Part shown: positions 1-34,628 of the stretch, in pieces | How the letters are laid out: the number at the start of each line of letters is the position of its first letter | Position numbering within the stretch: the first letter of the stretch is position 1 | Assembly: GCA_012519285.1 (NCBI GenBank) | Contig: JAAYQN010000058.1 | Span: 1-34,628 of the forward strand | Direction of reading: 5' to 3' | DNA: 34,628 nucleotides | Origin: Clostridiales bacterium | GTDB lineage: Bacteria; Bacillota; Clostridia; Christensenellales; HGM11417 | Position numbers and translations under genes: made by a program | The notes under the pieces: model-generated | Databases searched by the model: none | What the model saw: only the letters and a program-made list of their open reading frames with translations | What the model was told of the DNA's origin: nothing

Positions 1-2
1 AC

Positions 3-593
3 GAGGCCATAGAGGTGTTCGAGCGGGGCGGGGCAGAGGTCATGGAAATAAGCCTTCCACATACCGAGGTGGCGCTCTCGGTGTACTACATCGTTAGCTG
101 CGCCGAGGCGGACTCTAACCTGGCGCGCTTCGACGGCGTAAAGTACGGCTTTAGGGCGGAAAATTACAGGGATTTGACCGACATGTATATAAAGACCCGC
201 TCGCAGGGTTTCGGCGAGGAAGTAAAGCGCAGGCTGATGCTTGGAAACTACATGTTAAGGTCTGACAATTACGAGAGGTACTACATTCAGGCACTCAAAG
301 TGAGGGCGCTGATAAAGGGCGACATCGACAGGGCATTTGAAAAGTGCGACGTCATTGTGGGGCCCACCTCGCCGTGTGCGCCCTTCAAGCTGGGGGAAAA
401 GACGGACGACCCCGTTTGCATGCATCAGATCGACATTTTCACGGTGTACGCAAACCTAACGGGCATCCCCGCCATTTGCATCCCCTGCGGACAAAACGCC
501 CTGGAGCTGCCCATCGGCCTTCAGATTATGGCGCCGAGGCTGGCCGAGGAGAAGATTTACAACGCCGCATATTTCTTCGAGGGGGCAAGGTAA
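3..593 (+). CDS. gatA: Asp/Glu-tRNA amidotransferase subunit A, C-terminal part (gene enters from the left edge)
   Basis: The reading frame is open from the first bases and stops at a TAA at 591-593, so the 5' end lies outside the window. About 196 residues remain of a family usually near 485. GatA is the amidase subunit of GatCAB, which releases ammonia from glutamine so that misacylated Glu-tRNA(Gln) or Asp-tRNA(Asn) can be amidated. The catalytic Ser-cisSer-Lys triad is N-terminal and not visible here. What is visible is the family's C-terminal half, including SNLARFDGVKYG, the VGPTSPCAPFKLG segment and the closing IPAICIPCG...LPIGLQIMAP motif. gatB starts one base after the stop, which supports the call. 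A gatC gene would be expected upstream. Confidence 0.95.
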   Translation, partial: EAIEVFERGGAEVMEISLPHTEVALSVYYIVSCAEADSNLARFDGVKYGFRAENYRDLTDMYIKTRSQGFGEEVKRRLMLGNYMLRSDNYERYYIQALKVRALIKGDIDRAFEKCDVIVGPTSPCAPFKLGEKTDDPVCMHQIDIFTVYANLTGIPAICIPCGQNALELPIGLQIMAPRLAEEKIYNAAYFFEGAR

Positions 594-594
594 T

Positions 595-2028
595 ATGGAA
601 TTTGAAACAGTAATAGGGCTTGAGGTGCATTGCGAGCTCAAGACGCAGTCGAAGATATTCTGCACGTGCAGGAACAAGTTCACAGCCGAGCCCAACAGGC
701 ATTGCTGCCCGGTCTGCAACGGCTATCCCGGCGTTTTGCCCGTCCTCAACAAAAGGGCCGTGGAATACACCATAATGGCAGGCCTCGCCTTAAACTGCGA
801 TATCGCCAAACTCTCGAGATTTGATAGAAAGCACTATTTTTACCCCGACCTTTCCAAATCTTACCAGACTTCGCAGCTCGACTACCCGCTGTGCAAGAGA
901 GGCAGGGTGGACATAACGGTTGACGGAAAAAGGAAGAGCGTGAGGATAAACAGGATTCACCTCGAGGAGGATGCGGGAAAGCTGGTTCACAGCGAATGGG
1001 GCAACGGCACGCTGGTGGACTACAACCGCGCCGCTGTTCCGCTGATCGAGATAGTGACCGAGCCCGACATAAACTCCGCCGACGAGGCCGTGGCTTTCCT
1101 CGAGAGCATAAAGACCATATTGAAATATACCGGCGTCTCAGACTGCAAGATGGAGGAAGGCTCGCTGCGCTGCGACGTCAACCTCTCAATAAGGCCCAAG
1201 GGCTCAACGGGCTTCGGCGTCAGGACGGAGATGAAAAACCTAAACTCCTTCAGGGCCGTCCACAGGTCGATTTTGTACGAGGGAAAAAGGCATGCGGAAG
1301 TGCTCAGGTCCGGCGGCGAGCTGGTGCAGGAGACGCGCCGCTGGGACGACGAGCAGGGCGTCTCGCTCTCCATGAGGACAAAGGAAGACGCCATAGACTA
1401 CAAGTATTTCCCCGACCCCGACTTAATGCCCCTCGTTTTAACAGACGAGTACATCGAGAGCCTGCGCGCGCACATTCCCGAGCTTCCCGAAAAGAGGAAG
1501 GAGCGCTACGTGAGCGAGTACGGTCTGCCCGAGTATGACGCCGACGTCCTCACTTCCGACAAGGCCGTTGCCGACTTTTTCGACAGCTGCGCCAAGGATT
1601 ACGATAACAGGAAGGCTCTCTCCAACTGGGTAATGAGCGACGTGCTCAGGAAGATAAAGGAGAGCGGCCTCGGCGAGGATGAGCCCATACCCGTGTCGCC
1701 GGCAAATTTCGTAAAGCTCTTAAAGCTCTACGACGGCAAGGTAATAAGCCAGAACGCAGCCCGAATGGTGCTCGACGAGATTTGGCAAAATGACCGCGAC
1801 CCCGCCGAGGTCGTCGAAAAGATGGGGCTTAAGCAGATCACCGACGAGGGCGAGCTTTTGAAAATGGTCAAAGAGATAATCCAAAGCAACCCCGGCCCTG
1901 TCGCCGACTACAAGGCAGGCAACAAAAAAGCGCTGGCGTTCTTCGTCGGCCAGATAATGAAGGCCACCAAGGGCAAGGCAAACCCGCAGAAAGTAAACGA
2001 GCTGCTCGTTAAAGAGCTTGAGAGCTGA
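595..2028 (+). CDS. gatB: Asp/Glu-tRNA amidotransferase subunit B
   Basis: The 477-residue product matches the usual GatB length. GatB binds the tRNA and activates the misacylated aminoacyl group before ammonia from GatA is added. The family start VIGLEVHCEL is present, followed by the zinc-site cysteines (FCTC and HCCPVC, residues about 21-41). The GYPGVLPVLN, RKHYFYPDLSKSYQ and RIHLEEDAGKL motifs follow in order. The C-terminal YqeY-like tail domain ends with GKANPQKVNELL. The ATG lies one base after the gatA stop, so the two are co-translated. It closes the gat operon; yicC follows after eight bases. Confidence 0.98.
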   Translation: MEFETVIGLEVHCELKTQSKIFCTCRNKFTAEPNRHCCPVCNGYPGVLPVLNKRAVEYTIMAGLALNCDIAKLSRFDRKHYFYPDLSKSYQTSQLDYPLCKRGRVDITVDGKRKSVRINRIHLEEDAGKLVHSEWGNGTLVDYNRAAVPLIEIVTEPDINSADEAVAFLESIKTILKYTGVSDCKMEEGSLRCDVNLSIRPKGSTGFGVRTEMKNLNSFRAVHRSILYEGKRHAEVLRSGGELVQETRRWDDEQGVSLSMRTKEDAIDYKYFPDPDLMPLVLTDEYIESLRAHIPELPEKRKERYVSEYGLPEYDADVLTSDKAVADFFDSCAKDYDNRKALSNWVMSDVLRKIKESGLGEDEPIPVSPANFVKLLKLYDGKVISQNAARMVLDEIWQNDRDPAEVVEKMGLKQITDEGELLKMVKEIIQSNPGPVADYKAGNKKALAFFVGQIMKATKGKANPQKVNELLVKELES

Positions 2029-2036
2029 GGTGTCCC

Positions 2037-2912
2037 ATGAAGAGCATGACGGGCTACGGCAAGGCGGACCTCAGCCTTGAGGGAATAGAGGTTACCGTCG
2101 AGATTAAGAGCGTAAACAACAGGTACCTCGACGTAAACTTTAAACTGCCGAGGGCGCTGCTCTCTTTGGAGGAGCCCCTCAGGAAAATTGTTTCTTCCCA
2201 TATTTCCAGGGGCAGGGTGGATGCGTTCGTCACCTGCATCGACAACAGGGAAGGCTCAAGGCAAATCGACGTCGACTTCAACCTCGCCAAGGGCTACGTT
2301 GACGCCGCCGAGGCGCTTTGTCAAAGGCTGGGGCTGCAAAACGACCTCACCGTGACGTCGCTGCTAAAAACCCCCGACGTTGTGCGCGCGGGGGAGGATG
2401 GCGAGGACCTCGGGCTGTTTGAGAGAGCGCTTAAATCCGCTATAACCTCAGCGGTAGAGAGCCTCGACGCCATGAGGAGCGCCGAAGGCGATGCCATAAA
2501 GAGGGACATAGAGGCAAGGCTTAAGCTCTTGAAAGAATATGCCGACCGCATTAAGGAGAGGGCGCCTCTCGTAGCCGCCGAGTACAGGGAAAAGCTCGCC
2601 GAGAGGATGAAGGAGGCGCTTGCCGGCATCGAGTACGATGAGGCGAGGCTGCTCGCCGAGGTCGCCTTTTTCGCCGACAGGAGCAACATAGACGAGGAGC
2701 TTACCAGGCTGTATTCCCATTATGGGCAGCTTAAAAATATATTGAGCTTAAACGAGCCTGTGGGCAGGAAGCTCGACTTTTTGGTGCAGGAGCTGAACCG
2801 CGAGGCAAACACCATTTGCTCAAAGAGCAACGATTCGGAAATAACGAGGCTGGCTTTGGAATTAAAATCGGGGATTGAGAAAATCAGGGAGCAGGTGCAA
2901 AACGTTGAGTAG
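2037..2912 (+). CDS. yicC: YicC-family endoribonuclease
   Basis: The 291-residue protein has the family start MKSMTGYGKA and the N-terminal YicC domain, with VEIKSVNNRYLDVNFKLPR at about residues 22-40. The C-terminal DUF1732 domain includes LDFLVQELNREANTICSKS near residue 250. The family is known from E. coli YicC and B. subtilis YloC as an RNase, but the physiological targets here are unknown. A GAGGTG ribosome-binding site precedes the ATG. In Bacillus the homologue yloC also precedes remA and gmk, so the neighbourhood agrees. The end overlaps the proposed remA start. Confidence 0.95.
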   Translation: MKSMTGYGKADLSLEGIEVTVEIKSVNNRYLDVNFKLPRALLSLEEPLRKIVSSHISRGRVDAFVTCIDNREGSRQIDVDFNLAKGYVDAAEALCQRLGLQNDLTVTSLLKTPDVVRAGEDGEDLGLFERALKSAITSAVESLDAMRSAEGDAIKRDIEARLKLLKEYADRIKERAPLVAAEYREKLAERMKEALAGIEYDEARLLAEVAFFADRSNIDEELTRLYSHYGQLKNILSLNEPVGRKLDFLVQELNREANTICSKSNDSEITRLALELKSGIEKIREQVQNVE

Positions 2913-3177
2913 CGACGACTTTATCAACATCGGCTTCAACAACATAGTCAACTCAAGGCGCGTCCTCGCAGTGATTGCCCCGGATTCCCTCCCCAGCAAG
3001 AGGCTGATACAGGAAGCGCGGGAGGCAAAAATGGTGATAGACACCACCTGCGGCAGGAAGACGAGGGCCGTTCTCATTCTCGACAGCGGGCACGTGGTGC
3101 TGTGCGGTCTGTCCGCCGACACCATCGGAGCGAGGCTCAACCAGAAGGATACCGGTGCCAAAGGCGAGGACATTTGA
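2905..3177 (+). CDS. remA: RemA-family DNA-binding regulator (DUF370), TTG start
   Basis: The protein is about 90 residues and aligns by eye with RemA, a small DNA-binding activator of matrix and osmoprotection genes in B. subtilis. Diagnostic segments are FINIGFNNIV, KRLIQEAREAKMVIDTTCGR, TRAVLILDSGHVVL and the ending ADTIGARL. The best start is TTG at 2905, seven residues before INIGF, with the purine-rich GGGAGCAGG about eight bases upstream. It overlaps the last codons of yicC. An upstream in-frame TTG at 2875 would add ten residues that RemA proteins lack. Position between yicC and gmk is conserved in Firmicutes. Confidence 0.9.
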   Translation: MSSDDFINIGFNNIVNSRRVLAVIAPDSLPSKRLIQEAREAKMVIDTTCGRKTRAVLILDSGHVVLCGLSADTIGARLNQKDTGAKGEDI

Positions 3178-3179
3178 AA

Positions 3180-3755
3180 ATGGGAAAAAAGAGAGGGCGA
3201 CTCATAATAATCTCCGGCCCCTCGGGAGTTGGGAAGGGCACCGTCGTCAGCATTTTGATGAAAAAATGCGACAATCTCATAAAATCGGTGTCCATAACCA
3301 CGAGGAAGCCGCGAGCGGGCGAGGTTGACGGGGTAAACTATTTTTTCAGGAGCGTGGACGAATACCTTGCCATAAAGGAGAAGGACGGCTTTCTGGAAAC
3401 CTTTCAGATTTACGGCAATTACTACGGCACGCCCGCAGAGTTCGTAAACAGGAAATTGAGCGAGGGCAAGAACGTGCTGCTCGAGATAGACGTGCAGGGC
3501 GCGCTGGAGGTAAAGAGGAAGATGCCCGAGGCGTTGCTCATTTTCATCGCGCCCCCAAGCCTCGAGGAGCTTAAGGATAGGCTGAAGGGGCGAAACACCG
3601 AGGACAAGGAGTCCTTTAAAAAGAGGCTCAGCGCCGCCGAGGCGGAGATTAAGAGAGGAAGCAGCTACGACTTTTGCGTGATAAACGACGACGCCGAACG
3701 CGCCGCGGAGGAGATACGTGAAATTATTGAGAGGATAACGTTAAAGCAACCGTAA
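3180..3755 (+). CDS. gmk: Guanylate kinase
   Basis: It phosphorylates GMP to GDP with ATP. The 191-residue protein has the P-loop GPSGVGKGT near residue 11, the GMP-binding SITTRKPRAGEVDGVNYFF segment, the GNYYGTP motif and the VLLEIDVQGAL Walker B region. The ATG at 3180 follows the remA stop by two bases and starts directly at the conserved beta strand. A longer in-frame ORF from 3102 lies inside remA and is not supported. rpoZ follows, as in Bacillus. Confidence 0.97.
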   Translation: MGKKRGRLIIISGPSGVGKGTVVSILMKKCDNLIKSVSITTRKPRAGEVDGVNYFFRSVDEYLAIKEKDGFLETFQIYGNYYGTPAEFVNRKLSEGKNVLLEIDVQGALEVKRKMPEALLIFIAPPSLEELKDRLKGRNTEDKESFKKRLSAAEAEIKRGSSYDFCVINDDAERAAEEIREIIERITLKQP

Positions 3756-3795
3756 AGAGGTTTTTTACATAATACATATAAAAGAGGTGAAGGCC

Positions 3796-3993
3796 ATGAT
3801 TCAGGAACCACCGGTAGACAAACTCATTCAGGTAGCGGACAACAAGTACGCCCTCGCTTGCGGATTGGCAAAGAGGGCGAGGTCCATCATCGAGCAGCCC
3901 CACACCGCGACGGAGATCAGCGAAAGGTATAAGCCCATTTCCGCCGCGGCGCACGAGCTTTACAGGGGCAAGATAAAGCTCGTGAAAGAATAG
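3796..3993 (+). CDS. rpoZ: RNA polymerase omega subunit
   Basis: The 65-residue protein carries the omega signature: NKYALACGLAKRARSI followed by a PHTATEISERYKPISAAAHELYRGKI block (RpoZ/Rpb6 fold). Omega assists assembly of the beta-prime subunit. I place the start at ATG 3796, because AAAGAGGTG (3781-3789) sits at the right distance as a ribosome-binding site. The GTG at 3787 lies inside that site. Location between gmk and coaBC matches Bacillus. Confidence 0.93.
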   Translation: MIQEPPVDKLIQVADNKYALACGLAKRARSIIEQPHTATEISERYKPISAAAHELYRGKIKLVKE

Positions 3994-4028
3994 CTTTTCA
4001 GCGACAAAAGAATAAGGACGAGCGGGAG

Positions 4029-5210
4029 ATGGATTTAAGAGGAAAGAACATTGTTGTAGGAGTAACGGGCGGCATTGCGTGCTACAAGGCTTGCGAGCTT
4101 GTTTCCGCCCTCGCCAAGTCGGGCGCAAACGTCGATGTGATAATGACCAAAAACGCCGAGCGCTTTGTCTCGAGGCTCACCTTTGAGACGCTGACGGGCA
4201 ACAGGGCGGTTTGCGACATGTTCGACCGCGATTTCGTCTACGAGGTCGAACATGTCTCGCTCGCCCAAAAGGCCCACCTCTTTGTCATCGCTCCCGCCAC
4301 CGCAAACATCATCGCCAAGATAAACAGGGGAATCGCCGACGATATGCTCTCCACCACCGTCATGGCGACGAGGAGTCCCATCATAATTTGCCCCGCCATG
4401 AACGACGGCATGTATTCCAATGTCAACTTTCAGGAAAACCTTTGCGGCCTTCGCAAAAAAGGCTATATCATAGTTGACGCCGTGGAGGGAAGGCTGGCGT
4501 GCGACACGGTGGGAAAGGGCAGGCTCGCCAACATCCCCGACATTTTAAAGGAGATTGAGAGGCAGCTTTTTAAGAAAAACGACTATGCGAGTAAGACCGT
4601 GATGGTCACAGCGGGCCCCACCGTAGAGGAGATCGACGGCGTGCGCTTTATTTCAAACCACAGCAGCGGCAAGATGGGCTGCGAGATAGCGCGCGCGGCA
4701 AAGGAGAGGGGAGCAAACGTCATCCTCATCGCGGGAAAGATTACCGCCCCCGCCCCCGCTGTGGAGAGGATAGACGTGCTCACCACCCGTCAGATGAGGG
4801 ACGCCGTAATGGAAAACCTTCAAAGGGCGGACATCATCATAAAGGCGGCGGCCCCTTCGGACTACAGGGTGGTCAACAGGTCAAAAAACAAGATAAAGAC
4901 GGACAGTCTGACGCTCGTCCTCGAGAAAAACCCCGACATAGCGTTGGAGGTTGGCGAGCTCAAGGGAGATAAGAAACTGGTCATCTTCTGCGCCGAGACC
5001 GAGAACCTCATAGAAAACGCCCTGGAGAAGATTAGAAACAAGCACGCCGATATGATAGTGGCAAACGACGTTACCAAGGAAGGCGCGGGCTTTGAGACTG
5101 ACACCAACATCGTCACCATAATCGACAGCAAGGGAAGTATTGAGGACCTTCCCAAGATGTCCAAATGCGAAGTGGCAAATATAATTCTGGATAAGCTGCT
5201 TCAGCTATGA
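4029..5210 (+). CDS. coaBC: Bifunctional phosphopantothenoylcysteine decarboxylase / phosphopantothenate-cysteine ligase
   Basis: It makes 4'-phosphopantetheine for coenzyme A in two steps: CTP-dependent coupling of phosphopantothenate to cysteine, then flavin-dependent decarboxylation. The N-terminal CoaC domain (about residues 1-180) has VTGGIACYKACELV, the flavoprotein histidine in YEVEHVSLA, the ICPAMNDGMY motif and the LACDTVGKGRL cysteine loop. The C-terminal CoaB domain begins near VMVTAGPTVEEIDGVRFISN, continues through SSGKMG, and has the NKIKTD lysine region. Length (393) is typical. Its stop overlaps the priA start by four bases (ATGA), showing translational coupling. Confidence 0.97.
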   Translation: MDLRGKNIVVGVTGGIACYKACELVSALAKSGANVDVIMTKNAERFVSRLTFETLTGNRAVCDMFDRDFVYEVEHVSLAQKAHLFVIAPATANIIAKINRGIADDMLSTTVMATRSPIIICPAMNDGMYSNVNFQENLCGLRKKGYIIVDAVEGRLACDTVGKGRLANIPDILKEIERQLFKKNDYASKTVMVTAGPTVEEIDGVRFISNHSSGKMGCEIARAAKERGANVILIAGKITAPAPAVERIDVLTTRQMRDAVMENLQRADIIIKAAAPSDYRVVNRSKNKIKTDSLTLVLEKNPDIALEVGELKGDKKLVIFCAETENLIENALEKIRNKHADMIVANDVTKEGAGFETDTNIVTIIDSKGSIEDLPKMSKCEVANIILDKLLQL

Positions 5211-7408
5211 TTGCGAGCGTCATCGTCGACGTGCTCTCGAGCAACGTCGACAGGGTTTTCGATTACAAGGTCCCTCAGGGAATGGACGCCAAGAGGGGGC
5301 AAAGGGTGCTGGTGCCCTTCGCCCACCGAAAGGTTGAGGGATATATCATAGATATTAAGGAGCGCAGCGCTTTAGGCGAGGAAAAGCTGAAGGAGATAAT
5401 TCGGGTCCTCGACGACATCCCCGCCATCACCGGGGAGATGCTTCAGCTCATGTACTTTATGCAGGGGAAGTACCACTGCCTGCTCGCCGAGGCGCTGAGG
5501 CTTTTCATCCCCGCCGAGCTGCGGGGCGGCAGGGTGGGCCAAAAGAGCCTGCCCGTGGCATATATAAATCCCGATATTTCTGCGGAAGAGATACTTGAAA
5601 AGCTGGACAAGAGGGCGATAAAGCAGGCAGAGGCAGTGAGCTTTCTTGCACAAAACGTCAGATGCCCCGTCGCCGACCTGAACAAGCTGTTCGGCTCCGC
5701 CCCGGTAAAGAGGCTTATCCAAAGCGGCTTTATCCTCACGGAAAAGGTTAAAGTGGAAAGGACCCCTTACCGCGAAATATCTGAGGAAAAGCCGCAGCCG
5801 CTTTCCCTGACGGAGAGGCAGCGGGCAGCCCTCGATTTTATCGAGAAAAACAGCCCGGGAAAGTTCCTGCTCTTCGGCGTAACAGGCAGCGGAAAGACCG
5901 AGGTTTACCTTCGCTGCATAGAAAGCTGCTTAAGGCAGGGAAAGACCGCAATCTTAATGGTTCCAGAAATCGCTCTTACCCCGCAGATTATGCGCATTTT
6001 TCGCTCCAGGTTTGGCGAAAGCGTGGCTCTGCTGCACAGCGGGCTGTCCGCCGGCGAGAGGTTTGACGAGTGGAACAAGCTGAGGCGGGGGGAAGCAAGG
6101 ATTGCCGTAGGCGCGCGCAGCGCAGTCTTCGCGCCGCTTGAGAACGTGGGCGCGATAATAATCGATGAGCAGCACGAGCAGAGTTACATAAGCGAGAGCA
6201 GCCCGCGCTATGATACCAAGGACATAGCTGAATTTCGGTGCTGCTACAACAAATGCTCGCTCATCATGGGCAGCGCCACCCCGCTGATAGAGAGCAATTA
6301 CTACGCCAAGACGGGAAGGTACAAGCTCGTGGAGATGGGCGAGAGGATAAACGGCAGGATGCCAGCAATAACCCTCGTCGACATGCGCAGGGAGGTGCTC
6401 GCGGGCAACGATACCATTTTCTCCACCGTTTTAAAGGATAAGATAGAGCAGACACTCAGAGAAGGCAACCAGGCAATGCTTTTTATCAACAGGAGGGGCT
6501 ATTCGCCCATAATAATCTGTTCCTCCTGCGGGTACATAGCAAAATGCTCAAGCTGCGACGTAACGCTCACCTACCACAAGGCAGAAGACATGCTCAAGTG
6601 CCACTATTGCAACGCAAGGTACTACGCGATCGAAAAGTGCCCTTCCTGCGGCAGCGACAAGGTCAGAAAGAGCGGCACGGGCACGCAAAAGGTGTGCGAC
6701 CTGCTTAAAGAGCTCTTCCCCTCGGCGAGGGTACTGAGAATGGACAACGACACCACGCAGAGCAGGGAGGCGCACCTCAAGATAGTAGAGATGTTCAACA
6801 GGGGCGAGGTGGATATCCTGGTGGGCACGCAGATGATAGCCAAGGGGCACGACTTTCCCAACGTGACGCTGGTGGGCGTGCTCGATGCTGACTTGAGCCT
6901 CTATTTTGCCGACTACAAGGCCATAGAGCGCACCTTCTCTTTGATTACGCAGGTCGCCGGCAGGGCGGGCAGGGCGGACAAGGAAGGCGAGGTCATCGTC
7001 CAGACGCACACGCCCCACCATTACGTGTACAGGCTAATTGTTGACTACGATTACAAGGGATTTTACAAGCGGGAGATATCGCTGCGGGAGACCGCCAAAT
7101 ACCCGCCCTTTTGCAGGATTTTACGGATAATGGCTATTTCCGAGAGCGAGGAGGACGCAAAGGCCGTCATAAAGAATATATATGATAAGGTAAAGGAACT
7201 GAAAAAGCTCTTTGAGAGCGATTTCATCTACTTAAGCGCCATGAAGTCGCCCGTTTCCAGGATAAAGAACAAATACCGCTACCAGATACTCGCAAGGGTA
7301 AAGGACGACGAGGGAAAGGTCACCGACGGCATTTACGACATAGTGGACGGGTGCAGGAAAAAGAACGTTACCTCCTACCTAGAGGTCAACCCCTCATCCA
7401 TGTATTGA
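5207..7408 (+). CDS. priA: Primosomal protein N' (replication restart helicase PriA)
   Basis: PriA is a 3'-to-5' superfamily 2 helicase that reloads the replisome at stalled forks. The 733-residue product begins with the 3'-end-binding domain (VDRVFDYKVP). It has Walker A GVTGSGKTEVYL, Walker B IIIDEQHEQSY, motif III GSATP, and eight paired zinc cysteines in the CSSCG...KCSSC...KCHYC...KCPSC block. Motifs V-VI follow in ILVGTQMIAKGHDFPNVTL and ITQVAGRAGR. The Walker B box reads DEQH, whereas DEEH is commoner in PriA; DEQH is used in RecG, so activity is probably retained. Confidence 0.97.
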   Translation: MIASVIVDVLSSNVDRVFDYKVPQGMDAKRGQRVLVPFAHRKVEGYIIDIKERSALGEEKLKEIIRVLDDIPAITGEMLQLMYFMQGKYHCLLAEALRLFIPAELRGGRVGQKSLPVAYINPDISAEEILEKLDKRAIKQAEAVSFLAQNVRCPVADLNKLFGSAPVKRLIQSGFILTEKVKVERTPYREISEEKPQPLSLTERQRAALDFIEKNSPGKFLLFGVTGSGKTEVYLRCIESCLRQGKTAILMVPEIALTPQIMRIFRSRFGESVALLHSGLSAGERFDEWNKLRRGEARIAVGARSAVFAPLENVGAIIIDEQHEQSYISESSPRYDTKDIAEFRCCYNKCSLIMGSATPLIESNYYAKTGRYKLVEMGERINGRMPAITLVDMRREVLAGNDTIFSTVLKDKIEQTLREGNQAMLFINRRGYSPIIICSSCGYIAKCSSCDVTLTYHKAEDMLKCHYCNARYYAIEKCPSCGSDKVRKSGTGTQKVCDLLKELFPSARVLRMDNDTTQSREAHLKIVEMFNRGEVDILVGTQMIAKGHDFPNVTLVGVLDADLSLYFADYKAIERTFSLITQVAGRAGRADKEGEVIVQTHTPHHYVYRLIVDYDYKGFYKREISLRETAKYPPFCRILRIMAISESEEDAKAVIKNIYDKVKELKKLFESDFIYLSAMKSPVSRIKNKYRYQILARVKDDEGKVTDGIYDIVDGCRKKNVTSYLEVNPSSMY

Positions 7409-7420
7409 GGAGAAAAAGAT

Positions 7421-7876
7421 ATGGCTATAAGGAAGATAATCACCACAGCAGAGGAGAAGCTGCTCAGGAGAAAGGCCAAGACGGTCTCGCTCTTTGACAA
7501 GGGCTTAAAAATTCTCGCTTCGGACATGATAGACACCATGAACAGGGAAAACGGCGTGGGCCTTGCCGCCCCCCAGGTAGGTATCTTAAAGAGGCTTATA
7601 GTATGCGTGCAGGGCGACAAGACCATGGCGATAGTAAACCCCGTCATCGTGGAGCAGTCAGGCCATGCCACCGACATCGAGGGCTGCCTGAGCATTCCTG
7701 GAAAGAGAGGAACCGTCACAAGGCCGGCTTTCGTAGGGGTGTTGGGCCAGGACCTTGACGGGAAAAGGATAGAGATAAATGCCAAGGATTTCGACGCCCG
7801 GGTACTCTGCCACGAGATCGACCACCTCGACGGCATACTTTACATCGACAGGGCGGAGAATATCGAGGATATCTGA
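7421..7876 (+). CDS. def: Peptide deformylase
   Basis: It removes the formyl group from the N-terminal formyl-methionine of new proteins. All three deformylase motifs are present in the 151-residue product: GVGLAAPQVG, EGCLSIPG with the metal-binding Cys, and CHEIDHLDG with the two His ligands and catalytic Glu. The ribosome-binding site GAGGAGAAA precedes the ATG. fmt, which adds the formyl group, overlaps its stop by one base, so the two ends of the formyl cycle are co-translated. Confidence 0.97.
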   Translation: MAIRKIITTAEEKLLRRKAKTVSLFDKGLKILASDMIDTMNRENGVGLAAPQVGILKRLIVCVQGDKTMAIVNPVIVEQSGHATDIEGCLSIPGKRGTVTRPAFVGVLGQDLDGKRIEINAKDFDARVLCHEIDHLDGILYIDRAENIEDI

Positions 7877-8811
7877 TGAGGATAATATACCTTGGGACAC
7901 CTGAGTTTGCCATACCTCCCTTAAAGGCGCTGCTTAACGCAGGCGAGAATGTCGTCGCCGCAGTGAGCCAGCCCGACAGAGAGAAAAACCGTAAGGGGCA
8001 GCTTTTGCCTACGCCGGTAAAGGAGCTCGCCTTGCGGCGAGGCGTCAGGGTATACCAGTTTGAGAGGATAAAGAGAGAGGGCCACGTGCTGAAGGAGCTT
8101 CAGCCTGACCTTTTTATAACCTGCGCTTACGGGCAGATACTCTCCCAGGAAATTCTCGACATACCTAAGTTTAGCACCTTCAATATACACGCCTCGCTGC
8201 TTCCCAGATACAGGGGACCCTCTCCCATCCAGTGGGCGCTGATTGAGGGCGAAAGGGAGACAGGCATAACCATAATGCGCACCGAAATCGGCGTCGATAC
8301 CGGCGACATAATCCTTCAAAGGCGGCTTGAAATACGCGACGAAGACGACGCGGGGACGCTTTCGGAAAAGCTGTCATATCTTGGTGCCGAATGCATCCTC
8401 GAAGCGGTCAGGCTGCTCAAAGAGGGGACGATAACCTACACCCCGCAGGACCATTCACGGGCCACCCATTGCCCTATGATAAAAAAGGAAGACGGCCTTT
8501 TAGACTTCTCCATGGAAGCGAGGAAGCTCTTCAACAGGATAAGGGGGCTCAACCCCAATCCGGGTTGTTACGCCTTTTTCGAGGGCAATATAATAAAGGT
8601 TCATGCCGCCGAGATAGTGGAAGAAGAGCAGCCCCACGACGACTCCGGCAGGGTGGCCGTATCCGACCCAAAGAGGGGGCTGCACGTTTTGTGCGGCGGA
8701 GGCACCCTGAGGCTTAAGATGCTGCAGTTTCCCGGAGGCAAAAAGCTCGCCGACACAGAGTTTTTGAAGGGGAGGAAAATCCCCGTCGGCAGCCTCTTGA
8801 AGGGCAGTTAA
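7876..8811 (+). CDS. fmt: Methionyl-tRNA formyltransferase
   Basis: It formylates initiator Met-tRNA using 10-formyl-tetrahydrofolate. The 311-residue protein starts with the family motif YLGTPEFAIPPLKAL. It carries the catalytic Asn-His region FNIHASLLPRYRGPSPIQWA followed by GITIMRTEIGVDTGDII (about residues 105-150). The C-terminal tRNA-binding domain contains IRGLNPNPGCYAFF. In Bacillus rsmB follows fmt; here rlmN begins immediately after the stop codon. Confidence 0.97.
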   Translation: MRIIYLGTPEFAIPPLKALLNAGENVVAAVSQPDREKNRKGQLLPTPVKELALRRGVRVYQFERIKREGHVLKELQPDLFITCAYGQILSQEILDIPKFSTFNIHASLLPRYRGPSPIQWALIEGERETGITIMRTEIGVDTGDIILQRRLEIRDEDDAGTLSEKLSYLGAECILEAVRLLKEGTITYTPQDHSRATHCPMIKKEDGLLDFSMEARKLFNRIRGLNPNPGCYAFFEGNIIKVHAAEIVEEEQPHDDSGRVAVSDPKRGLHVLCGGGTLRLKMLQFPGGKKLADTEFLKGRKIPVGSLLKGS

Positions 8812-9840
8812 ATGGACATCTACAGCTTTTTGCCGAGCGAGCTTGAGGAGATAATTGCCGGCATGGGCTACGAGCCTTACAGGGCGAGGCAGCTTTTTTC
8901 CGGCCTTCACCGCGGGGGCAACCCTTATAAATTCGGCCTTTCCAAAAAACTTGTTGACGAGCTCCTGCAAAGGTACGAGTTTAGGCCCGTCGAGATAATA
9001 CGCAGCCTCAAGGCATCCGACGGCACGGAAAAGTTTTTGTTCAAGCTTTCCGGCGGCAACCTCATAGAGGGCGTGCTGATGAGGTATTCCTACGGCAACA
9101 CCCTGTGCGTGTCCACGCAGGTAGGGTGCGCCATGGGTTGCGCCTTCTGCGCCTCGACGATAGGGGGGATGGTGAGACATCTCACCGCGGGCGAGATCGC
9201 CGCCGAGGTCATAAGTGTAAACGCCCTGCGCAGGGAAGGGGAGGGGCGCTCTGTGACCAATGTGGTGCTTATGGGAAGCGGCGAGCCTCTACACAACTAC
9301 GACAACACCGTCAAGTTCTTGAGGATTGTCTCCCACGAGCTGGGCATTAACATTTCTCTGAGGAATATATCGCTCTCCACATGCGGGCTTGCCGATAAGA
9401 TTTACAGGTTTTCCGACGAAAACCTTCCCGTAACGCTGTCGCTATCCCTCCATTCCCCCTTCGACGAGGTGAGGAGGAAGATAATGCCTGTAGCAAAGAG
9501 ATACACCGTCGCAGAGACCGTAGAGGCGCTGAAGTACTATTTTGAAAAGACGGGCAGAAGGGGGATCATCGAATACGCCATGATTAAGGGCGTCAACGTT
9601 TCAGCCAAAGACGCCGCCGAGCTCAAGAGGGTTTTAAGGGGTCTAAACTGCCACATAAACCTGATAATGTTAAACGAAGTCAAAGAGAGCGACCTTTTTC
9701 CTCCCGGCATGGCGGAGGCGCTGCGCTTTAAGCGCATGCTCGCCGCTGAAGGGCTTTCCGCCACCATAAGGAAGAGCAAGGGCGCGGAGATAGAGGGCGC
9801 ATGCGGCCAGCTCAGGAGAAGGTATATCGAGCAAAATTAA
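8812..9840 (+). CDS. rlmN: Dual-specificity 23S rRNA / tRNA adenine-C2 methyltransferase
   Basis: This radical SAM enzyme methylates C2 of A2503 in 23S rRNA and A37 in some tRNAs. The 342-residue protein has the cluster motif CAMGCAFC (Cys-x3-Cys-x2-Cys) preceded by TLCVSTQVG. Also visible are the NVVLMGSGEPLHNYDN motif, the SLSTCG segment, LSLSLHSPFDEVRRKIMP, and the C-terminal GAEIEGACGQLR motif that holds the methyl-carrier Cys. It abuts fmt with no gap. The four Bacillus genes between rlmN and rpe or around them (rsmB, prpC, prkC, rsgA) are absent. Confidence 0.97.
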   Translation: MDIYSFLPSELEEIIAGMGYEPYRARQLFSGLHRGGNPYKFGLSKKLVDELLQRYEFRPVEIIRSLKASDGTEKFLFKLSGGNLIEGVLMRYSYGNTLCVSTQVGCAMGCAFCASTIGGMVRHLTAGEIAAEVISVNALRREGEGRSVTNVVLMGSGEPLHNYDNTVKFLRIVSHELGINISLRNISLSTCGLADKIYRFSDENLPVTLSLSLHSPFDEVRRKIMPVAKRYTVAETVEALKYYFEKTGRRGIIEYAMIKGVNVSAKDAAELKRVLRGLNCHINLIMLNEVKESDLFPPGMAEALRFKRMLAAEGLSATIRKSKGAEIEGACGQLRRRYIEQN

Positions 9841-9851
9841 AGGAGATAGAG

Positions 9852-10520
9852 ATGGCGCGAAAAAAGGTGTTGATAGCTCCGAGCATACTTTCGGCTGACT
9901 TTTCGAGGATGAGGGAAGAGATTGAGAGGATTAAGAACGCCGACATGATTCACTGCGACGTCATGGATGGAATGTTCGTGCCAAACTTAAGTTTCGGACC
10001 CAAGATGGTCGCCGACATCAGGCCTCACACTCGCCTGCCCCTTGACGTCCACCTCATGATAGAAAAGCCCCAAAGATACATCGAGGCTTTTGCCGAGGCG
10101 GGCGCGGACTTCATAACCGTCCACTACGAAGCGTGCGGCGAGGAGCTCAGCAACGTGCTGGACGCAATCAGGCGCCTCGGCAAAAAGAGCGGCGCCGTAA
10201 TAAATCCCAAGACGCCCGTTAGCGTGCTTCAAAAGAGCCTGAGCCGCTGCGACATAATCCTGCTTATGAGCGTAAATCCCGGCTTTGGCGGGCAGAGCTT
10301 CATTGACCCCGTCTTAGACAAGCTCCGCGAGGCGAGAAAGATGATAGACGACAGCGGCCTCGATATCCTGCTCGAAATAGACGGAGGCATAAACGCCAAA
10401 TACGCGCCGCTTGCTGTCGAGGCGGGGGCGGACGTGCTGGTGGCGGGCAATTACCTTTTCACCTCCGACGACATTGACGCGGCAATGGAGAGCATGAGAA
10501 AACACGCGGGGGCAGCGTAA
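9852..10520 (+). CDS. rpe: Ribulose-phosphate 3-epimerase
   Basis: It interconverts ribulose 5-phosphate and xylulose 5-phosphate in the pentose phosphate pathway. The 222-residue TIM-barrel protein starts with IAPSILSADF. Metal and catalytic sites are visible in MIHCDVMDGMFVPNLSFGP, DVHLMI, MSVNPGFGGQSF and LEIDGGIN, ending with the phosphate-binding VAGNYLF. The ATG at 9852 has AGGAGATAGAG directly upstream. An earlier in-frame start at 9801 lies inside rlmN. The stop codon falls within the loop of a terminator-like hairpin. Confidence 0.96.
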   Translation: MARKKVLIAPSILSADFSRMREEIERIKNADMIHCDVMDGMFVPNLSFGPKMVADIRPHTRLPLDVHLMIEKPQRYIEAFAEAGADFITVHYEACGEELSNVLDAIRRLGKKSGAVINPKTPVSVLQKSLSRCDIILLMSVNPGFGGQSFIDPVLDKLREARKMIDDSGLDILLEIDGGINAKYAPLAVEAGADVLVAGNYLFTSDDIDAAMESMRKHAGAA

Positions 10521-10533
10521 GGCTGCCCTTTTT
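10510..10533 (+). terminator. Terminator-like hairpin overlapping the rpe stop codon
   Basis: GGGCAGC (10510-10516) pairs perfectly with GCTGCCC (10522-10528) around a five-base loop, followed by TTTTT. The rpe TAA lies in the loop. Translating ribosomes reaching the stop would cover the stem, so termination could depend on rpe translation. thiN starts 13 bases later, suggesting partial rather than full termination. Confidence 0.65.
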
Positions 10534-10545
10534 GCGGTGAAAAAT

Positions 10546-11160
10546 ATGGATTACGTTATAATCTTGAACGGGGACAAGCCCGCCTTACCGCCGAACCTTT
10601 TCAAGGGCAAAAGAGTGATCTGCGCCGACGGGGCCTACTCTTACGCTGCGGAGATGGACATCGAGGTGGAGCTCCTCATCGGCGACATGGATTCCATAAA
10701 ATATGTTCCCAAAACGGTGAACATTACCAGGTTTTCGAGCGACAAGGACGCCACCGACGGGCAGCTGGCGCTTGACGAGGCTATAAGGAGGGGCGCCAAA
10801 GACATAACCATAATCGGCGCCTCGGGGGGAAGGGATGACCACTACATGGGAAACCTCATTCTCTTATACCGAGCGCTCAGAAGGGGCGTAAGCGCCAGGA
10901 TAATAACAGACCACTGCGACATATTTATGTTCGACAAGAGCGTAAGGTTTCCCGTAAAGAAGAATTATTACCTTTCCATAGTACCTTTTGGCGGTTTGCT
11001 GCATATAATGAATACAGAGGGGCTGAAATATCGCATTTGCGACAAGGTGCTTATGCTCGACGAGACTTTGGGCATTTCCAACGTGACTACGGCTGGCAGC
11101 GTGTATATAGAGGTCAAGTCGGGCTGCGGAATAGCGTACGTCACCCACGAGCAGATATAA
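10546..11160 (+). CDS. thiN: Thiamine pyrophosphokinase
   Basis: It transfers pyrophosphate from ATP to thiamine to give thiamine diphosphate. The 204-residue protein starts MDYVIILNGD. It carries the family motifs LLIGDMDSIK, FSSDKDATDGQLAL and IIGASGGRDDHYMGNLILL. A GTG at 10537 would add three residues; I prefer ATG 10546, although neither has a strong ribosome-binding site. The order rpe-thiN-spoVM is the Bacillus order. Placement just after the hairpin at the end of rpe suggests lowered or separate expression. Confidence 0.93.
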   Translation: MDYVIILNGDKPALPPNLFKGKRVICADGAYSYAAEMDIEVELLIGDMDSIKYVPKTVNITRFSSDKDATDGQLALDEAIRRGAKDITIIGASGGRDDHYMGNLILLYRALRRGVSARIITDHCDIFMFDKSVRFPVKKNYYLSIVPFGGLLHIMNTEGLKYRICDKVLMLDETLGISNVTTAGSVYIEVKSGCGIAYVTHEQI

Positions 11161-11175
11161 AGCTTAGGAGGTGTC

Positions 11176-11259
11176 ATGTTGAAGATTATTTGCATAAAGT
11201 CACCGCCAATACTAAGGGGTTTGCTCAGACTGCTCTTCCATAAGAAGATCTGCAAATAA
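11176..11259 (+). CDS. spoVM: Stage V sporulation protein M (27-residue amphipathic spore-coat anchor)
   Basis: An ATG behind the strong ribosome-binding site TTAGGAGGTG opens a 27-codon frame ending in TAA. The product is a short cationic amphipathic peptide: hydrophobic start, then IKSPPILRGLLRLL and a lysine-rich end. With a one-residue offset it lines up with B. subtilis SpoVM (26 residues): the IKxP element, the Pro that breaks the helix, and an Arg eight residues after it all coincide. SpoVM recognises the convex forespore membrane and recruits SpoIVA to start coat assembly. The position directly after thiN is exactly the Bacillus position. A gene this short is easily missed by gene callers. 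Confidence 0.9.
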   Translation: MLKIICIKSPPILRGLLRLLFHKKICK

Positions 11260-11312
11260 CAAAGCTCATTTATATTTCTCCCTTCAGTGCTGATACATAT
11301 CTCCTCATGCAG

Positions 11313-11340
11313 CAAAAGCACGGATAATGCCGTGCTTTTG
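11313..11340 (+). terminator. Strong terminator after spoVM
   Basis: An 11-bp perfect stem (CAAAAGCACGG / CCGTGCTTTTG) closes a six-base loop. The T-rich right arm supplies a short U stretch, and the A-rich left arm would let it work on both strands. It ends the long transcription unit that began with the gat and yicC genes. The stretch 11341-11502 that follows is AT-rich, with no open frame I would call. Confidence 0.8.
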
Positions 11341-11502
11341 TGAGTTTACGCGCTTCTTACTTGCATTCCCTCACGCCCTAAAAATTCCAATGGGATTACT
11401 TATTGACTTTTATATTCCCTTTTACTTTTTTCACAATCCTTTTCTTTTCTGAACGGTTTTCCCGAGAATTTTTTTAGCTTTTTTTCACAAAATAATATCG
11501 CT

Positions 11503-12627
11503 ATGAGAAGACGTGTCGGAAAAGCGTTTGCGGTGTTGTATCTTTTTGCCGCCGTGCTCTTTTGCTCGGCAAAAGTTGCGGCGGGGGCGGAGGTTATCCC
11601 CGCAAGGTCGATGATCATCATAGAGGCGTCCGCAGGCAGGCCGCTCTTTGAGAAAAACGCCTATCAGAAACTTCCTATGGCGAGCACCACTAAGATTATG
11701 ACCGCCATCGTCGCCATAGAGGAGTGCGACGTAAAAGAGGTGGTGACGATCCCCAAGCAGGCGTGCGGCATAGAGGGTTCCAGCATTTACCTCGAGGAAG
11801 GGGAGAAGCTGACCGTCGAACAGCTGCTGTACGGCCTCATGCTGCGCTCCGGCAACGACTGCGCGGTGGCTCTCGCCCTGCACGCCGGCGGCAGCGTGGA
11901 AGGCTTCGTAAAGAAGATGAACGAGAAAGCGCAGGCGATTGGCGCCTACGACACCCATTTCGCCAACCCCCACGGCCTGCACGCCGACGACCATTTCATC
12001 ACCGCTTATGACCTTGCGGTAATATCCTCTTACGCCATGAAGAACAGCCTCTTTAGGCAGATAGTTTCCACAAAGAGGATAGAGATACCGTGCACCACCA
12101 GGGATTACGGAAGGATACTGTACAACAAGAACAAGATGCTCTCGCGCTACGAAGGGGCGAACGGCATAAAGACGGGCTTTACCAGGCAGGCGGGAAGGTG
12201 CCTCGTTTCCTCGGCGATGAGGGACGGCATGGAGCTTATCTGCGTTGTGCTAAACTGTGGCCCGATGTGGGAGGTCTCCGAGCAGTACCTTGACAAAATG
12301 TTCGGGAAATACAGTTTAAAAACAGTTCTCGAGCCTTATAAATATTGGGGAGACATCGAAGTGGCAAAGAGGCCGGGCCTCAAAGTGGGCTACTATACAA
12401 AGGACAAGTTTGCCTACCCTTTATGCGAGGAGGACGAGGACAAGATTTCCATCAGGGTGGAGCTGCCTGACTCCCTCACCCCTCCCTTTAATAAGGACGC
12501 AGAGATAGGAAAAGTAAAATATTATTTTGAAAATGAGTTGATTTTTTCCACGAAAATCTATACCATAGATGGGGTGGGGGCTTTGACCTACACCGATGCC
12601 CTGGACAAAATCATCTCCCAGATGTAA
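11503..12627 (+). CDS. dacB: Secreted D-alanyl-D-alanine carboxypeptidase (sporulation DacB/DacF type)
   Basis: It trims the terminal D-Ala from peptidoglycan stem peptides outside the membrane. A signal peptide is visible: RRR then a hydrophobic stretch at residues 8-28, with likely cleavage near Ala-Gly-Ala. The penicillin-binding active-site set is complete: S61-T-T-K64, S116-G-N118 and K223-T-G225. A PBP5-like C-terminal domain follows from about residue 285. The ATG has no good ribosome-binding site, but no better start keeps the charged signal-peptide start. rluB follows directly, as it does after the Bacillus cluster dacB-spmA-spmB, which argues for a spore-cortex role. DacF is the alternative name. 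Confidence 0.88.
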   Translation: MRRRVGKAFAVLYLFAAVLFCSAKVAAGAEVIPARSMIIIEASAGRPLFEKNAYQKLPMASTTKIMTAIVAIEECDVKEVVTIPKQACGIEGSSIYLEEGEKLTVEQLLYGLMLRSGNDCAVALALHAGGSVEGFVKKMNEKAQAIGAYDTHFANPHGLHADDHFITAYDLAVISSYAMKNSLFRQIVSTKRIEIPCTTRDYGRILYNKNKMLSRYEGANGIKTGFTRQAGRCLVSSAMRDGMELICVVLNCGPMWEVSEQYLDKMFGKYSLKTVLEPYKYWGDIEVAKRPGLKVGYYTKDKFAYPLCEEDEDKISIRVELPDSLTPPFNKDAEIGKVKYYFENELIFSTKIYTIDGVGALTYTDALDKIISQM

Positions 12628-12628
12628 T

Positions 12629-13345
12629 ATGAGGATAAACAGGTATCTCGCCCTTTGCGGAGTGGGAAGCCGCAGGCAGGCCGAAAACTTAATCAGGCAA
12701 GGCAAGGTGAAGGTAAACGGCAAGGTGGTGAGCGACCTTGCCACTTTCGTTGACGAGGAAAACGACGTGGTGACCTGCCAGGGCAAAAGGCTTGAGCCGC
12801 CCGGAGAATTTACTTACATAATGCTTCACAAGCCCAAGGGCTGCGTGTGCACCGCACGGGACGAAAAGGGCAGGAAGACGGTATTTGACTTCCTCGAGGG
12901 GATTGACAAGAGGCTCTTTTCCGTTGGAAGGCTGGACTACGATACAGAGGGGCTTTTGCTCTTTACCGACGACGGGGAACTGGCCAACAAGCTTGCCCAT
13001 CCCTCAAGCGGCATCGGCAAGACCTATACGGTAAAAATAATGGGCCACATCGGGGAAAGCCAGCTCGAGGCATTGAGGCGGGGCGTTGAGCTCGACGACG
13101 GCTTCGTCACCTCCACGGCAAAGGCGGTTATCCTTGAATTAGGCCAGGATTACACAAAGCTTGAGCTTACCATTTATGAGGGCCGCAACAGGCAGATAAA
13201 GAGGATGTTTTCAGCCTTGGGCAAAGAGGTTACCTTTTTAAAGAGGACAAAGATAGGGGAGCTCAAGCTGGGCGGCTTAAAGAGGGGGACATATCGGCAT
13301 TTGAGGCCAAAAGAGGTGGAATATTTGAAAAATGCTGTCAGATAA
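12629..13345 (+). CDS. rluB: 23S rRNA pseudouridine synthase, RluB/RsuA family
   Basis: The 238-residue protein has an N-terminal S4 RNA-binding domain (MRINRYLALCGVGSRRQAE, residues 1-60) and a pseudouridine synthase domain. The catalytic Asp is D103 in the GRLDYDTEGLLLFTDDG block. The C-terminal EGRNRQIKRMFSALG motif is also present. The family converts a uridine in helix 89-90 of 23S rRNA, or in 16S rRNA for RsuA; gene order favours RluB. The ATG lies one base after the dacB stop. Earlier in-frame starts are inside dacB. Confidence 0.93.
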   Translation: MRINRYLALCGVGSRRQAENLIRQGKVKVNGKVVSDLATFVDEENDVVTCQGKRLEPPGEFTYIMLHKPKGCVCTARDEKGRKTVFDFLEGIDKRLFSVGRLDYDTEGLLLFTDDGELANKLAHPSSGIGKTYTVKIMGHIGESQLEALRRGVELDDGFVTSTAKAVILELGQDYTKLELTIYEGRNRQIKRMFSALGKEVTFLKRTKIGELKLGGLKRGTYRHLRPKEVEYLKNAVR

Positions 13346-13376
13346 ATATCGTCTGCCTCGGCATAACAGTAAGGGG

Positions 13377-13410
13377 GAATATCTTTGGAGAAGAGGATAT
13401 TCTCTTTTTT
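13377..13410 (+). terminator. Terminator after rluB
   Basis: GAATATC (13377-13383) pairs with GATATTC (13396-13402) around a 12-base loop, followed by TCTTTTTT. The stem is AT-rich but the U tract is good. It separates the dacB-rluB unit from the carboxylase operon. Confidence 0.65.
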
Positions 13411-13430
13411 GTTTTTTCGCCAAATTTCCC

Positions 13431-13459
13431 TTGCCTTGACAAAAATCATGTAGTATAAT
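13431..13459 (+). promoter_or_regulatory. Probable SigA promoter of the decarboxylase operon
   Basis: A perfect -10 box TATAAT lies at 13454-13459. TTGCCT at 13431-13436 is 17 bases upstream and is the likely -35 box. A perfect TTGACA at 13436-13441 overlaps it but has only a 12-base spacer, too short for normal SigA use. Transcription would start near 13466, giving a leader of about 300 bases. Confidence 0.6.
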
Positions 13460-13762
13460 ATCATGGGGGGGAAGTGGTATTACTTTTTTAACAAAGTTTA
13501 AAAACCCCTTATTAAAGGCAAGTAAGCGGCAAAGGCGTCGCACCGGCGGCCGGAGCAGGGCGGCGAATAAGCTTTTGGCGCAGAGCTTTAGTGATTTTCC
13601 CCGCTTCGCTCACAGTAGCAAACTGCCGCTCACAAGGAAAGTTTTAACCAGCAATTTGCCGCTGAAACAGCGGCGTTATTTGTGGCAATTGTAAAATCAT
13701 CGGGATTTTCGCCGCAAAATCTTATGCGCTTCATACGCTATTTTTTAACAATGGAGGGGCAA
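13460..13762 (+). promoter_or_regulatory. Long structured leader of the decarboxylase operon with alternative pairings
   Basis: No plausible gene occupies this stretch. It holds a perfect GCCGCTG-AAA-CAGCGGC hairpin at 13658-13674. It also has two copies of a similar 14-base element, AGCAAACTGCCGCT and AGCAATTTGCCGCT (two mismatches), at 13617-13630 and 13650-13663. AGCGGCA at 13525-13531 can pair with TGCCGCT in either copy, and the second copy can instead pair with CAGCGGC, so mutually exclusive folds are possible. I do not recognise a known riboswitch class. The ribosome-binding site GGAGGGG is at 13753-13759. Confidence 0.45.
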
Positions 13763-15169
13763 ATGGACAAAACAGCTTTACTTAACCGGAGAAAGCAGGA
13801 AATAATCTCCATCAGCGAGGGCATACGCGGCTTTCTCGAGAGCTTTCTCGACGAGTACAGCTTCGTCGAAATGGACACCTTCTTTTTCAGCAAAGGGGAG
13901 GCGTTTGACGAAGCCAGCAGCTTTGGCGAAGGGGTGATAACCGGCTACGCCACCATTGACGGCATACCAGCTTGCATCTTTGCCCAGAATTTCGAGGTTA
14001 GCAAGGGCGGTATGTCCAAGGCGCAGGCTGATAAAATCATAAAGATACAAAAGCAGGCCCAAAAGACCAGCGCAGCCATGATAAGCGTAATCGACACCGC
14101 CGGCGCCAAGCTCGGCGAGGGCATAACCGCGCTTGAGGGCTACGGCGGAATAATGGCGCAGGCCGCCAGGATGCGTAATGACATAACCCAAATCGCGATA
14201 ATCAAGGGAAGCTGTTTTGGGGCAATGAGCTATTTCGCGGCACTCAACGACTTCGTGATAATGATGGGCGACAGCGTCGCCTCGACGAGCAGCCCTGCCA
14301 TAATCTCGGCGTCTTCCCCAAACGGGGCAAAAACCGCCAATGAGATCTGCGGCGCAAAGTTCCATTTCGGCAAGACGGGCTTTTCGCATTTTGTCGCAAG
14401 TAGCGCCGACGAGCTGTCGGGCATTTTGAGGAGCATTCTTAACCTGCTCAGCGAGGAAGAGGATTTTGACCCCGACACCGACTTCAACAGGCAGGTTGAG
14501 GAGCTCAACGGCGCCTATGACGCCGACGCCCTCATCGAAAACCTCTTCGACGGCCCCATGCTCGAGCTCGGGAAAGGCTTTGCTCCCCAGATAAGGTGCG
14601 CTCTCGCCAAGCTCGGCGGAATCACCGTCGGAGCCATCGTGTGCGGCAGCGATGAAAAAGGGGTTTACTTAGGCCGAGAGTCATGCCTTAAAGCTGAGAG
14701 GTTTATCAGGCTTTTGAACAAATACAAGATACCGCTTTTAAGCTTTGTCAACTGCGCCGGGGTAAAGGGAGACGTTGAAACCGAAAGCGCCACCATTATC
14801 TCCGACGTGGCAAATTTAATTTCCGCCATATGCGACTTTGAGGGCGCAAAGATTTCCATAATATGCGGCAGGGCAATAGGGATAGGCTTTTCCGCGCTGG
14901 CGTCCAAATCCCTGGGCTTCGATAACTGCATAGCGTGGGCGGACGCCGTAGTCTCTCCGCTCGGCGAGGCTGCCTCAGCCGTATTGCGTTACTCCGACGA
15001 GATAAAAAACGCGCAGGACCCCGTGAGAATGAGGGAAGAGGTGGAGAGGCGCTATGCGCAGATAGAGGCCGACCCCTTTAACGCCGCAAAGTGCGGCAGC
15101 GTCGACAATATCATTATGCCCTCCGCGACCAGGCAGTACCTGATATCCATGCTGATGATGCTCGTCTGA
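13763..15169 (+). CDS. Acyl-CoA carboxyltransferase subunit of a biotin-dependent decarboxylase (MmdA/PccB-like)
   Basis: The 468-residue protein is built as two crotonase-like halves, as in the carboxyltransferase subunits PccB, MmdA and the transcarboxylase 12S subunit. The N-half has SKGGMSKAQADKI and DTAGAKLGEGITALEGYG (residues about 80-128). The C-half has FVNCAGVKGDVETE, GRAIGIGFSALAS and ADAVVSPLGEAAS. It is shorter than typical MmdA (about 510) and diverged in the oxyanion-hole region, where GSCFGAMSYF stands in for the usual GPCAGGAVY. It would move a carboxyl group between an acyl-CoA and biotin; methylmalonyl-CoA is the likeliest substrate, but malonyl- or glutaconyl-CoA cannot be excluded. 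ATG 13763 follows TGGAGGGGC; the frame is open further upstream but without support. Confidence 0.82.
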   Translation: MDKTALLNRRKQEIISISEGIRGFLESFLDEYSFVEMDTFFFSKGEAFDEASSFGEGVITGYATIDGIPACIFAQNFEVSKGGMSKAQADKIIKIQKQAQKTSAAMISVIDTAGAKLGEGITALEGYGGIMAQAARMRNDITQIAIIKGSCFGAMSYFAALNDFVIMMGDSVASTSSPAIISASSPNGAKTANEICGAKFHFGKTGFSHFVASSADELSGILRSILNLLSEEEDFDPDTDFNRQVEELNGAYDADALIENLFDGPMLELGKGFAPQIRCALAKLGGITVGAIVCGSDEKGVYLGRESCLKAERFIRLLNKYKIPLLSFVNCAGVKGDVETESATIISDVANLISAICDFEGAKISIICGRAIGIGFSALASKSLGFDNCIAWADAVVSPLGEAASAVLRYSDEIKNAQDPVRMREEVERRYAQIEADPFNAAKCGSVDNIIMPSATRQYLISMLMMLV

Positions 15170-15179
15170 GGTGCCGGCA

Positions 15180-15500
15180 ATGTGGGAAAACCTGTTTGAA
15201 AGTATTATAGTTTCCGTGATAGCCACGGCGATAACCTTTTTGTTGATGTCGCTGCTCATCGGCTTCATCGCGCTTTTCAAATACATTTTCAAGTACGTCG
15301 GCAGGGCGAACGATCAGCCGGCGGAGGCGCAGATGATAATCGAGGAGGCTTTGCCTTCCCAGCCCCGGGCAGAGAACGTGGATGAAGAGATAGTGGCCGC
15401 CATTACTGCCGCGGTCTCAGCCTGCCTTGAGAAAGAGGCAAAGGAGACGGGCCTTCCCGTTTCGGGCTTCGTGGTCCGCTCAATCAGGAGAAGAGTATAA
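15180..15500 (+). CDS. Small membrane subunit of a sodium-pump decarboxylase (OadG/MmdD-like)
   Basis: The 106-residue protein has one N-terminal membrane segment (about residues 7-36). A Pro/Glu-rich linker follows, then a soluble end EEIVAAITAAVSACL...FVVRSIRRR that is characteristic of gamma/delta subunits of oxaloacetate and methylmalonyl-CoA decarboxylases. In those complexes it holds the carboxyltransferase and pump together. TGAGGTG overlaps the previous stop and serves ATG 15180 at good spacing. A GTG at 15171 is inside that site. Confidence 0.8.
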   Translation: MWENLFESIIVSVIATAITFLLMSLLIGFIALFKYIFKYVGRANDQPAEAQMIIEEALPSQPRAENVDEEIVAAITAAVSACLEKEAKETGLPVSGFVVRSIRRRV

Positions 15501-15526
15501 TTTTTCAAGATTTTGGAGGAATAGAG

Positions 15527-15928
15527 ATGCGCAACTTCAGGATAACCGTCAACGGAAACGTATACGACGTGACAGTGGAAGAAATAGGAGAAAAAGCCGT
15601 AAAAGCGCCGAGGCCCGTTCCGGTGAAGGCGCCAGCTCAGAAGGCAATTTCAGCGACCGCTCCTCAGCCCACCATAGCGGCAGCAGCTCGGGAACCCCTC
15701 AAGCTCTCAGCCCCCAAGGGCATTGAGCTGAGGTGCCCCATGCCGGGGATGATCGTGAACTTAATGGTTCCCAACAGCACACCGGTAAAAAAAGGGCAGG
15801 TGGTGCTGTCGCTCGAGGCGATGAAGATGGAGAACGACATCGCGGCAAACGCCGACGGCGTCATAACCTTTACGGTACAAAAGGGCGCCAACGTTGACAC
15901 CGACGACGTGCTCGCGGTGATTAGCTGA
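15527..15928 (+). CDS. Biotin carboxyl carrier protein of the decarboxylase
   Basis: The 133-residue protein ends in a biotinyl-lipoyl domain. The biotinylation motif EAMKMEND is present, with K100 as the attachment site, flanked by PMPGMIVNLMV and by a closing GANVDTDDVLAVIS. Residues about 25-65 are an Ala/Pro/Lys-rich flexible linker that lets the biotin arm swing between sites. An N-terminal segment FRITVNGNVYDVTVEE is typical of MmdC/GcdC-like carriers. The ribosome-binding site GGAGG lies before the ATG. It would shuttle the carboxyl group between the carboxyltransferases and the membrane pump. Confidence 0.92.
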   Translation: MRNFRITVNGNVYDVTVEEIGEKAVKAPRPVPVKAPAQKAISATAPQPTIAAAAREPLKLSAPKGIELRCPMPGMIVNLMVPNSTPVKKGQVVLSLEAMKMENDIAANADGVITFTVQKGANVDTDDVLAVIS

Positions 15929-15940
15929 GTGTAGGGAGAG

Positions 15941-17131
15941 ATGATGTTTAAAGCATTATTGCTTGAGCCCATAGATTTTTTGCAGATGCTCGAACAGCTC
16001 TACCTCGACTCCGGCCTGTCAAAGATAGAGCCTACACAAATCATACTGCTGTTGATATCTTTTGTGCTCATTTATCTCGCCATCGTAAAAAAGTTTGAGC
16101 CTTTGCTGTTGCTGCCGATTGCTTTTGGAATGTTCCTTGCCAATATTCCCGGGGCAAGCGAAGTGTTGTTGGCAAAGCCCCATGGCGACAACCCCGGAGG
16201 GCTGCTGTATTACCTGAATAAGGGAGTGGAATGGGTCATCTTCCCGCCGCTGATTTTTTTGGGAATAGGCGCGATGACCGATTTCGGCCCCATGATAGCC
16301 AATCCCAAGTCCATTTTGCTGGGCGCGGCGTCGCAGATTGGAATTTTTGTTACTTATATTGTAGCAATGATAGTTTTAGGAAAGACCGGGGCGCAGGCCG
16401 CGGCTATCGGCATAATCGGCGGCGCCGACGGCCCCACCGCCATCTATGTTGCGGCAAAGTTATATAGCGACAAACTCACCGCGATAGCTATCGCCGCATA
16501 TTCTTACATGGCGCTGATTCCTATCATTCAACCCCCTATAATGAGACTACTCACCACAAAAGAGGAGCGCAGCGTCAGGATGGAGCAGCTTCGAAAGGTG
16601 AGCAAGGCTGAAAAAATTATCTATCCCATCGTGGTCACCGCCATCGTGGGCATACTCTTGCCGGGCGCGCTGCCCCTTTTGGGAATGCTCATGCTGGGCA
16701 ACCTGATGAGGGAATCAGGCGTGGTTGAGAGGCTGGCAAAGACTGCCTCTAACGAGTTCATAAACATAATCACCATAATCCTGGGCGTATGCGTGGGAGC
16801 AAAAGCCAATTATCATACTTTTGAAAATCCACAGGATTGGTTGGATGCATTAGGCATAATTGCTCTCGGCCTCGTCGCCTTCTCCATCGCCACTGCTTCG
16901 GGCGTTCTGTTTGGCAAGCTTATGTATAAGCTCACGGGCGGGAAGGTCAATCCGCTCATCGGCTCGGCGGGCGTCTCCGCCGTCCCCATGGCGGCGAGGG
17001 TGTCCGAGATCGAGGGTCTGAGGGAAGATCCGGAGAACCATTTGCTCATGCATGCCATGGGCCCCAACGTCGCGGGCGTCATCGGCTCGGCGATAGCGGC
17101 GGGTGTGTTCCTCTCTTTCTACGCTGTTTAA
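15941..17131 (+). CDS. Sodium-translocating decarboxylase beta subunit (OadB/MmdB-like)
   Basis: This 396-residue multi-spanning membrane protein decarboxylates carboxybiotin and exports Na+. The family signature GIIGGADGPTAIYVAAKL contains the essential Asp of the ion path. The conserved KANYHTFENPQDW and the C-terminal GSAGVSAVPMAARV and HAMGPNVAGVIGSA motifs also match. About nine to eleven hydrophobic segments are visible. AGGGAGAG precedes tandem ATGs at 15941 and 15944. The next gene begins 13 bases after the stop. Confidence 0.93.
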   Translation: MMFKALLLEPIDFLQMLEQLYLDSGLSKIEPTQIILLLISFVLIYLAIVKKFEPLLLLPIAFGMFLANIPGASEVLLAKPHGDNPGGLLYYLNKGVEWVIFPPLIFLGIGAMTDFGPMIANPKSILLGAASQIGIFVTYIVAMIVLGKTGAQAAAIGIIGGADGPTAIYVAAKLYSDKLTAIAIAAYSYMALIPIIQPPIMRLLTTKEERSVRMEQLRKVSKAEKIIYPIVVTAIVGILLPGALPLLGMLMLGNLMRESGVVERLAKTASNEFINIITIILGVCVGAKANYHTFENPQDWLDALGIIALGLVAFSIATASGVLFGKLMYKLTGGKVNPLIGSAGVSAVPMAARVSEIEGLREDPENHLLMHAMGPNVAGVIGSAIAAGVFLSFYAV

Positions 17132-17144
17132 TGGAGGTTTTTTA

Positions 17145-18539
17145 ATGCCAAAGGTAAAGATAACGGATACCATTTTGCGCGACGCGCACCAATCGCAAGC
17201 TGCGACGCGCATGTGGATAGAGGAGATGCTGCCCCTCTGCGGGCTGCTCGACAAGGTGGGTTACCATTCACTGGAAATGTGGGGCGGCGCCACTTTTGAT
17301 TCCTGCCTGAGGTTCCTGAATGAGGATCCTTGGGAGAGGCTGAGAAAGCTAAGGAAGGCCCTTCCCAACACCAAGCTGCAGATGCTGCTTCGGGGGCAGA
17401 ATATCCTGGGGTACAAGAACTATGCCGACGACGTGGTGGAAAAGTTCGTCGAGATGTCCATAAAGAACGGCATAGACATTATAAGGATTTTCGACGCGCT
17501 CAACGACGTAAGGAACATGAGGGTAGCGATTGAGGCTACCAAGAAGTATGGGGGAATATGCGAGGCGGCGATATGCTACACCATCAGCCCCGTTCACACC
17601 ATTGACTACTTTGTAGACCTTGCTTGCCAGCTCGAGCAGATGGGCGCCGATATCATCTGCATAAAGGATATGGCAAACATCCTGCTGCCCTACACTGCTT
17701 ACGAGCTCGTCAAAAAGCTCAAGGCAAAGGTCAAGGTGCCCATTCACCTTCACACCCACAATACAGCGGGCACGGGTGACATGATATACTTAAAGGCCAT
17801 CGAGGCGGGGTGCGACATAGTGGACACCGCGCTCTCGCCGCTCGGCAACGGCACCAGCCAGCCCGCCACGGAGCCGCTCGTCGCCACGCTCAAGGGCACC
17901 GAATACGATACAGGCCTCGACCTCTCGCTGCTGTCGCAAATCGCCGAGAGGATGGAAGGCGTAATCAACAGGCTCTACGATGAGGGCTTCCTCAACCTGC
18001 AGGTGCTCAAAGTTGACATAAATACCCTAATTTATCAGGTGCCGGGAGGAATGCTTTCCAATCTCATGTCCCAGCTTAAGCAGGCGGGCGCCCTCAGGAA
18101 GTACCTCGACGTACTTAAGGAGATCCCGAGGGTAAGGGAAGATTTCGGCTATCCGCCTTTGGTTACACCCACCAGCCAGATAGTGGGTACACAGGCCGTC
18201 CTGAACGTCCTCTCGGCCGAAAGGTATTCAAAGGTCACCAAAGAGAGCAAGGCGCTCCTCAAGGGAGAATACGGCAAGCTGCCCGCTTCGCCCAATCCCA
18301 AGGTAGTCAAAAAGGTGGTCGGCTACGAGAGAATTATAACCCACCGTCCCGCCGACGACATCCCGCCCGAGCTTGACAAGTACAGGGAGGAGATAAAGGA
18401 GTACATCGAGCAGGAAGAAGACGTGCTCTCTTACGCGCTCTTCCCCCAGGTGGCGCTCAATTTCTTTAAGTTCAGGCAGGCCCAAAAATACAAGGTGGAC
18501 AGGAACATCTACGACGAGAATGGGGTACATCCTATATAA
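17145..18539 (+). CDS. Pyruvate/oxaloacetate carboxyltransferase (OadA/PycB/5S-like) without biotin domain
   Basis: The 464-residue protein is a DRE-TIM-family carboxyltransferase followed by the PYC_OADA conserved domain. The metal and active-site segments are ITDTILRDAHQS, LLRGQN, FDALND, the Lys-containing CIKDMANIL, and the metal-binding HLHTHNTAGTG. VPGGMLSNL and the C-terminal PTSQIVGTQAV motifs follow. It stops before the biotinyl domain that many OadA proteins carry; the carrier is encoded separately upstream. TGGAGG precedes ATG 17145; the open frame from 17103 overlaps the beta-subunit gene. It would exchange carboxyl groups between biotin and pyruvate/oxaloacetate. Confidence 0.92.
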   Translation: MPKVKITDTILRDAHQSQAATRMWIEEMLPLCGLLDKVGYHSLEMWGGATFDSCLRFLNEDPWERLRKLRKALPNTKLQMLLRGQNILGYKNYADDVVEKFVEMSIKNGIDIIRIFDALNDVRNMRVAIEATKKYGGICEAAICYTISPVHTIDYFVDLACQLEQMGADIICIKDMANILLPYTAYELVKKLKAKVKVPIHLHTHNTAGTGDMIYLKAIEAGCDIVDTALSPLGNGTSQPATEPLVATLKGTEYDTGLDLSLLSQIAERMEGVINRLYDEGFLNLQVLKVDINTLIYQVPGGMLSNLMSQLKQAGALRKYLDVLKEIPRVREDFGYPPLVTPTSQIVGTQAVLNVLSAERYSKVTKESKALLKGEYGKLPASPNPKVVKKVVGYERIITHRPADDIPPELDKYREEIKEYIEQEEDVLSYALFPQVALNFFKFRQAQKYKVDRNIYDENGVHPI

Positions 18540-18584
18540 AATGGGTTACATTTATATTAAGGAGTTAATATCCATATAAGCTTT

Positions 18585-18616
18585 AAAAGGGTATATGCGG
18601 CGCATATGCCCTTTTT
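18585..18616 (+). terminator. Terminator of the decarboxylase operon
   Basis: A 14-bp stem with one G-U pair runs from AAAAGGGTATATGC to GCATATGCCCTTTT around a three-base loop, ending in T5. The remaining stretch to 18790 is AT-rich non-coding sequence in which I see no gene. Confidence 0.8.
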
Positions 18617-18797
18617 ATATATTGGGAATCTTTATATTTAAATAACCTTAAAGCACATCAAAACGCTGCGGCATTCGGGGCCTTTCATACATTTCAAAAA
18701 AAAATTGCACTAAGATGGTATTTCGCTCTTTTATTTAAGCAAGATAAAGTTTTTGATAAAAAAATACATATTATTCCGTAAAACATCATTATTAGTG

Positions 18798-18826
18798 TTG
18801 ACATTATTCCGATATAGGAATATAAT
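18798..18826 (+). promoter_or_regulatory. Consensus SigA promoter with overlapping palindrome, upstream of the Fic gene
   Basis: TTGACA (18798-18803) and TATAAT (18821-18826) are perfect boxes with a 17-base spacer. The palindrome TATTCC-GATATA-GGAATA (18805-18822) fills the spacer and enters the -10 box; only the innermost-flank pair is mismatched. A further TATTCCG half-site lies at 18772-18778. A bound protein would block RNA polymerase, so this looks like a repressor operator. Confidence 0.75.
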
Positions 18827-18846
18827 ATTGTCGAGGTACACGATAA

Positions 18847-19734
18847 ATGTATATTACCACAAAACAAGCTGCCAAAAAGTGGGGCATTAGCGAAAGGCGG
18901 GTAAGGGTCTTATGCGCAGAAGGCAGAGTTGAGGGAGCATTTAAGGTTGGCCGCGCATGGAATATCCCGTCGGACGTCAGGCGACCTGAAGATGGCAGGC
19001 TAAAAAGGGACCTGATTGCGGAGATAGAGAAGAAGAAGGCTGTTTTGGACTGCAGAAGGCCGCTTTCGGAAGGGGAGACGGCTCGTCTTGTCGAAGAGTT
19101 TGTGGTCGAGTACACCCACAATTCCACCGCAATAGAGGGTAACACGCTCACCTTGAGAGAAACTGAACTGGTGCTCAGAGGGATTACCATTGATAAAAAG
19201 CCCTTGAAGGAACACCTTGAGGCCATCGGCCACAGGGATGCCTTTTATTTCGTGCTCGACCTTGTCAGGAAAAAGGCTGAGCTTTCGGAGAGCGTAATAA
19301 AACAAATTCACACCCTGGTGCTGGCTGACAAACCTCAGGACAGGGGGATATACAGAAAGATACCCGTAAAGATAATGGGGGCCTCTCATACGCCGCCGCA
19401 GCCGTATTTGATAAAGCAGGAAATGGAGAAGCTGCTGGCTGACTACAAGAGCTGTGAAGGCAACATTATCAGAAAAGTTGCGATATTTCATTTGAGGTTT
19501 GAGGGAATTCATCCCTTCATTGACGGCAACGGGCGGACGGGCAGGCTGCTGGTCAACCTCGAATTGATGAAGGCGGGGTATTCGCCCATCGACATCAAGT
19601 CCAAGGACAGGAAGAAATATTACGATGCGTTTGAAGAGTATTTCTCAAAAGGAAACGAGCAGGCTATGGTCGACTTGTTTGCCGAATATATGTTGGAGAG
19701 TCTGAATAAGTACCTCAGAATATTGAATTATTGA
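18847..19734 (+). CDS. Fic-family AMP transferase with N-terminal helix-turn-helix domain
   Basis: The 295-residue protein has two visible parts. Residues 1-45 resemble excisionase/MerR-type DNA-binding domains (ITTKQAAKKWGISERRVRVL and a wing with KVGRAWNIP). The rest is a Fic domain with the full catalytic motif HPFIDGNGRTGR (His222 to Arg233), the flap region after IYRKIPVKI, and an N-terminal inhibitory motif STAIEGN (residues 93-99) whose Glu97 would block ATP in class II Fic proteins. Fic enzymes usually transfer AMP to hydroxyl groups of target proteins; the target is unknown. No small antitoxin gene is adjacent. The palindrome over its promoter suggests self-regulation. Confidence 0.9.
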   Translation: MYITTKQAAKKWGISERRVRVLCAEGRVEGAFKVGRAWNIPSDVRRPEDGRLKRDLIAEIEKKKAVLDCRRPLSEGETARLVEEFVVEYTHNSTAIEGNTLTLRETELVLRGITIDKKPLKEHLEAIGHRDAFYFVLDLVRKKAELSESVIKQIHTLVLADKPQDRGIYRKIPVKIMGASHTPPQPYLIKQEMEKLLADYKSCEGNIIRKVAIFHLRFEGIHPFIDGNGRTGRLLVNLELMKAGYSPIDIKSKDRKKYYDAFEEYFSKGNEQAMVDLFAEYMLESLNKYLRILNY

Positions 19735-19835
19735 CGCAATCAAGGAAAGAATACTTTCATACAAAAAATCGTTTTTTCTATTTGAAAGACATACTTATGC
19801 CCTTTTTTCATTACTTTCTCAACTTTTCAATATTA

Positions 19836-19864
19836 TTGACTTTAACAAATTTACATAATATAAT
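19836..19864 (+). promoter_or_regulatory. SigA promoter of the ATP-grasp / sigma-factor operon
   Basis: TTGACT (19836-19841) and TATAAT (19859-19864) have a 17-base spacer. Transcription would start near 19871, about 20 bases before the ATP-grasp gene. Upstream, 19754-19788 holds a weak AT hairpin (CTTTCA / TGAAAG with an inner A6/T6) that might act as a poor terminator for the Fic gene. Confidence 0.75.
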
Positions 19865-19892
19865 ATGGTATATATTTTAACGCGGAGAGTTG

Positions 19893-20765
19893 ATGAAGAC
19901 CGGATATATTATAGGAAACGGCTTTCAAAAAATGCTCAAGATGGATGAGCTGATCTGGCATTTTGAAGAGCTGTTCAAAAAACACGGCTGCGATATCCGG
20001 GTCATTAAGAGCGACAAGGCTTACGCCTGCGTGGGAAGGGACGGCAGTGCGGGCTCAGGCGGCATCAAAGAGGCGGACTTTATACTCTTCTGGGACAAGG
20101 ACGTTATGCTCGCCCGCGCATTGGAAAAGGAGGGATATAGGCTCTACAACAGCGCGAGGGCGATTGAGATATGCGATAACAAGGTGGCGACCCACCTGTT
20201 CCTGTCAAACTGCGGTATCAGGATGCCAAAGACCATCCCCGCGCCGCTCATCTTTGAGGGGTCGGAGGTTAATGCGGACAGGGTGCTTGAGCGCGCCGAA
20301 GCCTGCCTCGATTACCCCTTAGTGGTAAAGGAAGCTTACGGTTCCTTCGGCCAGCAGGTCTACCTTTGCAAGGACAGGGAAGAGGCGAGGGAGCTTGTGC
20401 TCAAGCTAAAATACAAGCCCTTCCTCTTTCAGGAATTTGTGAGCGAGAGCGCCGGACGGGATATAAGGATCTACGTGGTGGGAGGAAAGGTGGTTGCATC
20501 AATGCTCCGCACCAACGATAATGACTTTCGGGCAAACATCTCAAACGGCGGCAGGATGTCCCCGATAGACCCGCCCCAAGATTACAAAGAGATGGCGGTA
20601 AAGGCCGCCGAGCTCATAGGCCTCGATTACTGCGGAGTGGACATCCTGATGGGAAAAGAGGGCCCGCTGCTTTGCGAGGTCAATTCCAACGCTCACTTTA
20701 AAAACATTCAGATATGCACGGGAATTGACGTGGCGGAGCACTTCGTCAAACATATTCTAGGATGA
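19893..20765 (+). CDS. RimK-like ATP-grasp ligase, first of a tandem pair
   Basis: The 290-residue protein has the ATP-grasp order of RimK/LysX-type carboxylate-amine ligases. An N-terminal pre-domain ends at LYNSARAIEICDNKVATH. The Lys and glycine-loop region VVKEAYGSFGQQVYL is at 144-158, the adenine-site FLFQEFV at 178-183, and GRDIRIYVVGGKVV at 188-201. DFRANISNGG precedes the metal site, with D250 and E262-V-N264. These enzymes join an amino acid or amine to a carboxylate through an acyl phosphate; the substrate is unknown. GGAGAG precedes ATG 19893. It overlaps its paralogue by four bases, so the two proteins are made together. No precursor-peptide gene is visible nearby. Confidence 0.85.
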   Translation: MKTGYIIGNGFQKMLKMDELIWHFEELFKKHGCDIRVIKSDKAYACVGRDGSAGSGGIKEADFILFWDKDVMLARALEKEGYRLYNSARAIEICDNKVATHLFLSNCGIRMPKTIPAPLIFEGSEVNADRVLERAEACLDYPLVVKEAYGSFGQQVYLCKDREEARELVLKLKYKPFLFQEFVSESAGRDIRIYVVGGKVVASMLRTNDNDFRANISNGGRMSPIDPPQDYKEMAVKAAELIGLDYCGVDILMGKEGPLLCEVNSNAHFKNIQICTGIDVAEHFVKHILG

Positions 20766-21607
20766 AAAAAGGCTATATAATCTACGCTCGCGAAGACCTT
20801 GAGCGTAACAGGGAGTTTGCGCAGAGGTTTGTAAAATACGGCCCCGAATACGGCCTGGATATCGGGATACTGAAAGAGGAGCAGATTGTTTACGGCATAG
20901 AGAGCGGGTTGCCGCACTGCGGCGTCTCACCTTGCGACTTTGTCATCAACCGGGCGAGGAACGCCTACCTCGCAAGGTTCCTTGAGGAGCGGGGCGCGAG
21001 GGTTTTCAACAGCAGCGAGGTTACCCGGCTTTGCAACGACAAGTGCGCCGCATACCTTTTTGCCGTTGGCAAAATTCCCTGCCTCGACACGTATATATTA
21101 AAGAGAAGGGACCTGCTCCAAGGGGCGGCAAAGCTATGCTTTTTCCCCTGCGTGATAAAGCAGCTCACTTCCCACGGCGGGCAAAAGGTATTCCTCTGCG
21201 GGAACTATGCCGAAGCGTTTAATGCGGCGGAACAAGTCGATGGAGAATACGCCATAGTTCAGCGACCGCTCGCCGAGGAAGGCATATCTGACATAAGGGT
21301 TTTTGTCATGGGAAACCGGATAATCGGCGCCGTGCGGAGAAAGGCAAAAGATGGCATAAAGGCAAACTTCTGCCAAGGGGGCGAGATTTCGCTTTACGAA
21401 GTTGGGGAAAAGCTGAAAGGTTACGTGGAGAGGCTGACGCAGAAGCTGTACTTTGACTTTGTTGGCATGGACTTTCTTACGGCAGACGATGAGCATTTTT
21501 ACTTCAACGAGATAGAGGACGCCGTGGGCAGCCGCTCGCTATGCATTTTAAAGGGCATTGACACTTCAAGGATATACTTAAATTATATTAAAGATATTTT
21601 AAAATAA
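20762..21607 (+). CDS. RimK-like ATP-grasp protein, second of a tandem pair, altered active-site residues
   Basis: This 281-residue paralogue shares with its neighbour the start MKKGYII, the VFNSSEVTRLCNDKCAAYLF block, and the CVIKQLTSHGGQKVFL loop. At two places it departs from the usual pattern. The adenine-site QEF reads QRP (168-170), and the metal-site E-V-N reads E250-I-E252-D253. It may have a shifted specificity, or may be a non-catalytic partner of the first protein. The ATG overlaps the previous stop (ATGA). The next gene starts 18 bases after its stop, behind AAGGTGG. Confidence 0.8.
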   Translation: MKKGYIIYAREDLERNREFAQRFVKYGPEYGLDIGILKEEQIVYGIESGLPHCGVSPCDFVINRARNAYLARFLEERGARVFNSSEVTRLCNDKCAAYLFAVGKIPCLDTYILKRRDLLQGAAKLCFFPCVIKQLTSHGGQKVFLCGNYAEAFNAAEQVDGEYAIVQRPLAEEGISDIRVFVMGNRIIGAVRRKAKDGIKANFCQGGEISLYEVGEKLKGYVERLTQKLYFDFVGMDFLTADDEHFYFNEIEDAVGSRSLCILKGIDTSRIYLNYIKDILK

Positions 21608-21625
21608 ATAAAAAGGTGGACGGAT

Positions 21626-21928
21626 ATGATTTACACGATAAAAGACGACAATATCTTGATGGATTTGAGGGGAGAACTCGACATTGCCAACGTCGACAAC
21701 TTCAAGAAGAACTGCCTGGAGATAGCCGAGGAGCACAAGAAAGGCTTTGTGATAGATTGCAACGAACTCACCTTTATAGACAGCACCGCGCTTGGCGCGT
21801 TCGTCACGCTCAACAAAAAGCTGACGGCGTACAACAAAAAGCTTGTGCTGAAAAACCTCAAGCCCAGCCTTAAGAGGCTTTTTACCATAACCAATCTCGA
21901 CAAGTCAATTCAGATCATAGAGGATTAA
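21626..21928 (+). CDS. STAS-domain anti-sigma factor antagonist (RsbV-like)
   Basis: The 100-residue protein is a single STAS domain. The phosphorylation site is in FIDSTALGAFV, with S53 corresponding to SpoIIAA Ser58 and RsbV Ser56. In partner switching, the unphosphorylated antagonist binds the anti-sigma protein and frees the sigma factor; phosphorylation by the anti-sigma kinase reverses this. It is followed by an anti-sigma-like gene and a sigma factor, the standard order of sigB and spoIIA operons. I prefer the RsbV reading because the sigma factor resembles SigB more than SigF. Confidence 0.88.
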   Translation: MIYTIKDDNILMDLRGELDIANVDNFKKNCLEIAEEHKKGFVIDCNELTFIDSTALGAFVTLNKKLTAYNKKLVLKNLKPSLKRLFTITNLDKSIQIIED

Positions 21929-21934
21929 AGAGTA

Positions 21935-22309
21935 ATGGATAGGGAAATCATCTTAAAGCTTCCGCTTTGCTCAAATAATCTGCTGTGCGCAAGGCTGACC
22001 ACGAGCGCCGTCTGTTCCCTCCTGAACCTCAACGTAGACGACAGCGAGGACCTTAAGGTCTGCGTCAACGAGGCATGCCTGCTCATAATGGGCCAAAACT
22101 ACAAGGTGGTGAGGCTGGTCTACAACCTCGGCGACACCCTCACGATAGGCGTCTACGGCGAAGGGGTCTGCGAGCATCCTCACACGGGGATAGGGGAGCA
22201 GGAACGCGAACTGTGCGTCCAGCTTTTAAACAGCCTGGTTGACAAAGTGGAGTACAACAAGGTAGGCGGCATAATCGAGTCAATAATGTTGATAAAAAGG
22301 ATAATCTGA
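21935..22309 (+). CDS. Anti-sigma factor (RsbW/SpoIIAB-like) with degenerate ATP-binding motifs
   Basis: The 124-residue protein sits where rsbW or spoIIAB normally lies, between antagonist and sigma genes, and its stop overlaps the sigma start. The N-box region DLKVCVNEACLLIMG can be aligned with SpoIIAB. The general-base Glu is kept (E46), but the Mg-binding Asn four residues later is Leu (L50). The DxGxG box reads IGVYGEGV and lacks the Asp, and no GxGF/L lid loop is seen (RELCVQLL there instead). Inference: it may still bind the sigma factor but is unlikely to be an ATP-dependent kinase. Confidence 0.72.
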   Translation: MDREIILKLPLCSNNLLCARLTTSAVCSLLNLNVDDSEDLKVCVNEACLLIMGQNYKVVRLVYNLGDTLTIGVYGEGVCEHPHTGIGEQERELCVQLLNSLVDKVEYNKVGGIIESIMLIKRII

Positions 22310-23064
22310 TGCAAAGAGCTGCGACCAGTTACGAGGAAAACATATACGACAACGATTTGGCGCTTTTCCGTGAATACAGCAGAACGAAAGACATAGCTCT
22401 TCGTAACAAGCTGATAGAGAAATACCTTTATCTAGCGGAAATAATGGCCAAAAAATTTGTCAACAAAGGGGTGGAGTACGACGACTTATTCCAGGTATCC
22501 TCGCTCGCGCTCATTAAGGCCATTGACCGCTTCGACGTGAAAAAGGGCGTCAAGTTTTCCACTTTCGCCACGCCATCCATTCTCGGCGAGATAAAAAATT
22601 ACTTCAGGGATAAGTCCAGGCTTATAAAGCCGGGGCGCAAAAACAACGCGCTCATTCAGAAAATACATAAGGCTAAAGAGGAGTTTAAGAACAAGTACAA
22701 CCGCGCCCCCAACGCGGAGGAGCTTGCGAGGATTTTAAAGACCGACGTTGACTCCATAATCGAGGCGATGGAGTACAATTCCAGCGTGTTGTCTCTCGAC
22801 AGCACCATCGACGACAGCGACACCTCGCTATATGAGGTCATTCCCGACACCGAAAACGTCTTTGAGAAATTTGACGACCTAACGGTGCTAAAGCAGGGGC
22901 TGGACAGCCTTTCGCCCCTCGAGAGGGAAGTAATTGAAAAGCGCTTTTTCAAGAGCATGAGCCAGTCGGAGCTCGCCAGGGAGATGAACGTATCGCAGAT
23001 GTTTATCTCCCGCCTGGAGCGCAAGATAATAGGCAAACTAAAAAACATGTTTGAAATCATCTGA
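22309..23064 (+). CDS. RNA polymerase sigma factor, SigB/SigF/SigG family (SigB-like)
   Basis: The 251-residue protein has sigma-70 region 2 (EYDDLFQVSSLALIKAIDRFD and the FSTFATPSILGEIKNYFRDK block), region 3 and region 4 with the helix-turn-helix SQSELAREMNVSQMFISRLE. SigF and SigG share a VSRSL element after region 2.4; here RLIKPGRKNNALIQKI is found instead. The LSLDSTIDDSDTSLYEVI linker resembles SigB. It is preceded by antagonist and anti-sigma genes, as in sigB operons. In B. subtilis sigG lies four genes upstream of yggS, so an origin related to that locus is possible. The regulon is unknown. Confidence 0.88.
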   Translation: MQRAATSYEENIYDNDLALFREYSRTKDIALRNKLIEKYLYLAEIMAKKFVNKGVEYDDLFQVSSLALIKAIDRFDVKKGVKFSTFATPSILGEIKNYFRDKSRLIKPGRKNNALIQKIHKAKEEFKNKYNRAPNAEELARILKTDVDSIIEAMEYNSSVLSLDSTIDDSDTSLYEVIPDTENVFEKFDDLTVLKQGLDSLSPLEREVIEKRFFKSMSQSELAREMNVSQMFISRLERKIIGKLKNMFEII

Positions 23065-23109
23065 AATGATTAAATATATATTGGAGTTAACTTGCATCAG
23101 GGGGTTTTA

Positions 23110-23478
23110 ATGCTGCACCTGATTTTTCGGAACTTTTCGCACCTGTCCCGCGACGCCCGCAAGATTAAGGACTACCTAAACTCAAAAGGTTTCATCGATG
23201 AGGATGATCTGTACAACGTCAGACTCGCCATCTTCGAGCTTGCCGGCAACGTGCTCAAACACTCCAAGAGGACGGCGCTGGTGCAGCTTAAGTGCGAGGG
23301 CGACGTAATCAGGATATACATCAAGGGCAGCAACCCCTTTGAGCGAGGCGAGATAACCCTTCCCTCTGTGGAAGAAGAATATGGCAGGGGGATTTTTATT
23401 GTAAGTCAAATCTGCGAGAGCCTGGAATACTACGACGGCGGAAAAGAGGTTTGCGTCTGTATAAAATGCAAGAAATGA
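23110..23478 (+). CDS. HATPase-domain protein, probable second anti-sigma/switch kinase
   Basis: The 122-residue protein belongs to the HATPase_c_2 (RsbW-like) group. The N-box is intact in FELAGNVLKHS (E43 and N47) and a G2 loop is present at YGRGIFIVSQI (residues 91-101). The middle Asp box is altered (IKGSNPF). It starts 45 bases after the sigma gene; ATG 23110 follows CAGGGGGT, preferred over TTG 23092. Inference: it could phosphorylate the STAS antagonist in place of the degenerate RsbW-like protein, or pair with it. Its end overlaps the yggS start. Confidence 0.75.
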   Translation: MLHLIFRNFSHLSRDARKIKDYLNSKGFIDEDDLYNVRLAIFELAGNVLKHSKRTALVQLKCEGDVIRIYIKGSNPFERGEITLPSVEEEYGRGIFIVSQICESLEYYDGGKEVCVCIKCKK

Positions 23479-24155
23479 CGAATATTGAAACGCTTAAGCA
23501 AAACGTTGAAAAGGTCAGGCAGAATATAGCTCAGGCTTGCGGCGAGGCCGACGTCCGCCCCGAAGATATCGTCATCATCGCCGCCACCAAGACAGTGGAC
23601 ACCGGCAGAATGAGCATGCTCAAGGACCTGGAGATACACATCTGCGGGGAGAACCGCGCCCAGGAGCTTATGGAAAAATATGGGAAAGTGGACACCGAAT
23701 GGCACTTTATAGGCAGGCTGCAAACTAATAAAGTCAAATACATCATTGACAAGGTAACGCTAATACACTCCCTCGACAGGGTCAAGCTGGCGCGCGAGAT
23801 ACAGCGGCAATGTGTGCGCTTCGGCATAGCCATGGACTGCCTCATTGAGGTCAACATCGGCGAGGAAGGCAGCAAGGGCGGCGTGTCAAAGGAGGAGGTT
23901 GAGGATTTTTACGAGCAGGTTAGCCAGAATTTTCCAAGTATAAAGATATGCGGTCTCATGGCCGTGATGCCCATAGGCGCCCCTGAAAAATTATATTTGC
24001 AAATGCGGGATATTTATGATAAAATGAAAGCGCGGCACGAGGGCATAAAGTACCTTTCCATGGGAATGTCAGACGATTACGCTACAGCCATAAAGCACGG
24101 GGCCAACATGGTGAGGCTGGGCAGGGTGCTCTTCGGCGAGAGGGTTTACAGATAA
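23475..24155 (+). CDS. yggS: PLP-binding homeostasis protein (YggS/YlmE/PROSC family)
   Basis: This alanine-racemase-like barrel binds pyridoxal phosphate and keeps vitamin B6 pools in balance without known catalysis. PLP Lys is in VIIAATKTV. GENRAQEL, WHFIGRLQTNKVKYI, VNIGEEGSKGGV, GLMAVMP and LSMGMSDDYATAIKHGANMVRLG all match the family. ATG 23475 overlaps the previous stop (ATGA) and gives a normal N-terminus. ATG 23466 is possible and adds three residues; neither has a clear ribosome-binding site. sepF follows, as in most Firmicutes. Confidence 0.93.
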   Translation: MTNIETLKQNVEKVRQNIAQACGEADVRPEDIVIIAATKTVDTGRMSMLKDLEIHICGENRAQELMEKYGKVDTEWHFIGRLQTNKVKYIIDKVTLIHSLDRVKLAREIQRQCVRFGIAMDCLIEVNIGEEGSKGGVSKEEVEDFYEQVSQNFPSIKICGLMAVMPIGAPEKLYLQMRDIYDKMKARHEGIKYLSMGMSDDYATAIKHGANMVRLGRVLFGERVYR

Positions 24156-24193
24156 AGCCGCGCGAATACATAAGTAAAAACCTCGAGGTTGCC

Positions 24194-24583
24194 ATGGGTT
24201 TTTTTGAGAGGATTCTAAAGGGAATAGATTACCAGAAAGACGAGAGGAAAGAGAGGGAATTTCCCCGCCCCGCTCCGTACGCGCCCAAGAAGTTTTCAGG
24301 CTACACCGCGCAGGAATACTACGAGAGCGAGGGCGGAAAGGCCAAAAACTTTCTAATGTTTTCTCCCGCCTCATACGACGACGTAGAGATAATTATTGAC
24401 CATCTGAAAAACCACGAGGCCGTGATCATAAACTTAAGGGACATAAAGAGCGTCATAGCGCAGCGCATTCTCGACTTCCTGAGTGGCGCAATCTATTCGC
24501 TCGACGGCAGCATTCAGCCTATCGAAAACGGGCTCTTTTTGTTAACTCCGGGCGGCGTGGGAATCTTGCAGAAAAAGGAATGA
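24194..24583 (+). CDS. sepF: Cell division protein SepF
   Basis: SepF bundles FtsZ filaments at the division site and tethers them to the membrane. The 129-residue protein starts with the amphipathic membrane-binding segment MGFFERILKGI. A charged Pro-rich linker follows, then the DUF552 core (SYDDVEIIIDHLKNHEAVIINL, RILDFLSGAIYSLDGSI, and the closing NGLFLLTPGGVGI). CGAGGTTG is the ribosome-binding site. In Bacillus ylmG, ylmH, divIVA and ileS lie between sepF and lspA; here lspA follows after three bases. Confidence 0.96.
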   Translation: MGFFERILKGIDYQKDERKEREFPRPAPYAPKKFSGYTAQEYYESEGGKAKNFLMFSPASYDDVEIIIDHLKNHEAVIINLRDIKSVIAQRILDFLSGAIYSLDGSIQPIENGLFLLTPGGVGILQKKE

Positions 24584-24586
24584 TTG

Positions 24587-25153
24587 ATGACTAAAAAGCG
24601 AATACATTTCCTGATGGAAGCCATCGTGATAGCCGCCATAATCGTGTCTGATTTGCTCTTGAAAGCTTATGCCGAAGATAACCTGGATAACCTGGTCGGG
24701 CGGACGGTGCCATTGATAAGCGGCCTTTTAAGCATGACATACGTGCAGAACAGGGGCGCGGCCTTTGGGATCTTTCAGGGCGGCAGGCCTTTTTTTATTG
24801 TAATCACGATAATTGCCTTCTTCATCTTCTTTTTCCTACTCTATAAGAAGAGGGATGGGCATTTTCTCTTTCGCTTTTCGCTTTCGCTCATAATCGGGGG
24901 GACGGCGGGCAACTTCGCCGACAGGGTAAAGCTGGGCTACATGCGCGATATGCTGAACTTTGATTTCATCGAGTTTCCCGTGTTCAACATAGCCGATGCC
25001 GCCTTGACGGTGGGGGCGACGCTGATCTGCATCTATTTTTTGTTTGTCTATAAAGAGCCCGGGCGTATCGGCGCGGGCGATGGGCTCGCAGATGGCTCGG
25101 CGAAAGCGGATGGCGAAGGCGATGGCGCCGCTCCGGGGGAGAGCGGGAAGTAG
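24587..25153 (+). CDS. lspA: Lipoprotein signal peptidase with an unusual C-terminal tail
   Basis: This aspartic membrane protease cleaves prolipoprotein signal peptides. Four hydrophobic segments are visible in 188 residues. Conserved blocks are VQNRGAAFGIF, GGTAGNFADRV with catalytic D112, and FPVFNIADAAL with catalytic D137. After residue 160 there is a roughly 28-residue Gly/Ala/Asp/Glu-rich tail (GAGDGLADGSAKADGEGDG) not typical of the family. It is encoded by a low-complexity stretch and is probably a disordered cytoplasmic extension. ATG 24587 is preferred over TTG 24584. rluD starts one base after the stop. Confidence 0.95.
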   Translation: MTKKRIHFLMEAIVIAAIIVSDLLLKAYAEDNLDNLVGRTVPLISGLLSMTYVQNRGAAFGIFQGGRPFFIVITIIAFFIFFFLLYKKRDGHFLFRFSLSLIIGGTAGNFADRVKLGYMRDMLNFDFIEFPVFNIADAALTVGATLICIYFLFVYKEPGRIGAGDGLADGSAKADGEGDGAAPGESGK

Positions 25154-25154
25154 A

Positions 25155-26057
25155 ATGGAAAAGCAAGTTATAATAGTTGACGAGGACGACAGGGAGAGGA
25201 TAGACTCTTACCTTGCCGAAAAGCTAGAAAACGTTTCCCGAAGCATGGTGCAAAAGCACATCGCCTCGGGGAACGTGCTTTTAAACGGCAAACAGGTAAA
25301 GCCCCGCCAACTGGTTTCGGCAGGCGACATCATCGAGGTTACCATCCCAGAGCCTCAGCCCTGCGAAATCCTTCCCGAGAATATCCCGCTCGACATAATT
25401 TATCAGGACGAATACATTGCCGTAATAAACAAGCAGGCGGGCCTCTCCGTGCATCCCGCAAACGGCGTATATTCGGGCACGCTGGTTAACGCCCTGCTCT
25501 ACCAAATAAAGGATTTGAGCTCGATAGGCGGGGTGGTAAGGCCGGGCATAGTGCACAGGATAGACAAGAACACCACGGGGCTTTTGGTGGTCGCAAAGAA
25601 CGACGAGGCGCATATAAGCTTAAGCCGCCAGATAGCCGAAAAGAGCTGCCGCAGGATATACAGGGGGATAACCGAGGGCGTCATAAAGCAGGACAGCGGG
25701 GCCATAATTGCCCCCATCGGCAGGAGCCCTTCCGACAGGAAGAAGATGGCGGTGGTGCATTCGGGAAAATACGCCGAGACCCACTATAAGGTGCTGCAGC
25801 GCTTTAAGGAAAACACTTACGCCGAATTTGAGCTGAAAAGCGGCAGAACGCACCAGATAAGGGTTCACTTAAGGCACATAGGTCATCCCATAGTGGGCGA
25901 CGAGGTGTACGGCTATTCCAAGCAAAGGTTTAAGCTAAACTCGCACCTGCTTCATGCCTACAAGCTCATCTTAAGGCACCCAAAGAGCGGGCAGCTTATG
26001 GAATTTACCGCGCCGCTGCCCGAGGAATTTGAGAAAATTCTATCAATTTTGCGATAA
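25155..26057 (+). CDS. rluD: Large-subunit pseudouridine synthase, RluD/RluA family
   Basis: The 300-residue protein has an N-terminal S4 domain (residues about 12-62: RIDSYLAEKLENVSRSMVQ) and the RluA-type catalytic domain. The active-site Asp is D137 in HRIDKNTTGLLVVAK. RRIYRGITEGV, PIGRSPSDRKKMAV and the SGRTHQIRVHLRHIGHPIVGD block follow. The start ATG follows the lspA stop by one base; earlier in-frame starts lie in lspA. In Bacillus the homologue ylyB also sits between lspA and pyrR. Its exact rRNA or tRNA sites cannot be told from sequence. Confidence 0.95.
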   Translation: MEKQVIIVDEDDRERIDSYLAEKLENVSRSMVQKHIASGNVLLNGKQVKPRQLVSAGDIIEVTIPEPQPCEILPENIPLDIIYQDEYIAVINKQAGLSVHPANGVYSGTLVNALLYQIKDLSSIGGVVRPGIVHRIDKNTTGLLVVAKNDEAHISLSRQIAEKSCRRIYRGITEGVIKQDSGAIIAPIGRSPSDRKKMAVVHSGKYAETHYKVLQRFKENTYAEFELKSGRTHQIRVHLRHIGHPIVGDEVYGYSKQRFKLNSHLLHAYKLILRHPKSGQLMEFTAPLPEEFEKILSILR

Positions 26058-26060
26058 CGC

Positions 26061-26089
26061 TTTACACGCGCGCAAAATTGTGATAAAAT
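26061..26089 (+). promoter_or_regulatory. Promoter of the pyrimidine operon
   Basis: TTTACA (26061-26066) and TAAAAT (26084-26089) are spaced by 17 bases, and TG at 26081-26082 makes an extended -10. The expected start is near 26096, just upstream of the PyrR-binding hairpin. Confidence 0.7.
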
Positions 26090-26101
26090 AAGCTCGAAAA
26101 A

Positions 26102-26194
26102 AATATCTTTAAATTTGGTACAGTGAGACCAGCAAGATATTCATAATTAGTCATACTCGGAACAAATCTTGCTGCCTCGCAGCAGGATTTTTTT
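26102..26194 (+). promoter_or_regulatory. PyrR-type transcription attenuator of the pyr operon
   Basis: Three mutually exclusive hairpins can be drawn. The anti-antiterminator pairs AATATCTT (26102-26109) with AAGATATT (26134-26141). An upper stem TGGT/ACCA carries the loop ACAGTGAG (26120-26127), which is the place where PyrR-UMP binds in Bacillus leaders. The antiterminator pairs CAGCAAGAT (26130-26138) with ATCTTGCTG (26166-26174). The terminator pairs AAATCTTGCTGC with GCAGCAGGATTT (26164-26190) and is followed by T4. High UMP would stabilise the first hairpin and so permit termination. pyrR follows downstream. Confidence 0.85.
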
Positions 26195-26317
26195 GTATAT
26201 GAAACCACCAGCTGTGCTGATGGTTCCAAAAAGCTTTAGTATGAATAGAAAAGAATATTCTCCTTTGGTAAAATAAAGTGGATTCCGCAACCGCACTTTG
26301 AAATGGAAGGAGGATAT

Positions 26318-26380
26318 ATGAAGCTGGTAACATGCCCCAAGGGGGCTGGCACAAGTCGCCCGCTAAGCGGGCGGTCCTGA
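26318..26380 (+). CDS. Possible 20-residue leader peptide upstream of pyrR
   Basis: An excellent ribosome-binding site (GGAAGGAGG) precedes ATG 26318, which opens a 20-codon frame ending at TGA 26378, 19 bases before pyrR. The peptide is [20 protein letters not shown] and resembles nothing I recognise. The last codons cover a perfect hairpin, CGCCCGC-TAA-GCGGGCG. It could be a regulatory upstream frame, or chance; the strong binding site is the main support. The stretch 26195-26317 also holds an imperfect hairpin (GAAACCACCAGC / GCTGATGGTTCC) at 26199-26227 and no gene. Confidence 0.4.
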
Positions 26381-26399
26381 CTGCACAAAGGGGGATAAC

Positions 26400-26939
26400 A
26401 TGAATTTTAAGGCAAAGATATTTTCTGAAGACGAGGTGAAAAGGGCGATAGCCAGGATTTCCCATCAGATACTCGAGCACAACAAGGGCGCCGAGGACAC
26501 GGTGCTGGTGGGCATAAGGACGAGGGGCGTGCCCCTTGCCAAGATGATCGCCCAAAACCTCAGGAGGTTCGAGAACTTGGATGTTCCCGCGGGCATTTTG
26601 GACATCACCCTCTACCGCGACGACCTTTCTTTAAAGAGCGAGCACCCCGTGATTAACGGCAGCGACATTCCGTTTAACATCGAGGGCAAAAACGTCATCT
26701 TGGTCGACGACGTGCTGTTTACGGGAAGGACCGTTAGGGCGGCGATTGATGCCATCATGGATTTGGGAAGGCCCAAGACAATTCAGCTCGCGGTGCTGAT
26801 TGACCGCGGCCACAGGGAACTTCCCATCCGCGCCGACTACATCGGCAAGAATCTTCCCACCTCAAGGAACGAGATCGTCTCGGTAAAGGTCGCGGAAATT
26901 GACGGCGATACAGGCGTCGACCTCTACACTCTCTTATAA
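26400..26939 (+). CDS. pyrR: PyrR: pyr operon attenuation regulator / uracil phosphoribosyltransferase
   Basis: The 179-residue protein is the RNA-binding regulator that senses UMP and causes termination in pyr leaders; many homologues also have uracil phosphoribosyltransferase activity. The PRPP-binding motif [18 protein letters not shown] is clear. [22 protein letters not shown] and [22 protein letters not shown] are family hallmarks. GGGGGATAAC precedes the ATG. The upstream attenuator is its expected target. Confidence 0.97.
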
Positions 26940-26965
26940 GGGCAGTTTATCTGCTCTATTTTTTT
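26939..26965 (+). terminator. Hairpin with U tract between pyrR and pyrB
   Basis: AGGGCAG (26939-26945) pairs with CTGCTCT (26951-26957), including one G-U pair, around TTTAT. It is followed by A then seven Ts. It begins in the pyrR stop codon and ends 14 bases before the pyrB start. I see no antiterminator or PyrR loop next to it, so it probably gives constant partial termination and raises PyrR relative to the enzymes. Confidence 0.6.
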
Positions 26966-26979
26966 AAATGGGGGAAGTT

Positions 26980-27903
26980 ATGTTGAAGAGAAAGGATTTG
27001 CTCGGAATAAAGGAGCTCGAGCGGGGCGAGATAGAGGAAATCTTAAACACCGCAGTCGAGATGAAGAAGATCTTAAAGCAGAACGTAAAGAAGGTGCCCC
27101 ACCTGCAAAACAAGTCGGTGGTAATCCTCTTTCACGAGAACAGCACCCGCACGAGGATGTCCTTCGAGCTTGCCGCAAAGTTTATGTCGGCTTCTGCGAG
27201 CAACATAAGTATCGCCACAAGCAGCGTCCAAAAGGGCGAAACCCTGATAGATACGGGAAAGACGCTCGACGCGTTAATGACCGACATCATCGTGATAAGG
27301 CACAGCGCCGCGGGCGCCCCGCACCTTCTTGCCCGACACGTGAGGGCGGGCGTGATAAACGCGGGCGACGGCATGAACGAGCATCCCACTCAGGCGCTGC
27401 TCGACATGTTTACTATGAGGGAAAGGTTCGGCCAGATTGAAGGGCTCACCGTCGGCATTTACGGAGACATTCTTCACAGCAGAGTGGCGCGCAGCAACAT
27501 CTACGGCCTCAATAAAATGGGGGCAAAGGTTAAGGTATTCGGTCCCGAGACGCTTCTTCCCTCAGGGCTGGAGAGGCTCGGCGTCAAAAAGGCGGGCTCG
27601 ATGGAAGAGCTTATAGAGGGAAGCGACGTGGTCATGGGGCTCAGGATACAGCTTGAGAGGCAAAAGAAGGGCCTTTTTCCGAGCATAAGGGAATACGCCA
27701 GGTATTACGGCTTTACGCCGGAGAGGACCAGGCTGTTAAAAAAGCAGGCGCTGGTGATGCACCCTGGCCCGGTCAACAGGGGGGTGGAGATAACGACGCC
27801 GGTTTTGGAGCTTTCCCAGAGCGTAATAAATGAGCAAGTGACCAACGGAGTGGCGGTGAGGATGGCGCTACTTTTCTTGCTCACGAGAGGTATAAGGCCA
27901 TGA
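26980..27903 (+). CDS. pyrB: Aspartate carbamoyltransferase catalytic subunit
   Basis: It condenses carbamoyl phosphate with aspartate, the first committed step of pyrimidine synthesis. The 307-residue protein has the carbamoyl-phosphate site [15 protein letters not shown], the [12 protein letters not shown] block, [14 protein letters not shown] and [15 protein letters not shown] 26980 has GGGGGAAG upstream; an in-frame ATG at 26968 lies in front of that site. No pyrI gene is present, as is usual for the class without a regulatory chain. pyrC overlaps its end by four bases. Confidence 0.97.
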
Positions 27904-29189
27904 GGATAGCGATAAAGGGATGTAAGATATTCGACAGGGGCGACTCAAAGTTCGACATAATCATAGAGGAGGACAGGATAAAGCAAATCCTGCCGTCCGT
28001 AGGGGCGAATTATTCGGGCTTTACGGAAATTGAGGCAGGCGGGCTGGTAGCGCTGCCTGGCCTTTTCGACATTCATTGCCACCTGAGAGAGCCCGGCTAC
28101 GAGTACAAGGAGGGCATAGAGAGCGGCACTAAGGCTGCTGCGAGGGGAGGCTTTACCTCGGTGGCGTGCATGTCCAACACCATGCCTCCTGCTGATACAG
28201 CCTCTGTAATAAGGTATATAATTGAGAGGGCGGGGCAATATGGCTACTGCAAGGTGTACCCAATAGCGTGTATAACTAAGGGACAAAAGGGGGAGGAACT
28301 CGCGGAGTTTGGCGACCTCAAGGAAGCGGGCGCGGTGGCATTTTCCGACGACGGGCTGCCGGTGGAAAATCCCCTTATCATGAGAAACGCCCTGCTCTAC
28401 GCCAAGTCCCACGGCGCACTTATTATCTCCCATTGCGAGGACAAGCGCCTTTCCGACGACGGCTGCGCCAACGAGGGGTATAACGCCACCATAGCGGGCA
28501 TTAAAGGCATCCCCGCCGCCGCTGAAGAGGTAATGGTGGCAAGGGACGTCATTTTAGCTGCCAGCTTAAACGCCAGGCTTCACATAGCGCACGTGAGCAC
28601 AAAGGGCAGCGTGGAGATAATAAGGCAGGCAAAGAAAAATGGCGTAAAGGTCACCTGCGAGACCTGCCCCCATTACTTTGCCGCGGACGACAGCCTGATT
28701 TTGGATTATAACGCTAACGCCAAGGTAAACCCTCCGCTCAGGGGAAGGGAAGACGTCGAGGCGGTGATAGAGGGGATAAAGGACGGCACCATAGACGCCA
28801 TCGCAACCGACCATGCGCCCCACCATGTCGACGACAAAAACGTGGAGTTTTGCAACGCCGCAAACGGCATAAGCGGGCTGGAGACGGCGCTTTCCCTGTC
28901 GTACACCCATCTGGTAAAGGCGGGGCACATCGCGCTTTCAAGGCTGGCTCAACTGATGAGCGCTGCCCCCGCGAGGATTTTAGGGTTGGAGCCGAGAGAG
29001 CTAAGTGATGGCAGAAGGGCTGATATCGCCCTCGTGGATTTTGAAAGTAGCTTCGTCATCGACAGTTCGCAATTTCTGTCAAAGGGAAAGAATACGCCGT
29101 TTAATGGGCAAAAGGTTTATGGTGCCGTCGCTTGCACGATAAACGAAGGCAGGATAGTTTATCAAGATATCATGTGCCAAGGCAGATAA
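27900..29189 (+). CDS. pyrC: Dihydroorotase (class I)
   Basis: This zinc amidohydrolase cyclises carbamoyl-aspartate to dihydroorotate. The 429-residue protein has the metal-binding [15 protein letters not shown], the SNTMPPAD substrate region, the ISHCED and [10 protein letters not shown] histidines, and the catalytic Asp in ATDHAPHH. The C-terminal [24 protein letters not shown] is typical of class I. The ATG overlaps the pyrB stop (ATGA). Confidence 0.97.
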
Positions 29190-29201
29190 GGAGGGGTAGC
29201 A

Positions 29202-30125
29202 GTGGAGCTTGCAATTGACGCGCTTATATCCAAGATAGAAGAGCTTGACAATCCAACCTGCGTGGGCCTGGATACCTGTATCGAATACCTTCCCCAAAAG
29301 TGGCAGGAAAAGTGCGGGAACTTTGAGGACGCGGGAAGGTATATCAGGGATTTCAATTTGGGCATAATAGACGCGGTAGCAGGCATAGTTCCCTGCGTTA
29401 AGGTGCAGATCGCGTGTTACGAGATGTACGGCGCAGAGGGGATGAGGGCTTTTGCAGATACGATAAGCTATGCGAGGCAAAAGGGGCTTATCGCAATAGC
29501 CGACGCGAAGCGCAACGATATAGGCGGCACCGCGAGGTGTTACAGCGCAGCATTCTTGGGAAGGGCGAAGCTCTATGGCAAGGAGCTGCCCACCTTCGAG
29601 AGCGATTTTCTGACCGTAAACGCTTACCTGGGCTCTGACGGGGTAAAGCCCTTTCTTGAGGACGTGGGGCGATACAATAAGGGAATATTCATTTTGGTAA
29701 AGACATCCAACCCCGCGAGCGGGGAGCTTCAGGACAGAAAGCTCGAGGACGGGAGAACCCTTTTCGAGGCGGTGGGAGACTACGTCATGGAGTGGGGGAA
29801 GCCTTTTATGGGCAAGTACGGCTATTCCAGCGTAGGCGCTGTGGTGGGCTGTACCCACAGGGAGCAGGCGGAGAGCTTGAGGAAAAGGCTTAGGGGTTTG
29901 TTCTTCTTAATCCCCGGCTACGGCGCCCAGGGCGGCAAGGCTGAGGACATCGCCGTGTGCTTTGACGAGCTTGGCAGGGGCGGTATAGTCAACTCCTCGC
30001 GTGCCATTTTGACTGCCCACAAAAACAGGTTTGCGGGCATGGGCTTTGACGAGGCGGCGAGGGAGGCTGCACTGCTGATGAAAGAAGACCTGACAAGGGC
30101 TATAAGGGGCAAGGCAAATGGTTGA
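29202..30125 (+). CDS. pyrF: Orotidine 5'-phosphate decarboxylase (type 2)
   Basis: It decarboxylates OMP to UMP. The 307-residue length and the catalytic motif IADAKRNDIGGTA mark the longer type-2 family rather than the roughly 240-residue Bacillus type. CVGLDTCIEYLP, VKVQIACYEMYG, LTVNAYLGSDGVKPFL and FLIPGYGAQGG support this. The start is GTG 29202 behind GGAGGGG. The pyrK start overlaps the end by eight bases. Confidence 0.96.
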   Translation: MELAIDALISKIEELDNPTCVGLDTCIEYLPQKWQEKCGNFEDAGRYIRDFNLGIIDAVAGIVPCVKVQIACYEMYGAEGMRAFADTISYARQKGLIAIADAKRNDIGGTARCYSAAFLGRAKLYGKELPTFESDFLTVNAYLGSDGVKPFLEDVGRYNKGIFILVKTSNPASGELQDRKLEDGRTLFEAVGDYVMEWGKPFMGKYGYSSVGAVVGCTHREQAESLRKRLRGLFFLIPGYGAQGGKAEDIAVCFDELGRGGIVNSSRAILTAHKNRFAGMGFDEAAREAALLMKEDLTRAIRGKANG

Positions 30126-30900
30126 GGAATCTTTTACGGTAATGGACAACATTAAACTGTGCGAGGGCGTTTATAAGATGACCCTCATGCCGAGCTCCGG
30201 CTACGCGCAGAGCATAAAATGCGGGCAGTTTATGGCCGTCGAGGTGCCCTGCAGGCAGGACTCCTTGCTAAAACGCCCTTTCGCCATTTACAACTACGAT
30301 GAAGAGAAAAGGCAAATATCCTTTTGCTACAAGGTAGTGGGAAAGGGCACGGAGCACCTTTCGAGAGTTGAAAAAGGCCAGGCGCTCAGGGGGGCGTATC
30401 CCTTGGGCAATGGGTTTAAGATAGACGAAGGGCAAAAAAGGGTAATTCTCGTCGGCGGAGGGGTGGGGATTTTCCCGCTTTATTCCGTATTTAAGGCATA
30501 TCCTGACAAGGTCTTTTATTCTGTAATGGGTTTTAAGGAAAGGTGCGATGTCATTTTGACAAAAGAGTTTGAGGAGAGGTCATCCGAACTGATCCTCTGC
30601 ACGGAGGACGGCAGCATGGGTGAGGCGGGCTTTGTTACCGAAGCCTTGAGGCGCAATATAGAAAGAATTATGCCTGACCTCATGCTCTGCTGCGGGCCGA
30701 GGCCCATGTTAAAGGCGCTTAAAGATGTAATGAGAAATTACCCGCATATCCCCGTCCAGGTTTCCATCGAGGAAAGGATGGCGTGCGGCATAGGAGCCTG
30801 CCTGGTGTGCGCCTGCGCCGTGAGGAAGAACGGCAAAGTGGTAAACAAGCGAGTGTGCAGGGACGGCCCTGTGTTTTCCCTTTACGAGGTGGAGCTGTGA
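30118..30900 (+). CDS. pyrK: Dihydroorotate dehydrogenase electron-transfer subunit
   Basis: PyrK carries FAD and a [2Fe-2S] cluster and passes electrons from PyrD to NAD+. The 260-residue protein has an FAD-binding barrel with LLKRPFAIYNYD, then an NAD-binding domain with VILVGGGVGIFPL and MLCCGPRPMLKAL. The cluster cysteines are C223, C228, C231 and C247 in the order C-x4-C-x2-C-x15-C, following SIEERMACGIGAC. The ATG lies inside the end of pyrF, and the last base of its stop is the first base of pyrD. Confidence 0.96.
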   Translation: MVEESFTVMDNIKLCEGVYKMTLMPSSGYAQSIKCGQFMAVEVPCRQDSLLKRPFAIYNYDEEKRQISFCYKVVGKGTEHLSRVEKGQALRGAYPLGNGFKIDEGQKRVILVGGGVGIFPLYSVFKAYPDKVFYSVMGFKERCDVILTKEFEERSSELILCTEDGSMGEAGFVTEALRRNIERIMPDLMLCCGPRPMLKALKDVMRNYPHIPVQVSIEERMACGIGACLVCACAVRKNGKVVNKRVCRDGPVFSLYEVEL

Positions 30901-31817
30901 TGGCAAACCTGGAAGTTACGTTTTGCGGCAAAAAGTTCAAAAACCCCGTGATAGCGGCGAGCGGTACATTCGGCTTTGGCAGGGAATACGCTGAGGTTTA
31001 CGATATATCGGCGCTTGGCGGCATCGCCACAAAGGGCATCACGTTAAAGAGGAGAGAAGGCAATTCACCTCCGAGGATAGCCGAGACCTATGGCGGCATT
31101 TTGAACAGCGTAGGTCTTCAAAACCCCGGCGTGCGCGAGTTTTTGGAAAAGGAGCTGGGCTTTTTAAAAAGCCACGGTACGGTAGTGATAGTCAACATAG
31201 CGGGCAGCACAGAGGGCGAATACTGCGAGATGGCTCGCCTCATCTCAAGGTCGGAAGCCGACATGATAGAGCTGAACATCTCCTGCCCCAACGTAAAGGA
31301 AGGGGGACTGACTTTCGGCTCGAGGCCGGAGAGCATAGAGAGTATAACCCGCCTGGTCAAGGCAAGTATGGAAGGGGATATGCCCCTTATTGTCAAGCTC
31401 TCCCCCAACGTGGCGTCTATCTCCGAGGTGGCGGTCGCGGCGGAAGAGGGGGGAGCCGACGCCGTAAGCCTTATAAATACCATAACGGGCATGGCGGTCG
31501 ATGTGAGGACGAGGAGGCCGGTCCTCGCAAATATTACAGGAGGGCTCTCAGGACCGTGCATAAAGCCCATAGCTCTGAGGATGGTTTACGAGGCTTACAG
31601 GGCGGTGAAGATTCCAATCATCGGCATGGGTGGCATTATGACCGCGGAGGACGCCGTGGAGTTCATGCTCTGCGGGGCAAGCCTGGTGCAGGTGGGGACG
31701 GCAAACCTGATTCGCCTCGACGCGTGCAAGCGAATAATTGAGGGATTGGAAAAATATTGCCTTGAAAATGGTATTAAAGACATATCCGAGCTGACGGGCT
31801 CGCTGATTACGGAATAG
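30900..31817 (+). CDS. pyrD: Dihydroorotate dehydrogenase catalytic subunit (class 1B)
   Basis: It oxidises dihydroorotate to orotate using FMN and hands electrons to PyrK. The 305-residue protein has NPVIAASGTFGFG, the GGIATKGIT segment, and the catalytic Cys in LNISCPNV. The FMN sites LPLIVKLSPNV, NTITGMAVD, GGLSGPCIKPIAL and IPIIGMGGI are also present. The catalytic Cys and the adjacent pyrK define class 1B (NAD-dependent). The ATG overlaps the pyrK stop (TGATG). The longer frame from 30783 is a shadow within pyrK. Confidence 0.97.
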   Translation: MANLEVTFCGKKFKNPVIAASGTFGFGREYAEVYDISALGGIATKGITLKRREGNSPPRIAETYGGILNSVGLQNPGVREFLEKELGFLKSHGTVVIVNIAGSTEGEYCEMARLISRSEADMIELNISCPNVKEGGLTFGSRPESIESITRLVKASMEGDMPLIVKLSPNVASISEVAVAAEEGGADAVSLINTITGMAVDVRTRRPVLANITGGLSGPCIKPIALRMVYEAYRAVKIPIIGMGGIMTAEDAVEFMLCGASLVQVGTANLIRLDACKRIIEGLEKYCLENGIKDISELTGSLITE

Positions 31818-31834
31818 GAGAAGCGAAGCGATAT

Positions 31835-32410
31835 ATGGACAAGAAAGATATTTTGGAGATTTTCGAGCGGATGGGAGCGATCTTAAGAGGGCATTTTCTG
31901 CTCACCAGCGGCAGGCACAGCGATACCTACATGCAGTGCGCAAAGCTGTTCGTAGAGCCGAAGCTGGCAAAGGCGCTGTGCGAGGAGCTTTGCGAAAAGT
32001 TAAAAGGCGTTGAAGTTGACTTAGTGGCATCTCCCGCGGTGGGCGGGATAATAATGGGCTATCAGATGGCGCAAATTCTGAGCACAAAAAACCTCTTTTT
32101 TGAGAGGCAGGACGGGGTCATGGCGTTGAGGCGCGGCTTTGCAATCGAAAAGGGGGCGAAGGTGCTTGTGGTAGAGGACGTGGTAACCATGGGAGGCTCT
32201 GTAAGGGAAGTGATAGAGCAGTGCAAAAAAAGAGGCGCCGACGTTCGCGCGGTGGCATCCATCGTTGACCGCAGCGGCGGAAAGGTAGATTTTGGCCTGC
32301 CCTTTTACAGCCTGCTCAGCATGGATATAATCTCATACGAGGCCGGGCAATGCCCGCTTTGTGAGCGGGGCATCCCCGCCGTAAAGCCGGGGAGTAGGGA
32401 TTTAAAATAA
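31835..32410 (+). CDS. pyrE: Orotate phosphoribosyltransferase
   Basis: It makes OMP from orotate and PRPP. The 191-residue protein has FLLTSGRHSDTYMQCA, LVASPAVGGIIMGYQMA, and the PRPP motif VLVVEDVVTMGGSVREVI. The ending SYEAGQCPLCERGIPAVKPGSR, with its two cysteines, is found in the roughly 190-residue clade of this enzyme. It closes the operon. The next 260 bases are AT-rich, with only a weak AACCTT/AAGGTT hairpin (32442-32468) as a possible terminator. Confidence 0.97.
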   Translation: MDKKDILEIFERMGAILRGHFLLTSGRHSDTYMQCAKLFVEPKLAKALCEELCEKLKGVEVDLVASPAVGGIIMGYQMAQILSTKNLFFERQDGVMALRRGFAIEKGAKVLVVEDVVTMGGSVREVIEQCKKRGADVRAVASIVDRSGGKVDFGLPFYSLLSMDIISYEAGQCPLCERGIPAVKPGSRDLK

Positions 32411-32670
32411 TATTTTTTTGATTATTACAGGGCGTATACTGAACCTTCTTTCGCCGTTTTTCAAGGTTATTCTTCAAAAATTTTTAAAAATAGGTTGTTT
32501 TATATCGAGCTAGGCTTTAAACCTCGCCGATGGCAAAATGAAATATGAGCAGTTGCTCAAATGGATAAGGGAACATAAGGTAAAATAAATGCCTTTTTTT
32601 TGGCCTCTGTTTAATAATATTTTCATCGCCCTCATCATATCATAGTAATAATAAGGTGGGGAGAGGTGTT

Positions 32671-33372
32671 ATGGGAAAACTTTTGGTGGCAACTGCGGAT
32701 TGGGTGTTTATTGGCGTCGTCGCGGCGATTGCGCTTATTATCGCCATCCTCTTTATCATATATTTCAAAGTAAAGGGCAGGGCAAACCTGAGGGCGCTTA
32801 GGTGTGCTTCCAAGGAAGACGAAGGACCGAGTGAAGGGACGGAGCGCGACGATGAGATAACTGAGGGCGCTGAGGATGAATTTGTTTCCGCCTCAATGCA
32901 GGAGCCTGCCTCAAGCGAGGTCAGCGGTCAAACGGAAAACAATGGCGGAGCGGATGAGGTGGAAAGCAGCGGCGAATCCTCTGCCTCTTGGCAGGATGAG
33001 ACTGAAGAGGTTGTAGGAAGCGGCGACATTACCGTTCAGACAGTCCTCGAGGAAGACGGGTACAGGTTTTACGTAAAAGGAGAGGGGGGCCAGGTTCTTG
33101 GCGCCAGCGAGCTTTACAAGAGCAGGACGGGCGCGCTTAAGGGCATTAAGTCACTCGTAAACTATACCGATGCCGAGGTTTGCGACGAGGGAGATGGCAA
33201 GCCCTGCCCCAAGTTCGAGCTCTTCAGCGAGGGGCAGCTCCTGGGGTACCGTCTGTTAGCCAAAAACCGTGCGGTAAAGCTCTCATGGGCTGATTTTGCC
33301 GACGAGCAAAGCCGCCTCTATGCGATTGAGACAATAAAGAAGCTGCTTCCGAAGCTGCTGCTTGACCTGTAA
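32671..33372 (+). CDS. Membrane-anchored acidic protein with a DUF1508 (YegP)-like domain
   Basis: The 233-residue protein has one membrane helix at residues about 13-36 (GVVAAIALIIAILFIIYF). A Glu/Ser-rich acidic linker at about 45-125 follows, then a C-terminal domain. Residues about 135-175 (YRFYVKGEGGQVLGASELYKSRTGALKGI) resemble the DUF1508/YegP repeat, whose pattern is an aromatic beta strand, NGE-like turn, SELY and a GI helix. No enzymatic motif is seen. ATG 32671 has GGGGAGAGGTG upstream; GTG 32656 is less likely. Function unknown; it may be an envelope-stress or binding protein, but that is a guess. Confidence 0.8.
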   Translation: MGKLLVATADWVFIGVVAAIALIIAILFIIYFKVKGRANLRALRCASKEDEGPSEGTERDDEITEGAEDEFVSASMQEPASSEVSGQTENNGGADEVESSGESSASWQDETEEVVGSGDITVQTVLEEDGYRFYVKGEGGQVLGASELYKSRTGALKGIKSLVNYTDAEVCDEGDGKPCPKFELFSEGQLLGYRLLAKNRAVKLSWADFADEQSRLYAIETIKKLLPKLLLDL

Positions 33373-33381
33373 CTATCAGCA

Positions 33382-33399
33382 GGCAGCGCCTGCCATTTT
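33382..33399 (+). terminator. Weak terminator-like hairpin
   Basis: GGCAG-CGC-CTGCC forms a five-base-pair GC stem followed by ATTTTC. It lies ten bases after the end of the DUF1508-like gene. The stem is short and the U run interrupted. Confidence 0.35.
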
Positions 33400-33478
33400 C
33401 CTGCCCGAATTTTAGCCCTCTTTAAGGTATACTTTTCCGTCGTTTTGCAGACAATAATAAAAAACGGAGGGCAAAGAT

Positions 33479-33637
33479 ATGAAAGTCAACAACGGAGTAG
33501 ACTGCATCGTCAGGACCTGCAAATATCATGGTGGCGGAAACATCTGCAACCTTCAGAAGATTAATGTGGCTTCCGACATGAACGACAAACACTATTGCAA
33601 GAGCTTCGAGGAGAGGCCAAGCGTGCCCGAGTTCTGA
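33479..33637 (+). CDS. DUF1540-like cysteine-rich mini-protein (52 residues)
   Basis: An ATG behind ACGGAGGGC opens a 52-codon frame. The product has four cysteines in the order C-x4-C-x8-C-x16-C. The blocks are DCIVRTCKYH, NICNLQKINV and HYCKSFEE, which match the DUF1540 pattern (CxVxxCxYN, CxAxxIxV, CxTF) by eye. The spacing suggests a small metal-binding fold. The family is common in spore-forming Clostridia, but the role is not known. A strong terminator follows, and the gene probably forms its own transcript. Confidence 0.82.
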   Translation: MKVNNGVDCIVRTCKYHGGGNICNLQKINVASDMNDKHYCKSFEERPSVPEF

Positions 33638-33655
33638 GATTTTTGAAATTATGCG

Positions 33656-33685
33656 ATGACCTGTTTTAAGACAGGTCATTTTTTT
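33656..33685 (+). terminator. Terminator after the DUF1540 gene
   Basis: ATGACCTGT and ACAGGTCAT form a perfect nine-base-pair stem around a six-base loop (33665-33670), followed by T6. Confidence 0.85.
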
Positions 33686-33780
33686 ATTTGAAAATCATAT
33701 ATTGAATATATAGCGCAAAACACAACGTTGAGGCGGCAAACATATTATGCAATAGGAGCATTTTCATAGGAGGTGAAGAT

Positions 33781-34428
33781 ATGTCCTTTTTTACTAACTA
33801 TAAATCTGACAAGTATCCCGGCCCGATAAGCGGAAATCCCTTGAACGGGCTATGCGAAAAGGCTTGCATACAGGTGAAAAAAGTCTTTGACGCATGCATA
33901 AGGCAGGTTACGCAGGAAAACGTCTACGTAACGGTTTTCAAACAGATGCCTGCCAATCCCGCATACCCGCTCACGTTCATCAGCGCCAAGAGCACTTCTC
34001 CGAAGGGGATAATCACCTGTTTAGATATAGACAGACTTAGCGACAAGCCGCAATTCGCGAGGGTGAGGGCGGAGATAAACGTCCCCATAGAAGTACTTTA
34101 CGTTGACGCCAACGGCGTGGAAGGCAAGGGAGACGCGGTGCTCACGCTAAACGAAGACGTCATCCTGTTCGTGCCGCAGCCCTCGATAGTGCCGTTCGAG
34201 GTGGAATGCGTGACCAACGCAATAGCCCCCGAAGGCGTTTACTCGGGTCAAAACAACTTCTCTCTGACGGTGTGCATATCGGTGCTCCTGAAGGTCGTGG
34301 TGGAAGTTGAGCTGCTTGTGCCTACATACGGATATTGCACCATACCCCCCTGCCAACAGTTTGACCAGGAGCTCTGCGCGAGCTACTTCGAGCTGCCGCT
34401 GTACCCCGACATCCCCAGGCCGCATTAA
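33781..34428 (+). CDS. Conserved protein of unknown function, possible spore-surface protein
   Basis: The 215-residue protein has no signal peptide or membrane helix. The N-terminus contains KYPGPISGNPLNGLCEKACIQVKKVFDACI, with three cysteines. The middle (residues about 95-185) alternates short hydrophobic strands (VPIEVLYVDANG, VILFVPQPSIVPFEVECV, LTVCISVLLKVVVEVELLVP), suggesting a beta-sandwich. The end is Cys/Pro-rich (YGYCTIPPCQQFDQELCASYFELPLYP). I recognise no named domain. The strong ribosome-binding site TAGGAGGTGA and the spore-former context suggest a coat-type structural protein, but this is inference. A near-SigK -10 string (CATATTATG, 33741-33749) is seen without a clear -35. 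Confidence 0.8.
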   Translation: MSFFTNYKSDKYPGPISGNPLNGLCEKACIQVKKVFDACIRQVTQENVYVTVFKQMPANPAYPLTFISAKSTSPKGIITCLDIDRLSDKPQFARVRAEINVPIEVLYVDANGVEGKGDAVLTLNEDVILFVPQPSIVPFEVECVTNAIAPEGVYSGQNNFSLTVCISVLLKVVVEVELLVPTYGYCTIPPCQQFDQELCASYFELPLYPDIPRPH

Positions 34429-34453
34429 GGGCGCCGTCAGACCTGTCAAAAAG

Positions 34454-34483
34454 GAGGCACAAAAAAAGTGCCTCTTTTTTTTT
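34454..34483 (+). terminator. Terminator after the unknown protein gene
   Basis: GAGGCAC and GTGCCTC form a seven-base-pair stem around A7, followed by T9; an A run on the left can extend the stem past a bulged G. Confidence 0.85.
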
Positions 34484-34507
34484 GCAATTTTTGGGAAAAA
34501 ACTTAAA

Positions 34508-34580
34508 TTGCAACTACAAGTGCAACGGTTTGTATAATAAGTTTGTTTTACAGTTCCCTTTACCCCGAGGGGTAAAGGGA
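34508..34580 (+). promoter_or_regulatory. Promoter-like region and large palindrome at the right edge
   Basis: TATAAT at 34533-34538 is preceded by TTGCAA at 34508-34513, with a rather long 19-base spacer. TTGCA and TGCAA (34508-34512, 34521-34525) form an inverted repeat around eight bases, so an operator is possible. Downstream, TCCCTTTACCCC (34555-34566) and GGGGTAAAGGGA (34569-34580) form a perfect 12-base inverted repeat separated only by GA. The gene it serves lies beyond the window. Confidence 0.5.
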
Positions 34581-34628
34581 AAAATTTTCTAATTCTTGAG
34601 TAAACACTTGTTCTGCGGATTTGTAGCC

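Follow-up and report, generated by a model that had tools for sequence, protein, structure and literature searches.

Our comparison of a four-gene cluster from a Clostridiales bacterium with its relatives strongly supports a partner-switching module in which, judging from the sequences, the anti-sigma factor is a putative binding pseudokinase and a second protein a presumed dedicated kinase. RsbW and SpoIIAB each do two jobs, binding of the sigma factor and phosphorylation of its antagonist. A sequence-only reading of the window (the whole stretch of 34,628 nucleotides analysed, contig JAAYQN010000058.1) had proposed that these jobs may be split here, possibly between the halves of a heterodimer. 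What speaks for the split is that the antagonist contacts are conserved and the ATP site is lost, that a partner HATPase is constantly present and that the serine of the STAS antagonist does not vary; against it, the presumed kinase of the window's own lineage also lacks the Asp of the DxGxG box.

The cluster and its RsbW-like protein

Four consecutive genes on the plus strand of the window make up the cluster, which thus brings together a STAS protein with the conserved Ser, HATPase proteins and a SigB/SigF/SigG-type sigma factor. They encode a STAS anti-sigma factor antagonist of the RsbV/SpoIIAA type with a phosphorylatable Ser53 (P0001, 21626..21928; Pfam STAS 1.2e-20, NCBIfam TIGR00377), the degenerate RsbW-like anti-sigma factor P0002 (21935..22309), recognized by a weak PF13581 match, its predicted fold and its motif loss, the sigma factor (22309..23064) and the second HATPase P0004 (23092..23478, with an ATG at 23110; PF13581 3.2e-8, over the cut-off), the presumed STAS kinase. 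The sigma factor matches TIGR02980 with an E-value of 3.2e-63 at 213.5 bits, under the model's cut-off of 234 bits, and its best PDB match is sigmaF (1l0o_C, 9.4e-37). Only 18 bases before the STAS gene lies a pair of RimK-like ATP-grasp genes (19890-21607), with a gene for a Fic/DOC-family protein carrying an N-terminal helix-turn-helix further upstream (18847-19734); a matching ATP-grasp pair also precedes the module in one relative (G001, L028 4064-5808). Matches to a SigB-like autoregulatory promoter upstream of the STAS gene were not enriched (4 versus 6.5 in shuffles). On other contigs, the same genome carries an intact spoIIAA-spoIIAB-sigF operon and SpoIIE, and its SpoIIAB (contig C8), aligned with P0002, served as the internal control for reading the motifs.

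In this alignment P0002 looks as it had been described from the window: E46 is in place, Leu50 stands where SpoIIAB has N50, the DxGxG box has no Asp (YGEGVC instead) and the lid glycines are missing. The protein scores under the curated RsbW/SpoIIAB equivalog cut-offs (30 bits for the 145 of PRK04069, 20 bits for the 135 of TIGR01925). Its AlphaFold2 model (pLDDT 92.4) has the GHKL/RsbW fold and superimposes on Bacillus subtilis RsbW (6m36_A) with a Z score of 18.4 and an rmsd of 1.0 over 102 residues; the lid region is short and the lid helix absent. In B. subtilis RsbW, Arg23, Asp42, Lys44 and Glu49 contact RsbV, and Glu49 touches the phosphorylated Ser56 (PMC7340262). By alignment to 6m36 these residues correspond to R20, D39, K41 and E46 of P0002. 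Among 56 degenerate proteins this R/D/K/E set is conserved at 98-100%, and the positions of N50, the G1 Asp, the G1 Gly and the lid Gly hold a wide variety of other residues. Such motif loss together with contact retention at 56 loci is far beyond what chance would give. Since the aligned RsbW Glu49 touches the RsbV serine, Glu46 is best read as a predicted antagonist contact rather than a catalytic remnant, and the best reading of P0002 itself is a putative non-catalytic anti-sigma factor. Intact motifs in relatives, which the sequence-only reading had named as a sign of error or recent decay, were not found among the orthologues; recent decay or a sequencing error in P0002 is ruled out, the same pattern being present at 56 loci across the class.

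A second HATPase and its distribution across the Clostridia

P0004 retains E43, N47 and the GRG loop (92-94), as had been noted from the window. It had also been taken as intact, but its own DxGxG box is lost (IKGSNPFER) and the adenine-binding Asp with it. The AF2 model (pLDDT 88) has the RsbW/SpoIIAB fold, and P0004 and P0002, although members of one fold family, are only distantly related (12% identity in a profile alignment). E, N and GRG of the second HATPase are invariant in 28 relatives and most members of the family keep DxGxG; the Asp is missing in the window's clade and in five other relatives, and all six sequences without DxGxG retain E43, N47 and GRG. Because this Asp is missing, ATP use by the second HATPase appears doubtful in the window's clade and these five relatives. 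Some kinase activity, from P0004 or from SpoIIAB, is probably still there in the window's lineage, since gene order is maintained there and neither the phosphatase nor the serine of the STAS protein has been lost.

An order-level search of 100 relatives and the window's genome gave matches in 25 genomes, and in two of these the match was true SpoIIAB; in most of the others, as far as the contigs extend, STAS is followed by degenerate RsbW, sigma and the HATPase, with the exception of family f24. Three f24 genomes (L020, L021, L023) have a degenerate RsbW beside a sigma gene and neither an adjacent STAS gene nor a second HATPase. A class-wide profile search had hits in 175 of 291 genomes, and a gap in the scores separates the P0002 family and intact RsbW (E < about 1e-12) from SpoIIAB. 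Gene-by-gene examination of about 100 of these loci yielded three groups. Intact RsbW, with EACTN, DxGxG and GGLG and a sigma gene that is not followed by a HATPase gene, occurs in Clostridioides difficile, Romboutsia, Terrisporobacter and Peptacetobacter. Degenerate RsbW with a HATPase gene after sigma was found at 56 loci across the class, including Caldicoprobacter, Ruminiclostridium and Petroclostridium. Degenerate RsbW without a HATPase in the cluster forms the third group, to which Tissierella, Sedimentibacter and Anaerosalibacter belong. In families f63 and f78, the latter including Tissierella praeacuta, the second HATPase is encoded outside the cluster in 11 of 11 genomes and has an intact DEGxG. 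There (L247, L249-L258) it stands alone near typA, mostly also near engB, at a site common to both families.

Among the 23 genomes with intact RsbW, none has a true copy of the second HATPase. One apparent exception (G359) was rejected, its extra HATPase having RRG and belonging to a cluster that also encodes a STAS protein and a CheA-like one; likewise, L093 does not count as a locus without the second HATPase, the DNA at that place being masked N. A partly degenerate RsbW lies beside sigma in family f34 (L111, L133, L137, L138, L155), where no adjacent STAS gene was found and the second HATPase is absent from the genome.

On the best tree of the sigma factors (80 rows), the state of the RsbW motifs (intact or lost) and that of the second HATPase (absent or present) switch jointly at two points, and a single origin is compatible with the tree (AU p 0.18). 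The independent-pair test had two pairs only, both in the expected direction and too few for significance, and the Fisher values for the association ignore kinship. With just two changes on the tree and one origin possible, the association does not amount to many independent observations; the co-occurrence of degenerate RsbW and the second HATPase reflects only one or two evolutionary events.

The proposed switch and its alternatives

The sequence-only reading had seen no phosphatase nearby, and the window indeed has no SpoIIE or PP2C gene, but the genome carries two elsewhere. Besides SpoIIE, a PAS-PP2C protein is encoded on contig C91 (L051 2366-3511). At the order level, its full-length form is present in 15 of 23 genomes with the module versus 1 of 78 others and, at the class level, in 23 of 33 genomes with degenerate RsbW versus 1 of 17 with intact RsbW; it is absent from 10 of the 22 class genomes of the linked type. 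It adjoins cdaA-ybbR in four relatives (L059, L063, L064, L066) and a gene for a YegS-like lipid kinase in another (L067). Its catalytic Asp residues do not vary, and its PAS domain has three cysteines (C56, C71, C74) that are almost invariant; these cysteines suggest that the protein perhaps senses redox, metal or gas. We infer that it is the candidate phosphatase for the module's STAS protein. The presumed substrate serine of the latter is invariant in all 89 proteins compared, and such complete conservation implies that its phosphorylation would still be under selection.

We consider it likely that these proteins form a partner-switching module in which the two jobs of RsbW/SpoIIAB are divided over two proteins. 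P0002, unable to use ATP, would hold either sigma or the unphosphorylated STAS protein through its R/D/K/E face. The HATPase encoded after sigma (the P0004 family) would phosphorylate the STAS serine, so that sigma stays locked. PAS-PP2C, perhaps upon a signal, would strip the phosphate off the STAS protein and sigma would be freed.

Alternatively, the second HATPase might not be a kinase at all and pair with P0002 as an antagonist to free sigma, like Mycobacterium smegmatis RsbW3, which does so through a heterodimer with RsbW1 (PMC10950880). The fold family shared by P0004 and P0002 and the loss of DxGxG in the window's clade would fit this role, which we regard as improbable: family-wide E, N and GRG are invariant and most members have DxGxG, RsbW3 closely resembles RsbW1 whereas the second HATPase is far from P0002 in sequence, and some kinase is needed because the STAS Ser and the PP2C are kept. 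In our view it is very improbable that P0002 still works as a kinase by means of an unusual ATP site, with some other task for the second HATPase, for example that of a phosphatase activator like RsbT, which is likewise a small HATPase and switches on a phosphatase of the PP2C type (PMC12143880). The invariant E46 that would favour an active P0002 is explained as a Ser contact, the scatter of N50, the G1 Asp/Gly and the lid Gly over many residues argues against it, and genomes with intact RsbW have no second HATPase. The RsbT-like role also meets the absence of additional STAS genes: the stressosome substrates RsbR/RsbS were found neither in several module genomes nor in the window's own genome (assembly 86% complete), where SpoIIAA and P0001 were the only STAS proteins seen. 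In two relatives (G055, G024) the module's STAS gene is the sole one found in the genome, leaving the second HATPase there without a stressosome substrate and making an RsbT-like stressosome role unlikely.

Two further possibilities concern the window's lineage. The second HATPase may no longer be a kinase there, SpoIIAB or no kinase acting on the STAS protein. P0004 without DxGxG and an intact SpoIIAB, with its own STAS protein and SigF, in the same genome would agree with this; however, E43, N47 and GRG persist in every DxGxG-less sequence, the PAS-PP2C is retained with its catalytic Asp residues, and so is the gene order, all of which makes such a loss unlikely. As both HATPases of this lineage lack a complete ATP site, the active kinase might instead be a composite, with P0002 as docking scaffold and P0004 supplying E, N and GRG, or it might run on some other nucleotide, or bind ATP even though the Asp that reads the adenine is gone; we hold this to be a rather unlikely, though not negligible, reading.

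Relation to known partner switches

The order STAS-RsbW-sigma, the fold, the contact residues and the type of sigma factor are those of RsbV-RsbW-SigB and SpoIIAA-SpoIIAB-SigF in B. subtilis. Unlike P0002 as read here, B. subtilis RsbW and SpoIIAB do both jobs, keep N, G1 and the lid, and have no separate antagonist kinase. The SigB operon of C. difficile, with its phosphatase RsbZ, belongs to the same class and has the same order but, unlike the window, an intact RsbW and no second HATPase after sigma (L222). The top Foldseek hit of the P0002 model (5e-8) is Mycobacterium tuberculosis UsfX (8jzt, 8ih8; complexes with SigF or RsfB); it is actinobacterial and compares less well with P0002, with a weaker sequence profile (3e-6) and Z scores of 14-16 versus 18.4 for RsbW.

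To our knowledge, experimental proof of such a division of labour has so far been limited to mycobacteria. In M. smegmatis, genetics and a kinase assay proved that RsbW1 binds SigF and has no kinase activity whereas RsbW2, which does not bind SigF, is the only kinase of RsfB (PMC7693655); RsbW3 is an antagonist (PMC10950880). The clostridial module resembles this SigF switch in the predicted division of the jobs between two HATPase proteins, in its presumed STAS serine substrate and in its candidate PP2C phosphatase. It differs in that the actinobacterial genes lie at three loci and the four clostridial ones are clustered, or have the kinase gene at another fixed place. The mycobacterial type of motif split, in which the second HATPase has N, G1 and G2, is present in most clostridial relatives, and P0004 of the window lacks G1. 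Since RsbW1 and RsbW2 divide the same jobs, the split is known in principle; its presumed clostridial form, for whose family the literature searched yielded neither a description nor biochemical work, is new and widespread.

A large share of Clostridia have an 'RsbW' that is probably no kinase. In B. subtilis SpoIIAB, the bound nucleotide helps to choose between sigma and the antagonist. In a split module, sigma binding would be ATP-blind and energy sensing, if any, would reside in the separate kinase. The conserved cysteines of the phosphatase offer a testable signal, and the mycobacterial parallel allows one to ask why the split evolves.
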